From: Lichenicola cladoniae
GTDB lineage: Bacteria > Pseudomonadota > Alphaproteobacteria > Acetobacterales > Acetobacteraceae
Direction: 5' to 3'
Assembly: GCF_013201075.1 (NCBI RefSeq)
Contig: NZ_CP053708.1
Span: forward strand, 1,801,501-1,865,500
DNA: 64,000 bases
The notes under the pieces were generated by a model. That model saw only the letters and a program-made list of their open reading frames with translations. It made no database searches and was not told where the DNA came from. The position numbers were made by a program, and so were the translations under genes. Below are positions 1 to 64,000 of the stretch, piece by piece (position 1 is the first letter of the stretch; every line of letters begins with the position of its first letter).

Positions 1-554
1 TATCCATCGATACGAGGCATGCCGCGACGATGCACGCCGCACTCGGCGCGGGCGCGCTGGTCATCAACGATGTCTCGGCCCTGGCGCACGATCGGCTGGC
101 GCGCGGCGTGGTAGCCCAGGCGGAGTGCCCGGTGGTGCTGATGCATATGCGCGGCACCCCGGACACCATGGCCGGGCTCACCGGCTACGGCGACGTCGCG
201 GTCGATGTCGTGCGCGAGCTGGCCTGGTCGATCGAGCAGGCGACGCTGGCCGGGATTGCACGTGACCGGATCATCGTCGATCCGGGGATCGGCTTCGCCA
301 AGACCGAGGCACAGAACCTGGAGCTGCTGCGACGGCTGCCGATCCTGGCCAATCTCGGCTGCCGCGTGCTGCTGGGCGTGTCCCGCAAGGGCTTCATCGG
401 CAGGGTCGGCGGCGCATCGTCGCCCACCGATCGGCTGGCCGGCTCGATCGTGGCGGCGTTGCCCGGCCTGGCTTTCCCGGACACGATCCTGCGGGTGCAC
501 GACGTCGCGGAGACGGTGCAGGCGGTGCGACTCTGGCAGGCCATCCATGGCTGA
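1..554 (+). CDS. folP: Dihydropteroate synthase, 5' truncated by window edge
   Basis: This is the C-terminal part of dihydropteroate synthase, which joins p-aminobenzoate to the pterin pyrophosphate in cytoplasmic folate synthesis. The frame is open from base 3 and begins with residues SIDTRHA, matching the conserved SxDT element of the family, so the true start lies upstream of the window. Further family signatures are VINDVSAL, LMHMRGTP, DPGIGFAKT and the phosphate-binding SRKGFIG near the C-terminus. It ends 75 bases before glmM on the same strand. A folP-glmM order is common in proteobacteria, so co-transcription is likely. The call is firm and only the N-terminus is missing. Confidence 0.95.
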   Translation, partial: SIDTRHAATMHAALGAGALVINDVSALAHDRLARGVVAQAECPVVLMHMRGTPDTMAGLTGYGDVAVDVVRELAWSIEQATLAGIARDRIIVDPGIGFAKTEAQNLELLRRLPILANLGCRVLLGVSRKGFIGRVGGASSPTDRLAGSIVAALPGLAFPDTILRVHDVAETVQAVRLWQAIHG

Positions 555-565
555 GCTAGATCAAT

Positions 566-604
566 GGGTTCGGGCAGACAGCCTGGGGGTTCGGGCAGAC
601 AGCC
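566..604 (+). repeat. 21-bp tandem direct repeat between folP and glmM
   Basis: The 18-base word GGGTTCGGGCAGACAGCC occurs at 566-583 and again at 587-604, a period of 21 bases. Because 21 is a multiple of three, the repeat is in frame with glmM and would encode GSGRQPG twice if translation began at the ATG at 564. No other copy was noticed in the window. It looks like a local slippage duplication. Confidence 0.8.
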
Positions 605-629
605 CGGCGACAAGCCGAAAGTACGTGCG

Positions 630-1988
630 ATGAGTGGTCCCAGGAAGCTGTTCGGAACCGATGGTATTCGGGGCACCGCCAATACCGACCCGATGACCGT
701 CGAGGTGGCCCAGCGTCTCGGACAGGCCGCCGGCCTGCGCTTCATGCGCGGGACGCACCGGCACCGGGTGGTGCTGGGCAAGGACACGCGGCTGTCCGGC
801 TACATGATCGAGTGCGCGCTGGTTTCGGGCTTCCTGGCGGCCGGCATCGACGTCACGCTGGTCGGCCCGTTGCCGACCCCGGCGATCGCCCTGCTGACCC
901 GCAGCCTTCGGGCGGATCTCGGGGTCATGATCTCGGCATCGCACAATCCGTTCGAGGATAACGGCATCAAGCTGTTCGGACCGGACGGCTTCAAGCTGTC
1001 CGACGACGTGGAGGCCGAGATCGAGGCGCTGATGGCGTCGGACATGTCCAGCCGGCTGGCGAAGCCGGACATGATCGGCCGCGCCTCCCGGCTGACCGAC
1101 GCGGCCGGGCGCTACGTCGAGAGCGCCAAGGCGAGCTTTCCGCGCGGCCGCCGGCTCGACGGGCTCAGGATCGTGCTGGACTGCGCCAACGGCGCCGCAT
1201 ACCGGGTCGCACCGACGGCGCTGTGGGAACTCGGCGCCGAGGTGATCCGGATCGGCTGCACGCCGGATGGGCTGAACATCAACCACCAGTGCGGCTCGAC
1301 CAGCCCCCGGGCGCTGAGCACCGCGGTGCTCGAGCATCGCGCCGATCTCGGCATCGCGCTGGACGGCGACGCGGACCGGCTGCTGCTCTGCGACGAGCGC
1401 GGCCAGCTGATCGACGGCGACCAGATCCTGGCCCTGATCGCGCGATCCTGGGCGGCGAGCGGCCGGCTCGAAGGCGGCGGCGTGGTGGCGACGGTGATGT
1501 CCAACATGGGACTCGAGCGGCTGCTGGTCGGGGATGGACTGAAGCTGGAGCGGACGGCGGTCGGCGATCGCTACGTCGTCGAGCGGATGCGCGAGCTCGG
1601 CATGAATGTCGGTGGCGAGCAGTCGGGCCACATGGTGCTGTCCGATTTCGCCACCACCGGCGATGGCCTGATCGGCGCATTGCAGGTGCTGGCGGTGCTG
1701 GTCGAGCGCGGCCGGCCCGCCAGCGAGGCGCTGCGCATGTTCACGCCGTTCCCGCAGCTGCTCAGGAACGAGCGTTTCGTCGGTCCGTCGCCGCTGCTGA
1801 ACCCGGCGGTGCAGGAGGCCAGGCGCTGGGCCGAGGACGAACTCGGTACCACCGGCCGCCTGCTGCTGCGCGAAAGCGGCACCGAGCCGGTGGTCAGGGT
1901 GATGGCCGAGGCAGAGGACGAGGCCTTGGTGGCGCGCGTGGTCGCCGGGGTCTGCGACGCGATCAGGCGCGTGTCCGTGGCGGCCTGA
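630..1988 (+). CDS. glmM: Phosphoglucosamine mutase
   Basis: Interconverts glucosamine-6-phosphate and glucosamine-1-phosphate in the cytoplasm, feeding UDP-GlcNAc for peptidoglycan and LPS. The 452-residue protein has the full alpha-D-phosphohexomutase layout: N-terminal [10 protein letters not shown], the phosphoserine loop SASHNP with the active serine at about residue 104, the metal loop DGDADR, and the C-terminal phosphate-binding RESGTEP. The frame is open up to an ATG at 564, but family length and alignment favour the ATG at 630, where the usual short N-terminus before FGTDGIRG begins. It follows folP and precedes thiD closely on the same strand. Confidence 0.96.
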
Positions 1989-2022
1989 GCGCCGCATCGT
2001 GACGGGTCCGGAGCGGGGCGCC

Positions 2023-2820
2023 ATGCATGGCCGGGTGCTGATCGTCGCCGGGAGCGATTCCGGCGGTGGTGCCGGCATCCAGGCCGACATCAAGACCGTG
2101 ACCGCGCTGGGCGGTTTCGCGATGACCGCGATCACCGCGCTGACCGCGCAGAACACCCTGGGCGTGCAGGGGGTGATGCGGGTGCCGCCGGAGTTCCTGC
2201 GGCTGCAGATCGACTGCGTGATGGACGATCTCGGCGCGGACGCCTTCAAGACCGGGATGATGGACACCGCGGAGATCATCGAGACCACCGCGGACTGCCT
2301 GGGCCGGTGGCCCGGGATGAAGCTGGTGGTCGATCCGGTGATGGTCGCCAAGGGCGGCCAGAAGCTGCTGCAGGCGGACGGGATTGCCACCCTCAGGCGC
2401 TGCCTGCTGCCGATCGCGACGGTGCTGACGCCGAACCTGCCGGAAGCGGAGGCGTTGTGCGGCATCCCAATCGAGAGCCTCGACGACATGCATCGCGCTG
2501 CCAGGTTGCTCCTGGGGCTCGGGGTGCCGGCGGTGCTGCTCAAGGGCGGCCACCTGCCGGGGGACACGGTGATCGACCTGCTGGCAACCCGGGACGGGTC
2601 CGAGAGCTTCGCTGCACCCCGGATACCGACCCGCCACACCCATGGTACCGGGTGCACACTCGCCAGCGCGGTCGCCGCCGGCCTCGCGCAGGGAATGGGA
2701 CTGCGGGATGCGGTGATCCGTGCACGTCACTATGTGAGGTCCGCGATCGAGACAGCACCGGGATACGGCGCCGGCGCGGGCCCGCTCAATCACGCCGTCA
2801 CGTTCTGCCCGAACCCTTAG
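2023..2820 (+). CDS. thiD: Hydroxymethylpyrimidine/phosphomethylpyrimidine kinase
   Basis: Phosphorylates HMP and HMP-P in thiamine pyrophosphate synthesis. The 265-residue product carries the ribokinase-fold signatures of ThiD: N-terminal IVAGSDSGGGAGIQAD, the ITALTAQNT segment, DPVMVAKGG, LTPNLPEAE, and the C-terminal anion hole HGTGCTLASA. The ATG at 2023 is chosen over an in-frame GTG at 1999 because it lies right before the conserved first strand and has a G-rich ribosome site upstream. It starts 34 bases after glmM, so it is probably read through from folP-glmM. No TPP riboswitch was seen upstream. Confidence 0.95.
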   Translation: MHGRVLIVAGSDSGGGAGIQADIKTVTALGGFAMTAITALTAQNTLGVQGVMRVPPEFLRLQIDCVMDDLGADAFKTGMMDTAEIIETTADCLGRWPGMKLVVDPVMVAKGGQKLLQADGIATLRRCLLPIATVLTPNLPEAEALCGIPIESLDDMHRAARLLLGLGVPAVLLKGGHLPGDTVIDLLATRDGSESFAAPRIPTRHTHGTGCTLASAVAAGLAQGMGLRDAVIRARHYVRSAIETAPGYGAGAGPLNHAVTFCPNP

Positions 2821-2861
2821 GTGCGACCGACCGGCGCCGACTGCCCGGATCGCCGGCAGGA

Positions 2862-3785
2862 ATGAAGCCGATGCCGGGGCTCCGCATGGTCTGTCTGGTG
2901 CTGCTGCCGCTGCTGGCCGCAGGATGCGCGGGCTCCGGGGATGGCTCGGCTGGCTGTGTCATGCGCGAGGTCGCCGAACTGCCGGTGCTGAACCAGGCGG
3001 GGGTGCCGATCGTCAGGGCCGCAATCAACGGAACCCCGGTGGCGTTCATCGTGGACACCGGCGCCCGCGCCTCGATCATCGGTCGCACCAGCGCCGACGC
3101 GCTCCGGTTGCCGGTCAGCTTCGAGAACCATCACGTCATTATCGGGATCGGCGGTGCGACGTTTGCGCCCGACGCGACGGTCGACCGGCTGTCGCTGGGC
3201 GACGGTGCCGCACGCAACGTCACCTTCATCACCGCCGGGGAGTTCGGCCAGCAATCGGATGGGCTGCCGGTCGTCGGGCTGTTCGGTGGTGACTTCCTGG
3301 CAAACTACGACGTCGAACTCGACCTGCCGGCGCATCGGATCGGGCTGTATGACGAGCAGCATTGCGGCACCCACTTCCGCCCATGGGCCGATGCGTTCTA
3401 CGAGCAGAAATTCAGCCTGAACAACGCGACGGAGATCGACCTCGACGCCAGCCTCGATGGCCGCGCGATCACCCTGCAACTGGATAGCGGAGCACAGCAC
3501 ACGGTGCTGGATCTGGCTGCGGGAGTGACCGGCGGCGCCCGGTCGGGAGCCATGGCGGGCGATCCGAAATCGAGGCTGATCGGTGTCGATGGCAACCCGG
3601 TTACCGGTCACGCGCATCGCTTCGGCATGCTGTCGATCGGACCAGAGCAATTTGCCTCGATCCGGCTCACCGTGGCCGATCTACCGAAGAGCCTGCTCGG
3701 CAGCGACTTCCTGCGGTCACACCGTGTCTGGATCTCCTACCCGCACGAGATGCTCTACATCCATCGTGCCGCACCCGGCGGCTGA
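2862..3785 (+). CDS. Lipoprotein with two retropepsin-like aspartic protease domains
   Basis: The 307-residue protein starts with a lipoprotein signal ending LLAAGC (Cys about 22), so it should be anchored in the periplasm or outer membrane. Two retropepsin-type active-site motifs are visible: FIVDTGA around Asp65 and LQLDSGA around Asp208. Each is followed by a flap-like stretch and a hydrophobic GLFGGDFL or SLLGSDFL motif. This suggests a single-chain protein with two retropepsin lobes. The natural substrate is unknown. Bacterial relatives include periplasmic regulatory proteases such as Caulobacter PerP. Start at 2862 is supported by a GGCAGGA ribosome site. The gene ends 10 bases from the convergent ahpD. 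Confidence 0.8.
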   Translation: MKPMPGLRMVCLVLLPLLAAGCAGSGDGSAGCVMREVAELPVLNQAGVPIVRAAINGTPVAFIVDTGARASIIGRTSADALRLPVSFENHHVIIGIGGATFAPDATVDRLSLGDGAARNVTFITAGEFGQQSDGLPVVGLFGGDFLANYDVELDLPAHRIGLYDEQHCGTHFRPWADAFYEQKFSLNNATEIDLDASLDGRAITLQLDSGAQHTVLDLAAGVTGGARSGAMAGDPKSRLIGVDGNPVTGHAHRFGMLSIGPEQFASIRLTVADLPKSLLGSDFLRSHRVWISYPHEMLYIHRAAPGG

Positions 3786-3795
3786 CGAGGGGGCT

Positions 3796-4335
3796 CTAGG
3801 CCGGCTGGGTTGCCATGGCATCCTCGCTCTCGATCGCGACGGCGACGGCATGCACCACCGAGGCGATCCGGACCGCGGCCTGCACCTGCTCGGTGGTCAG
3901 TCCATGCGCACGCACGGTCTTCTCGTGGCTTTCGATGCACATGCCGCAGCCGTTGATCGCCGATACCGCAAGCGACCAGAGCTCGAAATCGACCTTGTCA
4001 ACCCCGGGCTTACCGATGACGTTCATCCGCAGGCGCGCCGGCAGGTTTGCGTAGTCGCCGCCGGCGAGATGCACGAAGCGGTAATAGATGTTGTTCATGC
4101 CCATGATCGCTGCAGCCGACTTCGCGGCGGTCAACGCCTCGGCACTGAGCTTCGGGCCGAACTCGGCCAGGATGCTTACGATGACGGTCGCGTTCCGCGA
4201 TGCCAGAGCGGACACGATGAACGTTCCGGCCAGCTGCTGCGGCGAGAGCACGGTCTCGTTTGCCAGCGAGCCGAGATTGAGCTTCAGGTCCTTGGCATAG
4301 TCGGGAATGCGGGCCTTGAGCGCGTCGATCGACAT
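3796..4335 (-). CDS. ahpD: Alkylhydroperoxidase AhpD
   Basis: AhpD is a thiol-disulfide oxidoreductase of the carboxymuconolactone-decarboxylase-like fold that reduces AhpC, and has weak peroxidase activity itself. The 179-residue protein has the required signature: Glu118, then CGMCIESH with Cys130, Cys133 and His137. Start at 4335 (MSIDALKAR) matches the family; the frame is open further upstream but that sequence includes the ahpC-ahpD hairpin. It lies 97 bases downstream of ahpC on the same strand, the classic AhpC-AhpD pair known from mycobacteria and many alphaproteobacteria. Confidence 0.95.
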
Positions 4336-4368
4336 CGGGCGGTACTTTCTGTGCGGGAGGGTCCGTGC

Positions 4369-4403
4369 GGAATAGGGCGGCTCCAGCGGAGCCGCCCTAT
4401 TCC
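4369..4403 (-). terminator. Perfect hairpin between ahpC and ahpD
   Basis: Arms 4369-4384 (GGAATAGGGCGGCTCC) and 4388-4403 are exact reverse complements, giving a 16-bp stem with a 3-base loop. No U-rich tract follows it on the minus strand. It could be a partial terminator or an mRNA-stabilising stem that sets ahpC above ahpD expression, rather than a full stop, because ahpD has no other obvious promoter. Confidence 0.7.
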
Positions 4404-4432
4404 GTTCAGCTTTGTCCTGAAGCGGGATGGGT

Positions 4433-4987
4433 TCAGGCAGCCGGGCGCAGGTGCTCTTCGCCCTTGCTCCAGTTGCAGGCGCACAGCTCATCGCTCTGCA
4501 GCGCGTCGAGCACGCGCAGCACTTCCTGCGGATTGCGGCCGACCGACAGGTCGTTCACCGCGGCGTAGCGGATGATCCCGTCCGGATCGACCAGGAAGGT
4601 CGCACGCATCGCCACGCCTTCCTCGCGCGACAGCACGCCGGTGGCACCAGCCAGCTCGCGCTTGATGTCCGCCAGCATCGGGATCTCAAGGCTGTTGAGG
4701 TCCACGTGATGCAGGCGCCAGTTCATGTGGACGAATTCGCTGTCGGTCGAGACGCCGTAAACGACGGTGTCGCGGTCGGCGAAATCCTCGTTCAGCTTGC
4801 CGAACGCCACGATCTCGGTCGGGCAGACGAAGGTGAAATCCTTCGGCCAGAAGAACACGAGCTTCCATTTGCCGTGGTCGGTCTTGTCGGTGATCCGCGT
4901 GAAGGCGGTCTTGAGGTCGAGGCCGGCGGCTCCACCCTTGACTGCAGCGAGGTCGAAGGACGGGAACATGTCGCCGACTGTCAGCAT
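4433..4987 (-). CDS. ahpC: Peroxiredoxin AhpC (AhpD-dependent type)
   Basis: Reduces hydrogen peroxide, organic peroxides and probably peroxynitrite in the cytoplasm. The 184-residue 2-Cys peroxiredoxin has the peroxidatic cysteine in FTFVCPTE (Cys55) and C-terminal cysteines in CACNW (Cys169 and Cys171). Two closely spaced C-terminal cysteines are the pattern of AhpD-coupled AhpC enzymes such as the mycobacterial one, and differ from the AhpF-coupled enterobacterial type. It is the first gene of the pair with ahpD. A possible promoter lies at 5056-5085. No convincing OxyR site could be assigned. Confidence 0.96.
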
Positions 4988-5055
4988 GATCGATCTCTCA
5001 AATATCTGTCGGTGCCGACCGCGTCCGGATGAATGCAGCCTACACGGTCCTCTAT

Positions 5056-5085
5056 CTTATGCTGCAACGCGGCATTTCAGGTCAA
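5056..5085 (-). promoter_or_regulatory. Possible sigma-70 promoter of ahpC
   Basis: Read on the minus strand, TTGACC (5085-5080) is separated by 18 bases from CATAAG (5061-5056), about 70 bases upstream of the ahpC ATG. The -10 box is a 4/6 match. This is the best candidate in the leader, but it is assigned by eye only. Confidence 0.4.
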
Positions 5086-5459
5086 CATGCGCTGCGCCGC
5101 CTTGCCGCCTCTGATGGTTGGAGCGTTGGCAGGCAGGAACGCACCGGGCTCGGGCGTATCGCGCTGCTATGCGCCGATGAACTGCCGGACGGCTTCGCGG
5201 CGCACGGGCGGCTCGACAGAAAGCCCTGGAAGCGGCTCAACACGAGCAAGGCGCGCAGCCTGAGATGACTGCGCCGTCGGACATGCGTCGTGGCGTGTCC
5301 GCTCGAGCCGGCAGTGCTCGGTACCATTGGGTCGACCCTACCTTGGTTGCCCGCCTGGTCGGGTCGTGACATGCCTTCGCGACCGGGGTGTCAGCCGTGT
5401 CGGAGGCGTCTGATCCGGCTCCGGAAGGCTGCCGGAGCGTGTCGTTCGGTGCCTCGTTA

Positions 5460-5488
5460 TTGACACCCGTCTGGCGCGCGGTTATTCG
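5460..5488 (+). promoter_or_regulatory. Probable sigma-70 promoter of rpmJ
   Basis: A perfect -35 box TTGACA at 5460-5465 is followed after 17 bases by TATTCG at 5483-5488. Transcription would begin near 5495, giving a leader of about 35 bases before the rpmJ ATG. The strong -35 box fits a ribosomal protein gene. Confidence 0.55.
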
Positions 5489-5529
5489 CCCCCTCTTTGC
5501 GGTGCTCCGCCGCTCTCGAAGGTCGGACC

Positions 5530-5655
5530 ATGAAGATCAGAAACAGCTTGAAGTCGGCTAAGACGCGCGACAAGGACTGCCGCGTCGTGCGCCGCCACGG
5601 CAAGGTGTATGTCATCAACAAGAAGAACCCGCGCATGAAGGCCCGCCAGGGCTGA
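5530..5655 (+). CDS. rpmJ: 50S ribosomal protein L36
   Basis: A 41-codon gene. The protein begins [17 protein letters not shown] and contains [19 protein letters not shown], the standard L36 pattern. It has a single cysteine, so this is the zinc-free form rather than the four-ligand zinc-ribbon form. It sits alone, not in the spc operon, which is usual for this L36 type in alphaproteobacteria. The start is fixed by alignment. Confidence 0.97.
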
Positions 5656-5693
5656 TGCGGCTGCCGGGCGCGGGCAGGGGCGACTAGTCGCCG

Positions 5694-6245
5694 ATGTCCA
5701 TGCGCCTGGCAGGTGTTCTCTGTGCGGTGGCGGCGGCCTGTGCCTCCGTGCCTGCGGCCGGGGCCGATCCGTCTTTGGCGGCGATGCAGAAATCGTTGCT
5801 GGAAGCTCCCGATGCTGCCCGTGCCGCATTGATTGCTGACAGGCTAGAGGCAGCCCGGCAGGCTGCGCTATCTCCGACGACCCGCCTGATGCTTCACCGC
5901 GGCCAGCGCGAGCTGGCGGCAGGCGAATTGCGTGCGTCCCTGGACGATCTGAGCGATGCCGTCGAGCTACAGCCCGACCAGGCATTGCTTTGGCGTGAGC
6001 GGGCTGCCGTCAGAGCCATGCAGGGTGATCAGGACGGCGCGATCCAGGATCTCGGTGGCGCGCTGAACCGTGACCCGGGTGATGTGGCGGCATGGTCGAG
6101 CCTGTCGGTTATCGAGGAACATCACGGCGACGCCGCCGCGGCCTATGCGGCGTGGGAACACGTGCTTCGCCTCGATCCGGTGATCGGCGGCGGCGCCAGC
6201 CGGCTCGACCACCTGCGACACCAGATGGTCGGAGACCCCACGTAA
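5694..6245 (+). CDS. Periplasmic TPR-repeat protein
   Basis: A 183-residue protein with an N-terminal signal peptide (roughly residues 1-24, ending PAAGA), so probably exported. The body reads as tetratricopeptide-like helices: ASLDDLSDAVELQPDQALLW followed by a similar unit with AIQDLGGALNRDPGDVAAW and a third with AYAAWEHVLRLDP. Such proteins act as assembly or interaction scaffolds and no specific partner can be named. It starts 38 bases after rpmJ and could be read from the rpmJ promoter. Two ATG codons (5694 and 5700) are possible starts. Confidence 0.75.
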   Translation: MSMRLAGVLCAVAAACASVPAAGADPSLAAMQKSLLEAPDAARAALIADRLEAARQAALSPTTRLMLHRGQRELAAGELRASLDDLSDAVELQPDQALLWRERAAVRAMQGDQDGAIQDLGGALNRDPGDVAAWSSLSVIEEHHGDAAAAYAAWEHVLRLDPVIGGGASRLDHLRHQMVGDPT

Positions 6246-6276
6246 GCACCGCCGGCCAAGCCTTTGTAGATACAGC

Positions 6277-7257
6277 TTACCGGTCGGTCAGGCGCAGCTC
6301 GATGCGACGGTTGCGAGCAAACGCCTCGGGCGAGGTTCCATCGTCAAGCGGCTGATATTGCGAGAAACCCGTCGCCGCCAGGTTCTGCGGCTTGATGCCG
6401 TCGGCCATCAGCAGCTTCACCACCGTGATCGCCCGCGCCGACGAGAGCTCCCAGTTGGTGGGGAACGCACTGTTGGAGATCGGCTGCCGGTCGGCATGAC
6501 CATCGACCCGGAGAATCCAGGGCAGGTCGGCCGGAATCTCTGCGGCGATCTGCTTCAGCGTGCCGGCCAGCGTATGCATCTGCTCGCGTCCGGCTTGCGA
6601 CATCTCCGCACTTCCAGGCGGGAACAGCACTTCGCTCTGGAACACGAATCGGTCGCCGACGACACGGATGCCGGGATGATTGGCGAGGAGCTGTGACAGC
6701 CGGCCGAAGAATTCGCTGCGGTAGCGCTTCAGCTGCTCGACCTTGTCGGCCAGCGCCAGATTGAGCTTGTTGCCGAGATCGGTGATCTTGATGTCGCGGT
6801 CCTTGAGCCCGGTCTGCGAGATGTCCAGGGCCTGGGTGATCGCCGCCAGCTGCTTCTGGAGCTCGGCCAGCTGCTGGTTCAGCAGCGTCACCTGAGACTG
6901 GCTGTCGGCCGAAAGCTTGTCCGCCGTCGCGAGCTTGGCGGTGTCGCCGGTCAGCTCGGCCGTCAGCGCCGTCGTTGCAGCCAGATCCTTGTTGCGCTGG
7001 GCGGTCAGCGAAGCGACCGAGAACTCCAGCTCGTGGCTGTGGCCCTTCTCCATCGACAGCAACTGGTTGAGCTGGCTCATCTCGCGGGTCAGCTTGTCGA
7101 GCGCGCTTTGCCGTCCGTTCAGGGCGACCGACAGGAACGCCTGCGCCAGGACGAACACCAGCAGCACGAAGATGATGACCATGAGCAGCGTGGACAGCGC
7201 GTCCACGTAGCCGGGCCACGCATCCAGCCCGTTGTTGCGGACGCCGCGGCGCCTCAT
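6277..7257 (-). CDS. MotB/OmpA-like peptidoglycan-binding membrane protein
   Basis: A 326-residue inner-membrane protein. One transmembrane helix at about residues 18-40 contains an acidic residue (GYVDALSTLLM), placed like the proton-binding Asp of MotB. A long coiled coil follows (about 45-185). A C-terminal OmpA/MotB domain carries the peptidoglycan-binding signatures NWELSSARA and NRRIELRL. It is the last gene of a three-gene operon and its ATG overlaps the stop of the MotA/ExbB-like gene by 4 bases. No flagellar genes are nearby, so this is a non-flagellar ion-driven stator-like unit. What it energises is unknown. Confidence 0.8.
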   Translation of the reverse strand: MRRRGVRNNGLDAWPGYVDALSTLLMVIIFVLLVFVLAQAFLSVALNGRQSALDKLTREMSQLNQLLSMEKGHSHELEFSVASLTAQRNKDLAATTALTAELTGDTAKLATADKLSADSQSQVTLLNQQLAELQKQLAAITQALDISQTGLKDRDIKITDLGNKLNLALADKVEQLKRYRSEFFGRLSQLLANHPGIRVVGDRFVFQSEVLFPPGSAEMSQAGREQMHTLAGTLKQIAAEIPADLPWILRVDGHADRQPISNSAFPTNWELSSARAITVVKLLMADGIKPQNLAATGFSQYQPLDDGTSPEAFARNRRIELRLTDR

Positions 7258-8444
7258 CGCGAGGAGCGTCCCGACGGATCGCTGGGGCTATTGAACGAGG
7301 GCGTTGCCGGGTTGCCCGAGGAGGCCGCAACGGTCCGCGTCAGCACACGGAGCTCGTTGCGCAGCTCGTTGGTAGCCTGGCTGCGGCCCTGCTCGTTCTC
7401 GCTGAGCATGCGCTGCAGCAGCCGTTCGATCGCGCGCAGCGGCTCGCGCATGTCGTGACCGCCGCCGTCCATGCCGCCCTGGTCGGCCATCCGCTTGAGC
7501 GCCGGCATCATCGCCGACTGCGACTCCGCCACGCGCAGCATCAGCTGCTGGTTGGCACGCAGCATCTCGGTCAGCGACCCGAGCCGGTCCGACAGCGTTT
7601 CCATGGTGTGGTTGTAGGTCTGGCGGCCATCCTCGCCGCGGGCGAGCACGGTCTGCAGCCCGTCCAGATTCTCGGCGGTCTGCTCGAGCAGTGCCTGCAC
7701 GTAGGCTGGAATCGGTGCCTCGCCCTCGCCGCCGCCGGCGTAGCCGGACGAGAAGCGGGTGATGCCGGCGAGCCATTCCTCGAGCTCGTTGAAGAAGCGG
7801 TTCTGTGCCTGGCCGGCGGTCAGGTCGAGGAAGCCGAGCACCAGCGAACCGGCGAGACCGAACATCGAGGCCGAGAACGCGGTGCCCATGCCGCGCAACG
7901 GCTCGGACAGGCCGCCCTTGAGCTGGTTGAACATCTGGTTCACGTCGCCGGAGCCCACGGAAAGATTCTCGATCACCCCGCCGATCGAATGCACCGTCCG
8001 CAGCAGGCCCCAGAACGTCCCGAGCAGTCCCAGGAATATCAGCAGCCCGGTCATGTAGCGCGACAGCTCGCGGCTCTCGTCCAGCCGCGAGGACAGGCTA
8101 TCGAGCAGCGAGCGGGTCATCGGCGTCGACAGCACCAGCCGGTCGGCGCGGTTGCGCGTCGCCAGCATCGAGGCCATCGGCGCCAGCAGGCGGGGCGGGG
8201 CCGGCGGTGCCAGGCCGGCGCGCGGCTGGCGCAGCGTCTCGATCCAGCGCACCTCGGGCGACAGCCGCAGCACCATCACCAGGTTCCAGATGATGCCGAG
8301 CAGCAGCACCGCCAGGATCAGCCCGTCGAGCACCGGGTTGTTCTGGAAGGCGGCCGCCAGCGTCGGGAACAGGAAGGCCGAGGCGCCGGCGACGAACACC
8401 AGGAAGAGCAGCATGCGCAGGACGTAGGTGGTGGGGCGGGTCAT
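7254..8444 (-). CDS. MotA/TolQ/ExbB-family proton channel protein
   Basis: A 396-residue protein with four hydrophobic helices at about 7-27, 38-59, 131-149 and 187-209. The segment after helix 3 (GTFWGLLRTV) through helix 4 (GMGTAFSASMFGLAGSLVLG) matches the conserved core of MotA/TolQ/ExbB proton channels. The C-terminal 150 residues are cytoplasmic, partly coiled-coil, and longer than in ExbB. It overlaps both neighbours by 4 bases (ATGA), showing tight translational coupling with the MotB-like gene and the OmpA-like gene. It likely forms the channel half of an envelope energising complex with the MotB-like partner. Confidence 0.82.
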   Translation of the reverse strand: MTRPTTYVLRMLLFLVFVAGASAFLFPTLAAAFQNNPVLDGLILAVLLLGIIWNLVMVLRLSPEVRWIETLRQPRAGLAPPAPPRLLAPMASMLATRNRADRLVLSTPMTRSLLDSLSSRLDESRELSRYMTGLLIFLGLLGTFWGLLRTVHSIGGVIENLSVGSGDVNQMFNQLKGGLSEPLRGMGTAFSASMFGLAGSLVLGFLDLTAGQAQNRFFNELEEWLAGITRFSSGYAGGGEGEAPIPAYVQALLEQTAENLDGLQTVLARGEDGRQTYNHTMETLSDRLGSLTEMLRANQQLMLRVAESQSAMMPALKRMADQGGMDGGGHDMREPLRAIERLLQRMLSENEQGRSQATNELRNELRVLTRTVAASSGNPATPSFNSPSDPSGRSSR

Positions 8445-9262
8445 TGGCCCGTGGCTCCGGATACGGCGGGAGCGGCGGCAGGAGCCGGAGAGGCGGCGTC
8501 GGCCGGCGCGTTTGCGGGTGCAGGAGCGGGCGCCGCTCCGGGCGACTGCGAGAGGCGCATGTCGACCCGGTCGGACGGGGCGGCAGCGTCTGCGGATTTG
8601 GTGGCGCCGGTCGGCTGGCCGATGACGCGCACGTAGATCCGCGTCGACGGGATGCCCTCGTTGATCAGCACGGCGCGTGATGCCAGCCCACGCGACAGGG
8701 CCAGCCGACGCGGTGTCGACGGATCGTCGGCGGTGCCGGCGCCGTAGGCGTCGAGATCGGCGCGCGACTGCGGATCGGCCTTGAGCCGCGTCGCGAAGGT
8801 CTGCAGCGCCTGCATGGTGGCGGGGTTCAGGTCGGCGCTGCCGCCACCGAAGGTGATCCGGGTGCCGTTATCGATTGCCGTCGCAGCGCCGGCCGCATCC
8901 TGCACGACCGGGACCGGTGGTGGCGGCGGTGGCGGGTGCAGCGGCACGTTGATAACCGGCGCCTTGAACACCGGCGGCGGTGGCGGCCCGGCTGGGATCG
9001 TCGCCGCCGGGGAATGGGCGCCCGGCGGTTTGGCGGCTGTCTTGTGGCTGGTGTGGGCGGACGGCTTCGCGGTGGCGTGGGACGCTGCATGCGCCGGCCT
9101 GGAGGCATGATGAGAGGCGGTGGCATGCTGGGCCTGATGACCGGAGCCTAGCGCATCCAGCGCGCCCTGGTTGGTGGTCACCTGGCCCATGGCCGGTTCG
9201 ACGACCCCCGCGCACAGCAAGGTCAGGGTCGCGACGATGGGGAAACCGGGGAGGGTGCGCAT
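8441..9262 (-). CDS. Exported Pro/Ala-rich protein with OmpA-like C-terminal domain
   Basis: A 273-residue protein with a signal peptide (about 1-26, ending EPAMGQ), a low-complexity His/Ala/Pro linker that could span the periplasm, and an OmpA-like domain at about 130-240 (ITFGGGSADLNPATMQALQ, then LALSRGLASRAVLINEGI and DRVDMRL). The usual arginine-rich NRRV ending is replaced by DRVDM, so peptidoglycan binding is uncertain. It is the first gene of the operon and overlaps the channel gene by 4 bases. By position it could be the periplasmic third component of the stator-like complex. Confidence 0.7.
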   Translation of the reverse strand: MRTLPGFPIVATLTLLCAGVVEPAMGQVTTNQGALDALGSGHQAQHATASHHASRPAHAASHATAKPSAHTSHKTAAKPPGAHSPAATIPAGPPPPPVFKAPVINVPLHPPPPPPPVPVVQDAAGAATAIDNGTRITFGGGSADLNPATMQALQTFATRLKADPQSRADLDAYGAGTADDPSTPRRLALSRGLASRAVLINEGIPSTRIYVRVIGQPTGATKSADAAAPSDRVDMRLSQSPGAAPAPAPANAPADAASPAPAAAPAVSGATGQ

Positions 9263-9332
9263 TGCGCCGGACCGTAGACGAGCAGTGCCCTGTGCTCAAC
9301 TGCCGGAACCGCCGTGGCTCCGGCGAAGTCTG

Positions 9333-10247
9333 CTAGCTCGGGTGGGCTTCGACCGCATCCGCATCGAGCTCGGTCACCGGTGACGACGGCGCCAACGGCG
9401 GCGGCGGCGGGTTGGCCGACATCCCGTTGAGTACGATCTCGCGCAGCTTGGGGTGCAGGTAGGTATTTCCCGCCACGATGTTGCACTCGCTGCCCATCGC
9501 CTGGACTTCGTTGTTCTGGGGATCGGTCACGAAGCCGCCCGCCTCGCGGACGATCAGGATGCCGGCGGCGCAATCCCATGGCTTCAGGCCGAGTTCCCAG
9601 AAGCCGTCATAGCGGCCGGCCGCGACCCAGGAGAGATCGAGCGCCGCCGACCCGAAACGACGGATGCCGGAGACCTGCGGCATCAGCGCCCCGAGGGTGC
9701 GCGCGAACGGCAGGCGGCGCTGTGCCGGACCCGCGGCGAACGGGATGCCGGTGGCGAACAACGCATCCAGCATGTCGCGTCGTGCCGAGACGCGCAGGCG
9801 TCGCTCGTTCAGGTAGGCACCCGCACCCTTCTCGGCCCAGAACATCTCGTTGCCGGCCGGGTTGTAGACCAGTGCTGCCGCAAGCTCGACGTTGCCGTCG
9901 GGCGTCCGCTTCTGCAGCCCGATGCTGATCGCCCAGTGCGGGATGCCGTGCAGGAAGTTGGTCGTGCCGTCGAGCGGATCGACGACCCAGCGCCAAGTCC
10001 AGTTCTCGGAGCCGGACTCGCCGCTTTCCTCCATCAGGAACGCGTAGCCGGGACGGGCCCGAAGCAGCTCCTCGCGGATCGTCGCTTCGGCGCGCAGGTC
10101 GGCCTGGCTGACGAAGTCGCCCGGACCCTTGATGCTGACCTGAAGCTGCTCCACCTCGTTGAAATCGCGCAACAGCCGGCGCGCCGCCTTCTGCGCCGCG
10201 TTCTGCATCACCGTCATGACAGGAGAAAGACGCAGGGCCACAGGCAA
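9333..10247 (-). CDS. suhB: Inositol monophosphatase family protein
   Basis: A 304-residue Mg-dependent phosphatase of the IMPase/SuhB family, which hydrolyses inositol-1-phosphate and related sugar phosphates; SuhB also assists rRNA antitermination in E. coli. All metal ligands are visible: the acidic MEESGE loop, VVDPLDGTTNF, and the C-terminal KPWDCAAG. The N-terminal residues before MTVMQNAAQ are poorly conserved, so translation may start a few codons later. It is the last gene of an epmB-efp-suhB run on the minus strand, 44 bases after efp. Confidence 0.88.
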   Translation of the reverse strand: MPVALRLSPVMTVMQNAAQKAARRLLRDFNEVEQLQVSIKGPGDFVSQADLRAEATIREELLRARPGYAFLMEESGESGSENWTWRWVVDPLDGTTNFLHGIPHWAISIGLQKRTPDGNVELAAALVYNPAGNEMFWAEKGAGAYLNERRLRVSARRDMLDALFATGIPFAAGPAQRRLPFARTLGALMPQVSGIRRFGSAALDLSWVAAGRYDGFWELGLKPWDCAAGILIVREAGGFVTDPQNNEVQAMGSECNIVAGNTYLHPKLREIVLNGMSANPPPPPLAPSSPVTELDADAVEAHPS

Positions 10248-10291
10248 GCCTCAATCAGCAAGGAGGTTGAAGCGAAACCCGGTAGCCCGGA

Positions 10292-10858
10292 TCAGCTTTT
10301 GGCGCGCTCGACGTAGCTGGCATCTTCGGTGCGCACGACGATTCGTTCACCGGCCTCGATGAACGGCGGCACCATGGTCTTGACGCCGTTCGAGAGCTTG
10401 GCCGGCTTGTAGGAGGAACTGGCAGTCTGGCCCTTCACGACCGGATCCGCCTCGATAATTTCCAGGGTCACGTGCGGCGGCAGATCCATGCCGACCGGAT
10501 CGCCTTCGACCAGCTTGACGTTGACCACCATGTTGTCCTGCAGGAAGGCCACGCCCTCGCCCAGGATGGCGGTCGGGATCATCACCTGCTCGAAGGTCTC
10601 GGGGTCCATCAGCACCAGGTTGTCACCGTCGGTATAGGAGTACGTGAACTCCTTGTCCTCGGTCATCAGCCGCTCGACGGTATCGGCGGTCCGCCAGCGC
10701 TCGTTGGTCTTGTTGCCGGTTTTCAGGTCGCGCATCTCGACCTGGATGAAGGCGCCGCCCTTGCCGGGGGTGATGATCTGCTGCTTCAGAATCGTCCAGC
10801 GGCGGCCGTCATGCTCGATCACCTGGCCGGCACGGATCAGGTTGGCCTGCTGCTTCAT
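10292..10858 (-). CDS. efp: Translation elongation factor P
   Basis: EF-P enters the ribosomal E site and relieves stalling at polyproline. The 188-residue protein has the three-domain family layout, beginning with the KOW-like domain. The modification loop reads ITPGKGGAF with Lys33 at its tip, the residue beta-lysylated by EpmA and EpmB. Both modifying enzymes are encoded next door (epmB upstream on the same strand, epmA divergent), so this EF-P is almost certainly beta-lysylated. The C-terminal domain (NGVKTMVPPFIEAGERIVV) is complete. Confidence 0.98.
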   Translation of the reverse strand: MKQQANLIRAGQVIEHDGRRWTILKQQIITPGKGGAFIQVEMRDLKTGNKTNERWRTADTVERLMTEDKEFTYSYTDGDNLVLMDPETFEQVMIPTAILGEGVAFLQDNMVVNVKLVEGDPVGMDLPPHVTLEIIEADPVVKGQTASSSYKPAKLSNGVKTMVPPFIEAGERIVVRTEDASYVERAKS

Positions 10859-10917
10859 CGTCGCGCCTTACTGTGTCGGCCCCAGGGGTGGGGGCCGAAG
10901 AGTGCGGGCTTCTAGAC

Positions 10918-11970
10918 CTATAGGTTCCCAGCGGCAAGAACGTGCGGTATCCCGTCCGGATCGCGTACCGTGCCTGCCGCCGGATCGAGGTAGTCCGGTC
11001 CGATCGGCACCTTGCCGTGGCCGCCGGGGATATCGAGCACGTAGGTCGGCCAGGCGAGGCCGGTCACCCGGCCGCGTAGCGACGCCATGAGCCGCCTTCC
11101 TTCCGCGATCGGCACATGGAACCGCGCCGTGCCGGGGGCCGGGTCGAGCTGGTGGAGGTAGTAGGGTTTCACCCGCGCCCCGACCATTGCCCGGAACAAC
11201 GCTTCCAGTGCCTCGCTGCTGTCGTTGACACCACGCAGCAGCACCGACTGGCCCAGCACCGGAATGGCCCGCGCCTGGATGCGCCGGAGCGCCGTGCGCG
11301 CCGCCGCGGTCAGCTCGGTGGCATGGTTCGCGTGCACCACCAGCCACATCGCCTTCTCCGTCTCCAGCGTGTCGAGCAGCGCGTCGGTGATCCGGGCGGG
11401 ATCGGCGACCGGCACGCGGGTGTGGAGGCGGATGGTGTGCACATGCGGTATCGCATCCAGCCCAGTAACGATGTGGCCGAGGCGGCGTGGGGACAGCATC
11501 AGCGGGTCACCGCCGGTCAGGATCACTTCGCCGATCGCCGGATGGGCGCCGAGCCAGTCGAGCGCGCGGGCGAGGGCGGCGTCATCGAGCAGCCCGCCAT
11601 CCGGACCGACATGTTCGCGGCGGAAGCAGAAGCGGCAGTAGAGCGGACAGATCAGCAGCGGCTTGAGCAGCGCCCGGTCGGCATAGCGATGCACGATGCC
11701 GGGCACCGGCGAGAACGCATCGTCGCCGATCGGATCGGCCAGCTCGTGCGCGGCGGTGTCGAGCTCGGCCGGGTGCGGGATCACCTGCAGGCCGATCGGG
11801 TCGTCCGGATGATCGATCAGCGCACGGAACGCGACCGGGATCGCGGTCGCGTAGCGGGCTGCCACGGCATCCAGCGCGGAACGGTCGCCGGCCACGGCAA
11901 GGCCTGCGTCGATCAGCGCATCGACGCTGCGGATCGCGCCCGGCGCCGGCTGATGGTTGCACCCGTCCAT
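10918..11970 (-). CDS. epmB: EF-P beta-lysylation protein, lysine 2,3-aminomutase family
   Basis: A radical SAM, PLP-dependent enzyme that converts (S)-alpha-lysine to (R)-beta-lysine for attachment to EF-P. The 350-residue protein has the radical SAM cluster CPLYCRFC (three cysteines in CxxxCxxC spacing), the TGGDPLM motif, and the family sequences PYYLHQLDPAPGT and DIPGGHGKVP. The reading frame extends to a TTG at 12006. The ATG at 11970 is preferred because conserved sequence (IRSVDALIDAGL) begins just after it. It lies 59 bases upstream of efp and is divergent from epmA, so the whole EF-P pathway is clustered. Confidence 0.93.
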   Translation of the reverse strand: MDGCNHQPAPGAIRSVDALIDAGLAVAGDRSALDAVAARYATAIPVAFRALIDHPDDPIGLQVIPHPAELDTAAHELADPIGDDAFSPVPGIVHRYADRALLKPLLICPLYCRFCFRREHVGPDGGLLDDAALARALDWLGAHPAIGEVILTGGDPLMLSPRRLGHIVTGLDAIPHVHTIRLHTRVPVADPARITDALLDTLETEKAMWLVVHANHATELTAAARTALRRIQARAIPVLGQSVLLRGVNDSSEALEALFRAMVGARVKPYYLHQLDPAPGTARFHVPIAEGRRLMASLRGRVTGLAWPTYVLDIPGGHGKVPIGPDYLDPAAGTVRDPDGIPHVLAAGNL

Positions 11971-12045
11971 CGCCGCGCTGTACTGCCTGGGCCGCTCCGC
12001 ATGCAACCCGCCCGGTGCGCCAGGTATGCGATCGGAACCAGCCCC

Positions 12046-13047
12046 ATGACCCAGCTAACCGCAAGCCTGGCCGACCGGCTGCCGCTGTTGCGACGGCGCG
12101 GCATGATGGTGCGCGGCCTGCGCGCCTTCTTCGAGGCACGTGGGTACCTGGAGGTGGAGACACCCTTTCTCGTTCCGACCCCCGGCGAGGAGGTGCATCT
12201 GCGGCCGTTCCGTACCCGGATCGAGCGACCGGACGGGCACGATGGCGATCTCTGGCTGCACACCAGCCCCGAATTCGCAATGAAGCGCATCGTCGCCGGC
12301 ATCGGGCTGCCGGTGTTCCAGCTGGCCAGGGTGTGGCGCAACGGCGAGGCCGGCGCGCTGCATGCGCCTGAGTTCAGCATGCTCGAATGGTACCGTCCCG
12401 GCGCCGACCTCGCGTCGCTGATGGACGAGACCGAATGCCTGCTGCAGCGGCTGTTGCCGCCGGTGGTGCGCTGGAATGGCGTCACGGTCAGGATCGACGC
12501 GCCGTTCGAGCGTCTGAGCATGGCGGAGGCCTTCCGCCGATATGTCGGAGCGGACGTGCTCGGGACCGGCGGCGATGCCGCTGCACTGGCATCCCAGGCC
12601 GGCGTCTCGCTGCGAGCCGGGGAGGACTGGGAGGACCTGTTCTTCCGGCTGCTGCTGGAGCGGGTTGAGCCGCATCTCGGCCGCGACCGCCCGACCTTCC
12701 TGACCCACTGGCCTCGCGCGCAGGCGGCACTGGCGCGTCGCGATCCCGCCGACCCGCGCGTGGCGCTGCGGTTCGAGCTCTATGCCGCCGGGCTGGAACT
12801 GGCCAACGCGTTCGACGAGCTGACCGACCCCGTGGAGCAGCAGGAGCGCTTCGAGGCCGATCGGGCGCGTCGGTCGGCACTGCGCCCGGATGATCCCGAT
12901 GCAGCCTGGCCGATGGACCATGCGTTGATCGCGGCACTCGGCCGGTTGCCGGAATGCGCCGGGATCGCACTCGGTTTCGACCGGCTGGTCATGCTGGCCA
13001 CCAGTGCAGCACGGATCGGCGACGTGCTGTGGATGCCCGCGCCTTGA
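12046..13047 (+). CDS. epmA: EF-P lysine ligase (EpmA/PoxA/GenX)
   Basis: A truncated class II lysyl-tRNA synthetase paralogue that ligates beta-lysine to the EF-P lysine. The 333-residue product lacks an anticodon-binding domain and has class II motif 1 (RAFFEARGYLEVETP), motif 2 (FQLARVWRNGEAGALHAPEF) and motif 3 (GIALGFDRLVML). Start at the ATG at 12046 matches the family; an in-frame ATG at 12001 would overlap the possible TTG start of epmB. The 75-base gap to epmB must hold both divergent promoters. No EpmC hydroxylase gene is nearby. Confidence 0.95.
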   Translation: MTQLTASLADRLPLLRRRGMMVRGLRAFFEARGYLEVETPFLVPTPGEEVHLRPFRTRIERPDGHDGDLWLHTSPEFAMKRIVAGIGLPVFQLARVWRNGEAGALHAPEFSMLEWYRPGADLASLMDETECLLQRLLPPVVRWNGVTVRIDAPFERLSMAEAFRRYVGADVLGTGGDAAALASQAGVSLRAGEDWEDLFFRLLLERVEPHLGRDRPTFLTHWPRAQAALARRDPADPRVALRFELYAAGLELANAFDELTDPVEQQERFEADRARRSALRPDDPDAAWPMDHALIAALGRLPECAGIALGFDRLVMLATSAARIGDVLWMPAP

Positions 13048-13084
13048 AAAACCGGCATAAAGATTTGTAACGTCGTGTGCTGCC

Positions 13085-13109
13085 GCATCCATCCCCGGTC
13101 GATGGATGC
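13085..13109 (+). terminator. Hairpin downstream of epmA
   Basis: Nine-base arms GCATCCATC (13085-13093) and GATGGATGC (13101-13109) flank a 7-base loop and are followed by TTATAT. It lies 37 bases after the epmA stop. It resembles a weak intrinsic terminator with a short U-rich tail. Confidence 0.55.
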
Positions 13110-13156
13110 TTATATGCGACGACCGCGCTTCACCCGAACATCCGGTATCCTAGCTC

Positions 13157-13606
13157 ATGGACGTCAAGAAACTGATCCCGCTGGCTGCCTTGCTGGCCCT
13201 GTCGGCGTGCGAGGTGCCCAGCCCGGCACAGCGCAAGATGCTCGATTCGATGATCGGCAGATCCGAGACCGACCTGGTTCGCAGCCTCGGTGTCCCGACC
13301 CGGAACTTCGCCACCGGCGGTCATACCTTCCTCGCGTACGTCGATAACGAGAGCAGCTACTCGCCCGGCTCGCCCGGTGTCGGCTGGGGATGGGGCTGGG
13401 GCGGCTGGGGCTGGGGCGGCGGCGGGTTCGGCGGTGGCTACGGTGGCGGCTTTGGAGGCGGCTATGGCGGCGGTTTCGGCGGGCCCTGGGGCGGTGGCTA
13501 CGGTGGCGGCTTCGGGCCGAGCTACTACCAGAGCAGCTGCACCACCACCTTCGAGGTCAATGGCGGCAGGGTCGCCTCCTGGAACGTCCGTGGCGATGGC
13601 TGCTGA
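13157..13606 (+). CDS. Glycine-rich surface lipoprotein
   Basis: A 149-residue predicted lipoprotein: a short signal ends LLALSAC at about Cys18. Residues about 25-60 (MLDSMIGRSETDLVRSLGVP) resemble the helical start of SmpA/BamE-like small lipoproteins, which bind partners with such a DxVxxxLGxP element. The middle (about 75-122) is a Gly/Tyr/Phe/Trp repeat built from GGGYGGGF units. The C-terminus (CTTTFEVNGGRVASWNVRG) again looks folded, with two cysteines that could form a disulfide. Exact function is unknown. It is followed by another lipoprotein gene on the same strand. Confidence 0.75.
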   Translation: MDVKKLIPLAALLALSACEVPSPAQRKMLDSMIGRSETDLVRSLGVPTRNFATGGHTFLAYVDNESSYSPGSPGVGWGWGWGGWGWGGGGFGGGYGGGFGGGYGGGFGGPWGGGYGGGFGPSYYQSSCTTTFEVNGGRVASWNVRGDGC

Positions 13607-13722
13607 CCGGGTGAACCGCGCCGCATGATCGTTGCCGGCTTGCACCGGCCGGATGCAGCCGATATCGAGACGAAGGATGTTCGGACGGTCCTTGGGGACT
13701 GGCGGGCCGCAGGAGAACTCGG

Positions 13723-14361
13723 ATGAACCATCGGACGCGTGCGGTGTGGCCGCTGGTGCTGGCAGTCGTGATGCCGGTCGTGCTCGCCGGCTGTGAAAGC
13801 ACGGCACGCCAGGACCCGCTGTTCGTCACGCCGAGTGCCGATACGCTGGTGTTCCACGACACCGCCCTGTTCCGCGACCGCACCATCGACGAGAGCGTGC
13901 GCGGCTCGCTCGAGTTGGCCGACTACAGCACCGCGCTGAGCCTGACCGGGCTGCTGACCGAGCTGCAGCGGCCGGTTCCCTACACGGTATTCGCGATCCC
14001 GAACGAGCCGCTCGAGGCGGCACAGGCCGCGCAGGGCGGCCGCCTGCTCGATCCGGCCGCGCTGCCGTCGCTCCGGCGCCTGATGGCCTATACCGTGGTG
14101 CCCGGCTTCTATCCGGTGGCCACGTTGCGGCAGATGATCGCCAAGCAGGGCCCGGTCGGACTGCGCACGATCGACGGCGACGTGCTGACGGTCTCGGTGG
14201 AGCAGGCCACCGGCGAACTGATCCTGAGCGATGCGCAGGGGCACTCCAACCGGATCTGGCTGTCGAGCATGCCGCAGTCGAACGGCGTGCTCTACGCCAC
14301 CCAGTCGATGCTGACGCCGGGCGTCGCCGCGGCTCCGGCTGCGCCGGTCGTCGCGCGCTGA
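13723..14361 (+). CDS. Fasciclin (FAS1) domain lipoprotein
   Basis: A 212-residue lipoprotein with signal ending VVLAGC (Cys about 24) and one FAS1 domain. The domain is recognised from the H1-like segment YTVFAIPNEPLE, the central LRRLMAYTVVPGFYPV, and the H2-like NGVLYATQSMLTPG. FAS1 proteins mediate adhesion to proteins or polysaccharides at the cell surface. The C-terminus is Ala/Pro-rich. It lies 116 bases after the glycine-rich lipoprotein, so the two may be co-expressed envelope proteins. It is convergent with thiE, 19 bases away. Confidence 0.8.
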   Translation: MNHRTRAVWPLVLAVVMPVVLAGCESTARQDPLFVTPSADTLVFHDTALFRDRTIDESVRGSLELADYSTALSLTGLLTELQRPVPYTVFAIPNEPLEAAQAAQGGRLLDPAALPSLRRLMAYTVVPGFYPVATLRQMIAKQGPVGLRTIDGDVLTVSVEQATGELILSDAQGHSNRIWLSSMPQSNGVLYATQSMLTPGVAAAPAAPVVAR

Positions 14362-14380
14362 ACCGGCAGCGGCAGCGGCA

Positions 14381-15007
14381 TCAGCCTCGGGCGATGGCCG
14401 CGTTCATCGCCTTCACGCCGGCGGCAGGGCCGTCGGCGTAGCTCCACACCGCGCTGACGACGGCAAGAAAGTCGGCGCCGGCCGCAACGAGTGGCCCGCA
14501 ATTATCGGCGGTGATCCCGCCGATCGCGACGACCGGCAACTCCATCATCTCCGACCACCAGCGCAGCAGGTCCGGATCCGCGCGGATCGCGGTGTCCTTG
14601 GTGCTGGACGGGAAGAAGGCGCCGTAGGCCACATAATCGGCGCCCGCCTCGCCGGCCACCATGGCGGCGTCGCGGCTGTCGTAGCAGGACACCCCGAGCT
14701 GAAGGTCGCCCAGCAGGGTGCGCGCACGGGTCACGTCCATGTCTTCGGCGCCGATATGTGCGCCGTCGCAACCCGACTGCACGGCCAGGTCGGGGCGGTC
14801 GTTCAGGATGAAGGCGACGTCGCGGGACTGCACGATCGGCCGCAGCAGGTCGATCATGCGCAGGATCTCGTCGTCGCCGGCGTGCTTGAGACGCAGCTGC
14901 ACCGCGCCGACATCCCCGCCATCGAGCGCCTCGGCGAGCAGGCGCGCGAAGGCGGCCGGCTCGAAGGCCGGCGGCGTCACCAGATAGAGGCGGCAGGCGT
15001 CAACCAC
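14381..15007 (-). CDS. thiE: Thiamine-phosphate synthase
   Basis: Couples HMP-pyrophosphate with thiazole phosphate to form thiamine monophosphate in the cytoplasm. The 208-residue TIM barrel shows RLYLVTPP at the N-terminus, [26 protein letters not shown], the GVSCYD strand, [14 protein letters not shown] and [11 protein letters not shown], all expected ThiE elements. The usual GQ in the DGVHLGQ motif is GA here, a minor variant. No TPP riboswitch is visible upstream. It is separate from thiD, which lies about 12 kb away. Confidence 0.92.
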
Positions 15008-15100
15008 GGCCGGTATCGCGGGATATCGTCCAGGGCAGGGTGATCGGCAGGAAAATCGACATGGGCTCCGGTCCGGCAGGCCGCGTGACAGGCCGCCCGA

Positions 15101-15565
15101 TTAGCCGACAGGCCCGGTCTTGTCACGGCCTGCTCCGGACGTGCCGGCCAGCCATCCGTGCAGCTTTCGTCCGGCACCGTGCTGGGCCAGATCGAGCGCC
15201 GGTGGCCGGATAGTCGCGATGGTGGCGCCGGTGGTGACGGCCCGCTCCAGCACTGCATCGAACTGTGGACATGCGGGGTCGACGATCAGCCGCCTTTGGC
15301 CGAGGCGCAGGGCCTGCATCGCCCACCCGGCGGCATCGCCGCAATCGAGCACGTCGATCAGCGCGTCTGGTCGTCCGGCCGTTGCGGCGTGAATCAGCGC
15401 CCGCCACCAGCCGGCACCCATGAAGCAGGCCGCTTCCGGCGCCGAGAGCAGCATGACGGGCAGGGCACCCGCGGCATCGAGCACGAGGCGCGCGTCCGCA
15501 AGACTGTGGATCACCACGGATGGTGGTTCGGGCAGTCGATCGGGCGGGCCGGACTCGGGGTTCAT
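15101..15565 (-). CDS. Conserved hypothetical protein
   Basis: A 154-residue protein with no family I can name. It is Ala/Leu-rich with alternating hydrophobic segments such as VMLLSAPEAACFMGAGWW, ALIDVLDCGDAAGWAMQAL and RLIVDPACPQFDAVLE, the pattern of a small alpha/beta cytoplasmic fold. No signal peptide or membrane helix is evident. It lies 93 bases upstream of thiE on the same strand and is divergent from the small coiled-coil gene before zapA. Codon use matches its neighbours, which supports a real gene. Confidence 0.65.
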   Translation of the reverse strand: MNPESGPPDRLPEPPSVVIHSLADARLVLDAAGALPVMLLSAPEAACFMGAGWWRALIHAATAGRPDALIDVLDCGDAAGWAMQALRLGQRRLIVDPACPQFDAVLERAVTTGATIATIRPPALDLAQHGAGRKLHGWLAGTSGAGRDKTGPVG

Positions 15566-15624
15566 GCTTGACGTTCAAGTCGTTGCGGGCGAACAGTTCA
15601 AGTACGATCTGAGCGAGGATATGG

Positions 15625-16005
15625 GTGCCGGTGGCGCAGCAGGACCAGTGGCAGCAGGACATGTTGGACCAAACGGATGGCGGGATCACCCGACTCCAGG
15701 CGGCGCTGGCGCGAATCGCCGCGGCTGTGGGCCGCAAGCAGGACGAACTCCGTGCCGCCGAGCTGACTGCGCTGGCCGCGCAGCACGAGGCCGACCTGCT
15801 GGCACTCAGCCACGCGGAAACCACCGCGAGGCTGGCTGCGGCCGCTTCCTTTCCGGCGCAGCCGGCTCCGGGCCTGTCGCTCGACGAGATGCGATCCCTG
15901 TCGGCTAGACTGGATTCGATGATTGCGTCGGTGCAGGCGGTGATCGCGCCTGACGCGCTTTCGGCGGCCGACGACCGTGCAAGCCCGTCGCCGGATCGAC
16001 GTTAA
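15625..16005 (+). CDS. Small coiled-coil protein upstream of zapA
   Basis: A 126-residue, mostly helical protein. Residues about 15-75 form a heptad-like coiled coil (ITRLQAALARIAAAVG, then ELTALAAQHEADLLALSHAE). It resembles the short DUF4164-like coiled-coil proteins that often precede zapA in alphaproteobacteria, so a cell-division role is possible but unproven. The start is assigned to GTG at 15625; the ATG at 15661 is an alternative. It ends 53 bases before zapA and is probably co-transcribed with it. Confidence 0.65.
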   Translation: MPVAQQDQWQQDMLDQTDGGITRLQAALARIAAAVGRKQDELRAAELTALAAQHEADLLALSHAETTARLAAAASFPAQPAPGLSLDEMRSLSARLDSMIASVQAVIAPDALSAADDRASPSPDRR

Positions 16006-16058
16006 CAGCTGAAGACGATACCGGGGCCTGGGTCCCGGGCTGATGGCAGGAGGTAGCG

Positions 16059-16400
16059 GTGGCGCAAGTAACCGTGAAGATCAACGGCTACGCCTACGCG
16101 GTCGGTTGCGAGGATGGGCAGGAGCCGCATCTGCAATCGATGGCCCAGCAGGTCGAGCGGCGCATCGAACGGATCAAGTCGATCGGTGGCCAGAGTGGCG
16201 AGGCGCGCCTGCTGGCGCTGGCGGCACTGCTGATGGCCGATGAGCTGCATGACCTGGCGGCGGACCGGCTGCCCTCCGGCACGACGGATGCGCTGGCGGA
16301 GGGTGAGCAGGCCCGGGTAATCAACCTGCAGCGGGAGCAGATGGTGATCGGCCTCGCCGAACGTGCGGAAGCCATTGCAGCGGCGCTCGAGCGTGACTAG
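16059..16400 (+). CDS. zapA: Cell division protein ZapA
   Basis: ZapA binds and bundles FtsZ filaments at the division septum. The 113-residue product starts from a GTG at 16059 with a GGAGG ribosome site 7 bases upstream, and has the family N-terminal head (VTVKINGYAYAVGCEDGQEPHL) followed by a long helix. The order zapA - 6S RNA - fau seen here is conserved across many proteobacteria and independently supports the call. Confidence 0.93.
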   Translation: MAQVTVKINGYAYAVGCEDGQEPHLQSMAQQVERRIERIKSIGGQSGEARLLALAALLMADELHDLAADRLPSGTTDALAEGEQARVINLQREQMVIGLAERAEAIAAALERD

Positions 16401-16406
16401 GTTGAC

Positions 16407-16568
16407 GGTGCGGGGCTACCCGGTTCGTCAGGCGATTCATCCCCTGAGCCGATAAGCACTCTCTCGGGGACTGGCACTGTCGTGATCCTGGTCACGGTAC
16501 CTGGTTCCCACCTGCACTAGCGGGTTCTGGGAGGCTGACAGTCCAACGGCCATGGTGGCTCCGCACTT
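16407..16568 (+). ncRNA. ssrS: 6S RNA
   Basis: 6S RNA mimics an open promoter and binds housekeeping RNA polymerase holoenzyme in stationary phase. Evidence is positional (between zapA and fau) and structural. Ends GTGCGGGGCTACC (16408-16420) and GGTGGCTCCGCAC (16554-16566) pair over almost all of 13 positions to form the closing stem. The conserved CCCCTGAGCCGATAAGC lies at 16441-16457 and the opposing arm CGGGTTCTGGGAGGCTG follows the central region. Length near 160 nt is typical. Ends are approximate. Confidence 0.9.
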
Positions 16569-16580
16569 TCCCTCCCCCCC

Positions 16581-17177
16581 ATGTCGCTGACCGAGCCGCG
16601 AGACGCCAAGCGCTCGCTGCGTGCGTTGATGCGCGCACGCACGGCCGCGTCCGCGCATGCTCTGATCGACGCGGTGCTGGCCCTGGCACTTCCCGCGGAC
16701 GCCATCCTGGCCGGCGTGATACCGCTTCCCTCCGAGCCCGACCTGATGCCGGCGTGGCATGAGCTGCACCGGCGCGGGCATGTCGTTGTGTTTCCAGAAA
16801 CCACCCCGGCCGGCAAAGCCCTGCTGTTCCGGCATTGGCAGCCGGGCTCTTCCCTGCTGGCAGGCCGGTTCGGCACCGTTCATCCCGACGGCCTTGAAGC
16901 CGTCCCGGACATCGTGTTCGTCCCGTTGCTGGCCTGGGATCGGCGCCTAGCGCGGATCGGCTATGGCGGCGGCTATTACGACCGTACCCTGGCCGGATTG
17001 CCCGGGGCGGTGGCGATCGGCTTCGGTTTTGCACAGCAGGAGGTCGCTTCGGTGCCGACAGGGCCCTATGACGTGCCACTCGATGCGATGGTCACCGACC
17101 GGGGCGTCGTGACGGCGGGGGATCGAAGTTTTGCGGATACTGTTTCTGGGCGACATCGTCGGCCGCAGCGGTCGTGA
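16581..17177 (+). CDS. fau: 5-formyltetrahydrofolate cyclo-ligase
   Basis: ATP-dependent conversion of 5-formyl-THF to 5,10-methenyl-THF (MTHFS, also ygfA). The 198-residue protein shows the family features: an N-terminal basic helix (KRSLRALMRAR), and the strongly conserved substrate/ATP loop RIGYGGGYYDR near residues 131-141, followed by VAIGFGFAQQ and PYDVPLDAMVTDRGV. It starts directly after 6S RNA, and in other bacteria the two are processed from one transcript. Its 3' end overlaps the next gene by 47 bases. Confidence 0.94.
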   Translation: MSLTEPRDAKRSLRALMRARTAASAHALIDAVLALALPADAILAGVIPLPSEPDLMPAWHELHRRGHVVVFPETTPAGKALLFRHWQPGSSLLAGRFGTVHPDGLEAVPDIVFVPLLAWDRRLARIGYGGGYYDRTLAGLPGAVAIGFGFAQQEVASVPTGPYDVPLDAMVTDRGVVTAGDRSFADTVSGRHRRPQRS

Positions 17178-17955
17178 CGCCGTCGAGGCGCGGCTGCCGG
17201 AGCTGCGCCGTCAGCTTCGCGTCGATCTGGCCGTCATCAACGCCGAGAATGCCAGCCATGGCTTCGGGCTGGCGCCGGCGATGGCGGACAGCCTGTTCGC
17301 CGCCGGCTGCGACGTGCTGACCCTCGGCAACCATGCCTGGGACCGCAAGGAGCTGATCGGCCATATCGGCGGTGCACCGCGGATCGTCCGGCCGCTGAAT
17401 TTCCCCCCGGGCACGCCGGGGCAGGGCAGCGTGATGATCACCCTGGCGGATGGCCGCAAGGCGATGGTCGCCAACGTCATGGGCCGGCTGTTCATGGACG
17501 CGCTGGACGATCCGTTCCGCGCCACGCAGGAACTGCTGTCGCGCCAGCGGCTCGGCACCACGGTGCAGGCGATCGTGGTCGACTTCCATGCCGAGGCCAC
17601 CAGCGAGAAGGCCGCGTTCGCACACTACGTCGATGGGCGGGTATCGCTGGTGGTTGGCACCCATACCCATACCCCGACCTCGGATCATCGCATCCTGGTC
17701 GGCGGCACCGCGTTCCAGGCCGATGCCGGCATGTGCGGCGACTACGACAGCGTGATCGGCATGGGGAAGGAGGGGGCGATGGCCCGTTTCGTCCGCAAGA
17801 TGCCGGGCGAACGGCTGCAGCCGGCGGACGGCGAGGCCACGGTCTGCGGCCTGTTCGTCGAAACCGACGACCGCACCGGCCTCGCCCGCACCGTGGCTCC
17901 GTTGCGCCTCGGCGGCGCATTGAGCCAGACGATGCCTGACCTCGCGGCCGTCTGA
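17131..17955 (+). CDS. YmdB-family metallophosphoesterase
   Basis: A 274-residue member of the YmdB/TIGR00282 calcineurin-like phosphodiesterases, which hydrolyse 2',3'-cyclic nucleotides and, in Bacillus, steer biofilm versus motility. Metal-binding motifs are clear: GDIVGRSGR, NAENASHG, LGNHAWD, DFHAEATSEK and VGTHTHTPTSD. Start is the TTG at 17131 (MRILFLGDIVG), because the conserved sequence begins immediately and no ATG or GTG is available nearby. The start lies inside fau, implying translational coupling. Confidence 0.92.
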   Translation: MRILFLGDIVGRSGRDAVEARLPELRRQLRVDLAVINAENASHGFGLAPAMADSLFAAGCDVLTLGNHAWDRKELIGHIGGAPRIVRPLNFPPGTPGQGSVMITLADGRKAMVANVMGRLFMDALDDPFRATQELLSRQRLGTTVQAIVVDFHAEATSEKAAFAHYVDGRVSLVVGTHTHTPTSDHRILVGGTAFQADAGMCGDYDSVIGMGKEGAMARFVRKMPGERLQPADGEATVCGLFVETDDRTGLARTVAPLRLGGALSQTMPDLAAV

Positions 17956-17999
17956 TCGGCTATGCTGCGCCAAGAGATCGAAATCCTGGCAGGAAGATC

Positions 18000-18326
18000 A
18001 TGCAGACTTCGGTAAGCCACCTCTTGTCCGCCGTCGCGCTGGAAAAGCTTCCTGCCTTGTGCCGCGCGCATCGTGTACGGAGACTGGACGTGTTCGGGTC
18101 CGCGGTAACCGACACGTTCGACGACGTACGCAGCGATATCGATCTGCTGGTCGATTTCGAGGATCTTCCCCTGGCTGGGCAGGCGGACCTCTATTTCGGT
18201 CTGCATGATGCATTGCGCGCCTTGTTCGGCAGGAATGTCGATCTGCTCACCGAACGTTCGATCGAGAACCCGTATCTGCGCCGGTCCATCGAGGCAACGC
18301 GCCAGCCGCTGTACGCGTCGCCGTGA
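18000..18326 (+). CDS. mntA: MNT-type nucleotidyltransferase antitoxin (MntA)
   Basis: A 108-residue minimal nucleotidyltransferase. The motif FGSAVTDTFDDVRSDIDLLV gives Gly33-Ser34 and the catalytic Asp46 and Asp48, with a third acidic residue in NVDLLTE (Asp81). In characterised HEPN/MNT pairs, MntA adds AMP groups to a tyrosine in the HepT toxin and so neutralises it. The stop overlaps the following HEPN gene by 4 bases (GTGA), the normal arrangement for this module. All catalytic residues are present, so it should be active. Confidence 0.9.
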   Translation: MQTSVSHLLSAVALEKLPALCRAHRVRRLDVFGSAVTDTFDDVRSDIDLLVDFEDLPLAGQADLYFGLHDALRALFGRNVDLLTERSIENPYLRRSIEATRQPLYASP

Positions 18327-18670
18327 GCTCGGGTAAAGCAGCAGCACTGCTCTGGGATGCCGACCGCGCCGTCGATCGGATCTTTCGTTTTGTCGCCGTA
18401 CGGTCATACGACGATTATATCGGCGACGAGATGCTGCGAAGCGCCGTCGAGCGGCAACTCGAAATCGCTGGCGAAGCTCTGGCCGCACTGCGACGAATCG
18501 ATCCAGACCTGGCATCGACTATCCGGGAATTGCCCCGCGCTGTCGGTCTGCGAAATACGTTGATCCACGGATACGCGACGGTCGATCACACCATCGTCTG
18601 GGACGTGATCCAGAACCATCTGTCCGACCTCCGCACAGCACTCGGTAGCGCCCTGCGGACACGCGAATAA
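18323..18670 (+). CDS. hepT: HEPN-domain toxin (HepT, DUF86)
   Basis: A 115-residue four-helix HEPN ribonuclease. The catalytic RNase motif R-x4-H is seen as RNTLIHGY at residues 77-84 (Arg77, His82), and Tyr84 is the position AMP-modified by MntA in studied systems. HepT cleaves cellular RNA, often tRNA, when freed. The start is a GTG at 18323, coupled to mntA. No mobile-element genes flank the pair; it sits between a ymdB-like gene and fdhA. Codon use is slightly less GC-rich than its neighbours, consistent with acquisition. Confidence 0.9.
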   Translation: MSSGKAAALLWDADRAVDRIFRFVAVRSYDDYIGDEMLRSAVERQLEIAGEALAALRRIDPDLASTIRELPRAVGLRNTLIHGYATVDHTIVWDVIQNHLSDLRTALGSALRTRE

Positions 18671-18794
18671 AACGCGCCGACGACCCGCGTCGTACACGCG
18701 TTCGTGGTTCCGGATCGACTAGCAGAGACGGACGCCCGGGTGTGTGCTCCGGGCATGCGGCCGGTAGCGCATCGGACCGCCCGGGGAGGATTGC

Positions 18795-19991
18795 ATGGGC
18801 GATAACAGAGGCGTCGTTTATCTCGGCCCGAACAAGGTCGAGGTGCAGGATATCGACGATCCGAAGATGCAGTCGCCGGATGGCAGGAAGATCGAGCACG
18901 GCGTCATCCTGAAGGTCGTCTCCACAAATATCTGCGGCTCCGACCAGCACATGGTGCGCGGACGCACCACGGCCGCGCCCGGCCTCGTGCTCGGGCATGA
19001 AATCACCGGCGAGGTGTTCGAGATCGGCAGCGACGTCGAGATGGTGAGCAAGGGCGACCTGGTCTCGGTTCCGTTCAACGTCGCCTGCGGCCGCTGCCGC
19101 ACCTGTCGCGAACAGAATAGCGGCGTCTGCCTGACGGTGAATCCGTCACGCCCCGGTGGCGCCTACGGGTATGTCGACATGGGCGGCTGGATCGGCGGCC
19201 AGTCGCGCTACGTGCTGGTGCCGTATGCGGACTTCAACCTGCTGCGGTTCCCCGACAAGGCGCAGGCGATGGCGCGAATCCGCGATCTCACCATGCTGAC
19301 CGACATCCTGCCGACCGGCTTCCATGGCGCGGTCACCGCCAAGGTCGGCGTGGGCTCGACGGTCTATATCGCCGGCGCCGGCCCGGTCGGCCTGGCCGCG
19401 GCGGCGTCCGCCCGCATCCTGGGTGCCGCCGTCGTCATGATCGGCGACATGAACCCGGCCCGGCTGGCGCATGCGAAGAAGGTCGGGTTCGAGCCGATCG
19501 ACCTCACCCAGCATGACCGGCTGGGCGAGCTGATCGAGCATGTCGTCGGCATCCCCGAGGTCGACAGTTTCATCGATGCGGTCGGCTTCGAGGCCAAGGG
19601 CCACGGCGGCGCCGAGCAGCCGGCGGTGATCCTGAACCAGGCGATGGCGGTGACGCGGGCCGCCGGCGCGATCGGCATTCCCGGCCTGTATGTCACCGAG
19701 GACCCGGGTGCCGTCGACGAAGCCGGCAAGACCGGCAATCTCAGTCTCCGCTTCGGCCAGGGCTGGGCGAAGAGCCAGTCGCTGCACACCGGCCAGACCC
19801 CGACGTTGCGCTACAATCGCCAGCTGATGCAGGCGATCCTGCATGGACGGCTGCCGATCGCCGACATCGTCAATGCGACGGTGATCTCGCTCGAGGATGC
19901 GGCGGCCGGGTATGCCGACTTCGACAAGGGTGCTGCCAAGAAGTTCGTGCTCGACCCGCACGGCCTGCTCGGCGCCGCCGAAGCCGCCTGA
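18795..19991 (+). CDS. fdhA: Glutathione-independent formaldehyde dehydrogenase
   Basis: A 398-residue zinc-dependent medium-chain dehydrogenase that oxidises formaldehyde to formate with tightly bound NAD, without glutathione. It closely follows the Pseudomonas putida FdhA pattern: catalytic zinc ligands in NICGSDQHMVRG and GHEITGEV, the structural zinc lobe CGRCRTCREQNSGVC, the NAD fold VYIAGAGPVGLAAA, and the long loop with GGAYGYVDMGGWIGGQS. A GGGAGG ribosome site precedes the ATG. It is monocistronic and convergent with amn, only 6 bases apart. It would serve formaldehyde detoxification or C1 metabolism. Confidence 0.94.
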   Translation: MGDNRGVVYLGPNKVEVQDIDDPKMQSPDGRKIEHGVILKVVSTNICGSDQHMVRGRTTAAPGLVLGHEITGEVFEIGSDVEMVSKGDLVSVPFNVACGRCRTCREQNSGVCLTVNPSRPGGAYGYVDMGGWIGGQSRYVLVPYADFNLLRFPDKAQAMARIRDLTMLTDILPTGFHGAVTAKVGVGSTVYIAGAGPVGLAAAASARILGAAVVMIGDMNPARLAHAKKVGFEPIDLTQHDRLGELIEHVVGIPEVDSFIDAVGFEAKGHGGAEQPAVILNQAMAVTRAAGAIGIPGLYVTEDPGAVDEAGKTGNLSLRFGQGWAKSQSLHTGQTPTLRYNRQLMQAILHGRLPIADIVNATVISLEDAAAGYADFDKGAAKKFVLDPHGLLGAAEAA

Positions 19992-19997
19992 CGGTTC

Positions 19998-21479
19998 CTA
20001 TCTGAACGGCGGCTCGTCGAAGCCGCGCAGCTTGCGGGAGTGGAGGCGGTCGACGCCCTGCTCCCGCAGCGACCGCATGGTCTCGATGCCGATCTTGAGG
20101 TGCTGGTTGATGCGCTCGCGGTAGAAGCTGCGGGCCATTCCGCGCAGCTTCAGCTCGCCATGCAGCGGTTTGTCCGACACGCACAGCAGCGTGCCGTACG
20201 GCACCCGGAAGCGGAACCCGTTGGCTGCGATGGTCGCACTTTCCATGTCCACCGCGATCGAGCGGCTCATGTTGATCTGGCTGAACAGCGCGTTGTAGCG
20301 AAGCTCCCAGTTGCGGTTGTCGGTGGTCATCACCGTGCCGGTGCGCAGCCGGGTTTTGAGCTCAGCGCCTGAAAGCCCGGTGATCCGGGTGGTGGTTTCC
20401 TGCAGGGCCACCTGCACCTCGGCGATCGGCGGCACCGGCACCCAGGGCGGCAGGTCGTCGTCGAGCACGTGGTCGGCGCGGACATAGCCGTGCGCCAGCA
20501 CGTAGTCGCCAAGCCGCTGGGTGCGGCGCAGGCCGGCGCAATGGCCGACCATCAGCCAGCAATGCGGACGCAGCACCGCGACATGGTCGGTGATGGTCTT
20601 CGCGTTCGACGGGCCGACGCCGATATTGATCAGCGTGATGCCATCGCCGTCCGGACGGATCAGATGATAGGCCGGCATCTGCGGCAGGCCGGCAATGGGC
20701 TCCGATCCCGGCTGGTCCTTGCGATGCACGATGTCGCCCGGCTCGACGAACGCCTCGTATTCGCCGCCCTCCTGCACCTGCGCGCGCCCATAGTCGCGGA
20801 ACTCGTCGACGTAGCGCTGGTAGTTGGTGAGCAGCACGAAGCGCTGGAAATGCGCGGGCAGGGTGCCGGTGTAGTGGTGCAGCCGGGCCAGCGCATAATC
20901 GACGCGCTCGGCGGTGAACAGCGACAATGGCCGGGGCAGCCCGGGATTGGGCTGGAACTGGCAGTTGGCGATCACGTCGTCGGTGCTGGACAGGTCGGGC
21001 AGGGCGAACCGCTTGCCCAGCCGGCGCAGATCGTCCTCGGTGATGTCGGTGACGCTGTCCTCGATCACGTAGGGCAGCGGAATACGGCGGAGCGACCGTC
21101 CGACCAGTACCGGGCGGTCGTAGTGCTGCAGCAGCAGGCCGATCTGCTCGCGCAGGTAGTTGGCGAACAGCGACGGCCGGGTCAGCGTGGTGCCGTAGAA
21201 GCCGGGCTCGAGCAGCACGCCGTAGGGAAAGCGGTCGTCGGTCAGCAGTGCCGCGCCGTCGACCTCGATCGCCAGATACGGATAGACCGCCCCCGACGCA
21301 TCGATGGCGGCGGAGCGGGACAGGAAGGCATGCCGGAGCAGTGCCACGCTCTCCTGGTAGAGCTCGACGATCCGCTGGACCGCCGCCTCCGCCTCGGTGA
21401 ACGCCTCGAAATCGCGTCCGACCTGGTCCTTGATGGCCGGGACGAGCTCGGGACTGGGCGGAGTCGGTGACTGGCTCAT
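19998..21479 (-). CDS. amn: AMP nucleosidase
   Basis: Hydrolyses AMP to adenine and ribose-5-phosphate in purine salvage. The 493-residue protein matches the Amn layout: an N-terminal regulatory domain and a C-terminal nucleoside phosphorylase-like domain with NIGVGPSNAKTITDH, VGHCAGLR, and the MESATIAANGFRFRVPYGTLLCVSDKPLHG catalytic region containing the purine-binding VDMESA element. The ATG at 21479 (MSQSPTPP) is chosen; the frame is open upstream but that part has no family similarity. Confidence 0.94.
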   Translation of the reverse strand: MSQSPTPPSPELVPAIKDQVGRDFEAFTEAEAAVQRIVELYQESVALLRHAFLSRSAAIDASGAVYPYLAIEVDGAALLTDDRFPYGVLLEPGFYGTTLTRPSLFANYLREQIGLLLQHYDRPVLVGRSLRRIPLPYVIEDSVTDITEDDLRRLGKRFALPDLSSTDDVIANCQFQPNPGLPRPLSLFTAERVDYALARLHHYTGTLPAHFQRFVLLTNYQRYVDEFRDYGRAQVQEGGEYEAFVEPGDIVHRKDQPGSEPIAGLPQMPAYHLIRPDGDGITLINIGVGPSNAKTITDHVAVLRPHCWLMVGHCAGLRRTQRLGDYVLAHGYVRADHVLDDDLPPWVPVPPIAEVQVALQETTTRITGLSGAELKTRLRTGTVMTTDNRNWELRYNALFSQINMSRSIAVDMESATIAANGFRFRVPYGTLLCVSDKPLHGELKLRGMARSFYRERINQHLKIGIETMRSLREQGVDRLHSRKLRGFDEPPFR

Positions 21480-21567
21480 GGTCGTGTTCCTCGATGAGGG
21501 CCCTCGGCTCCAGTTTGCCATCTGCCGGGCGGTTTGACACCTTCGCGCGACGATCCGGGAGAAGCGC

Positions 21568-23262
21568 ATGCACGTCGCCACCACCATTTTGCTGCTGCTG
21601 TTCATCACGACGCTCAGTCTCCCGCTCGCCCGCGTCGTCCGGATCCCGCTGCCGCTGGTGCAGATCGCGCTCGGCGTCGCGGCGGGGTTCGCCGGCATCC
21701 ATGTGAGCTTCGAGCCGGACGTGTTCCTGCTGTTGTTCATCCCGCCGCTGCTGTTCGCCGACGCCTACCTGATGCCGATGCGCGAGTTCCTGGCGTTGAA
21801 ACGGATGATCCTCATGCTGGCGCTGGGGCTGGTGCTGTTCACCACCATCGGCTGCGGATACTTCGTCCACTGGCTGATCCCGCCGATACCGCTGGCCGCC
21901 TGCTTCGCCCTGGCGGCGGTGCTATCGCCGACCGACGCGGTCGCGGTCGCCGGAATGATCGAGGGCCGGCCGGTACCGCGCCGCTTCATGCATATCCTGT
22001 CCGGCGAGGCCCTGCTGAACGACGCATCGGGGCTGGTGTGCTTCAAGTTCGCGGTTGCGGCCGCGGTCACCGGCTCGTTCTCGTTCGGCCATGCCGTCGG
22101 CGCGTTCGTCCTGATGTCGTGCGTCGGCGTGCTTGCCGGCGCCGCGCTGGCCGCCGCCATGTCGATGATGATCCGGCTGTTGAACTGGCGCGGCTTCGAC
22201 AACGTCATGGCGTTCGTCACCATCTCGGCGCTGCTGCCGTTCGCGGCCTACCTCGCCGCCGAACATCTGGGCGGGTCCGGTATCCTGGCGGCGGTATCGG
22301 CGGGACTGACCCTGAAGCAGATGCGGGCGTTGAACGTCGCCACCGGCGAGACCAGGCTGGGCGCCTCTGCGGTCTGGAGCCTTCTCACCTTCAGCTTCAA
22401 CGGGCTGATCTTCCTGCTGCTCGGCCTGCAATTGCCGGCGCTGATCCGAAGCGGCCTGGCCCTGGTCCGGAATGCCGGGGTGCCGGCATGGCGGCTGCTC
22501 TGGACGATCGTCCTGATCACCCTGGCGCTGGTGCTGTTGCGGTTCATCTGGGTCACCACGTCGCTGCTGTTGCGGCAGGCGGTGCAGCAGCTGCGCAAGG
22601 CGCTGCCGGGAAAAACGCCCAGCCCTCCGACGCCGCCGTCGGCACGGCTGGTGGTGGCGATGTCGGTCGCCGGCGTTCGCGGTGCGATCACTCTGGCGGC
22701 GGTACTGTCGCTGAGCCCCGACTTCCCCGAGCGGGACCTGCTGGTGACGCTGGCGGCGGGCGTCATCGTGGCGTCGTTGCTGCTGGCCGCCTTGACGCTG
22801 CCCGCATTGCTGGCCGGGCTGGTGATGCCGGACGTAGACCCGATGCAGGCAGAGGCGGATCGTGCGCGCCTGGCGATCGCGCAGATCGCGGTCGAGGCGG
22901 CGGAGCGCGAGTTGGCGCTGCCCGACGAGCATCCGCATCCCGAGGAGCGCGAGGCAGTGGTGTCGGAAGTGCTGGCCGGGCTCAGGGCCAGCGAACTGCT
23001 GCTTCGGGGGGCGCTCGATCCGAACGAAGCCGAGGATGACGATGACGAACGGCGGCTCCGGCTGCGGCGTAACCGCATGGAGACGGCATTCCGGTTACGG
23101 ATATTGCGGATCAAACGTGATGCGCTGACCCGGATGAGCCGATCGGCCGAGATCAACGACGAGACCGAACGCACACTTGCACGCGAACTCGATTACCAGG
23201 AGGAGGTGCTGTCGGCGGTCGCACGCTCGCTGCCCCGACATGTCCGGGAGGATGTCGCATGA
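21568..23262 (+). CDS. Na+/H+ or K+/H+ antiporter, CPA1 family
   Basis: A 564-residue membrane protein with about twelve hydrophobic helices followed by a charged C-terminal cytoplasmic tail of about 150 residues. CPA1/NhaP signatures include LFIPPLLFADAYLMP, the discontinuous helix VLSPTDAVAVAGM, LSGEALLNDASGLVCFK with the ion-binding ND pair, and GVRGAITLAAVLS. It exchanges monovalent cations for protons and contributes to pH and salt homeostasis. The tail is rich in Arg/Glu and resembles the regulatory tails of bacterial Nhe/NhaP relatives. Its stop overlaps the following transporter gene by 4 bases. Confidence 0.9.
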   Translation: MHVATTILLLLFITTLSLPLARVVRIPLPLVQIALGVAAGFAGIHVSFEPDVFLLLFIPPLLFADAYLMPMREFLALKRMILMLALGLVLFTTIGCGYFVHWLIPPIPLAACFALAAVLSPTDAVAVAGMIEGRPVPRRFMHILSGEALLNDASGLVCFKFAVAAAVTGSFSFGHAVGAFVLMSCVGVLAGAALAAAMSMMIRLLNWRGFDNVMAFVTISALLPFAAYLAAEHLGGSGILAAVSAGLTLKQMRALNVATGETRLGASAVWSLLTFSFNGLIFLLLGLQLPALIRSGLALVRNAGVPAWRLLWTIVLITLALVLLRFIWVTTSLLLRQAVQQLRKALPGKTPSPPTPPSARLVVAMSVAGVRGAITLAAVLSLSPDFPERDLLVTLAAGVIVASLLLAALTLPALLAGLVMPDVDPMQAEADRARLAIAQIAVEAAERELALPDEHPHPEEREAVVSEVLAGLRASELLLRGALDPNEAEDDDDERRLRLRRNRMETAFRLRILRIKRDALTRMSRSAEINDETERTLARELDYQEEVLSAVARSLPRHVREDVA

Positions 23263-24248
23263 GTGTGGACGCAGGCGCGGCCGGACCGCCCATCGTGGGT
23301 CTGGCGGCGGCGCCCCGCCTGCATGCAGCACCGCTTCCGGGCCGCGACTGGCTGATGCTGGGGCTGCTGTCGTTCCTGTGGGGCGGATCGTTCTTTTTCT
23401 ACAAGCTGCTGGCGCCGGTGCTGCCGCCCTTCACGCTGGTGCTGGGACGGGTGCTGATCGCGGCACTGGCCCTCCACCTGGTGCTGCTGCTGCGCGGCCA
23501 ATCCCTGCGCCTGACGCCGAAGCTGATCGGCTGGTTCCTGCTGCTGGGGACGCTGAACTGTGCGTTGCCGTTCTGCCTGTTCGCCTGGAGCGAGGCGCGC
23601 CTGACCAGCGGCCTCGCCGCGATCCTGAACGCGCCGACGCCGATCGCGACCGCACTGGTCGCTCACTTCGTCACACGTGACGAAAAACTCACCACGCGGA
23701 TGGTGATCGGGGCACTCTGCGGGCTGGCCGGCATCGCGGTGCTGATCGGGCCGGACCTGATGCACGGCCTCGCCTCGGCCAACCTCACCGCGGAACTCGC
23801 CTGTCTTGCTGCTGGCGTCGCGTATGCCTTCGGCGGAGTATTGTCTCGCAAGGTTCACGGCGTGCCGCCGCTGCAACTCGCCACCGGACAGCTGAGCGGC
23901 GCCACGATCGTGATCCTGCCGTTCGCCGTGATCGGGGACCGGTTCTGGACGCTCCCGCCGCTGCCGGTCTCGGGCTGGGCAGCTCTGGTCGGGATCGCGC
24001 TGTTGAGCACGTCGCTGGCCTACCTGATGTATTTCCGGATCCTGGCGTCCAGCGGCGCCACGCGGGCGGCGCTGGTGACGTTCCTTGTGCCGATCAGTGC
24101 ATTGCTGCTGGGCGGCGTATTTCTTGGTGAACAGATCAGCCTGCGCGCCATAGCCGGCATCCTGACGATCGGCCTCGGCCTGGCGGTGATCGACGGACGG
24201 TTGCTGCGCCTGTTCCGGAACCGGACGGACGCGACATCGCGGGCATGA
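23259..24248 (+). CDS. EamA/RhaT-family drug/metabolite transporter
   Basis: A 329-residue inner-membrane protein with ten predicted helices arranged as two EamA repeats. Family features are the first helix motif LLSFLWGGSFFFYKL, the ARLTSGLAAILNAPTPIATAL segment, and the second-repeat LVTFLVPISALLLGGVFLGE. Substrates of such DMT carriers are small metabolites, often exported, and cannot be predicted here. The start codon overlaps the antiporter stop (ATGA), so the two are translationally coupled. Confidence 0.88.
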   Translation: MSVDAGAAGPPIVGLAAAPRLHAAPLPGRDWLMLGLLSFLWGGSFFFYKLLAPVLPPFTLVLGRVLIAALALHLVLLLRGQSLRLTPKLIGWFLLLGTLNCALPFCLFAWSEARLTSGLAAILNAPTPIATALVAHFVTRDEKLTTRMVIGALCGLAGIAVLIGPDLMHGLASANLTAELACLAAGVAYAFGGVLSRKVHGVPPLQLATGQLSGATIVILPFAVIGDRFWTLPPLPVSGWAALVGIALLSTSLAYLMYFRILASSGATRAALVTFLVPISALLLGGVFLGEQISLRAIAGILTIGLGLAVIDGRLLRLFRNRTDATSRA

Positions 24249-24279
24249 ATGCGGCATCCCAGGACTTGTTGTCGGTCCC

Positions 24280-25221
24280 TCACAAGAAGAAAGACCGCAA
24301 CTCGGCGGCGACTGCATCGGGCTGTTCTTCGGGAAGAAAATGACCGCAGGCCATGATGTTGCCGCCGCGCACATCCTCCCCGAAGGCGCGAAGCGGGGAC
24401 GCCATATCGGGAATGGATCCGTGGTCTGAGCCAAGCGCCAGCAACGGCATCTTCAACTTGCCCCTGGAAGACAGCTCACGGTTCTGCTGTGCAGAAACCG
24501 CTGCAGCCCGGTAGTAGGCAAGACCTGCACGGAGACCGCCATCCTTCCTGAACACCCGGAGATATTCCTCAAGGTCCGCATCGGAAAAGGCCTCCGGGTT
24601 CGCCGTCTTGCGCCGGAGAAACCAGTCGAGATACTCCCGCTCGCGTCCCGCAATCAGCAGCTCGGGGAGATCCGGGAGCGCGTGGAACGCAAAATGCCAG
24701 GTGCGCCACGCCCGGTCCGGAGACGTCGGCAATGCGTCGGGCAAGGTGATGCCGGGGATGCCGGCATCCAGTAGGGCGAGGCCGCGCACCTCGTCTCCGA
24801 ATAGCGCCGCCAGGGGATAGGCAACCCACGCGCCGATATCATGGGCCGCCAGGAAATACTTCCCGACGCCGAGCTGCTGGAGAAGGCCGTGCACCGCCAT
24901 GGCCAGTGTCTGGGTGTCGTAGCCACCGGCCGGCCTGTCGGAATCTCCCTGCCCGGGCAGGTCCGGCGCGATGATCCGGTAGGTAGCGGCAAGCCGCACC
25001 ATGATCTTGCGCCAGGCAAACCAGCTTTCCGGAAAGCCGGCAAGCAGGACCAGTATGTCACCGTGGGGATTGCCGCCGCTGACGTAGTGCAATCTGACGC
25101 CGTCCACTGTCGCGAAACGATGCTCGAAACCGTGGAGATCGACGTCGGGTCGCGAGCCCGGGTTCGCCTTGATCATTCGGACCGAGGTCTTGCGCAAGGA
25201 TGCCGTTTCAGTGCTGCTCAT
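24280..25221 (-). CDS. Alpha/beta hydrolase (epoxide hydrolase-like)
   Basis: A 313-residue alpha/beta hydrolase. The oxyanion region LLAGFPESWFAWR and the nucleophile elbow AAHDIGAWVAYPLA place Asp as the nucleophile (H-D-x-G), the pattern of epoxide hydrolases and haloalkane/fluoroacetate dehalogenases. The C-terminal AGHFLPEEQPDAV carries the catalytic histidine. A cap domain lies between about 150 and 240. The likely activity is opening of an epoxide or dehalogenation of a small xenobiotic. It lies downstream of a TetR regulator on the same strand, which may control it. Confidence 0.85.
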   Translation of the reverse strand: MSSTETASLRKTSVRMIKANPGSRPDVDLHGFEHRFATVDGVRLHYVSGGNPHGDILVLLAGFPESWFAWRKIMVRLAATYRIIAPDLPGQGDSDRPAGGYDTQTLAMAVHGLLQQLGVGKYFLAAHDIGAWVAYPLAALFGDEVRGLALLDAGIPGITLPDALPTSPDRAWRTWHFAFHALPDLPELLIAGREREYLDWFLRRKTANPEAFSDADLEEYLRVFRKDGGLRAGLAYYRAAAVSAQQNRELSSRGKLKMPLLALGSDHGSIPDMASPLRAFGEDVRGGNIMACGHFLPEEQPDAVAAELRSFFL

Positions 25222-25387
25222 GGCAGGTTCCTTTCGATCGTGGAGGATTGGGATGCCGGCAGAAAGGCGCCGGGCGCATAGCGGGTGCCGCCGAACGCGT
25301 TGCAGGCAGCGCCGCTGGTTGAGGGGGACAGCTGGATCATGCGCAACATCGCCCGAATATGGAAACGTCCATTACCCAATTAGACGA

Positions 25388-26008
25388 TCAGCGAAGCATG
25401 CGCAGGGCCTGCTGCGCCGCCGCCAGCATCTTTGCGCGATCCTGTCCGAGTTTGCCGATAACCCGAAAGCCCTGCAGCAAGGCAAGCAGGGTCTGGGCCA
25501 TGACATCCGCATCGATCTCGGCGGAAACAGAGCCGTCGGCCTGACCGATCCGGAGCAGGCTTCTTAACGTGGTCTCGACGCGGCGCAGGGCAACCGCCAC
25601 GCGACCGGCCATTTCGTCGTCATAGCGGGCAAGTTCCATGGTGCTACCCGCGACGAGACAGCCACTCCGTCCTTCTGCGCCATGCGAAGTCTCGGCATAG
25701 AAGCGAAGCATGGAAGCGAGCTTGTCCAGCCCGGTCGTCTCGCGCTTCAGCAACGGCTGCAGCTGGGCAGTGCGAAGTTCGATGTAGCGATCGAACGCCG
25801 CCAGAAAGATCGCCCGCTTGTCGCTGAAGGCCTTGTAGATGCTGCCGGTGGTCAGGTTCATGGCGGTGCCGAGATCGCTCATCGACGCCGCCTGGTAGCC
25901 GCGCTCGCGAAACACGAGCAGTGCGCCATCGAGTGCGGCGTCCATGTCGAATTCCCTGGGACGCCCCACGGCACGACGGGATGGAATAGGAGTGGATAGC
26001 GACGGCAT
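25388..26008 (-). CDS. TetR/AcrR-family transcriptional regulator
   Basis: A 206-residue repressor. The N-terminal HTH is typical (residues about 20-65, with ALLVFRERGYQAASMSDLGTA and TGSIYKAFSDKRAIFLAAFDRY). The C-terminal ligand domain has a cysteine (GRSGCLVAGSTMEL) in the place common to the TetR_C_16/YcdC-like group. A strong ribosome site (AGGAGG) precedes the ATG. A short dyad, GGAACGAACGCTTCC at 26021-26035, lies just upstream and could be its operator. The alpha/beta hydrolase gene 166 bases downstream is the most likely co-regulated gene. Confidence 0.88.
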   Translation of the reverse strand: MPSLSTPIPSRRAVGRPREFDMDAALDGALLVFRERGYQAASMSDLGTAMNLTTGSIYKAFSDKRAIFLAAFDRYIELRTAQLQPLLKRETTGLDKLASMLRFYAETSHGAEGRSGCLVAGSTMELARYDDEMAGRVAVALRRVETTLRSLLRIGQADGSVSAEIDADVMAQTLLALLQGFRVIGKLGQDRAKMLAAAQQALRMLR

Positions 26009-26128
26009 GCCTCCTATTAGGGAACGAACGCTTCCGAATCAAGTCCGAATATTTGGTTGTGGGCGAAAGCATGCCGGTTGGGGAGCCGGCACTTGCCCCC
26101 CAGCGCGGCATCTTCGGAGAACGGCAGG

Positions 26129-26902
26129 CTAGGACCGCGCGTGTTCGACCGCGGCACTCCGGACGAAGTCGATCAGGCCCGGCGCGCGGGACGGGAGCTC
26201 CGGTTCGTTGTAGCGCGCAGCCAGGAGCCCGCGGCAGAGCATCCCGTTGAACTCCATGTTCACCACGATGGTGCGCAGGCTCGAGAGATGCGCGCCGAAG
26301 CGCTCCGGATCGATCGGGCCGCCATTGACGTCGACGAAAGCGGGCGCATCCGGACCGTCGTTCCCGGCCAGTGACCGGCGGTCGAGGTAGCGCTCAACCT
26401 CCTCCGGCCAGGGCAGGGCGTGCAGCCCGGCCATGGTGAGCGCCAGCAACCGGCCGGTGCTCCAGTCGGCCCGCTGCAACTGCTCGATCAGCGCGAGCTG
26501 CCGCCGACCGAACGCCTTGCGGGCAAACAGCTCGCGTATGGTATCCAACGACTGCCCGTCGGCCTCGGCGCCGAACGCGTCACGAAACGACCCGCCGTCG
26601 GCGATCGTACTGTTGATCTGCTCGGCGAACATATGCTCGTCCAGGGTCAGCCGGACCTGGGCAACCCAGGGCAGGGCAAGCACGGCGTCGCGCATGTCCT
26701 CGGCCATGATCCAGGCGAAGTTGGCGCTGCACCAGTAGGTCGGCAGTCGGTATCCGATCGACACGATACTCCTGTCGTCGATCGTCACGGCCGTGACGAA
26801 GCCGAGCGAGATCACAGACTCGTCCAGTTCCGGATCGGTCACCCGGTCCAGCCGGGCGATGATGTCGGCATTGCGGGGATCGTTCGGATCGGCATGCAGC
26901 AT
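26129..26902 (-). CDS. DUF59 (MIP18/PaaD-like) iron-sulfur assembly-related protein
   Basis: A 257-residue protein. The N-terminal 110 residues carry the MIP18/DUF59 fold (IIARLDRVTDPELDESVISLGFV), and WCSANFAWIMAEDMRDAV places a cysteine where SufT/PaaD-type proteins keep theirs. The C-terminal half is a helical extension, with no domain I can name. Genes of this type accompany propane- and acetone-type diiron monooxygenases (prm/mim operons), beside an amidohydrolase and an alcohol dehydrogenase, as here. It begins 5 bases after the amidohydrolase stop and is the last gene of the sigma-54-controlled operon. Start at 26902 is set by the conserved sequence. Confidence 0.8.
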   Translation of the reverse strand: MLHADPNDPRNADIIARLDRVTDPELDESVISLGFVTAVTIDDRSIVSIGYRLPTYWCSANFAWIMAEDMRDAVLALPWVAQVRLTLDEHMFAEQINSTIADGGSFRDAFGAEADGQSLDTIRELFARKAFGRRQLALIEQLQRADWSTGRLLALTMAGLHALPWPEEVERYLDRRSLAGNDGPDAPAFVDVNGGPIDPERFGAHLSSLRTIVVNMEFNGMLCRGLLAARYNEPELPSRAPGLIDFVRSAAVEHARS

Positions 26903-26907
26903 CGCGG

Positions 26908-27951
26908 TTACTCCGCCGCCATCGAAGCCGATGCATCGGCGGCATGGAACTCGCGGCTGTCGCGGAACACCGCCTTCTTGGCTTCGACATCGACATCGTA
27001 GAGCCGCGCCATGTTGAGCCCGAGGATCTTGCGCTTGCTCTCCAGGGTGAAGTTCACGCCCTTCTCCCGCGCGACCGCTTCCGGCAGCTCGAACGCGGCG
27101 AACTTCTCGACCAGCCACTTCGGCGACCAGATCCCGTAGTCGCTGCCGTAGCAGATCTTGTCCTCGCCGATCCAGAACAGCAGCTCGCCGAGGATATGCG
27201 CGAAATATTCGGGCCGCTTGTGGATGAACGGCAACGCCACCGCCAGGCCGGCATAGACATTGGTTTCCTGCGTGGCGATCCAGCAGAAATCGTCCAGACG
27301 CGGCAGGCCGCAATGCTCGACGATGAAGTTGAGGTCCTGGAAGGTCGTGGCCACGTCGTCCACGTCCGCGACATCGAACGCATCGCGATTGAGCGGCAGG
27401 ATGGTCGGGCCCTTGTGCACGTGGATGTTCCTGACGCCCATCGATCGCGCCAGTTCGAGATAGCGGATGCACCACGGGTCGGTCAGCTTCCAGCCCTTGC
27501 TGTCGCCTTTCCACTCTCCGGTATACAGCTTGACGCCCTTGAGCTTGTACTTCTCGATCTCGGCTGCCAGGGTCTCCAGCCCGGCCTCGCCGTCGCGCGG
27601 ATCGAACGAGCCGTTGGTGATGAAGCGCTCCGGATGCGCCTTCTGCAGTTCGTAGTTCCGCTCGATGGTGTTAAAGCCGGTCTTGTAGAATTCCTTGAGG
27701 TTGGTGGTCTGCACCACCGCCATGTCGTCATGTCCCGACACGAACAGATCGTCGTACAGCGCTTTTTCGCCGTAATGGTAGAACTTCTCCCGTGGCCACA
27801 GATACTCGTCCGGGCTCATCTGGTGGTAGCCGTAGAAGCAGTCGATGAACTGCCTTCCGTGGACGTTCTTCTGGTTCTCGACCGAGGCATCCCAGTTGTG
27901 GATATGCCCGTCGAGGACGAACAACTCTTCGCCGTTCGGCATCTTGTACAT
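26908..27951 (-). CDS. Amidohydrolase family protein (prm/mim-operon type)
   Basis: A 347-residue TIM-barrel amidohydrolase of the metal-dependent group related to ACMSD. Metal-site elements are visible: the N-terminal DGHIHNWD (HxH), NIHVHKGP, IVEHCGLPR and the terminal YGSDYGIWSP with the catalytic aspartate. The closest family context I recall is the uncharacterised amidohydrolase in propane/acetone monooxygenase operons of actinobacteria and rhodobacters. The reaction is unknown. It is followed immediately by the DUF59 gene and preceded, 27 bases away, by the SDR gene, all reading leftward. Confidence 0.85.
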   Translation of the reverse strand: MYKMPNGEELFVLDGHIHNWDASVENQKNVHGRQFIDCFYGYHQMSPDEYLWPREKFYHYGEKALYDDLFVSGHDDMAVVQTTNLKEFYKTGFNTIERNYELQKAHPERFITNGSFDPRDGEAGLETLAAEIEKYKLKGVKLYTGEWKGDSKGWKLTDPWCIRYLELARSMGVRNIHVHKGPTILPLNRDAFDVADVDDVATTFQDLNFIVEHCGLPRLDDFCWIATQETNVYAGLAVALPFIHKRPEYFAHILGELLFWIGEDKICYGSDYGIWSPKWLVEKFAAFELPEAVAREKGVNFTLESKRKILGLNMARLYDVDVEAKKAVFRDSREFHAADASASMAAE

Positions 27952-27978
27952 CAGCGTTCCTCCGATTTCGTGTCGTGC

Positions 27979-28770
27979 TCAGGCGAACTGGATGCCGCCA
28001 TCGATCATCACCGATTGCCCGGTCATGTAGTCGCTGTCCGGCGACGCCAGGTAGGATACGAACTTGGCGACATCCTCGGGCACCGAGACGCGTCCGAGAT
28101 GGATCGATTCCGCATATTTGCGTAAGGCGCCGCCACGCTGGATGCCTTCCTCCTCGGACAGCTTCTCGTCGATCAGGTCCCACATCGCGGTGCCGACGAT
28201 ACCGGGGCAGTAGGCGTTCACCGTGATGTTGTGCTTCGCCCACTCCATCGCGGCCGCCTGGGTCAGCCCGCGCACGCCCCATTTCGACGCCGAATAGTGG
28301 CCGAGCAGCGCGAACGGCCGGTGCGCCACGATCGAGGCCGCACCGATGATCTTGCCGCCGCCGCCCTGCCGGATCATCTGCTGTGCGGCCGTCTTGTAGC
28401 ACAGGAACATGCCGCGCAGATTGACCGCCATCATGTGGTCCCAGTCATCGACGGACAGGTCCAGCAACGAGACCACCTGCGCGATCCCGGCGTTGGATAC
28501 CATCACGTTCAGCGCACCGAGTTCGTTGACGACTCCCTGCACCATGTCGCCGACTTCGCCCTCGCTGGAAACGTCGGCGATGAGGCCGGCACTGCGCCGG
28601 CCCTTTGCGCGGATCAGGGCGACCACTTCGTCGAGGCCGCTGCGGTTGGCGGCAATGTCGTTCACCGCGACATCGAGCCCGTCATCGGCCAGCCTGAGAG
28701 CGATCGCACGGCCGATGCCGCGTCCGGCTCCGGTCACCAGGGCAACGCGGCCATCCTGTCTCTCGACCAT
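27979..28770 (-). CDS. Short-chain dehydrogenase/reductase
   Basis: A 263-residue classical SDR. NAD(P) binding is shown by VTGAGRGIGRA, the NAG motif by VSNAGIA, and the catalytic Ser and YxxxK by GAASIVAHRPFALLGHYSASK. VNAYCPGIVGTAMW and the C-terminal YMTGQSVMIDGG are also standard. It resembles the acetoin/diacetyl or 2,3-butanediol reductase group, so a secondary alcohol or ketone substrate is plausible. The start at 28770 has a GGAGAAG ribosome site. It lies between the zinc dehydrogenase and the amidohydrolase in one operon. Confidence 0.88.
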   Translation of the reverse strand: MVERQDGRVALVTGAGRGIGRAIALRLADDGLDVAVNDIAANRSGLDEVVALIRAKGRRSAGLIADVSSEGEVGDMVQGVVNELGALNVMVSNAGIAQVVSLLDLSVDDWDHMMAVNLRGMFLCYKTAAQQMIRQGGGGKIIGAASIVAHRPFALLGHYSASKWGVRGLTQAAAMEWAKHNITVNAYCPGIVGTAMWDLIDEKLSEEEGIQRGGALRKYAESIHLGRVSVPEDVAKFVSYLASPDSDYMTGQSVMIDGGIQFA

Positions 28771-28811
28771 GATCTTCTCTCCGTCGGTTTGGTTTGCGGC
28801 CACGAGGTCGG

Positions 28812-29855
28812 TCATGGAATCAGGACCGCGCGACCATGGATGAGGCCGTGATGCAGGTCCTTCAGGGCCTGGTTTGCGTTCTCGAGGCTGTATTGCCGGG
28901 TTTTCAGGGAAACCAGGCCGCGATCCGCCAGCGCCATCAGTTCGACCAGCTCGGGATAGGTGCCGACCAGGTTGCCGACGATGGTTTTTTCCGAGGTGAT
29001 CATGTCGATGGTCGGGATCTCGACTTTCCCGCCATAACCGACGATGTAGTAATATCCGCCGTCGCGGGTCATCGCGAGGCCCTGCGAGACCGAACTGCCT
29101 TCGCCGACGAAGTCGATGACCGCTTCGGCACCTTTCCCCTTGGTCAGGTCCTTGATCTGCGCCACCTCGCTTCCGTCCGCGATCACGGCATGATGCGCGC
29201 CGCACTCCAGTGCGAGCGTCAGCGCCGCTTCCGACCGGTCTATGACGATGATGTCGGCCGCGCACAGGGCACGCAGCACCTGGATCCCGACATGGCCGAG
29301 TCCGCCTGCGCCGATGATGACCGCGAACTGGCCGGGCAGCAGATGCCGCGATGCCTTTTTCGCGGCGCGATACGCGGTCAGCCCGGCATCGGTGTAGGGG
29401 GCGACATCCTGCGGTGCGAGCGATGGCGGCAGCTTGATCAGCGCCCGTTCGCCGGAGCGGAGATATTCCGCGTATCCGCCGTCGGCGTTGATGCCGGGAA
29501 AGCGGCTTTCCTCGGCGTGCATGTCGTCGCCGCGCCGGCAGGCCAGGCAATGGCCGCTGGTGACCAGCGGATGGCAGATGACGGCATCCCCGACCTTGAC
29601 CGAGGTCACCGCCCGGCCGATCTCCTCGACCCAGCCGGCGTTCTCGTGCCCCATGATATAGGGAAGCGTCACGTCGGCGTGGTTGCGCCACAACCCTTCG
29701 ACCACGTGCAGGTCGGTGCGGCAGACACCGGCACCGCCGACCCGGATGATGACGTCGGTCGGGCTTTCGATCTCCGGATCGGGGACCGTCTCGTAGCGCA
29801 CGAGCTCGTCGCGTTCGAGCGTCTCGTCGTATTGGTGCAGCACGGCTGCCTTCAT
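28812..29855 (-). CDS. Zinc-dependent NAD(P) alcohol dehydrogenase
   Basis: A 347-residue medium-chain dehydrogenase. Catalytic zinc ligands sit in AGVCRTDLHVVEG and MGHENAGWVEE; the coenzyme fold is IIGAGGLGHVGIQV followed by an acidic VIDRSEA, which favours NAD. The structural zinc lobe is degenerate (GHCLACRRGDDMH keeps only two cysteines), as in several alkanol dehydrogenases. It is the first gene of the operon, behind a sigma-54 promoter and a strong AGGAGGT ribosome site. This is the position of the alcohol dehydrogenase of propane-monooxygenase type clusters; an alcohol made by oxygenation is a likely substrate. Confidence 0.88.
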   Translation of the reverse strand: MKAAVLHQYDETLERDELVRYETVPDPEIESPTDVIIRVGGAGVCRTDLHVVEGLWRNHADVTLPYIMGHENAGWVEEIGRAVTSVKVGDAVICHPLVTSGHCLACRRGDDMHAEESRFPGINADGGYAEYLRSGERALIKLPPSLAPQDVAPYTDAGLTAYRAAKKASRHLLPGQFAVIIGAGGLGHVGIQVLRALCAADIIVIDRSEAALTLALECGAHHAVIADGSEVAQIKDLTKGKGAEAVIDFVGEGSSVSQGLAMTRDGGYYYIVGYGGKVEIPTIDMITSEKTIVGNLVGTYPELVELMALADRGLVSLKTRQYSLENANQALKDLHHGLIHGRAVLIP

Positions 29856-29902
29856 CGCGAACCTCCTGTGGCGTATCCGACGACGCCTGCAGAATCGTTA
29901 GC

Positions 29903-29917
29903 GCAACTTCCATGCCA
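29903..29917 (-). promoter_or_regulatory. Sigma-54 (-24/-12) promoter of the dehydrogenase operon
   Basis: Read on the minus strand the sequence is TGGCATGGAAGTTGC, which has the invariant GG and GC dinucleotides exactly 10 bases apart (consensus TGGCACG-N4-TTGC). Transcription should begin near 29891, about 36 bases before the alcohol dehydrogenase ATG. A divergent gene for a sigma-54 activator lies immediately on the other side, which strongly supports function. Confidence 0.85.
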
Positions 29918-29980
29918 TCGGCCCGACATGCAGCAGTCCGGCGGGTTCGTGCGACTATGCTGCACTGCAACGTTTCACAA

Positions 29981-30008
29981 CGGAACAGGCATGTTCCGAA
30001 ACGGAACA
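29981..30008. promoter_or_regulatory. Palindromic upstream activator sites for the sigma-54 regulator
   Basis: Three alternating copies of the half-site CGGAACA/TGTTCCG occur: 29981-29987 (CGGAACA), 29992-29998 (TGTTCCG) and 30002-30008 (CGGAACA). They form two overlapping perfect dyads with 4-base and 3-base spacers. They sit about 90-117 bases upstream of the predicted start, the normal distance for enhancer-binding proteins, and between the operon and the activator gene. Confidence 0.75.
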
Positions 30009-30105
30009 GCGTACGTCATGCGGGCTTCCGCGTACCGGATAGCACGCTCATAGTGGCTCCACGAACGAGACTCCGCACAAGCGGTCCCTTTGGAGGACAA
30101 CTTCC

Positions 30106-31986
30106 TTGGACGTTCTGGAAAAAGTTGCCGAAGCCCGTTTGCGGCTCGAGAAATACGGCGAGGTGTCGCAGTCCCTGGTCTCGACCGAAATCAGCGCGAG
30201 CTGGAATCGCTGCCTCGAGGCGGGCCTCGATCCGAGGCGCTCTCCCGACCTCACCGAACTCGATCTTCCTGCCCTGCGCCATGTCCGCGCCCAGCACGAC
30301 CAGGTCGCCCGGCTCGCACGCACCGAGATGGAGACGCTGCACGGGCAGATCGCCGGCTCGAATTTCCTGATCGCCTTCGCCGGCCCGGATGGTACCGTGC
30401 TCGACGCGATCGGCGACGGCACGTTCCGCGACCAGGCACGCGACCGCGCGCTCGGACCGGGCATGTGCTGGAGCGAGATGCGTCGCGGCACCAACGCGCT
30501 CGGCCTGGCGACCGCCCTGCAGCGCCCGGCCTTCGTGCATGGCGCCGAGCATTTCTTCCGTGGCGACAGTGCGCTGACCTGCGTGGCGATCCCGGTATGG
30601 GCGCCGGACGGCAGGCTTGCCGGTGTGCTCGACGCGTCGACGCTCTGCAGCACCCGGCAACTGCACACGCGCGCGCTGCTGAGCATGGCGGCCACGCAGA
30701 TCGAGAACGGGTTGTTCCGCGACGAATTCCGAGACCGCCTGCTGATCGCCTTCCATGGCCGCGAGGAGTTCCTGCACACCTCCGGCGCCGGGTTGCTCGC
30801 GCTGTCGTCCGACGGGCACATCTTGGGCGGCAGCCCCCAGGCGCTGGCGATGCTGCACGACCTGCCGCTGACCGCCGGTTGCTCGTTCGGTTCGATCTTC
30901 GCCGAGCGCTTCGGCGTCGCGATCGCCGGTCATACCGCCGGCGAGAGCTTCCGGCTGCGCGACCGGTCCGGCTCGGGTTTCGTCGCCATGGTCGCATCCA
31001 TGCCGGCAATCCGCCACCGCGCGCTGCCGGTGCCGAAGGCGCCGATCGTGCTGGCGTCGTCCGCGCGCCTGTCCTTCGTGGCGCAGGACCCGGCCGTGGC
31101 GCGCGCGGTCTCGCTGGCATCGGCCGCTGCCCGGCGCCGGCTGCCGATCCTGATCGGCGGCGAGACCGGAACCGGCAAGGAGGAGCTCGCCCGGGCCGCC
31201 CACCTGGCCAGTGGCCGGTCGGGTCGGTTCGTGCCGGTGAACTGCGCCGCGCTGCCCGGGGACCTCGTGGAGGCGGAGCTGTTCGGCTACGCGGAAGGCG
31301 CTTTCACCGGAGCCCGCCGCGGTGGTGCCGCCGGTCTCGCGGTCGAAGCCAGTGGCGGCACCCTGTTCCTGGACGAGATCGGCGACATGGATGGCCGTGC
31401 CCAGGCGGCGCTGCTGCGGCTGCTCGATGACTGGGTGGTGCGGCCGGTCGGCGGCGGCAGGGGGCAGACGGTGGACGTGCTGCTGATCGCCGCGACCAAC
31501 GTGTCGCTCGACGAGGCGGTCGCCGAGAAGCGGTTCCGGCGCGACCTGCTGCACCGGCTGGCGGTGGTTCCGGTGCAGCTGCCCCGCCTGGCGGACCGGC
31601 AGGATTTTCCCATGATCGCCAGGCATGTGCTGGCGAAGATCGACGCGGCGCTGACCCTCCCGGACGATGCGGTCGCCCTGCTGGCCGCCCAGGACTGGCC
31701 AGGCAACATCCGGGAGCTGCGGAACCTGCTGCTGCGGGCGAGCCTGGAGGGCGGCTCCCGGCTCGGGATCGCGCAGCTGCTTCCGTTCCTGCCGAGCCTG
31801 ACGGTGGCAACTCCGGTTGCGCCGTCCCGCGATCTCAACCTGCAGGTGGCGCAGCGCATCGTCGCCGCCTGCGACCGGCTCGGCGGCAGCATCAGCGAGA
31901 CCGCCCGGCAGCTTGGCGTGTCGCGCAACCGGGTCTATCGCGCGCTGCGGCGTATCGAACCGAGGGAGGCTTCATGTCCAAGATGA
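30106..31986 (+). CDS. Sigma-54-dependent AcoR-like transcriptional activator
   Basis: A 626-residue enhancer-binding protein. The N-terminal part (about 60-200) is a GAF-type sensor domain (PGMCWSEMRRGTNALGLA is typical of AcoR). The AAA+ domain has Walker A GGETGTGKE near residue 351, the sigma-54 contact GAFTGA at 398-403, and Walker B GGTLFLDEIGDM. A Fis-type HTH ends the protein (GGSISETARQLGVSRNRVYRAL). The start is a TTG at 30106 with GGAGGA 8 bases upstream. It is divergent from the dehydrogenase operon and should activate it when its small-molecule inducer, likely an alcohol or ketone, is present. Confidence 0.92.
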   Translation: MDVLEKVAEARLRLEKYGEVSQSLVSTEISASWNRCLEAGLDPRRSPDLTELDLPALRHVRAQHDQVARLARTEMETLHGQIAGSNFLIAFAGPDGTVLDAIGDGTFRDQARDRALGPGMCWSEMRRGTNALGLATALQRPAFVHGAEHFFRGDSALTCVAIPVWAPDGRLAGVLDASTLCSTRQLHTRALLSMAATQIENGLFRDEFRDRLLIAFHGREEFLHTSGAGLLALSSDGHILGGSPQALAMLHDLPLTAGCSFGSIFAERFGVAIAGHTAGESFRLRDRSGSGFVAMVASMPAIRHRALPVPKAPIVLASSARLSFVAQDPAVARAVSLASAAARRRLPILIGGETGTGKEELARAAHLASGRSGRFVPVNCAALPGDLVEAELFGYAEGAFTGARRGGAAGLAVEASGGTLFLDEIGDMDGRAQAALLRLLDDWVVRPVGGGRGQTVDVLLIAATNVSLDEAVAEKRFRRDLLHRLAVVPVQLPRLADRQDFPMIARHVLAKIDAALTLPDDAVALLAAQDWPGNIRELRNLLLRASLEGGSRLGIAQLLPFLPSLTVATPVAPSRDLNLQVAQRIVAACDRLGGSISETARQLGVSRNRVYRALRRIEPREASCPR

Positions 31987-32369
31987 TCCACAGCATGATC
32001 CGGGTGCGCGACGAGCACCGGTCGCTCGCCTTCTACGAGACCGCACTCGGGCTCACGGTGCGTGACCGCTACGCCATGGACGGCTTCACGCTGATCTACC
32101 TGCGCGATGCCGAGGGGACCTTCGAGCTCGAGCTGACGGTCAATGACGACCAGCCCGAGCCCTACGCGTTGGGCAACGGATACGGCCATCTCGCAGTATC
32201 CGTGGATGCGCTGGGCGATGAGCATGCGCGGCTGGAAGCGGCCGGCCTGAAGCCGACTACGCTGAAGTCGCTCGACCACGAGGGCGAGACGCTGGCGCAA
32301 TTCTTTTTCCTGACGGATCCCGACGGCTACAAGATCGAGGTGCTGCAACGCGGCGGCCGCTACCTGTAA
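31974..32369 (+). CDS. gloA: Glyoxalase I-like VOC protein
   Basis: A 131-residue single VOC-module pair resembling lactoylglutathione lyase, which turns the methylglyoxal-glutathione adduct into S-lactoylglutathione. All four metal ligands of GloA appear: His in MIHSMIRV, Glu in FELELTVN, His in GYGHLAVSVD, and Glu in DPDGYKIEVLQ. Its start overlaps the end of the activator gene by 13 bases, implying coupled translation. Methylglyoxal can arise from acetone/acetol metabolism, which would fit the neighbouring operon, but this link is inference. Confidence 0.88.
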   Translation: MSKMIHSMIRVRDEHRSLAFYETALGLTVRDRYAMDGFTLIYLRDAEGTFELELTVNDDQPEPYALGNGYGHLAVSVDALGDEHARLEAAGLKPTTLKSLDHEGETLAQFFFLTDPDGYKIEVLQRGGRYL

Positions 32370-32390
32370 TCCATACGGCTGGCCGGGCAC

Positions 32391-33680
32391 TCAGGCGCCG
32401 AAGATCTCCGCGATAGTCCGCCGTACCGTGGATCTCGACAGCGTCTCACCGATATGAAGCTGGCCCTGTCTGGAAAGATGTCGCCAGAGATCGTCGTCGC
32501 GCAGGAGCTTCACCACCTCGTTCGCGAAGGCGGTTTCGTCGTCGGCAACCAGGATGTGCCGGCCGTGCACCAGGCCCATTCCTTCCGCACCGATCGGCGT
32601 TGCGACAACCGGAAGTCCGTGTGCCAGGCTCTGTCCGACCTTCCCCTTCATGCCGGCGCCATACCGAAGCGGCGCCACGAAGACGCGATGCCGATCGAGG
32701 TGGGGCGTCACATCTGGTACGTAACCGAGCGCCTGGATTCCCGGGCGTTCGCCATAGGCCAGAACATCGTCGCTCATGCTGCTGCCGGCGATGCACAGCT
32801 CGACGTCCGGTTCCTGTTCTCGGATCAGCGGCCAGATCCGCTCGACGAACCAGTGGATGCTGTCGATATTCGGCGAATGCAGGAAACTGCCGATGAAGAA
32901 TAATCCGCGCCGCTGATCCAGGTCCGGCGGAGCGCGCGCCGGCACGTCGAATATGCAGGGCAGCACCTTGACGATCGCCGTCGGCGCCAGGGCGATGACG
33001 GCTTCCTGTTCCTGCCGGGTGACCGCGATCGTGACATCGGCTGCCCGTGCGAGTGCCACTTCCTGGTCCCGCGTCCGCCGGGCCTCGGCGTAACGCGCTG
33101 CGTCGGCGGTGAGCCCGGCCTGCCGTTCGATCCGCAGGCTGTGGAAATCCACCATGTCGAACGCGATCCGGGCGTCCGGGAAGCGCGCGCGCACGAGCGG
33201 CATGAACCGGCCGGCCACGCTCGGATAGGACATGAACGCCCAGTCGATCCTCGTATCGGGCTGGTCGAGATACGCCTGGATTTCTGCTTCGCCGTACAGG
33301 ATGTGGCGAATATCGAGTGCGCGCAGGGCCCCTTCGTATCGTAGTCTTCCATCCACGGAGGTCAGGGCATCGGGGAGTTCGGAGCGCTCGAGATACGAGC
33401 CGAAGGTGAGGCTCCAGCCGGCTTCCCGCAGCAGCTCCAGCAGCGTGAACAACCGCAGCGCGCCGCTCTGCTGATCATAGAGTGGCGGCATATCGGCAAT
33501 GACGAACATGCTTCCTGCCCGCCGGTTTTTAGCTCTCTTCTTGCGCCGCATCGAATGCCAGACGGTCGAGACCGCGCGCACCGGTGCGGTGATCTTCCAT
33601 GAACGGGACGCGTGTATCGCGGAAACGATGCGTCGTTGCTCCTGTCCCGCAGCACGCAGGCAACCGATCTCATCGATCAT
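32391..33680 (-). CDS. GT4-like glycosyltransferase, probably N-terminally truncated
   Basis: A 429-residue GT-B fold glycosyltransferase (GT4/group 1 type). The C-terminal domain is clear: LFFIGSFLHSPNIDSIHWF, then VTPHLDRHRVFVAPLRYGAGMKGKVGQSLAHGLPVVAT, and the catalytic Glu in PIGAEGM. Residues about 20-35 (IHASRSWKITAPVRAVSTVW) are a linker normally found between domains of larger glycosyltransferases. The reading frame stays open upstream from 33681 to about 33838 with protein-like sequence (RLQEIARLIREC, LVHLEELDRIAQAM) but no ATG, GTG or TTG. The gene may therefore be the remnant of a larger enzyme cut near the TonB-like gene. Confidence 0.75.
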   Translation of the reverse strand: MIDEIGCLRAAGQEQRRIVSAIHASRSWKITAPVRAVSTVWHSMRRKKRAKNRRAGSMFVIADMPPLYDQQSGALRLFTLLELLREAGWSLTFGSYLERSELPDALTSVDGRLRYEGALRALDIRHILYGEAEIQAYLDQPDTRIDWAFMSYPSVAGRFMPLVRARFPDARIAFDMVDFHSLRIERQAGLTADAARYAEARRTRDQEVALARAADVTIAVTRQEQEAVIALAPTAIVKVLPCIFDVPARAPPDLDQRRGLFFIGSFLHSPNIDSIHWFVERIWPLIREQEPDVELCIAGSSMSDDVLAYGERPGIQALGYVPDVTPHLDRHRVFVAPLRYGAGMKGKVGQSLAHGLPVVATPIGAEGMGLVHGRHILVADDETAFANEVVKLLRDDDLWRHLSRQGQLHIGETLSRSTVRRTIAEIFGA

Positions 33681-33843
33681 CGCCTGCGCGATCCGGTCCA
33701 GTTCCTCGAGGTGAACGAGGCGGTGATCGCCGGATCCGTCGCGGCACTCGCGGATCAGCCGTGCGATCTCCTGCAGACGGAGCGTGTCATCCTTGACGAT
33801 TGCCGGGTCGGTGATGGTCTTTCCCCGCGTGCAGACTGTCGGG

Positions 33844-34986
33844 CTAGTGCGTCAGGATGTAGTTCACCGTCAGGTCGATGTCGAAATGGTCGCCCTGCAT
33901 GTCCGGCGGAACCTCGGGCAGCTTGGCATTGCGGAACATGCCCTGTGTCGAATCATCCAGCGCGAACGAGCTGGACGAGCTGACCAGCCGCACGCTCTTC
34001 ACATGCCCGTCGCGGTCGATCACCACATGCACGCTCGCCTGGCCGTCCTCGCCCCGCTGGGCGGCATCGGGTGGATAATACAGATGGCGGCGGATCCAGG
34101 CGTCGATCTCGTTGCCGTAGTCGTTGCTGACGCCCTTGATGCCGACCGTCGCGAACGGCGTGTTCAGGCGGCCGTTCTTGACCAGCGGCCCCAGCGACAT
34201 GTCGATCGGCGCATGCGACCCGCCGACCCGGCCGGTGCGGGTGCGTGGCGGGCCGACCTGCGAGAACGACAGATCCATCGGATGCGAGAACGCCGAGCTC
34301 GGCGAGCTCTTTGCGGACGAGCGGGCGGTGCGTAGCGGTATCCGCATCGGCTGGCTCTTGGCCGGCTGGTCCTGCGGTTTCTCCGGGGTCGGCGGAGGGG
34401 GCGGCGGCAACGGCAGGAATTCCGGGATCTCGATCGGTGGCGGCGGCGGCATCAGGTTGGTGTTGACGGTCGGCTCCTGCGGTGCCGGCGTCGGTGCCGG
34501 CGTGGCGGGCGTTTCCGGAGCGGGCTGGGCGGGAGGCGGCGCCTCGTGCGTCGGGGGCGAGCCGCCGCCGAACTCCGGCGACACCGGCTCTCCCTTCATG
34601 CCGCTCTGACCATAGACCATCTCGACCGGCTGCTGGTCGCTCGGCGGCGGCAGCTTGGACTGGCGGGCGTAGAGCACCGCGAGCAGCACGAACAGGATCA
34701 GGTGCAGGATCGCCGAACCGCCGACGCTGCGCTCGAACGGGGTGCGCTGCGAGCGGATGCCGCCGGACATCGGCACGCCGGCCAGGTCGAGCCGCGCCTG
34801 CTGGACCAGGGCGGCCGCGTGCGCGAACGGCGCCGACGGTGCGACCTGCCGCCCGGAGCCGCGCGGCTCGAACGGCAGCAGCGACAGCGCCGAGCGACGG
34901 GCGATGGCCTGGCGGTGGGTCGGGAGCGAGACCGGGCGGCGTGGTGCGCGCGGCATCGGATCCTTGGGAGCGGCGCGATCAGCCAT
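33844..34986 (-). CDS. TonB-family energy-transducing protein
   Basis: A 380-residue protein with a cytoplasmic N-terminal segment of about 85 residues, one transmembrane helix at about 90-110 (SAILHLILFVLLAVLY), a long Pro-rich periplasmic linker (about 130-215), and a C-terminal TonB-like domain (YPPDAAQRGEDGQASVHVVIDRDG). TonB proteins couple the proton gradient to outer-membrane transport. No exbB/exbD pair or receptor is adjacent; the ExbB-like gene at 7-8 kb is distant. The long cytoplasmic N-terminus is unusual for TonB. The start at 34986 is the last ATG before the conserved part. Confidence 0.8.
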   Translation of the reverse strand: MADRAAPKDPMPRAPRRPVSLPTHRQAIARRSALSLLPFEPRGSGRQVAPSAPFAHAAALVQQARLDLAGVPMSGGIRSQRTPFERSVGGSAILHLILFVLLAVLYARQSKLPPPSDQQPVEMVYGQSGMKGEPVSPEFGGGSPPTHEAPPPAQPAPETPATPAPTPAPQEPTVNTNLMPPPPPIEIPEFLPLPPPPPPTPEKPQDQPAKSQPMRIPLRTARSSAKSSPSSAFSHPMDLSFSQVGPPRTRTGRVGGSHAPIDMSLGPLVKNGRLNTPFATVGIKGVSNDYGNEIDAWIRRHLYYPPDAAQRGEDGQASVHVVIDRDGHVKSVRLVSSSSSFALDDSTQGMFRNAKLPEVPPDMQGDHFDIDLTVNYILTH

Positions 34987-35134
34987 GTGGGGTCGGGTCT
35001 CTCCGCCTGATCGCCCGCGGCCCTGATTGCTCGCTACGACGTTCTGTGTGCCGACGGTCCCGCCCTGGTCGGCTCCGGCTTCAGGCCGCATTGTGGCAGT
35101 TGGCATCCCGCTTCGCCACCACCTGCGTGATCGG

Positions 35135-35875
35135 ATGAACGACGTGTCATCGAAGCGTGTCCCGGCTGCACGTCCGGCACCGGAACAGGCCCCGCGATCG
35201 GTCGATGCGGCGCGGCGACACCTGATGGCAGCCGACCCGGACCTGGCCGCGCTGATCCACCGGATCGGGCCCTGCCGGTTGAAGGTCGACCGCAAGCCGG
35301 AGCCGTTCGAGAGCCTGGTCCGCGCGATCGCCCACCAGCAACTCCATGCCCGCGCCGCCGGGGCGATCCTGGGACGGCTGGTGGCGCTCGCGCCGGGTGC
35401 GGCCTCAGCCCCGGATGCGTTCCCCGCCCCGGACGTCCTGCTGGCGCTGAGCGACGAGGCGGTGCGCGGATGCGGCTTCTCCGGCTCCAAGACCCGGGCC
35501 ATGCGCGCGGTCTGCGACGCGACCCTCGCCGGCATCGTGCCGACGCGGCGGCAGGCGATGCGCCTGTCGGACGAGGCGCTGATCGAACGGCTGGTCAGCC
35601 TGCGGGGCATCGGACGCTGGACCGTGGAGATGCTGCTGATCTTCAGCCTGGGCCGGAAGGACGTGATGCCGGTCGACGATTTCGGCGTGCGCGAAGGCTA
35701 CCGGCTGATCAAGCGTCTCGAGATGCAGCCCAAGCCCCGGGTACTCGCCGGGATCGCTCAGGCATGGAGCCCGCATCGCTCCGTCGCCGCCTGGTATCTC
35801 TGGCGCGCCTCGGACGAGGGCAAGCCGGCCGCGAAGAGGCCTAGACCGGCCAAGGCTTATAAAGCGACCGGCTGA
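35135..35875 (+). CDS. alkA: DNA-3-methyladenine glycosylase II
   Basis: A 246-residue HhH-GPD base-excision enzyme that removes alkylated bases such as 3-methyladenine from DNA. The core is complete: AIAHQQLHARAAGAILGRL, the helix-hairpin-helix LVSLRGIGRWTVEMLL, and the catalytic aspartate in MPVDDFGVREGYR. It lacks the N-terminal AlkA domain of E. coli, like most short AlkA/MAG enzymes. The ATG at 35135 begins the family-like sequence; a TTG at 35027 is an alternative. The gene stands alone, divergent from the TonB-like gene. Confidence 0.93.
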   Translation: MNDVSSKRVPAARPAPEQAPRSVDAARRHLMAADPDLAALIHRIGPCRLKVDRKPEPFESLVRAIAHQQLHARAAGAILGRLVALAPGAASAPDAFPAPDVLLALSDEAVRGCGFSGSKTRAMRAVCDATLAGIVPTRRQAMRLSDEALIERLVSLRGIGRWTVEMLLIFSLGRKDVMPVDDFGVREGYRLIKRLEMQPKPRVLAGIAQAWSPHRSVAAWYLWRASDEGKPAAKRPRPAKAYKATG

Positions 35876-36094
35876 GACCGGCTTGAAGCCAGGACGCGCC
35901 GATCTTGGAAACGCCCTGGTCAAGCCTCGACACGCTCTCGGCCGCAACGCGACGATAAGCAACAGGGCCTTGTCGGCAGCGGCTTCTACATCAGCGACAG
36001 CTCCATGGCTCATACACAGCGTGCGGTTGGCCTCTTTGGTTCGCGTCCGAAACAGAATGTCTATCGCACGGCCGGGTTTAGCTCTTACGGGCCG

Positions 36095-36394
36095 CTACGA
36101 CCGGGGCATACGCATAAGTTGGCCGGCAATCAGCAACACGATAATTAGAGCCACCCCGATCGGCACGGTCCAGAGGATGATCCTGCGGGCCACGTAGCGC
36201 CGCGTCCCTCGATCGCCATCCGGCAGCAGCAGCGCCCATGCAAAGAGGAGAGCAAGGCCGACGACCTTGGTGACCATGTCCCCGGACGTGAGCCCGAGGA
36301 TCTCCGCACCGATCGCAGCATAGCCCAGGGCCCCGACATACAGTCGTCTCAACGGAGTTTGCGGCGCTGGCTCTCGAATTGATATCTGTGCCAT
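36095..36394 (-). CDS. Unknown small membrane protein
   Basis: A 99-residue protein that I do not recognise. It has about three hydrophobic stretches: around residues 18-35, 42-57 (VVGLALLFAWALLL) and 72-93 (IILWTVPIGVALIIVLLIAG), with positively charged connectors (RGTRRYVARR). Its start lies inside the end of the upstream gene (46-base overlap), and AAGG precedes the ATG at a proper distance. The stretch from 36.0 to 37.1 kb looks less GC-rich than its surroundings, suggesting a recently acquired pair. Confidence 0.6.
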   Translation of the reverse strand: MAQISIREPAPQTPLRRLYVGALGYAAIGAEILGLTSGDMVTKVVGLALLFAWALLLPDGDRGTRRYVARRIILWTVPIGVALIIVLLIAGQLMRMPRS

Positions 36395-36981
36395 GTGCGG
36401 ACCTTGTCGATATCGTCGATGGGGTTGGTCGTCGGGATCACGTGCTGCAGCAACGCCGAGCCAGCCGCGACGGCAATGCTCTTGGTAATCGCCGGGCCGC
36501 CAAGCGCCGCAATAGCGGTTCCAGCAAGGGCTTCTTCTGGGACCAAAAGGGTGACGCCCGCACCGACGGCAAGCGTGCCGATTGCCGAAAGAATATACCC
36601 GACAGTGTCGCGTATTACCGAGGGCGGCGTGTAATCGGCACTGTCAACCTGGCCGCCAAAAAGCATCTGGCAATGCTCCTGCCATTGCTGCTGAGTAAGA
36701 CAGAACGGATAGTCCCCGGGTGCGCGCAGCATGGCATGCTTGGTCTGGATCACCGACTGCGCATAGATCGACCATGGCCTGCGCCGCGCGATGCTGTCGA
36801 GTGCGGCGTTGAACCATTGGCGGTAGGCTGGCGATGCCCAGCGGTAGAGAGTCAGACCGACCCAGAAGCCTCGCAAGGCGACCGCGTCCGGCGCGGGCGT
36901 GATCCGCACAGCGATGCCACCGATACCCCAGTCGGATTGACGCAGAATGAGGTCGAGGTTCGCGTCGTTCAGCGCGGTCAT
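36349..36981 (-). CDS. Unknown protein with C-terminal hydrophobic region
   Basis: A 210-residue protein with no family I can name. Residues 1-115 look soluble, with many aromatic residues (FWVGLTLYRWASPAYRQWFN, then IYAQSVIQTKHAML). Residues about 125-185 are Gly/Ala-rich and hydrophobic (VGYILSAIGTLAVGAGVTLL, then AIAALGGPAITKSIAVAAG), enough for two membrane-inserting hairpins, followed by a basic tail. It overlaps the next gene, a small membrane protein. An effector or toxin with its immunity protein is one possibility, but nothing in the sequence proves it. Confidence 0.6.
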   Translation of the reverse strand: MTALNDANLDLILRQSDWGIGGIAVRITPAPDAVALRGFWVGLTLYRWASPAYRQWFNAALDSIARRRPWSIYAQSVIQTKHAMLRAPGDYPFCLTQQQWQEHCQMLFGGQVDSADYTPPSVIRDTVGYILSAIGTLAVGAGVTLLVPEEALAGTAIAALGGPAITKSIAVAAGSALLQHVIPTTNPIDDIDKVRTWHRYQFESQRRKLR

Positions 36982-37231
36982 ATGGCCTGTTTCCGTTTTC
37001 CTGAACTAGCATTAGCTTCTGGTAGAGAGCGTCGCCTAATCTCCGCAAAACTGCACGTTAATGAGTCAGGTCGCAATTTTACACCGCTGGAAGCCGCGCC
37101 GACCCCCCTAGAACGACACAGCTTGATGCGGTCGTTGCGTCGCTTTCCATGCGAGACAGCTGCTTGAAAAACGCTGCATCGCTGGCGATTGCCGGCTGAA
37201 GTGTCATGGCAACGGTGAGGCGACGACCAGC

Positions 37232-38029
37232 CTAGCCCGGAAACGCCGCGGTGAAATCCTCGACCAGTTGCAGGAAGCGGGCAGGGTTCTCGACATGCAG
37301 CCAGTGCCCGGCCTTCTCGATCACCTCGAAGCCGTGGTTCGGGAACAGCCGTCGCATCGCCGGATGGTCCTCGGCGCGGATGTACGGGGACGTCTCGCCG
37401 GCAAGGAACAGGGTCGGCCCGTCATAGCTGTGCCCCTCGGGGATGTAGGGCCAGCCTTCGATGTTGGTCATCGAGTCCACGATCTCGGCCAGCCCGATCA
37501 CCCAGCCCGGGTTCTCGCCCAGGCGCAGGTTCTGCAGCATCAGGTTGCGGATGTCCGCATCTTGTATCGCCTCCAGCAGCATCTCGTCGGCGGCGGCGCG
37601 GTTCAGGTAGGACGGGAACTCGATCCGCAGCATCGCCTCGCCGAGCGTGAAGCTGCCATGCCCGGTCCGCGCCGGCGGGATGTCGGCGATCAGCAGGCTG
37701 CTCACCGCCTCGGGCCGGCTCAGTGCCAGGGTCATCGCCGCCTTGCCGCCCATCGAGTGTCCGACCAGCGTGGCCGGTAGCGCGTCGTGCTCGGCCAGCG
37801 TCTCCATCAGGTCGAACGCCATGCTGGTGTAGTCCATCTGGCCGTGCGGACTGTCGCCGTGGTTGCGCAGGTCGATGGCCAGGGTGCGCCGGGTGACCGC
37901 CAGCCGGCGCTGGAAATAACCGAGATTGCGTGCCCGCCCGAACAGGCCGTGCAGCAGGACGATCGGTGGCAGCGTGCGGCTGTTCGGACCCTCGGTGTCG
38001 GGTCCGCGCGAGACGACGTTCAGCTTCAC
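37232..38029 (-). CDS. Alpha/beta fold esterase (YbfF-like)
   Basis: A 265-residue hydrolase of the YbfF/ABHD11 esterase group. Signatures are the oxyanion loop VLLHGLFGRARNLG, IDLRNHGDSPH, the nucleophile elbow LVGHSMGGKAAM (Ser in GHSMG), and the catalytic His in EKAGHWLHVENP. It likely cleaves short acyl or acyl-CoA esters. The start is a GTG at 38029 that overlaps the stop of the quinone oxidoreductase gene by 4 bases, so the two genes form an operon. Confidence 0.9.
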   Translation of the reverse strand: MKLNVVSRGPDTEGPNSRTLPPIVLLHGLFGRARNLGYFQRRLAVTRRTLAIDLRNHGDSPHGQMDYTSMAFDLMETLAEHDALPATLVGHSMGGKAAMTLALSRPEAVSSLLIADIPPARTGHGSFTLGEAMLRIEFPSYLNRAAADEMLLEAIQDADIRNLMLQNLRLGENPGWVIGLAEIVDSMTNIEGWPYIPEGHSYDGPTLFLAGETSPYIRAEDHPAMRRLFPNHGFEVIEKAGHWLHVENPARFLQLVEDFTAAFPG

Positions 38030-39066
38030 ACGTTGACGTCCATCGAGTGGTCCTTGGATGCGGGATCGGAGAGGCTGAGGATGATCTTGCCGGCGTGGCT
38101 GCCGCTCTCCATCAGCGTATGGGCTTGTGCCGCCTCCGTGAAGGGCAACACCTTGTGGATCAGCGGCCGCACCGTGCCCGCATCCAGCAGCGGCCACACG
38201 TTCTGCCGCAGCGCCTCGGCGATCTCCGCCTTGAACGCGGCGGTCCGGGGACGCATCGTGGTGCCGGTCAGGGTGAGGCGGCCGCTCATGATCCGGGCGA
38301 GGTCGAGTGTGTCCGCCTTGGCTCCGCCCTGCACCGCCACCAGCACCAGCCGGCCGAGATCCGCCAGGCTGGCAAGGTTCCGCGACAAATAGGGCGCCCC
38401 CATGAGGTCGAGGACCACGTCCACCCCCCGCTTGCCGGTGAGGGTGGCGATACGCTCGGCGAAATCCTCGTCGCGGTAGTTGATCGCGGCCTCGGCACCG
38501 AGTTCGAGGCACAGGGCGCATTTCGCGGCCGAACCGGCGGTGGCGAACACCCGCGCCCCGAAGCTGCGTGCGAACTGGATCGCGGTCGAGCCGATGCCGC
38601 TGGTGCCGCCATGCACCAGCACGGTTTCCCCGGCGGCCAGGTGGCCGGTGCGGAACAGGTTCGACCAGACGGTGAAGTAGGTTTCCGGCAGCGCCGCCGC
38701 ACGGACCGCATCGTAGCCTTCCGGCCAGGGCAGGCACTGCAACGCCGGGGCCACGCAGTATTCGGCATAGCCGCCGCCATTGACCAGCGCACACACGCGG
38801 TCGCCGACCTGGACCGGATCCAGCCCGGCACCATCCGCCGACGGCACGACCGCCACGACGATCCCGGCGATTTCGAGCCCGAGTACCGGGCTCGCACCCT
38901 GGGGAGGCGGATAGGCGCCTGCGCGCTGCATCACGTCCGGTCGATTGACCCCGGCCGCCATGACACGAACCAGGACCTCGCCCGGACGCGGGGACGGCAG
39001 GCTGCCGGTCTCGACCCGGAGCGTGTCCGGCGGTCCGCCGGCGGCATCGTGGGCGATGTAGCGCAT
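38026..39066 (-). CDS. NAD(P)H quinone oxidoreductase, zinc-free MDR
   Basis: A 346-residue medium-chain reductase without zinc, similar to PIG3/QorA-type quinone oxidoreductases. Features: VMAAGVNRPDVMQRAGAYPP, PVLGLEIAG, the coenzyme fold VLVHGGTSGIGSTAIQFA (the AxxGxxG variant of NADPH enzymes), and LVAVQGGAK. It reduces quinones or reactive enones with NADPH. The ATG at 39066 is chosen; the frame extends upstream but without family sequence. It is coupled to the following esterase gene through a GTGA overlap. Confidence 0.9.
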   Translation of the reverse strand: MRYIAHDAAGGPPDTLRVETGSLPSPRPGEVLVRVMAAGVNRPDVMQRAGAYPPPQGASPVLGLEIAGIVVAVVPSADGAGLDPVQVGDRVCALVNGGGYAEYCVAPALQCLPWPEGYDAVRAAALPETYFTVWSNLFRTGHLAAGETVLVHGGTSGIGSTAIQFARSFGARVFATAGSAAKCALCLELGAEAAINYRDEDFAERIATLTGKRGVDVVLDLMGAPYLSRNLASLADLGRLVLVAVQGGAKADTLDLARIMSGRLTLTGTTMRPRTAAFKAEIAEALRQNVWPLLDAGTVRPLIHKVLPFTEAAQAHTLMESGSHAGKIILSLSDPASKDHSMDVNV

Positions 39067-39226
39067 CGTGGAAGGTAGGGTCACGGCCTGTTCAGCTCCG
39101 GCTTCGGTGGTTGGCTGGTCGCGAGGTCGGTCGACCCGGTTGGACCGAGACCGAAACTGTCCCGTCCCGGACGGCTTGTCACCACACCGGCGCACCAGAT
39201 GCTCACGGATCATGAAGGAGACCGTC

Positions 39227-39433
39227 ATGCGGCATGTCCAGGACCGCAACCGCTTGCCCCGTGGCGACGCGTCGGCGAGCGGCCAGGAACCACCACCGCC
39301 GCCGATGCCCGATCACGATCCCGACGGTCCGCCGCCGCTCGGCGATCCGCCGATGCCGATCCCGGTGCCGCCATCCCCGGGCCCACCGCCGATGCAGGTT
39401 CTCGGCAGGGCGATGCAGGAAAGTCGCGCCTGA
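39227..39433 (+). CDS. Small proline-rich protein
   Basis: A 68-codon frame with an excellent ribosome site (AAGGAG, 6 bases before the ATG at 39227). The product has a short basic N-terminus (MRHVQDRNRLPRGD) and then over 40 residues dominated by Pro, Gly and Asp (PPPPPMPDHDPDGPPPLGD). No signal peptide or known domain. The composition could arise by chance in GC-rich DNA, but the ribosome site argues for a real small gene. It is divergent from the quinone oxidoreductase. Confidence 0.45.
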   Translation: MRHVQDRNRLPRGDASASGQEPPPPPMPDHDPDGPPPLGDPPMPIPVPPSPGPPPMQVLGRAMQESRA

Positions 39434-39532
39434 CCGCATTCGGTCGGTGGCTGGTCCCGCAGGCCAGAGAACCGTTGCACTGACCGGGTACACTCTTCAA
39501 AAGTCGCAGGGGCAGCCGCACGACATCAGGCG

Positions 39533-41473
39533 GTGCCTCGCGAGGCTGTCCCGGTGTCCGGTTCTCCACCCCTGGTCCCATCCACCGCCATTCCGGGCGA
39601 ACGCACGGGTCGGAGCGATCCGGCCGCGGGCAAGATCGACCTGTTGACCAGTCCATCGGCGCCGCATCTTCCGGACAGCCGGCAGGCCGCATTGCGCGCC
39701 GGGATCGCGTCCCAGGGAGCCGCCGTCAAGGGCTGGGTGCTGCATGCGCCGCTGACCCTCCGTGCGCTCGTCCGCACCGACGAGATCTGGCTGGCGGTGC
39801 TGGCCGCCTTCACCGGAGTCCTCGGCGGCCTGCTCGTGGTCGTCATCAACTCGATCACGCTGCTGATGCATCGCGTGCTGTTCGCGCTCGACAATGACGG
39901 GCGCCTGTCGGGGCTGGGCCAGCTCGATCCGGTGCGTGCGGTCCTGGTGCCCACCATCGGCGGGCTGGTGCTCGGGTTGCTCGGGTTGCTGCTGGTGCGA
40001 TACGTGCCGGGCCGCCCGGTCGATCCGATCGAGGCGAACGCGATCTATGGCGGCCGCATGTCGATGCGCGACAGCCTGGTCGTGATGGTCCAGACGATCC
40101 TGTCCAATGGCGTCGGCGCGTCGATCGGGCTGGAAGCCGGCTACACCCAGATCGGCTCGGCGCTGGCATCGAAGCTCGGCCGCTCGTTCCGGGTCAGGCG
40201 GCAGGATCTGCGCGTGCTGGTCGGGTGCGGGGCGGCCGGCGCGATCGGTGCCGCCTTCGATGCGCCGATCGCCGGCGCGTTCTACGCGTTCGAACTGGTG
40301 ATCGGCACCTATTCGCTGGTCAACCTGGCCCCGGTCACGCTGGCCTCGATCTGCGCCATCCTGGTGACCCACGTGCTGGGCAGTGCGGCCCCGTCGCTGC
40401 AGATCGAAGTGCCCGTCGCGATCGGCGGCACCGACTACCTGCCGATCCTCGCACTCGGGGTGATCTCGGCGCTGGTCGGCATCGCCATCATGCGTGCGGT
40501 CACGCTGTCGGAAAGCATGTTCCGGCGGTCGGCGCTGCCGGTCTGGCTCCGGCCGGCGGTCGGCGGGCTGATCGTCGGGCTGATGGCGCTGATCACGCCC
40601 GCGGTGATGTCCTCGGGTCACATGGCGATGCGGCTCGGCCTCGATGCGCAGTTCGGGATGCAGCAGGTGGCGGTGATGCTGGTGCTGAAGGCGGTGGCAT
40701 CGGCCGTGTCGATCGGCTCCGGATTCCGCGGCGGCCTGTTCTTCGCGTCGCTGTTCCTGGGGGTGCTCACCGGCACCCTGTTCGGCGACCTGCTGGCGCT
40801 GGTGACCTCCAACCCGCTATCGCCGGTGATCTGCGCGCTGATCAGCATGAGCGCACTCGCGGTCGCGGTGGTCGGCGGCCCGTTGACCATGGTGTTCCTG
40901 GCCCTGGAATCGACCGGCAGCCTGCCGCTGACCAGCGCGGTGCTGGCAGCGTCGGTGGTGTCCTCGCTGACCGTGCGCCGGACCTTCGGCTATTCGTTCG
41001 CCACCTGGCGCTTCCACCTGCGGGGCGAAAGCATCCGCAGCGCGGTCGATATCGGCTGGATGCGCAACCTCACCGTCGGACGGATGATGCGGCGCGAGGT
41101 GCGCACCATCCGCCGCGACACCTCGCTGGCGGCGGTGCGTCGCGACTACCCGCTCGGTTCGGCCCACCGGATCATCCTGGTCGACGAGGCCGGCGCCTAT
41201 GCCGGGCTGGTGCTGGTGCCGGAACTGCACGGCTCGGAGGAAGACGTCACCCGGCTCGACCAGCTCGTGCATTACCCGAATGTCATGCTGCTGCCCCAGA
41301 TGACGGTGAAGGAAGCGGTCGCCCTGTTCGAATCGGCGGAAGCGGACGCACTCGTGGTGGTGGACGACGCGAACACGCGGCAGGTGCTGGGCGAGCTGAC
41401 CGAGCAGTACGCGCTGCGGCGCTACACCGAGGAACTGGATCGCACCCGGCGGGAGCTGTCCGGCGAGCGGTGA
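39533..41473 (+). CDS. ClC-family chloride channel/transporter with CBS domains
   Basis: A 646-residue protein: ClC membrane domain at about 85-480 and two C-terminal CBS domains (about 500-640, LTVGRMMRREVRTIRRD and PQMTVKEAVALFE). The usual ClC selectivity motifs are altered. GSGIP appears as ANAIYGG, GREGP as GLEAGYTQIG (the gating glutamate is kept), and GSGxxPG as GSGFRGGLFF. This marks a divergent bacterial ClC subgroup whose anion preference is uncertain. It is convergent with the flippase gene (20 bases apart). Confidence 0.88.
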   Translation: MPREAVPVSGSPPLVPSTAIPGERTGRSDPAAGKIDLLTSPSAPHLPDSRQAALRAGIASQGAAVKGWVLHAPLTLRALVRTDEIWLAVLAAFTGVLGGLLVVVINSITLLMHRVLFALDNDGRLSGLGQLDPVRAVLVPTIGGLVLGLLGLLLVRYVPGRPVDPIEANAIYGGRMSMRDSLVVMVQTILSNGVGASIGLEAGYTQIGSALASKLGRSFRVRRQDLRVLVGCGAAGAIGAAFDAPIAGAFYAFELVIGTYSLVNLAPVTLASICAILVTHVLGSAAPSLQIEVPVAIGGTDYLPILALGVISALVGIAIMRAVTLSESMFRRSALPVWLRPAVGGLIVGLMALITPAVMSSGHMAMRLGLDAQFGMQQVAVMLVLKAVASAVSIGSGFRGGLFFASLFLGVLTGTLFGDLLALVTSNPLSPVICALISMSALAVAVVGGPLTMVFLALESTGSLPLTSAVLAASVVSSLTVRRTFGYSFATWRFHLRGESIRSAVDIGWMRNLTVGRMMRREVRTIRRDTSLAAVRRDYPLGSAHRIILVDEAGAYAGLVLVPELHGSEEDVTRLDQLVHYPNVMLLPQMTVKEAVALFESAEADALVVVDDANTRQVLGELTEQYALRRYTEELDRTRRELSGER

Positions 41474-41493
41474 TTTCGCTCGCCGGGATGCCG

Positions 41494-42996
41494 TCAGACC
41501 GGCAGGAACCGTGACCGGATCCCCAACTTGGCGGCCAGGTGGCTGAAGCGCCCGGCGATCTGCAGAAAGACGTCGCGCCGTACCGCGTAGAGGACCACCG
41601 GATACAGGATCCCGCTCAGTGCCGTGATGACCACGACGCGAGCCATGTTGGATTGCGAGATCAGCGGCAGAAGCGATGCCCCGTAGGCGATCAGCGTCGT
41701 ACTTCCGGCCAGGAGCAACGGCACCAGATACAGCTCGAGAACCTGGCCGATGCGAACGCCGCCCTCGCGCAGGATCAGGATCGAGCAGATCGGCGGATAG
41801 ATCGTGTAGTAGACCACCACAGCAGCGGCCACGCCGATCGCGCCGTCGATCTTCCCACCCAGGATCACCGCACCGAAGAACAAGGGTGCCGAGATCGACG
41901 CATAGATCAGTGCACGGCCGAACTCCCGGCGTGCGCTCAGGAGCGCGCCGGTGATCCAGGATACCGCATCGAATGGCAGACCGATGCTGAGCAGTTGGAC
42001 GATCGGGATCGCAGCCAGCCAGCGCTTGCCGAACAGCAATTCCAGACCGGGGCCGGCCAATGCCGCCTGCAGGAAGCAGAACGGTACTACGAGATAGGAC
42101 AGCAACCGCGAGGCGCGCAGGGCGGCCTCGGCCTGGCGTGCCGGGTCGCTGCGAAGCTGCGCCAACGCCGGAAACAACACGTTGGTGAAATTACCGGCCA
42201 GCATACGGACCGGCTGCACTGAAAACCGGAACGCGAAGTAATAAAGACCGACGACATTATGCGAGGCGATCAATCCCAGCACGATGTAGTCGCCCTGGTT
42301 GACGAACTCGACGATGGTGCGCGAGGCAAACACGATACTGCTGTTGCCGAGCATGTACCAGAGCTGTATCGGCCGGAACCGACGCCAGATGACCGGTGGT
42401 GCCTTCCAGCAGAACAGGACCGCCTTGATCAGCGCCAGGATCGGCACCGGAATTACGAAGCTGTATGCGCCCAGTCCAGCCCAGGCGAGGATGATGGTGC
42501 CGAACTGCAGCGCTGCGATCTCGAACGTGTTGTAGGCTGCGAGAAACCGGAAGTTCATCGCGAGCCTGAGCTGAACCATCGGCACGTTCGCCAGAGTCCG
42601 GATCGGCATCGCGAGTGCCAGGATAACGATCAAGCCGACGATGCTGTGACTGTGGTAGATCTCGGCGGCGAAAGGCGCAGCCACCATCATCACCACCATT
42701 CCGATGATGCCGAGCGTCAGGCTGATCCAGAAGGCTGGAGCAGACCACATCCGCATGGTCCGCTGCCGCTGAAGCAACACGTCGTCCACGCCGAAGCTGA
42801 CCAGTACCTGGGCGATGCTGGTGACCGTGTTGGCGAGCCCGATGATGCCGAAATCCGCCGGCATCAGCAGCGCGGCCAGGAACAGCTGGGAGACGAACCC
42901 TAACACGCGGGCGCTCAGGCTCTGGGCGATCAGCCAGATGACACCGCTGGTCGCTGCACGACCGAGACTCGTCTGACCCGGAACCGTTTTCGTCAC
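41494..42996 (-). CDS. Polysaccharide flippase (Wzx/MOP superfamily)
   Basis: A 500-residue inner-membrane protein with about 14 hydrophobic helices, starting with SGVIWLIAQSLSARVLGFVSQLFLAALLMPADFGIIGLANT, typical of Wzx/RfbX lipid-linked oligosaccharide flippases. It would move undecaprenyl-linked sugar repeats across the inner membrane for O-antigen or exopolysaccharide. Sugar-active genes follow upstream on the same strand (AGE epimerase, GT32, GT2), so the group is read as a surface polysaccharide locus. No Wzy polymerase was found in the window. Confidence 0.88.
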   Translation of the reverse strand: MTKTVPGQTSLGRAATSGVIWLIAQSLSARVLGFVSQLFLAALLMPADFGIIGLANTVTSIAQVLVSFGVDDVLLQRQRTMRMWSAPAFWISLTLGIIGMVVMMVAAPFAAEIYHSHSIVGLIVILALAMPIRTLANVPMVQLRLAMNFRFLAAYNTFEIAALQFGTIILAWAGLGAYSFVIPVPILALIKAVLFCWKAPPVIWRRFRPIQLWYMLGNSSIVFASRTIVEFVNQGDYIVLGLIASHNVVGLYYFAFRFSVQPVRMLAGNFTNVLFPALAQLRSDPARQAEAALRASRLLSYLVVPFCFLQAALAGPGLELLFGKRWLAAIPIVQLLSIGLPFDAVSWITGALLSARREFGRALIYASISAPLFFGAVILGGKIDGAIGVAAAVVVYYTIYPPICSILILREGGVRIGQVLELYLVPLLLAGSTTLIAYGASLLPLISQSNMARVVVITALSGILYPVVLYAVRRDVFLQIAGRFSHLAAKLGIRSRFLPV

Positions 42997-43083
42997 GCTT
43001 GCGTCATCATGTGCTGCTCTCGTTATTTCTCTGTGTCGTCGATCGACCGTTCATCACCTTAAACGTCGGCCAGTGCGAACGTT

Positions 43084-44217
43084 TCAGGCCGGGTGGGCCG
43101 ACCGCGCGTAGCGTAGCACTTCCTCGAACGCGACAACGATGTGGTAGAAGGTGCTGGCGGGTACGACGTCGGACGTCTGCCGTCCGGCCTGGTCGAACTG
43201 GTCGATCCACAAGCCTTGTGTTCCGGTCGCGAAGTAGGTGTCGAGGACAGCGAGGCTCAGCCGGGCTGCAGCATCGTGCTGGCCATTGACGAGGCAGCTC
43301 TTGATCAGTTCGGTTTGCGGCCAGATGCGGCGGCTCGGTCGCGTCTGGTGTCCGGACCGGTCGCACTCGTCGACGGCATAGCCCTCGCTACCGAGCCCAT
43401 GCGCCAATCCCCAGCGATGCAGCGCGCCGGCCTCTTCGATCAGGTCGCGTCCATCAAATCCCGCAAGACGGTAGAGCAGCCAGGACCATTCGAAATGATG
43501 TCCCGGCTCGACGATCTCACCCATGGGCGGCGGCGCCAGCTGGAACCCGGCCGTGAAGAACTCCCCCAGGATCCCGCTCGCCCGGTCGAACAGGGAGGCC
43601 GCGAACACATCGGCAATCCGGTTTGCCCGGTCGAGAAACTGTTGTTCGCCGGTCAGCTCGAACCAGGCCAGTAACGCCTCGAGCAGGTGCATGTGGGGGT
43701 TGGACCGGCGCGGCAGGCTGGCCGGCACCCCTTCGCGGACGCTGCCATCGCTCGGCTCGGTCAGGGATGTATCGATGAATGCCAGGGTGTGGTCGGCGAG
43801 CTGTCGCGCGTTCGGCAGGCCGGCACGCGCAGCACCATGAAGTCCGAACAGGAGGAAGGCCTGGTCGTACGTGTCGCGAAGGGTGTCTTGTGGCGAGCCG
43901 TCGGGGCCCAGCAGATGGATCCAGCCGGGCTGTGCATCGATCCCCCAGCCATACGTCTCGATCGACGCGAGCGCGTGGCGGAGGCGGGGAAGTGCCGCCG
44001 CATGCCCGGCTTCAACGGCTCGCGAGAAGGTATAGAGCTGGCGTCCCTGCACCCGCATGCGACGCGATACGATCTCGTCGGGCTGGCCGGAAAAATCCAG
44101 CTGTTCGTAGAACAACCCCTTCGGATCGAGCCCGCGGTCGATCCAGAGCGGCCAGGCATGTGAAAACCAGACCTCGATACGATCTGCTGCCTGCTTGAGT
44201 AACTCGCTAGCTGCCAT
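43084..44217 (-). CDS. AGE-family sugar epimerase/isomerase
   Basis: A 377-residue (alpha/alpha)6-barrel enzyme of the N-acylglucosamine 2-epimerase / mannose isomerase family. Conserved active-site residues appear in YDQAFLLFGLHG, the SNPHMHLLEALLAW helix, GHHFEWSWLLYR and RIWPQTELIK. It interconverts mannose-type and glucose-type sugars, or phosphomannose and fructose-6-phosphate, supplying precursors to the neighbouring polysaccharide genes. The ATG at 44217 is chosen as start. It lies between the flippase and the glycosyltransferases, all on the minus strand. Confidence 0.87.
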   Translation of the reverse strand: MAASELLKQAADRIEVWFSHAWPLWIDRGLDPKGLFYEQLDFSGQPDEIVSRRMRVQGRQLYTFSRAVEAGHAAALPRLRHALASIETYGWGIDAQPGWIHLLGPDGSPQDTLRDTYDQAFLLFGLHGAARAGLPNARQLADHTLAFIDTSLTEPSDGSVREGVPASLPRRSNPHMHLLEALLAWFELTGEQQFLDRANRIADVFAASLFDRASGILGEFFTAGFQLAPPPMGEIVEPGHHFEWSWLLYRLAGFDGRDLIEEAGALHRWGLAHGLGSEGYAVDECDRSGHQTRPSRRIWPQTELIKSCLVNGQHDAAARLSLAVLDTYFATGTQGLWIDQFDQAGRQTSDVVPASTFYHIVVAFEEVLRYARSAHPA

Positions 44218-44516
44218 GCGTCGCCGCTCCGCCTGATATGATATCCGCACTGCGGTCCGCGGACACTGGCGTGGCCCGGGCCATTACCGTCCCGTCGGTT
44301 CGAAAAAGCCCTATCTTGATATCCCGCAGCCGCGGCACTGGCCAGCTTTCGATCCTGGTCCGAAGAGGGAACAGATTGGGAACCCGCGCCAGCTGTCATT
44401 CGCCCTTGTTTCCAGCCGAAACGCGTCGAAATTTTGGCACGTTAACAAAGACCGGCGTGACTGAAGCGAGCCGCGGCAACCAGCCGCACCCGCGTCGCTC
44501 TCCCAATCGGGGGGCC

Positions 44517-45371
44517 TCAGCCTTTCTTCAACAGCTTCCTGAATGAACGGCTTAGTTGATACGCCCAGTTCATCACGGCGAGACCGTTCGAAAGCCGAAC
44601 GACCGACACTTCACTTGTCGAATAATGCGCCGCGAAGAAGCTCTTATGTCCATCGCTCGGCACGATACTGTAATCCAGGCAAATAGCCGCCTCGTTCCTG
44701 ATGATCTTGCACGGAAACTCGTTGATGATCGGCATGATCGTAAGGGTATACATGAGCGGGCCTGTAAGACGCATGACCCCGACCTTGCCGGTCCCGTGCA
44801 TCCAGGGTCGGTACGAGTGGATACCTTCGAAGATTGCAACGAGGACTGCGTGCAGGAAGGGATGTCCAGGGGCGGCAATGACGTGCCATTGCTGCAGTTC
44901 ACCGCCAGGAAATTGAGCGACCTGAGGTTTCAGGCCAAATCCCTCGTATCTCTCCCCCTTCTGGTTGCTCCATTGAGAGGCAATAAAATGCTCGTCACCA
45001 TGAATAACCTCGTCGATCGGACACGAGAAGCTGCTTTTGATGTCGAGGTAGATCCCGCCGATCTTGTAGATGACAAGATATCGAAACAGGTCGGCTCGCG
45101 CCGCGCCATAGGTCGGATCGATCCGCAGATAGGCTGCCAGGACTCCATCGCCGTATTGGCTGAGAATGAACGCCTCGACGGCCTCGTCATCGTAGAACCG
45201 ATGCTCCCACCCAGGGTTCTTTTCCTGAAGCGCAGTCACGTTCTGCTGAAGCGCCGCTGGCAACTCGCGGGTACCAAAGGTCTGGTGAATGATCCTTGGA
45301 ATCGTTGTGCCGATCGGAACGTTTCCAAGCAGATGGCTAAAGCGTGATTGTATCATCGTTCCTCGCAACAA
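44517..45371 (-). CDS. GT32-like glycosyltransferase
   Basis: A 284-residue transferase of the OCH1/GT32 (DXD sugar-binding) family. Hallmarks are IPRIIHQTFGTRELP at the N-terminus, the NPGWEHRFYDD strand, AARADLFRYLVIYKIGGIYLD with the DxD-like YLDIKSS, and the C-terminal HYSTSEVS element. It transfers a hexose to a glycan or lipid acceptor on the cytoplasmic face. An alternative ATG is at 45356. It is followed by the AGE epimerase gene and preceded by a GT2 gene on the same strand. This part of the window looks less GC-rich than the flanking housekeeping genes. Confidence 0.88.
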   Translation of the reverse strand: MLRGTMIQSRFSHLLGNVPIGTTIPRIIHQTFGTRELPAALQQNVTALQEKNPGWEHRFYDDEAVEAFILSQYGDGVLAAYLRIDPTYGAARADLFRYLVIYKIGGIYLDIKSSFSCPIDEVIHGDEHFIASQWSNQKGERYEGFGLKPQVAQFPGGELQQWHVIAAPGHPFLHAVLVAIFEGIHSYRPWMHGTGKVGVMRLTGPLMYTLTIMPIINEFPCKIIRNEAAICLDYSIVPSDGHKSFFAAHYSTSEVSVVRLSNGLAVMNWAYQLSRSFRKLLKKG

Positions 45372-45461
45372 AGATGAAAATCGGCTCGCTATTTCATCGT
45401 TCGATTCTAGTGCGGTTCTGCCGCAAGGCCCAATTTCGCCGAAAGCTATACCTAACCGCGC

Positions 45462-46598
45462 TTACCGCCGTATTAGTTTCTTGATCCTGTTCTTGACAGC
45501 ATCCGAGACGGCAATCCGAAATACGATGCGCCCAACCAGTCTGGGCCACTGACGGCGCGGAACAAGACGGAAGGCGTCCTTGATCCTGCCCTCTATAGCC
45601 ATCCGGATTCCGGCCGACAGAATTCCCTCCTCGTAAGTGTCATAGAACCGTCGTGATCCGACGTCCCCGTCTCTCTGGGGAACGGAGAGAATATAATCTA
45701 CATCCGATGGTGATGGCTCGAATGGCCGGTAGTAACAAGTTTCGACAAGTTTCGCGGCCATCGAGGAGAAGAACCACGGCCTTTCATCTTCTCTCATGAT
45801 GGGCTCGACGACACGATACAGGTCGATCAATTCATTCTTGGAGTCGATACTCGTCTGCAGCTCTCGCGTGAATTCCACATCAGGGAGATTGCTGCGTGTC
45901 CGCTGCGCCGATAGGGCAGAAAGCTGCGTCCAGGCCGACATGCGGCGACCGGAAACGATCGACTGTGATGAAATCGAGTCGGCATGAATCCTGTAATCGC
46001 CAAGCACTTCCGGCATGATATGGAGTTTTCCAAACTTCATCATGCGCCAATAGAGATCCGTATCCTCCGCCACCGTAAGCAGTCGATATCCGCCCGCTGC
46101 CAGGAATGTAGCTCTGCGCATCATCAGAAGTGGCTGCAGGATATAGGGCTCGTTCGCCGGTAGAGCCGCATCATCTACGAGCGCCATATCCTTGGCGCGC
46201 GTCGTAGTGCCGATGGGCTTGCCGCCCTCGTCGATATGACGGGCCAGGGCACTGACCGCTACGCAATCCTCATTGGCGAGGAGGTAGGCCCGTTCCATCT
46301 CGAACCGGTGTGGATACGAGATGTCATCGCCATCATGGCGGGCGACGAGCGGAGCGGTGCATAACAGCATGCCGGCGTTTACAGCCGCGACGATGCCGGC
46401 ATTCTGCTGATACTGGTACAGGATGCGCGGGTCATTTTCCTGCGCCTTTGAAATGATCGCCCTGGTATCGTCGGTAGAGCCGTCATCGATAATGATGATC
46501 CGGATATCGTCGATCGTCTGGTTCTGAATGCTCGTCAGTGTTTCATCCAGATACTTTCCGGCATTAAATACCGACATGACCACGTCTATTTCAGCCAC
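45462..46598 (-). CDS. Family 2 glycosyltransferase
   Basis: A 378-residue GT-A enzyme. The nucleotide-sugar domain is typical: VVMSVFNAGKYLDETLTSI, IIIIDDGSTDDT, NAGIVAAVNAGM, and the DxD-like RHDGDDISYPHRFE. The acceptor region has TVAEDTDLYWRMMKFG, the ED motif of inverting GT2 enzymes. The C-terminal 130 residues are helical and basic. It is the most upstream gene of the minus-strand polysaccharide group and would add a sugar to the repeat unit. Confidence 0.9.
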   Translation of the reverse strand: MAEIDVVMSVFNAGKYLDETLTSIQNQTIDDIRIIIIDDGSTDDTRAIISKAQENDPRILYQYQQNAGIVAAVNAGMLLCTAPLVARHDGDDISYPHRFEMERAYLLANEDCVAVSALARHIDEGGKPIGTTTRAKDMALVDDAALPANEPYILQPLLMMRRATFLAAGGYRLLTVAEDTDLYWRMMKFGKLHIMPEVLGDYRIHADSISSQSIVSGRRMSAWTQLSALSAQRTRSNLPDVEFTRELQTSIDSKNELIDLYRVVEPIMREDERPWFFSSMAAKLVETCYYRPFEPSPSDVDYILSVPQRDGDVGSRRFYDTYEEGILSAGIRMAIEGRIKDAFRLVPRRQWPRLVGRIVFRIAVSDAVKNRIKKLIRR

Positions 46599-47130
46599 AG
46601 AAAATCTCCTCGCGACGTGTCACACTTCGATGTAGGTGCCGCACCTGGCTCCTGTGCCTGGTAATCGTCGCGTAAACGAGCCCACGTCCGGCGAGGGCGA
46701 TGCGGACGTCGCGTACCGTTGGCGTCCGCGTGGTGGCCAGCTTATTCGGCAGCGACCGGGCCGAAACACAGGCTGGCATCGCCACATCCATCATCGGCGT
46801 CATGGAATATCCTTTGCGTCGATCTGTCTCGGCCCTGCTGATCTCCAGGACGTCTCGTGGGTTGGGTCCCGCAAACCGTTTACCATGCGGAAATGCCTGG
46901 TCGCAAAACCCTCAGGAGTGGCATTGCCATCCTTTGCAAATCACGCTGTCGAACGGTCATGGGCAAAGGTGCGTGAAACGGATCTCGACACCTTTGCAGT
47001 CCGTGACCACCTTAACGTGATCCAGAGCGTCAGGATGCGGCTCGCTGTAAGACGGCGTGAAGAGCTTGGCGACCGACCTGAGTACGGATACGAAGCCCTG
47101 ACCCCGCGATGCCCTGGCCCGGCCGGGCAG
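46599..47130. other. Gene-poor stretch upstream of the polysaccharide group
   Basis: About 530 bases without a credible gene. Short frames on both strands (for example 46591-46803 minus, 46700-47020 plus) lack ribosome sites and protein-like composition. The region should hold the promoter for the GT2 gene on the left. No tRNA, repeat or insertion-sequence end was recognised. Confidence 0.5.
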
Positions 47131-47481
47131 CTAAAGCTCGATCCCGAGCTTCGGCGCCGCCCAGCTCACCGCAAGATACAGCACCACCGTCAGCAGGCAG
47201 CCCAGCAGCAACGCCGGGTAGAACGGCATCCCCGCGCGCAGCAGGGCCGGGATCAGCAGGAACATCGGCAGCGACGGGACCACGTACCAGAACGTCGCGC
47301 CGACATGGGCCTCCATGCGGGCGCGGTCGTGGGTGTCGCGCCAGAGCCAGATCATGCCGAGCACAGAGATCAACGGCAGCGAGGCGACCAGCGCCCCGAC
47401 CGAGGGGCTCCGCCGGGCAATGGTGGAGACCGCGGCGATCAGCAGGCCGGACAGCACCGCCTTGAGGATGAAGTAGATCAT
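47131..47481 (-). CDS. DUF3147 family membrane protein
   Basis: A 116-residue protein with four hydrophobic helices (MIYFILKAVLSGLLIAAVS, GALVASLPLISVLGMIWLW, FWYVVPSLPMFLLIPALL, ALLLGCLLTVVLYLAV), matching the small DUF3147 family. No function is established. The ATG at 47481 overlaps the stop of the GNAT gene by 4 bases (ATGA), so the two are translationally coupled. Confidence 0.85.
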   Translation of the reverse strand: MIYFILKAVLSGLLIAAVSTIARRSPSVGALVASLPLISVLGMIWLWRDTHDRARMEAHVGATFWYVVPSLPMFLLIPALLRAGMPFYPALLLGCLLTVVLYLAVSWAAPKLGIEL

Positions 47482-48122
47482 CGCCCGGTCCCGGCTTCCC
47501 ATCGAGCCCGGTCGAGCACCAGCTCGTATTCATGGGCAGGCGCACCATCGAAGACGTCGCCGTCCTCGGTGCGGCCGACGATCTCGAAGCCGAGCCCGGC
47601 CAGCAGCATCAGCGACGCATCGTTGCGGGTATCGACGATCGCGTCCGCCTGCTGGCATCGGTAGCGGTCGAACAGGCAGCCGAGCATGCCGGTAATGGCC
47701 TCGGTGGCGATGCCCTGCCGCCAGAACGGCGGAAAGATCATGTAGCCGATCAGCGCGGTTCCGGTATCGCCACCGTCGGCCAGCGTCGCCTGCACGAGCC
47801 CGAGGCAGCGTCCGTCGATGTCGCGACGGATGATCCAGTTGCACCAGAGATCGGCACCGTCCGGGGATCGGCCGGTGGCGATCTGCCGGTAGCGCGCCTG
47901 CAACTCGTCGAGGTCGGCAGGCGGCTGGTCCGCCATGAAGCGATAGAGGGCGGGGTCGGCGAGGCCCTCGAACATCTCGTCCGCATGTCCGACGCGGAGA
48001 GGTTCCAGCGTCAGCCGGACGGTCCGTAGTGGCGGGGGAAAGCGTGGCGGGGAGGGCGGCAGGGATTTGTCCCGGACCGGAGGGAAGGGCGCCGCCAGGC
48101 CGATCGGCCCGGGGCGCCCCAT
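47478..48122 (-). CDS. GNAT family acetyltransferase
   Basis: A 214-residue RimJ/RimL-type N-acetyltransferase. The fold is recognised from TVRLTLEPLRVGHADEMF, the GYMIFPPFWRQGIATEAITGML acetyl-CoA loop (Q-x-x-G-I-A), and NDASLMLLAGLGFEIVGR. Its first 30 residues are Pro-rich and not conserved, so translation may begin later. The substrate is unknown. It sits just downstream of glnA (17 bases) on the same strand and overlaps the DUF3147 gene. Confidence 0.85.
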   Translation of the reverse strand: MGRPGPIGLAAPFPPVRDKSLPPSPPRFPPPLRTVRLTLEPLRVGHADEMFEGLADPALYRFMADQPPADLDELQARYRQIATGRSPDGADLWCNWIIRRDIDGRCLGLVQATLADGGDTGTALIGYMIFPPFWRQGIATEAITGMLGCLFDRYRCQQADAIVDTRNDASLMLLAGLGFEIVGRTEDGDVFDGAPAHEYELVLDRARWEAGTGR

Positions 48123-48139
48123 GATTCAGGCCCGGTCGG

Positions 48140-49594
<1,455 letters not shown>

Positions 49595-49620
49595 CCGTTG
49601 ACACTCTGCTGTTTGGGACA

Positions 49621-49635
49621 GCCGCATGGTGCGGC
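49621..49635 (-). promoter_or_regulatory. Small hairpin in the glnB-glnA intergenic leader
   Basis: GCCGCA (49621-49626) and TGCGGC (49630-49635) form a perfect 6-bp stem with a 3-base loop, 26 bases upstream of the glnA ATG. It could modulate glnA translation or mRNA ends between glnB and glnA. A separate glnA promoter in this gap could not be assigned with confidence. Confidence 0.4.
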
Positions 49636-49755
49636 CGGCTCGCTTCGAGAAACTGGTTGGTGCCGGACCGTGACTGGATCGCGTGGTCCGGGTGGGCCTG
49701 GATGAAGTCGTTCAGCGGAACGAGGCGAGGGGATCCGCCTGAACCGGGAAATCAG

Positions 49756-50109
<354 letters not shown>

Positions 50110-50247
50110 TCACGGCGCGTTTCCGGCGCCCGCTATCGGCGCCCGCCCTGGTCATGGCACGTTCGCACGGGGCGCGGGTCGCGGCAATCGCGGTCGCCGC
50201 CGCTTTGCGCCATGATCGGTGCCGACCCGATGCCGAGGCCCATTTGC

Positions 50248-51453
50248 ATGAAACCCCTGAACAGCCAGCTTTCCGAGGCGCGCACGACGATCTTCACCGT
50301 CATGTCTGCCCTTGCGGTGAAACATGGCGCGATCAATCTCGGCCAGGGCTTCCCGGATACCGAGGGCCCGGCGGATATCGTGCAGGCCGCCGCGGATGCG
50401 CTGCTCGACAATCGCAACCAGTATCCGCCGATGACCGGCCTGCCCGAGCTGAAGCAGGCGGTGGCGCGCGCGAATAGTCGCTTCTATGGCCTCGACGTCG
50501 ATCCGGTGACCGAGATCGTGGTCACGTCCGGCGCCACCGAGGCGCTGATCGCCACCCTCGCCGCGCTGATCGACCCCGGCGACGAGGTGGTGCTGTTCGA
50601 GCCGCTGTACGACACCTATGTGCCTGCAGTCCGGCTGCTGGGCGGTATCCCCCGGCTGGTCCGGCTCACCCCGCCCGACTGGGTGCTGCCACGGGCCGAG
50701 CTGGAAGCGGCGTTCGGACCCAGGACCAAGGCGGTCCTGCTCAACAGCCCGATGAACCCGGCCGGCAAGGTGTTCGATGCCGAGGAGCTGGCGTTCATCG
50801 CCGGCCTGCTGCAGCGCCACGATGCCTATGCGGTGTGCGACGAGGTGTACGAGCACCTGACCTTCGACGGTGCCCGCCATACGCCGTTGATGACGCTGCC
50901 GGGCATGCGCGAGCGCTGCCTGCGGATCGGCAGCGCCGGCAAGAGCTTCTCCCTGACCGGCTGGAAGGTCGGCTACGTCACGGCGGCAGCCCATCTCGCG
51001 TCCGTGGTCGCCAAGGCGCACCAGAACCTCACCTTCACCACGCCCCCGAACCTGCAGCGCGCTGTGGCCCTGGGACTCGACAAGGACGATGCCTATTTCG
51101 GCGCGCTGGCCAGCGAGCTCCAGGGCAAGCGCGACCTGCTGGCGGCGGGGCTGGAGGAGATCGGCTTCTCGGTGCTGCCGTCGCACGGCAGCTATTTCCT
51201 GATCGCCGACTTCCGCGGGCTGGGCTTCACCGGCAACGACGTGGCGTTCTGCGAACATCTGACCGAGGCGGCAGGCGTCACCGCGATCCCGGTCTCGGCC
51301 TTCTACGACCAGCCCGATGCACCCGATCACTATGTCCGGTTCGCGTTCTGCAAGCGCGAGTCGGTGCTCCGCGAGGCGCTGGATCGGTTGCGCGCGTACG
51401 TGCGGGCTCTGCCGCTGAAGGTTGGGGCGGTGAAGGTTCGGGCGGTTTCGTGA
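50248..51453 (+). CDS. Class I/II PLP aminotransferase
   Basis: A 401-residue fold-type I aminotransferase close to the methionine/kynurenine aminotransferase (YbdL) group. Motifs: NLGQGFPDTEGP, the cofactor region VTSGATEALIATLA, NSPMNPAGKVF, the DEVYEHLTFDG aspartate/tyrosine, the Schiff-base Lys in SAGKSFSLTGWKVGY, and the carboxylate-binding Arg in YVRFAFCK. It probably transaminates methionine, aromatic or kynurenine-type amino acids. The ATG at 50248 has GAGG 9 bases upstream; ATG codons at 50212 and 50230 are alternatives. It is divergent from glnB. Confidence 0.9.
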   Translation: MKPLNSQLSEARTTIFTVMSALAVKHGAINLGQGFPDTEGPADIVQAAADALLDNRNQYPPMTGLPELKQAVARANSRFYGLDVDPVTEIVVTSGATEALIATLAALIDPGDEVVLFEPLYDTYVPAVRLLGGIPRLVRLTPPDWVLPRAELEAAFGPRTKAVLLNSPMNPAGKVFDAEELAFIAGLLQRHDAYAVCDEVYEHLTFDGARHTPLMTLPGMRERCLRIGSAGKSFSLTGWKVGYVTAAAHLASVVAKAHQNLTFTTPPNLQRAVALGLDKDDAYFGALASELQGKRDLLAAGLEEIGFSVLPSHGSYFLIADFRGLGFTGNDVAFCEHLTEAAGVTAIPVSAFYDQPDAPDHYVRFAFCKRESVLREALDRLRAYVRALPLKVGAVKVRAVS

Positions 51454-51505
51454 GATCGGATCGATTGACGCGGGTTCGCGCCTCTTCTAAACCCGGCGCC
51501 GCTGT

Positions 51506-51582
51506 GGCGGACGTAGCTCAGTTGGCAGAGCGCCAGGTTGTGGTCTTGGATGTCGCGGGTTCGAGCCCCGTCGTTCGCCCCA
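51506..51582 (+). tRNA. trnH: tRNA-His (GTG anticodon)
   Basis: A complete cloverleaf: acceptor strand GCGGACG (51507-51513) pairs with CGTTCGC (51572-51578), D arm GCTC/GAGC, anticodon loop TTGTGGT with anticodon GTG, and T arm GCGGG-TTCGAGC-CCCGT. The base before the acceptor is G (51506) opposite discriminator C73 (51579), and CCA is encoded (51580-51582). G-1:C73 is the classic histidine identity pair. Many alphaproteobacteria have lost it, so its presence is a useful lineage marker. Confidence 0.95.
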
Positions 51583-51622
51583 GCGGAAATCCCGGCCACC
51601 ACAAGGCCGTGGGTGCCAACAT

Positions 51623-52246
51623 TTGATCGATGCGGTTGCGATGGTCCTTGCCGGCGGCGAGGCCCGCCGCCTCGGTGGCATCGACAAGCCGCTGATCGAG
51701 ATCGGCGGAACCCCCATCCTCTTGCATATCCTCGACCGGCTGCGGCCGGTGGTGAGCCACGTCGCGTTGAGTGCGAACGGCGATCCGGCCCGCTTCGCGC
51801 GCTTCGGGCTGCCGGTGCTGGAAGACCGGCGCATCGGCATCGGACCCCTGGCCGGATTGCTGCGCGGGCTGGACTGGGCCGCCGGGCTCGGCGCCGGGCT
51901 GCTCCTGACCGTACCGGGTGATACGCCGTTCATCCCGGACGATCTGCTCCGGGCGCTGTCGCCGGCGCCATCGGTCGCGGTGTCGGATCGCCGGCATCAC
52001 CTGGTGGCGCTGTGGCCGGTGGCCTGGCGCGACCGGCTGGCGCGGCACCTGGACGGGCTCGATCCGTCTGATGGACGCCGCGCCTATGGGGTGCTGGCGT
52101 TCGCAGGCCCGCTCGGCATGCGCGAGGTCCGCTTCGCGTCCGAGCCGCTCGATCCGTTCTTCAACGTCAACACGCAAGAGGACCGGGACCGGGCCGACCT
52201 GATGTTCAGTGCGCGAATGTCCGGGCCAGGCCCGCGGCCAGGCTGA
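51623..52246 (+). CDS. mobA: Molybdenum cofactor guanylyltransferase
   Basis: Attaches GMP to molybdopterin to form the bis-MGD cofactor of molybdoenzymes. The 207-residue product has the NTP-transferase start AMVLAGGEARRLGGIDKPLIEIGG, the DxxP-type TVPGDTPFIPDDLL metal site, and the C-terminal FNVNTQEDRDRA that contacts the product. The start is a TTG at 51623 or the ATG at 51641; either keeps the LAGG loop. It lies 40 bases after tRNA-His and its end overlaps the convergent NAD(P)-binding gene by 41 bases. Confidence 0.92.
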   Translation: MIDAVAMVLAGGEARRLGGIDKPLIEIGGTPILLHILDRLRPVVSHVALSANGDPARFARFGLPVLEDRRIGIGPLAGLLRGLDWAAGLGAGLLLTVPGDTPFIPDDLLRALSPAPSVAVSDRRHHLVALWPVAWRDRLARHLDGLDPSDGRRAYGVLAFAGPLGMREVRFASEPLDPFFNVNTQEDRDRADLMFSARMSGPGPRPG

Positions 52247-53099
52247 TCGGGTCCAGGCGCAGGATCTCGCGCATCTGCGCGATGTCGAACGCCTTGTCCT
52301 CCATCAGCCGCCTGATCTCCGCCGCGCCGATCGAAGGCAGGCGGGGAATCGGCCCAGCCAGGAGTGCTCCCAGCATCAGGGGCCAGGCCGGGACCGGGAT
52401 GATCCTGCGTCGCGGAAGCCCCGCCGCATCGGCGATCCCCGCCACGAAGTCCCGGTAGGCCAGGATGTCGGGGCCGGCGATGACCAGGCCATGCGGCCCG
52501 TCCCAGTCGCGGCCGAGCGCTGCCAGCATCGCGGCGGTGACGTCGGACTGGTGGATCGGCTGCACCAGCGCCCGGCCGCCCCCGGGCAGGGGCACCACCG
52601 GCAGCCGGCGCAGCACGTCGGCCAGGCGCTGCACGTTGTTCTCGCCTTCGGCCCCGTAGATCATCGTCGGGTGCAGCATGACGCCACGCCGGCCGGACGC
52701 CTGGAACGCGCGCTCCCCGGCCAGCACGCCGTTGCCGTGTTCATCCGGCCAGCGGGTGAACTTGCGCGTGCTGCCGAGGAACACGAACCCGGCGTCCGCA
52801 GGCCCGGCCGCCAGTATCGCCCCGGCATGCCGGGCATGGGCGGTACTGACCACGCGGCCGGCACCCGCCAGCGCAACCGCCAGCGCCGGGCCATCCTCGA
52901 TGTCGGCGACGCGTGGGCTGATCCGGATACCGGCGGCGTGCCAGCGCTCGGCACTGCGAACCACCGGAACCACGGCAGCGCCCCGATCCAGCAGCGCGCG
53001 GACCAGCGCCAGGCCCGACCGGCCATTGGCGCCGATCACATGGACCGGGCCGATCCGGGAGAGGTCGGGAACGTCGGGGAGGGGGTCTGTATCCGGCAT
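52206..53099 (-). CDS. NAD(P)-binding epimerase/NmrA-like protein
   Basis: A 297-residue Rossmann-fold protein of the atypical/extended SDR type. The coenzyme site is VHVIGANGRSGLALVRALLD (GxxGxxG variant), with a FLGSTRKFTRW segment and an MLHPTMIYGAEGENN stretch that carries the Tyr of extended SDRs, and the later VQPIHQSDVTAAMLAAL. Such proteins sense or reduce NAD(P)-linked metabolites; the substrate is unknown. The ATG at 53099 is chosen. Its 3' end overlaps mobA on the opposite strand by 41 bases. Confidence 0.8.
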   Translation of the reverse strand: MPDTDPLPDVPDLSRIGPVHVIGANGRSGLALVRALLDRGAAVVPVVRSAERWHAAGIRISPRVADIEDGPALAVALAGAGRVVSTAHARHAGAILAAGPADAGFVFLGSTRKFTRWPDEHGNGVLAGERAFQASGRRGVMLHPTMIYGAEGENNVQRLADVLRRLPVVPLPGGGRALVQPIHQSDVTAAMLAALGRDWDGPHGLVIAGPDILAYRDFVAGIADAAGLPRRRIIPVPAWPLMLGALLAGPIPRLPSIGAAEIRRLMEDKAFDIAQMREILRLDPISLAAGLARTFAH

Positions 53100-53218
53100 C
53101 CGCCCATCTTCCTTTGGCCGGACCGATCGCGCCAGCCGGAACCCGAAATGGCCACGGCCTGCGGTATCCCGATACCGTTGCCAAAGATGCTTACCAGTCA
53201 ACGGGTTTACGGAAGTGC

Positions 53219-53247
53219 TTGACGCGGCGGCGTCCGGCGCGGATAAG
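53219..53247 (+). promoter_or_regulatory. Sigma-70 promoter of rplM-rpsI
   Basis: TTGACG at 53219-53224 and GATAAG at 53242-53247 are 17 bases apart and upstream of rplM, with a leader of about 30 bases before the first ATG. Spacing and match are good for a strong ribosomal promoter. Confidence 0.65.
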
Positions 53248-53282
53248 CCCGCCCTCAGCACTTTCCTCCAAATACGGACAGC

Positions 53283-53771
53283 ATGCCTATGAAGACCACC
53301 CTCTCGCTGAAGCCTGCGGAGGTGACGAAGAACTGGATCCTGATCGACGCCGATGGCCTCGTTCTCGGCCGTGTGGCTTCGATCATCGCCCAGCGCCTTC
53401 GCGGCAAGCACAAGCCGCAGTTCACCCCGCATGTCGATTGCGGCGACCATGTCGTCGTGATCAACGCCGAGAAGGTCCGTCTGACCGGCAACAAGGCCGG
53501 GCAGAAGCTGTTCCACTACCACACCGGCTACGCCGGCGGCATCAAGCAGCGCACCATCACGCAGCGTCTCGAGGGCAAGAACCCGGGCCACATCGTGACC
53601 AAGGCGGTCGAGCGGATGATCACCCGCGGCCCGCTGCAGCGCGCGCAGATGAAGCATCTCTATGTGTATGCCGGCACCGTGCATCCGCATGACGGCCAGC
53701 AGCCGAAGATGCTCGATGTCGCGTCGATGAACCGGAAGAACTCCGTCACCAACAAGAACGTCGGAGCCTGA
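53283..53771 (+). CDS. rplM: 50S ribosomal protein L13
   Basis: A 162-residue large-subunit protein that binds 23S rRNA early in assembly. Signatures: [42 protein letters not shown] and GMLPR-equivalent [22 protein letters not shown]. Starts at 53283 (MPMKTT) or 53289 (MKTTLSLKP); the second is closest to homologues. It ends 2 bases before rpsI, the universal L13-S9 pair. Confidence 0.97.
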
Positions 53772-53773
53772 TC

Positions 53774-54280
53774 ATGTCCGAGACCCAGACCCGTACCGGC
53801 TCGCTCTCCGACCTTAAGGACATGGCGGTTGCGGCCGGCGTGGCCGTCACGCCCGACGAGACCGCGATCGTCCGTGAGCCGAAGCGCGACGCGCAGGGCC
53901 GCTCCTACGCGACCGGCCGACGCAAGAACGCCATCGCCCGCGTGTGGATCATGCCCGGCAAGGGCGACATCAGCGTCAACGGCCGCAAGGTCACGACGTA
54001 TTTCGCGCGTCCGGTGTTGCGCATGCTGATCACCCAGCCGTTCCTGGTAGCGGATCGCTACAACCAGTTCGACGTGTATTGCACGGTGAACGGTGGCGGA
54101 CTGTCCGGTCAGGCCGGCGCGCTGCGCCACGGCATCAGCCGTGCGCTCACCTACTACGAGCCGAGCCTGCGCGGCATCCTGAAGGTTGCCGGCTTCCTCA
54201 CCCGCGACAGCCGCGTGGTCGAGCGCAAGAAGTACGGCAAGGCGAAGGCCCGTCGTTCGTTCCAGTTCTCCAAGCGCTGA
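53774..54280 (+). CDS. rpsI: 30S ribosomal protein S9
   Basis: A 168-residue small-subunit protein whose C-terminal tail contacts P-site tRNA. The core begins at [20 protein letters not shown], with [21 protein letters not shown], and ends in the conserved [17 protein letters not shown]. An N-terminal extension of about 45 residues precedes the core, as in other alphaproteobacterial S9 proteins. It is coupled to rplM. Confidence 0.97.
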
Positions 54281-54300
54281 TCGTCTTCCGGCGCGGGGTG

Positions 54301-54325
54301 GCCGATCGGCTCGGGCTCGATCGGC
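54301..54325 (+). terminator. Hairpin downstream of rpsI
   Basis: GCCGATCG (54301-54308) and CGATCGGC (54318-54325) form a perfect 8-bp stem with a 9-base loop, 20 bases after the rpsI stop. No U-tract follows. It may be a weak or Rho-assisted terminator. Confidence 0.4.
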
Positions 54326-54423
54326 ATCCTGGCCGGCGGTGATTTCGAATGGCTCGCCGGGGTGGCATTTCGCTGCCCTTGGCGGGCCGTTCGCATTCCG
54401 GGCACGCGGACGAATGGGCGGTG

Positions 54424-54558
54424 TCAGAACAGCCCGAGATCGTAGGCACCGGTGATGGCGGCGGCACCGCCCTCACTATACCTTGCGGCCGGCGAATCCT
54501 CGGGCATCGGGCCGGTGGCGCAGGATGTCAGCAGGAGCAGCATCGCGAGCAGCCACAT
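54424..54558 (-). CDS. Tiny lipoprotein
   Basis: A 44-codon frame starting at the ATG at 54558: a hydrophobic segment of about 10 residues (MWLLAMLLLLTSC) with a lipobox LTSC, then a short hydrophilic tail (ATGPMPEDSPAARYSEGG). This is the form of small Acetobacteraceae or entericidin-like lipoproteins. The frame is open further upstream to 54630. It lies alone on the minus strand between rpsI and argC. Function unknown; existence depends on the lipoprotein signal alone. Confidence 0.5.
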   Translation of the reverse strand: MWLLAMLLLLTSCATGPMPEDSPAARYSEGGAAAITGAYDLGLF

Positions 54559-54699
54559 GATCGGCCTGATGGTCGGGTCGCTTTGTTGCAAAACGGGTGC
54601 GCCATGTCGTCGGGTTGAGGGTGGTGGCAACGGACACGTGAGCCCCGCATATGCGACGGGCCACTAAATACGGATTTACCGAGGCAGAAGGACCGAGGC

Positions 54700-55629
54700 A
54701 TGACCTCAGCGACCGTGTTCATCGACGGCGAGGCCGGCACCACCGGGCTCGGGATCAGGCGCCGGCTGGAAAGCCTGCCGGTCACGGTGCGTTCGATCGA
54801 TGCCGACCGCCGCAAGGACCCTGCCGCCCGGCGCGCCCTCATGGAAGCGGTCGACCTCGTCGTGCTGTGCCTGCCGGACACCGCATCGCGCGAGTCCGCT
54901 TCCCTGGTGGCCGAGCTGGCGGATCCGCCGAAGCTGCTCGACGCGAGCACCGCGTTCCGGACCGACCCCGACTGGGTCTACGGCTTTCCCGAGATGAGCA
55001 AGGGCCAGTCCGATGCGATCGCAGGCGCCGCGCGCGTCTCCAATCCCGGATGCTACGCGACCGGGGCGATCGCCCTGCTGCGGCCGCTGATCGAGGCCGG
55101 GTTGCTGCCCGGCGATCATCCGCTCGCGATCAACGCGGTCAGCGGCTATTCCGGTGGCGGTCGAACCATGATCGAGGCGCACGAGGCCGGCGGCGGCCCG
55201 GCGTTCGAGCTGTATGGGCTGACCCTGGAACACAAGCATGTGCCGGAAATCCGGACCCAGGCCGGGCTGGCGCGCCGTCCCATCTTCGTGCCGTCGGTCG
55301 GGCATTTCCCGCAGGGTATGATCGTGTCGATCCCGCTGCATCTCGATCTGCTGCCCGGCGACGTCACGGGCGCCGACCTGCAGCAGGCGCTGGCGGACTG
55401 GTATCGCGGCTCCGACCGGGTCCGCGTCGGCGACGAGCTTGCGCCGACGGTCCTGGTCGCCGAGGCGCTGGCGGATAGCGACGCGATGGAGCTGCGGGTG
55501 CATGCCAACGAGGCGTGCCGCCACGTGCTGCTGACCGCGCGTCTGGATAATCTCGGCAAGGGCGCATCCGGCGCGGCGATCCAGAATATCGCGCTGATGC
55601 TGGGCCTGAGCGCGCCCTCCATCGCATGA
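54700..55629 (+). CDS. argC: N-acetyl-gamma-glutamyl-phosphate reductase (short type)
   Basis: Catalyses the NADPH-dependent third step of arginine synthesis. The 309-residue short-type ArgC has [18 protein letters not shown] (NADP site), [18 protein letters not shown], and the catalytic Cys in [11 protein letters not shown], then GYSGGGR and the His in HKHVPEI. The order rplM-rpsI-argC is a known alphaproteobacterial neighbourhood. Its stop overlaps the following DUF4345 gene by 4 bases. Confidence 0.94.
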
Positions 55630-56027
55630 CTGCCCGGCCGATGAAGTACCGGCTGCTGCAGGTGCTGGTGGTGGTGTTCGGGTTCGTCCCGGTGCTGGCC
55701 GGCCTTGCCGGGATCGTGCTGGGACCGTCGATGGCCGGGCTCGCGCCGAGCGACACCCCGGTCGCGCTGGATAGTCACGTGCGGTACCTGTCCGGGCTGC
55801 TGCTGGCGATCGGGATCGGCTTCTGGAGCACCGTCCCGCGGCTCGAATGGCACGCGGTGCGGTTCCGGCTGCTGACCGCGCTCGTGGTGGTCGGCGGCCT
55901 CGGCCGGCTGATCGGGCTGCTGGCGATCGGGGTTCCACCGCCATCCATGCTGTTCGGGCTGGCGATGGAGCTGGTGGTGACTCCGGGTCTCTGCTGGTGG
56001 CAGTACCGGATCGCGGAACGGGCATAG
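55626..56027 (+). CDS. DUF4345 family membrane protein
   Basis: A 133-residue protein with four hydrophobic helices, starting [22 protein letters not shown] and ending in [16 protein letters not shown], matching the small DUF4345 membrane family. Function is not known. The start codon overlaps the argC stop (ATGA), so it is coupled to argC translation. Confidence 0.82.
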
Positions 56028-56137
56028 GGCGTCGTCCGGTCCGCTTCGGCCGCACGGGATCCCCGGTAGAGGCCTGCGTCTGTCATAGGCGTCATCCTGG
56101 GCGTAGAAGGCCCGGACCTGACGGCTGGAGCTTTTCG

Positions 56138-56983
56138 ATGCGTACTACATTGCTCGATCTTTTGCGGATGAAGCAGGCCGGCGAGCGGATCGTCATGCTG
56201 ACCGCCTACGACACCCCGTCCGCGATGATCGCCGAACGCGCCGGCGTCAGGCTGCTGCTGGTCGGTGACTCGCTGGGTATGGTGGTGCTCGGGAACGACA
56301 GCACCATCCCGGTCACCCTCGACGACATGGTGCGGCATGCGGCCGCGGTGTCGCGGGGCGTGCAGGACACGCTGGTGGTCGGGGACCTACCGTTCCTGAC
56401 CTATGCGAGCGAGGCGGACGCCATCGCGTCGGCGCGGCGGATGATGCAGGAGGCCGGGGTCCAGGCGGTGAAGCTCGAGGGCGGACAGCCGATCGTGCCG
56501 ATCGTGCGGCGCCTGACCGAGCTCGGCGTCCCGGTCATGGGCCACCTGGGCTTCACCCCGCAGGCGCAATACCAGCTCGGCATCCGCGTGCAGGCCAGGC
56601 AGGCGTCCGATGCGCGACGCCTGCTCGAGGATGCGCTGGCACTCCAGGAGGCCGGCGCGTTCGGGATCGTGCTCGAGCTGGTGCCGGCGGTGCTGGCGGA
56701 AGCGGTGTCGAAGCGTCTCCGAATTCCGACCATCGGCATCGGGGCCGGGGCGGGCTGCGACGGACAGGTGCAGGTCTGGCACGACGTGCTCGGACTGCAT
56801 TCGGCGAAGTCGCCCCGCCATGCCAAGCGCTACGGCGACATCGGCGCGGCGATGGAAGCCGCGCTGCGTCTCTATGTCGAGGAGGTGCAGTCGGGCGCCT
56901 TCCCGACCGCCGCGCAGAGTTCGAAAATGGACGAGAGCGAGCTCGCCGAAGCACTCGCCGGCCTGCCCGGGACAACACCCTGA
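56138..56983 (+). CDS. panB: 3-methyl-2-oxobutanoate hydroxymethyltransferase
   Basis: Makes ketopantoate from alpha-ketoisovalerate and methylene-THF, the first step to pantothenate. The 281-residue TIM-barrel protein shows [49 protein letters not shown], the [10 protein letters not shown] metal-site region and [20 protein letters not shown] ribosome site (CTGGAG) precedes the ATG at 56138. It lies 20 bases upstream of panC. Confidence 0.96.
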
Positions 56984-57003
56984 GCACGCGAGCATATCCC
57001 CCG

Positions 57004-57846
57004 ATGCAGGTCGTCAGCACCATTGCCGAGTTCCGCGCGGCACGGCGCGGCTTCCCCGATCTCGGCCTGGTGCCGACCATGGGCTTCCTGCATGCGGGCC
57101 ATCTGAGCCTGGTCGAGCGCGCTCGCATCGAGTGCGGCGCAGTCGCGGTCAGCATCTTCGTCAACCCGACCCAGTTCGGCCCGAACGAGGACCTGGCACG
57201 CTATCCGCGCAGCCTGTCGCGCGACCTCGACCTGTTGCGAGAGGCCGGCACCGCGCTGGTGTTCACCCCGACGCCCGCGGAGATCTATCCGTCCGGCTTC
57301 ACCAGCAGGGTCGAGGTCGGGCCGATCGGGGAGGTGCTGGAAGGCGCGATCCGGCCCGGGCATTTCTCCGGGGTGGCGACGGTGGTCAGCAAGCTGTTCA
57401 ACATCGTGCAGCCGTCGCGGGCCTATTTCGGCCAGAAGGATGCGCAGCAATGCGCGGTGATCCGCCGCTTCGTGCGTGACCTCGACGTGCCGGTCGAGGT
57501 GGTCGTGGTGCCCACCATGCGCGACCCCGACGGCCTGGCGATGTCGAGCCGCAACAGCTACCTGACGGACGGTCAGCGCGCCCAGGCACCGGTGCTGTAT
57601 CGGGCACTCAGTGCGGGACAGGACGCATTCCAGGCCGGCGAGACGGATGCCGCACGTCTATGCCTGGCCGTGCGCGGGGTCCTGGCGACGGAGCCCGACC
57701 TGACCGTGGATTACGTCAGCGTCGCCGATGCCACCACGCTCGAGGAACTGCAGCGGGCGGACCGGCCGGCCGTCATGTCGGTCGCGGTCCGGCTGGGCCG
57801 CACGCGACTGATCGACAACGTCCTGCTGGACCCGCTCATTTCCTGA
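57004..57846 (+). CDS. panC: Pantothenate synthetase
   Basis: Condenses pantoate and beta-alanine with ATP to form pantothenate. The 280-residue product has the class I nucleotidyl motif HAGH in MGFLHAGHLSLV, SIFVNPTQFGPNEDLARYPR, the YFGQKDAQQ region, and the KMSKS-like MSSRNSYL. It follows panB in an operon. Its end overlaps the convergent membrane-protein gene by 11 bases. Confidence 0.96.
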   Translation: MQVVSTIAEFRAARRGFPDLGLVPTMGFLHAGHLSLVERARIECGAVAVSIFVNPTQFGPNEDLARYPRSLSRDLDLLREAGTALVFTPTPAEIYPSGFTSRVEVGPIGEVLEGAIRPGHFSGVATVVSKLFNIVQPSRAYFGQKDAQQCAVIRRFVRDLDVPVEVVVVPTMRDPDGLAMSSRNSYLTDGQRAQAPVLYRALSAGQDAFQAGETDAARLCLAVRGVLATEPDLTVDYVSVADATTLEELQRADRPAVMSVAVRLGRTRLIDNVLLDPLIS

Positions 57847-59386
57847 GGCGACACACCGCCAGCGCATTGCCGTCGAGGTTGGACCGGACCGGCAGGCACG
57901 GCCCGTCCCGGTGCAGGCCATAGAATCGAAGCACGGCGGCGCCGGGATCGCCGGGTGCCGATGGCTGCAGGCCATATAACGGGCCCTGGTGGGTGCGGAC
58001 CGCCTGCTCGATCTGTCGCTCCAGTGCACTGTCTTGGCCCGGGTGCACGAGGTTGTTGTCGACGCCGACGAACCGGATCGTGGGTGCCATGTAGGCGGCG
58101 ACATACGCCATCGGATCGCCGGTCAGCAGCAGCACCATGGCATCGGGCGGCAGGGGCGGCGGCTCGACCGACGCCGCGGTCGTCGCCGGGCGCTCGCGGC
58201 CCCAATCCGGGTAGATGGTGATCGCCGCCGACCCGAGCAGCAGAACGGCCAGGATGGCGGGCGGCAGCATCGGCGAGCGTGCCTTCAGCGGCTGCAAGGC
58301 GATCAGGATGGCAAGCCCCGACAGCAGCTCGATCGGTGCCAGGTAGCGCAGGATCGAGAAGCCGGCTTCCCACAGGATGAAGGCGATGGCGAGGAAGACC
58401 AGCAGGAAGCCGGCCCGGCGCTCTCCGACCGGCCGCGCGCTGCGCAGGAAGGCGATCAGGCCGCAGCAGATGGTGGCGACGAAGGCGATGGCCAGGCGCG
58501 GATCGCGCACGGTCAGCTCGCTGACCAGCCGGCTCGGCGAGACCGCCCAGAAGAACGGATAGAACAGCGCCTGCAACTCGGTCCTCGGCACGAACCAGTT
58601 GGGCAGGTCGACCGGTGCGACCAGCGGCGACTGGAAAAGCTGGTTCATGTAGGGAAACAACGGGCTGCCGGTGAGGCGGGTCAGGTGCCACCACCACGGC
58701 CCCCCGATCACGAGCGCACCCAGGGCGACGCCGAGGCTGAACCAGACCAGGCGGATGAACCGGCGCGATGCCGATACCGGCGTGCACAGGGCGATCGCCA
58801 CCGCCGCAGCGACACCCAGGATCGCCAGCGTGGGCTTGAGGGCAAACGCAACCCCGAAGCCGATCCCGGCGAGCACGGTGCGCCAGGCTGGCGCCCGGGC
58901 CCCCGGGTCGGTCAGCAGCAGGCCCAGTCCGGCGAGCGCGAAGCAGGCGGCCGGCATCTCGCTCATGCTGGTGCCGGTGGTCGGCAGGCCGGCGACACCG
59001 GTGGCGCCGAACAGCACCGCGAGCACCAGCGACAGCCGGGCGCCCGGGGTGTCGTCCGGCTCGATCCGGCGGCCGATGAACCAGGCGATCACGACGGCGA
59101 CGGCGCTCGGCACGGCCAGCATCGCATCGAGCAGGTGCGGCCAGCGGTTGAGGCGGAAGCGCAGCCAGAGTGACGGCAGGTCGACCATCGGCGGGTGGAA
59201 GGTCTGGCGCTGGGCCGCGACCAGGTCGGTGAAACCGTGCTTCCGGAGCGCCGAGAAGGCGTCGTACAGATGGTAGTTTCGCAGGTCCCAGCTGGCATCC
59301 GGACCAAGCCGGACCGACAGCAGCAGCATCGCGCAGCCGAGCGCGGCGGGAACCAGAAGCGTTCCGAAACTGATCCGTCGTATCAC
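57836..59386 (-). CDS. GT-C-like multipass membrane protein
   Basis: A 516-residue inner-membrane protein with about ten hydrophobic helices. The N-terminal periplasmic loop LGPDASWDLRNYHLYDAFSAL has the D-x-R/N-Y-H pattern seen in polyprenol-phosphate-dependent (GT-C) glycosyltransferases and related DUF2029-type proteins. The C-terminal soluble domain (about 410-516) contains the conserved-looking RFVGVDNNLVHPG. It may transfer a sugar from a lipid donor to a cell-envelope acceptor; substrate unknown. It stands alone, with a terminator-like hairpin between it and clpP upstream. Confidence 0.75.
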   Translation of the reverse strand: MIRRISFGTLLVPAALGCAMLLLSVRLGPDASWDLRNYHLYDAFSALRKHGFTDLVAAQRQTFHPPMVDLPSLWLRFRLNRWPHLLDAMLAVPSAVAVVIAWFIGRRIEPDDTPGARLSLVLAVLFGATGVAGLPTTGTSMSEMPAACFALAGLGLLLTDPGARAPAWRTVLAGIGFGVAFALKPTLAILGVAAAVAIALCTPVSASRRFIRLVWFSLGVALGALVIGGPWWWHLTRLTGSPLFPYMNQLFQSPLVAPVDLPNWFVPRTELQALFYPFFWAVSPSRLVSELTVRDPRLAIAFVATICCGLIAFLRSARPVGERRAGFLLVFLAIAFILWEAGFSILRYLAPIELLSGLAILIALQPLKARSPMLPPAILAVLLLGSAAITIYPDWGRERPATTAASVEPPPLPPDAMVLLLTGDPMAYVAAYMAPTIRFVGVDNNLVHPGQDSALERQIEQAVRTHQGPLYGLQPSAPGDPGAAVLRFYGLHRDGPCLPVRSNLDGNALAVCRLRK

Positions 59387-59435
59387 TGGCCACCGTGCTG
59401 CAAAGGCAAAACCGGAGTCCGGCCCGGGAAACGCA

Positions 59436-59463
59436 ACAGGCCGGGACTCGCGTCCCGGCCTGT
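59436..59463 (-). terminator. Intrinsic terminator between clpP and the membrane-protein gene
   Basis: Twelve-base arms ACAGGCCGGGAC (59436-59447) and GTCCCGGCCTGT (59452-59463) are exact reverse complements with a 4-base loop, 21 bases downstream of the clpP stop. On the minus strand it is followed by TGCGTTTCCC. It is the strongest terminator-like hairpin in this part of the window. Confidence 0.8.
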
Positions 59464-59484
59464 GCGTCGTCGCGGTCTATACCG

Positions 59485-60156
59485 TCAGAGCTCGGTGATC
59501 GAGCTCACCACCTTGGTGACGAGGCCATAGGCGATGGCCTCTTCGGCACCCATCCAGTAGTTGCGGTCGGTGTCCTTGGCGACCTTCTCGTAGGTCTGCC
59601 CGGTCTCACGCGCGAACAGCCGGTTCAGCCGCTCGCGCATCTTGATGATCTCGCGCGCCTCGATGTCGATGTCCGTCGCCGGTCCACGCACGCCGCCCAT
59701 CGGCTGGTGCAGCAGGAAGCGCGTGTTCGGCAGGCAGAAGCGCTGGTCCTTGGCGCCGGCCGCGAAAATCAGCGCGCCGGCGCTGGCGACCCAGCCGGTG
59801 CCGATCATGCGTACGGGTGCGACCGCATTCACGAAGCGGATCATGTCGTGGATGGTGTCGCCGCTCTCGACGTGACCGCCGGGCGAGTTGACATACACGT
59901 CGATCGGCTTGTCCGACGCGCCGGCCAGGGCGAGCAGGCGGCCGGTGACGTCGCGCGCCACCTTGTCGTTGATCGCACCGAAGATCAGCACCTTGCGCTG
60001 GTCGAACAGGCGCTTCTCGAGCTCGTTGATCGGCGAGGACAGGGTCTTGTTGTCACCGGGCTCGGACGGCTCGGGACCGTTGGGCTCGGGCACTTCCGGG
60101 CCGTCGGGGTCTTCGTCATCCATCCGGATAAGGTCGTTCGGCGTCATGCCGGTCAT
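59485..60156 (-). CDS. clpP: ATP-dependent Clp protease proteolytic subunit (ClpP-like)
   Basis: A 223-residue serine peptidase of the ClpP family. The catalytic triad is present: Ser125 in GTGWVASAGALIF, His150 in RFLLHQPMGG, and Asp195 in AKDTDRNYWMG. Two differences from the housekeeping ClpP exist. The substrate loop is SPGGHVESG instead of SPGGSVTAG, and there is an acidic N-terminal extension of about 45 residues. This is the paralogous ClpP group found in many alphaproteobacteria. No clpX or lon is adjacent. Start at 60156 has a GAGGGAG ribosome site. Confidence 0.88.
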   Translation of the reverse strand: MTGMTPNDLIRMDDEDPDGPEVPEPNGPEPSEPGDNKTLSSPINELEKRLFDQRKVLIFGAINDKVARDVTGRLLALAGASDKPIDVYVNSPGGHVESGDTIHDMIRFVNAVAPVRMIGTGWVASAGALIFAAGAKDQRFCLPNTRFLLHQPMGGVRGPATDIDIEAREIIKMRERLNRLFARETGQTYEKVAKDTDRNYWMGAEEAIAYGLVTKVVSSITEL

Positions 60157-60427
60157 CAGGCTCTCCCTCGATCCGGTACTGGGGATCATTGCATCCATCC
60201 TGCAACCGACCCGGCACGATGCCAAGCCGGCGGGATGACGGATCCGTCCGGGGCCCGGATGGGCCTCCGGTCCGCTACATACGGTCCGCTGCATGTAGGG
60301 TGTCCGGCCGGCAGGTGAAGACCGGCCGGCGCACGATGACGACGCTGTTTGCAAAGCGGCGGCTTCTCCCGCGGGGAAGGGCCGGGTAACAGTGGCATCC
60401 TGACGCACTGCCGGAGCGATCTCCCGC

Positions 60428-61438
60428 ATGGATCGTCGTCGTGGATGGAAGCGGATGGGCAAGGCAGGCGGCACGGTGAAGCCGGACGGACAGGGCCTTC
60501 CCCGGCGGACAGGCGGATCGGCGGCGCGTATAGCGTCCGGCCTGGCACTGGTGCTGGTGGCGGGATGCGGCCATCGCGACGTGATCGATACGCCGGTGAG
60601 CTGGTGGCACGACCTCGAAGGCGGCGCCATCGCGCAGCAGCGGCCGCCACCGCCGGGAGTGGACGATCCCTATCCGAAAATCGGCACCACGCCGGCGGCC
60701 GCTCCCCAGGTGGCCTCGCTCGACCTGCGTAAATCGGTGACCGACAACCTGGTCGAGCAGCGCAATCTTTCGGCCCGGCTGAACGCGCATGATCCGCTGC
60801 CACCGCCGGTGACCGCGATCGCCGCACCGCCAAAGACGCCGGCGCCTACGGCCACAGCGTCGTCGGCGACGCTCGACGCGGCCGACGCCCCTGCAACGCC
60901 GGCACCGGCCCAGCCTGCGGCGCCTACGACGGTGAATCCCCCCGGGGAGACCGAGCTGGCGATGCCGGACGTCATCCCGCCGGCGACCCAACCGGGCGCC
61001 CCGGCCGGCACCGGCCTGGATGCGGCCAGCGTCGCGATGCCGCAGATCCCGTCGGCGCCACCGCCGCCGCCCGGCCTGCCCGGGATCGGGACTCCGGCCG
61101 AGGTCACGTATGCGCCGCCGCCGCAGCCGCACTACGCGCTGGCCGCCCGCTCCGGCGAGGCGCTGGAATTCGCCGCCGGCTCCGATGTGCTGAGCCCGGG
61201 GCAGTCGGGAACGTTGCAATCCGTGGTCGCCAGGCGCGGCGCCGGCAGCATCTTCGTGCACGGCTATGGCGATGCGGCGTCCGACGCGCCGCGCGACCAG
61301 GCACTGGCCCTGACCCTGGCCGCCCTGCGCGCCCGCACCGTCGCGGACGTGCTGGAGAAGCAGGGCGTGCCGTCCGGATCGATCCATATTCGCGCCGACG
61401 CATTCGGTCGCGGCGCGACGGCGGGTCTGGTAGACTGA
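60428..61438 (+). CDS. OmpA-like lipoprotein
   Basis: A 336-residue protein. After a basic N-terminus, a lipoprotein signal ends LVLVAGC (Cys about 47), so translation may begin later, for example at ATG 60455. A Pro/Ala-rich linker (about 100-220) is followed by an OmpA-like domain (LEFAAGSDVLSPGQSGTLQ, VHGYGDAASDAPRDQALALTLAALRARTVADVLEKQGVP). As in the OmpA-like gene at 8.4 kb, the last peptidoglycan-binding motif is degenerate. It is probably an outer-membrane-anchored envelope protein, but its partner is unknown. Confidence 0.72.
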   Translation: MDRRRGWKRMGKAGGTVKPDGQGLPRRTGGSAARIASGLALVLVAGCGHRDVIDTPVSWWHDLEGGAIAQQRPPPPGVDDPYPKIGTTPAAAPQVASLDLRKSVTDNLVEQRNLSARLNAHDPLPPPVTAIAAPPKTPAPTATASSATLDAADAPATPAPAQPAAPTTVNPPGETELAMPDVIPPATQPGAPAGTGLDAASVAMPQIPSAPPPPPGLPGIGTPAEVTYAPPPQPHYALAARSGEALEFAAGSDVLSPGQSGTLQSVVARRGAGSIFVHGYGDAASDAPRDQALALTLAALRARTVADVLEKQGVPSGSIHIRADAFGRGATAGLVD

Positions 61439-61478
61439 TCCGACCGGCAACCCCCGAAAGCATCGCGAAGAGCCTGCC

Positions 61479-62723
61479 ATGACCGAAGAATTCCACCGCA
61501 TCCGCCGCCTGCCGCCGTACGTGTTCGCGGAGGTCAACAAGGCGAAGGCGGCGGCACGCAGTCGTGGCGAGGACATCATCGATCTCGGCATGGGCAATCC
61601 GGACAGCCCGACTCCGCCGCACATCGTGCAGAAGCTGGTCGAGACCGTGTCCGATCCGCGCTCGCACCGCTATTCGGTCAGCCGCGGCATCCCCGGCCTG
61701 CGCAAGGCGCTCGCCGGATATTACGCACGCCGCTGGGACGTGGGCCTCGACCCGGAAACCGAGATCGTCGCGACGCTCGGCTCCAAGGAAGGCCTGGCCA
61801 ACCTGTCGGCCGCGATCACCAGCCCGGGCGATACCATCCTGGTGCCGAACCCGTCCTACCCGATCCACCAGTTCGGCTTCATCATCGCCGGCGCGTCCGT
61901 GCGCTCGGTGCCGGCCAAGCCGGACGACGACATGCTGCGGGCGCTGGAGCGCGCGGTCCGCCATTCGGTGCCCAAGCCGACCGCCTTGATCGTGAACTTC
62001 CCGTCCAACCCGACCGCGTATCTGGCCGACCTCGATTTCTACAAGGAGCTGGTGGCCTTCGCGCGCCGCGAGGAAATCTGGATCCTGTCGGATCTCGCCT
62101 ACGCGGAAATCTATTTCGGCGACCTGGTTCCGCCCTCGATCCTGCAGGTGCCGGGCGCCAAGGACGTGGCGGTCGAGTTCACCTCGATGTCCAAGACCTA
62201 CTCGATGGCCGGCTGGCGGATGGGCTTCGCCGCCGGCAATCCGCGGCTGATCAACGCGCTCACCCGGATCAAGTCGTATCTCGACTACGGCGCCTTCACG
62301 CCGATCCAGGTGGCGTCTGTGGCGGCACTGAACGGCCCGCAGGACTGCGTCGACCAGGTGCGGGCGCTGTACAAGGAACGCCGCGACGTGCTGATCCGCG
62401 GTCTGGCCGTGGCCGGCTGGGATGTGCCGTCGCCGGGCGGCTCGATGTTCGCCTGGGCGGCGATCCCGGACAAGTTCGCCCATCTCGGCAGTGTCGAATT
62501 CTCCAAGCTGCTGCTGCAGGAAGCCGGAGTCGCGGTGGCGCCCGGCCTGGGCTTCGGCGAGCACGGCGAAGGCTTCGTGCGGATCGGGCTGGTCGAGAAC
62601 ACCCAGCGTCTCCGGCAGGCGACGCGCAACATCAAGGCCTTCCTGACGTCGCATGACGGGGTGATCGATCCGCGCGGCGTCGGTGCGATGCGGCATGACG
62701 TGCATCTGGAAAAAGCCGGATGA
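61479..62723 (+). CDS. alaC: Aminotransferase, AlaC-like
   Basis: A 414-residue class I aminotransferase close to AlaC (glutamate-pyruvate) and LL-diaminopimelate aminotransferases. Motifs: IIDLGMGNPDSPTPPHIV, VATLGSKEGLANLSAAI, NFPSNPTAY, SDLAYAEIYF, and the Schiff-base Lys in TSMSKTYSMAGWRMGF. It would make alanine from pyruvate. Its stop overlaps the start of the hom gene by 4 bases. AlaC next to homoserine dehydrogenase is a common alphaproteobacterial arrangement. Confidence 0.9.
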   Translation: MTEEFHRIRRLPPYVFAEVNKAKAAARSRGEDIIDLGMGNPDSPTPPHIVQKLVETVSDPRSHRYSVSRGIPGLRKALAGYYARRWDVGLDPETEIVATLGSKEGLANLSAAITSPGDTILVPNPSYPIHQFGFIIAGASVRSVPAKPDDDMLRALERAVRHSVPKPTALIVNFPSNPTAYLADLDFYKELVAFARREEIWILSDLAYAEIYFGDLVPPSILQVPGAKDVAVEFTSMSKTYSMAGWRMGFAAGNPRLINALTRIKSYLDYGAFTPIQVASVAALNGPQDCVDQVRALYKERRDVLIRGLAVAGWDVPSPGGSMFAWAAIPDKFAHLGSVEFSKLLLQEAGVAVAPGLGFGEHGEGFVRIGLVENTQRLRQATRNIKAFLTSHDGVIDPRGVGAMRHDVHLEKAG

Positions 62724-64000
62724 ACACGCTCTCGCTCCACGCCGCCGCGGCGCCCCTGCGCGTCGGTATCGCCGGTCTCGGCACCGTGGGTGCCGGCACC
62801 GTGCGGCTGCTGCGTGCCAATGCCGAGCTGATCGCGGCGCGGGCCGGGCGGCCGGTGGTGGTGACCGCGGTTTCCGCGCGCGACCGGCATCGGGCCCGTG
62901 GCATCGACGTGTCGAGCCTGGCCTGGCACGACGACGCGCTGACCCTGGCGACCGATCCCGATGTCGATGTCGTGGTCGAGCTGATCGGCGGATCCGAGGG
63001 TGCCGCGCGCACGCTCGTCGAGACCGCCCTGTCGCGTGGCCGCCCCGTGGTGACCGCGAACAAGGCGCTGATCGCCATCCATGGCGCCGGCCTGGCCTCG
63101 GCGGCCGAGCGCGCCGGCGTGGCGCTGGCCTTCGAGGCTGCGGTGGCCGGCGGCATCCCGGTGATCAAGGCGCTCCGCGAGGGGCTGGCGGCCGACCGGC
63201 TGGTGCGGATCGGCGGCATCCTGAACGGCACCTGCAACTACATCCTGACCGCGATGCGCGAGACCGGCCGCGGCTTCGCCTCGGTGCTCGAGGAGGCGCA
63301 GGCGCTCGGTTACGCCGAGACCGATCCGTCGACCGACGTGGACGGCATCGACACCGCGCACAAGCTGGCGATCCTGGCGGCACTGGCCTTCGGCCGCCCG
63401 GTCGATTTCGACTCGGTGCATATCGAGGGCATCCGCCGGATCGGTGCGGCCGACATCGCGTTCGCCACCGAGCTCGGCTACCGCATCAAGCTGCTCGGCA
63501 TCGCCCGGCGCAGCGACCAGGGCGTCGAGACCCGCGTGCATCCATGCCTGGTGCCCAACACCGCGCCGATCGCGCAGGTCGAGGGCGTGTTCAACGCGGT
63601 GGTCGCCGAGGGCGAGTTCGTTGGCCGGGTGATGCTGGAGGGCAGGGGCGCCGGTGCCGGCCCGACCGCGACGGCGGTGGTGGGCGACCTGATCGATATC
63701 GCCCGCGGCAGCCTGGTCCCGGCCTGGGGCGCGATCTCCGGATCGCTGTCGAAGCTGACCTCGGTGCCGATGTCCGCGTGCCGTGGCTCGTTCTACCTGC
63801 GGCTCGACGTGCGCGACCGGCCCGGCGTCATTGCCGAGATCACCGCCGTGTTGCGCGACTGCGGCGTCTCGCTGAAGAGCATGCTGCAGCATGGCCAGGC
63901 GCCGAGCGCGCTGCCGGACGAGAGCGTGCCGATCGTGCTGGTGACGCACGAGACTCGCGAAGTCGCGATGCAGGAAGCGACGGCGCGTATTGCAGGGCTC
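62720..64000 (+). CDS. hom: Homoserine dehydrogenase, 3' truncated by window edge
   Basis: Reduces aspartate semialdehyde to homoserine for threonine and methionine. The frame begins at ATG 62720, overlapping the alaC stop (ATGA), and is open to the end of the window (427 codons). Visible parts: the NAD(P) site VGIAGLGTVGAGTV, VVTANKALIA, the catalytic GGILNGTCNYIL, GYAETDPSTDVDGIDTAHK, and a C-terminal ACT domain starting near LRLDVRDRPGVIAEITAVL, which gives feedback control. Only the last residues are missing. Confidence 0.96.
   Translation, partial: MNTLSLHAAAAPLRVGIAGLGTVGAGTVRLLRANAELIAARAGRPVVVTAVSARDRHRARGIDVSSLAWHDDALTLATDPDVDVVVELIGGSEGAARTLVETALSRGRPVVTANKALIAIHGAGLASAAERAGVALAFEAAVAGGIPVIKALREGLAADRLVRIGGILNGTCNYILTAMRETGRGFASVLEEAQALGYAETDPSTDVDGIDTAHKLAILAALAFGRPVDFDSVHIEGIRRIGAADIAFATELGYRIKLLGIARRSDQGVETRVHPCLVPNTAPIAQVEGVFNAVVAEGEFVGRVMLEGRGAGAGPTATAVVGDLIDIARGSLVPAWGAISGSLSKLTSVPMSACRGSFYLRLDVRDRPGVIAEITAVLRDCGVSLKSMLQHGQAPSALPDESVPIVLVTHETREVAMQEATARIAGL

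Follow-up and report, generated by a model that had tools for sequence, protein, structure and literature searches.

Analysis of a 64,000-nt stretch of the Lichenicola cladoniae chromosome (the window) revealed a six-gene cassette that probably arose by remodelling of a propane/acetone monooxygenase (prm/mim) operon. Judging from the sequence comparisons below, prmABCD and the gene for a GroEL-like chaperonin have probably been lost from it, and an acetoin-reductase-like SDR gene stands in place of prmABCD. In the fuller form of this reading, to which we give about an even chance, the retained amidohydrolase (AHY) and DUF59 protein would form a unit within a ketol/dicarbonyl module. No description of a monooxygenase-free version of the prm/mim operon was recognised in the literature searched (open-licence PMC papers). 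A cassette with AHY and DUF59 but without the monooxygenase separates their two conceivable roles, aiding the oxygenase or acting downstream of it, and is a clean setting for finding what these puzzling helpers of the propane/acetone pathway do. Because the cassette also exists in Acidocella aminolytica 101 = DSM 11237, the question can be tested by simple gene deletions.

Table 1. Genes and predicted regulatory elements of the cassette, in window coordinates.
Feature	Position	Strand	Basis or remark
DUF59 protein, 257 aa	26129..26902	-	Pfam FeS_assembly_P = DUF59, 45 bits vs cut-off 23.5
Amidohydrolase (AHY), 347 aa	26908..27951	-	PF04909 Amidohydro_2, 143 bits
SDR, 263 aa	27979..28770	-	Pfam adh_short
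ADH, Zn-dependent alcohol dehydrogenase, 347 aa	28812..29855	-	Pfam ADH_N/ADH_zinc_N; orthologue of prm-operon ADH
Predicted sigma-54 -24/-12 promoter, TGGCATGGAAGTTGC	29903..29917	-	62 nt before ADH start
Second, weaker activator site, 2 mismatches	29971..29987	-	21 nt downstream of first site
Palindromic upstream activator site TGTTCC-N5-GGAACA, perfect	29992..30008	.	sequence match
AcoR-type sigma-54 activator, 626 aa	30106..31986	+	Pfam GAF + Sigma54_activat + HTH_8
Glyoxalase-I-like protein, 131 aa	31974..32369	+	Pfam Glyoxalase; start overlaps activator stop

The minus-strand genes follow one another in the order ADH-SDR-AHY-DUF59 with intergenic gaps of 41, 27 and 5 nt, and the activator gene is divergent from them, with the promoter elements in between. 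The coordinates given in the preliminary description were confirmed exactly. All reading frames of the cassette are intact. Comparison of the six genes between the window and Acidocella aminolytica (L001) gave dN values of 0.12-0.41 vs dS values of 1.0-2.2, and the genes look to be under purifying selection. From this apparent selection, the whole frames and the conservation of the cassette we infer a working operon, in line with the preliminary description, to which it seemed to be working and not a ruin.

That description had also stated that the monooxygenase subunits and GroEL are absent, and had called for a search of the rest of the genome. The local absence was borne out, as no PrmB, PrmC, PrmD or GroEL-like match was obtained in positions 18001-40000 of the window, and neither a reductase nor a coupling protein was found beside the operon within the same interval. 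Genome-wide, no soluble diiron monooxygenase was found: the PrmA query gave no match at E<=1 in the L. cladoniae genome (completeness 100, contamination 4.62), and the diiron hydroxylase profile PF02332 gave none in the same genome, while the positive-control genomes yielded matches. Searches with PrmA and PF02332 of the other genomes carrying the cassette (Acidocella aminolytica and KSS12) were likewise empty with positive controls. These results speak against a soluble diiron monooxygenase encoded elsewhere in the genome, an outcome that the preliminary description had named as refuting its reading.

The proposed comparison across the Acetobacteraceae revealed the same monooxygenase-free cassette in three genera of the family, with the ADH-SDR-AHY-DUF59 order and divergent activator shared by the window, Acidocella aminolytica (L001/L167) and Acetobacteraceae KSS12 (L002/L122). 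In a midpoint-rooted concatenated tree of 38 loci, the cassettes formed a clade (100/100) within a 29-row clade (99/100), whose remaining rows were 21 prm-linked loci and five ADH-AHY-DUF59 trio loci. The cassette was sister to the Burkholderiaceae prm operons at 93/94, a support below the strict line on a long cassette stem. Burkholderiaceae prm operons (L007, L008, L010, L011, L082) lack the palindrome and an orthologous divergent activator, so that promoter and tree point to different nearest kin. The kinship of the accessory genes with prm/mim, as previously proposed, was upheld, in that ADH, AHY and DUF59 are orthologous, stand in prm order and have a Bradyrhizobium-type promoter layout. 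Since the cassette is nested among prm operons and keeps this layout, prmABCD and GroEL were probably lost from it. Cassette-specific columns relative to the prm forms numbered seven in AHY and two in ADH, none of them a likely-ligand His or Asp, and the DUF59 protein had none at the same threshold.

The predicted regulatory elements agree with the earlier claim that promoter and enhancer sites are present. TGGCATG-N4-TTGC is matched exactly at 29917-29903 (-), a motif that is weak alone (3.3 matches expected at <=1 mismatch), and TGTTCC-N5-GGAACA has its single exact match in the window at 29992-30008. At <=2 mismatches the palindrome is expected 0.17 times in the window, and one further match, with 2 mismatches, lies at 13291. 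The -24/-12 match gains weight because other genomes, too, have both elements upstream of the ADH orthologue. Among 48 promoter rows, three of which are cassettes and some of which are near-copies of each other, the palindrome (<=2 mismatches) was found upstream of ADH in 38 and was perfect in 22 (~0.016 expected per row), and the -24/-12 element was found in 37, with counterparts in Acidocella, KSS12 and many prm operons. Tandem activator sites are spaced 21-22 nt apart in all three cassettes, and rpoN is present in the L. cladoniae genome.

The ADH is 83% identical to those of the other two cassettes and 78-80% identical to Burkholderiaceae prm ADH, and its PDB relatives are 1h2b and the secondary alcohol dehydrogenase ADH-A of R. 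ruber. The SDR, which occupies the prmABCD position of the parent operon, has 76-79% identity to its counterparts in Acidocella and KSS12 and <=32% in the other loci matched. Its nearest solved relatives are 3wtc, a putative oxidoreductase, and the acetoin / L-2,3-butanediol dehydrogenases 3wye, 3a28 and 1geg, and its score of 287.7 bits against TIGR02415 (acetoin reductase) is below the cut-off of 304.35. The activator combines a GAF domain, an AAA+ domain with GAFTGA at residue 398 and a Fis-type HTH, the AcoR-type architecture. The glyoxalase-like protein has lactoylglutathione lyases as its nearest solved chains and scores below the cut-offs of the glyoxalase I (GloA) profiles NF050074 (126 vs 165) and TIGR00068 (64.4 vs 120). 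The activator-glyoxalase arrangement is the same in Acidocella, and the KSS12 locus has no glyoxalase gene. Glyoxalases of the window type (57-63% identity) were present in nine prm-bearing loci (raw count).

The predicted (AF2) fold of AHY is an ACMSD/LigW-type TIM barrel. Residues H16, H18, H177, H179, H213 and D271 are invariant among 31 aligned sequences and agree with the ACMSD-type pattern of HxH, a further His and Asp, the putative ligands being assigned by motif and not by superposition. A sequence search of the PDB gave no relative of AHY at E<=0.001, and the gene is single-copy in its genome, where the sole other match had an E value of 0.3. The DUF59 protein consists of an N-terminal DUF59/MIP18 domain, with C58 invariant in 38 sequences, and a helical C-terminal part of ~165 aa with an invariant C223. 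Its PDB matches at E<=0.001 span the DUF59 domain only; its fold matches 3cq1 and, more weakly, CIAO2B. The protein remains below the cut-offs of TIGR02945, the SUF-associated DUF59 family (24 vs 143.4 bits), and NF041868, haloarchaeal PaaD (20.6 vs 180 bits).

Across 397 Acetobacteraceae genomes, PrmA was found in 21, all of which carry AHY, and AHY in 26, five of which lack PrmA. The DUF59 gene adjoins AHY in 108/112 AHY loci (106 distinct), and PrmA is in view at 89 of the 112. One of the remaining loci is cut by a contig end; the other three (L169, L170 and L171) are real exceptions, so the pairing is not strict. The genomes of L169 and L170 hold another DUF59 gene, and at L171 (G051) the region downstream of AHY is present with no DUF59 gene in it and no long-form DUF59 match. 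The pair itself occurs in four family genomes without a PF02332 match (G000, G071, G689, G638), with AHY alone in G051, and plasmid loci of Rhizobium, Peribacillus, Thermomicrobium and Halorarius likewise carry the pair with no monooxygenase nearby. No PrmA from the query panel was found in the 19-kb plasmid loci of the last three. The AHY genomes without PrmA and the adjacency of DUF59 indicate that the pair is separable from the monooxygenase. Most likely, AHY and DUF59 are one functional unit independent of it, a metal-dependent enzyme with a dedicated metal or Fe-S assembly partner. According to the available sections of PMC7176365, the Mim-cluster amidohydrolase made up 3.2% of an actinobacterial proteome on 2-HIBA, the Mim cluster was also induced on acetone, and a route from acetone through acetol to methylglyoxal was proposed. 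The available text of PMC7176365, PMC9213486 and PMC6849523 names the prm/mim amidohydrolase without a role.

The gene order, trees and promoter comparison point to a prm operon as the ancestor, from which ADH, AHY, DUF59, the promoter layout, the activator sites and the AcoR-type activator would have been retained. The GAF domain of the activator may sense a small alcohol, ketone or ketol. The substrate of SDR and ADH would be a C3-C4 diol or hydroxyketone, either 1,2-propanediol/acetol or 2,3-butanediol/acetoin, which they would oxidise as far as the ketol or dicarbonyl. The AHY-DUF59 unit would convert this product through hydration or a step of the C-C lyase type, and glyoxalase I would clear leaked methylglyoxal. 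In the parent prm operon the unit would have its place downstream of the hydroxylation of acetone to acetol. A ketol/alpha-dicarbonyl (acetol, methylglyoxal) module is a plausible but unproven best guess, suggested by the homologies of SDR and ADH and by glyoxalase genes in some of the neighbourhoods; the alcohol/ketone pathway put forward in the preliminary description is likewise conjectural. Neighbour scans of selected ORFs in monooxygenase-free loci revealed no single shared pathway; they included gloA and a D-2-hydroxyacid dehydrogenase (L084), DJ-1 (L085) and a GlcD-type oxidase (L129), and no ketol/glyoxal-linked neighbours among the ORFs scanned in L172 (6/10), L063 (4/6), L175 (5/8) and L176 (5/8). 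A bolder version, less likely than not, sees in AHY-DUF59 a two-protein ketol/alpha-dicarbonyl enzyme, hitherto undescribed, that comes with a metal or Fe-S loading partner of its own. The pair would supply the post-acetol step that is missing from bacterial propane/acetone catabolism, and the cassette would be a descendant of it that does without the monooxygenase, the SDR feeding it from a diol or ketol in place of oxygen chemistry.

Other explanations were weighed against this remodelling. Acetoin/2,3-butanediol catabolism or detoxification, with the SDR as diacetyl/acetoin reductase under an AcoR-like activator, a C4 ketol or diketone as the substrate of AHY-DUF59 and no part for C3 chemistry, is unlikely, though the most probable of these alternatives. 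TIGR02415 and the butanediol dehydrogenase structures are among the best SDR matches, and the activator has the expected architecture; however, the SDR falls short of the TIGR02415 cut-off, ADH, AHY and DUF59 derive from C3-metabolism operons, and glyoxalase-I-like genes lie near some relatives. Somewhat less probable is a 2-propanol/acetone operon, in which ADH turns 2-propanol into acetone that is metabolised by another route. The relationship to ADH-A agrees with it, as does the Gordonia-cluster ADH, which is called required for propane metabolism in the available part of PMC6849523, but SDR, AHY and DUF59 would be left without a role, and PF08882 (acetone carboxylase gamma subunit), the sole acetone route searched, was absent from the L. 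cladoniae and KSS12 genomes and present in Acidocella.

A role of AHY and DUF59 in monooxygenase maturation, turned here to some other diiron or Fe-S enzyme whose gene lies elsewhere, is improbable. In its favour, DUF59 proteins carry the annotation of Fe-S assembly factors, and PaaD, an accessory of the diiron enzyme phenylacetyl-CoA epoxidase, is a weak match of the DUF59 protein, but the pair persists in the genomes lacking PF02332 and in the three plasmid loci lacking PrmA described above. A decaying, functionless prm-operon remnant would account for the missing monooxygenase and chaperonin genes; the whole frames, a dN well below dS, the conserved promoter and activator sites and the same derived layout with a shared new gene in three genera make it very improbable, and it was rejected.

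The cassette can be compared with known systems. The prm/mim operons (SDIMO groups V/VI; Gordonia TY-5, Mycolicibacterium, Bradyrhizobium, Burkholderiaceae) share with the cassette the order of the orthologous ADH, AHY and DUF59 genes, whereas the cassette has the SDR instead of PrmABCD and no GroEL-like chaperonin. Bradyrhizobium-type prm operons share the divergent sigma-54 activator, the -24/-12 element and TGTTCC-N5-GGAACA; the palindrome with a sigma-54 promoter occurs in many, not all, prm operons. The activator site lies 91 nt above the -24 element in the window and Acidocella vs ~104 nt in prm operons, where the tandem sites are 33-34 nt apart and not 21-22. Acidiphilium and its relatives have a trio operon (L059, L060, L123-L126, L128, L177) that is also monooxygenase-free, but it lacks an SDR, has prmABCD elsewhere in the genome and forms a separate clade (100/100); its activator is divergent in L125, L126, L128 and L177, on the same strand in L124 and undetected in L059, L060 and L123. 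Acetoin/2,3-butanediol catabolic operons have an AcoR-type activator and an acetoin-reductase-like SDR, as does the cassette, which in contrast has prm-type ADH, AHY and DUF59 and no acetoin dehydrogenase complex among the scanned neighbours. The C3 cluster of Methylacidiphilum (pmoCAB3, GMC oxidoreductase, gloA, lactate dehydrogenase) combines acetol/methylglyoxal chemistry with a glyoxalase I for acetone/acetol oxidation, according to the available text of PMC8630023 and PMC12235487. In these main texts, neither "amidohydrolase" nor "DUF59" appears in the SolV paper, nor "amidohydrolase" in the IT6 paper, and the Methylacidiphilum cluster differs from the cassette in its copper monooxygenase and GMC oxidoreductase.

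Genes of the cassette that the preliminary description had read as a sigma-54-controlled, prm-like (propane/acetone diiron monooxygenase) operon devoid of its monooxygenase were located anew, and its coordinates proved exact. The genome carrying the window (G000) also contains rpoN.

Genes and regulatory sites of the cassette (positions within the window)
Feature	Position	Strand	Remark
Zinc ADH	29855-28812	minus	First of four genes
SDR	28770-27979	minus	41-nt gap after ADH
AHY (PF04909 amidohydrolase)	27951-26908	minus	27-nt gap after SDR
DUF59 protein, 257 aa	26902-26129	minus	5-nt gap after AHY
AcoR-type sigma-54 activator, 626 aa	30106-31986	plus	
Glyoxalase-I-like gene, 131 aa	31974-32369	plus	Overlaps activator gene
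-24/-12 site, exact match	29917-29903	minus	Between ADH and activator genes
Palindrome, 17 nt, perfect	29992-30008		Between ADH and activator genes
Weaker palindrome copy			21 nt beyond the perfect one, same intergenic stretch

No monooxygenase was found in the whole genome either, in which the PrmA hydroxylase-subunit query gave no match at E<=1 and the PF02332 profile gave zero matches, while control genomes scored. The genomes of KSS12 (G071) and Acidocella aminolytica (G249/G689) were likewise negative for both. Matches to PrmA were obtained in 11/15 handles of a first control set, or 9/12 distinct genomes (G253 and G086, G252 and G096, and G250 and G071 are duplicates with equal contig and position), and in 19/22 of a second set, which included 15 true PrmA at 83-89% identity and four genomes (G334, G448, G540 and G617) where the query found just distant SDIMO kin at 27-31% identity. 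The PF02332 control search was positive in 5/11, with G249 and G689 representing one strain.

Comparison of cluster composition, which the preliminary description had advised for the Acetobacteraceae, revealed that the monooxygenase-free layout recurs. Among 80 AHY loci, taken in from one contig scan that gave 255 AHY relatives, a tblastn panel detected PrmA at 74. Among the six others, L040 has PrmB, C and D but its sequence ends short, and L059 and L060 are Acidiphilium ADH-AHY-DUF59 trios; L063 is an AHY-DUF59 pair. The loci of Acidocella aminolytica (L001) and KSS12 (L002) show ADH-SDR-AHY-DUF59 with a divergent activator, as in the window, and have no PrmA. The activator-glyoxalase overlap is also found in Acidocella, and the KSS12 locus has no glyoxalase. 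Identities between window and Acidocella were 83% (ADH), 78% (SDR), 79% (AHY), 57% (DUF59), 68% (activator) and 70% (glyoxalase), with zero internal stops in the six genes, dN of 0.12-0.41 and dS of 1.0-2.2, the latter near saturation. The three cassette genomes bear different genus codes (g1, g68 and g71).

An adjacent same-strand DUF59 gene was present in 108 of 112 AHY loci (106 distinct; PrmA in view in 89). L016 is cut at a contig edge, leaving no DUF59 neighbour in view. L169 (9893-10861) and L170 (10264-11232) belong to a second Acidiphilium-type prm operon in which AHY is present and the DUF59 gene truly missing; the trio operon of their genomes does include a DUF59 gene, whose product may serve both operons. 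In L171 (G051), AHY (10855-11424) is cut by the contig end upstream; the downstream side is in view and holds no DUF59 gene, and G051 is also absent from the DUF59 search matches and has neither a PF02332 nor a PrmA match. The pairing is thus strong and not strict; this last exception does not alter the finding that the pair can be separated from the monooxygenase.

Of 397 genomes of the window's family, which takes in Acidocella, Acidiphilium and Lichenicoccus, 26 had an AHY match at E<=1e-60 and 21 a PrmA match at E<=1e-100; every genome with PrmA belonged to the 26. The five genomes with AHY and no PrmA are the three cassette genomes, G051 and G638 (77% complete), where the pair (L168) lies beside a sugar-type ABC transporter. 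Such a transporter also neighbours AHY-DUF59 in L129 (G130:C70), together with a GlcD-type FAD oxidase, an SDR and a fucose/arabinose-isomerase-like protein. In the window's own genus, the genome with the cassette is 6.06 Mb, and four sampled congeners (G056, G132, G181 and G219) are 3.7-4.1 Mb and have no AHY. At class level, AHY occurred in 6 of 385 genomes, the window's own counted. The pair also occurs on plasmids of Rhizobium N324, Peribacillus, Halorarius and Thermomicrobium, in loci where PrmA is not in view; it adjoins gloA and a D-2-hydroxyacid dehydrogenase in Rhizobium (L084, 9001-12290), and a DJ-1/PfpI protein with a sigma-54 activator in Peribacillus (L085, 9001-11443). In Acidiphilium and relatives (L059, L060, L123-L126, L128 and L177) the trio forms its own operon, with prmABCD adjacent or far off, and is a second, independent split of the prm operon. 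The pair can therefore stand without the monooxygenase, and the monooxygenase was never seen without AHY in this sample, so that a downstream role of the pair fits better than one in maturation. What did disappear together with the monooxygenase is the maturation part, a GroEL-like chaperonin that has been described as essential for functional expression.

The three cassettes form one clade in the AHY tree (60 rows; support 99) and again when AHY, DUF59 and ADH are concatenated (38 rows; 100/100), and they group with support 100 in the activator tree. In the concatenated tree they lie within a 29-row clade (99/100) whose remainder is 21 prm-linked and 5 trio rows, a nesting that depends on the root, placed at the midpoint, being outside that clade. 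Burkholderiaceae prm operons adjoin them with support of 93/94, under the strict line. Upstream of ADH, a palindrome with <=2 mismatches was found in 38 of 48 rows (22 perfect; assuming uniform base composition, ~0.016 per row would be expected) and a -24/-12 match in 37, three rows being the cassettes and the rows not being independent. In the 18 prm rows of Bradyrhizobium/Rhodopseudomonas whose palindrome is perfect, its start lies 104 nt above the -24 element; the corresponding distances are 91 nt for both the window and Acidocella and 58/80 for KSS12. Tandem sites are 21-22 nt apart in all three cassettes, whereas prm operons such as L014, L033, L130 and L131 have them 33-34 nt apart. A contig named Mycobacterium sp. 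KBS0706 (L046) carries a proteobacterial-type prm operon with a TGTTCC palindrome, through either transfer or a mislabelled assembly.

The Burkholderiaceae prm rows (L007, L008, L010, L011 and L082) have no such palindrome upstream of ADH and a different, downstream activator. On regulatory grounds, the kin of the cassette would therefore be prm operons of the Bradyrhizobium or Acetobacteraceae type, in tension with the Burkholderiaceae sister of the tree. The simplest reading would be a single event, on the line leading to the three genera, that removed prmABCD and the chaperonin and brought in the SDR; in the window's genus, the cassette may have been acquired recently.

The 50 Foldseek matches listed for the AF2 model of AHY (pLDDT 89) have 11-16% identity to it and comprise decarboxylases of the ACMSD type, LigJ hydratase, a COG3618 protein and comparable barrels; no sequence relative was found in the PDB at E<=0.001. 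The likely metal ligands of AHY, assigned by motif, are invariant and retained in the cassettes, so that the chemistry is probably that of prm operons. The DUF59 protein model (pLDDT 92) had two structure matches at E<=0.001 (3cq1 and 2cu6), confined to the N-terminal domain, followed by CIAO2B at 0.003. Its helical C-terminal part (residues about 90-257), confidently predicted and with invariant N215, E217 and C223, had no PDB match at E<=0.001 and none convincing among the 50 listed.

The SDR is nearest to acetoin/2,3-butanediol dehydrogenases, and R. ruber ADH-A is among the nearest solved ADH relatives. The ADH of prm operons has been linked to propane metabolism (PMC6849523); for a Mim-cluster actinobacterium, a route from acetone via acetol to methylglyoxal was proposed, and the amidohydrolase made up 3.2% of its proteome on 2-HIBA (PMC7176365). 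A Methylacidiphilum C3 cluster contains glyoxalase I (PMC8630023, PMC12235487). Window-type glyoxalases (57-63%) occur in nine prm-bearing loci (L023, L029, L039, L053, L071, L075, L088, L169 and L170), several of them close kin; those of L071 and L088 have a GMC oxidoreductase and a gluconate-dehydrogenase-like subunit alongside. From the dehydrogenase kin, the acetone-acetol-methylglyoxal route and the glyoxalase neighbours, we propose by inference that the cassette is a ketol/alpha-dicarbonyl module. Against this, in four of the monooxygenase-free loci the scanned ORFs included no gene with such a link.

Altogether, the cassette is useful in that it sets two unexplained genes, AHY and DUF59, apart from the monooxygenase; it is real, conserved, and a variant form of prm/mim operons.
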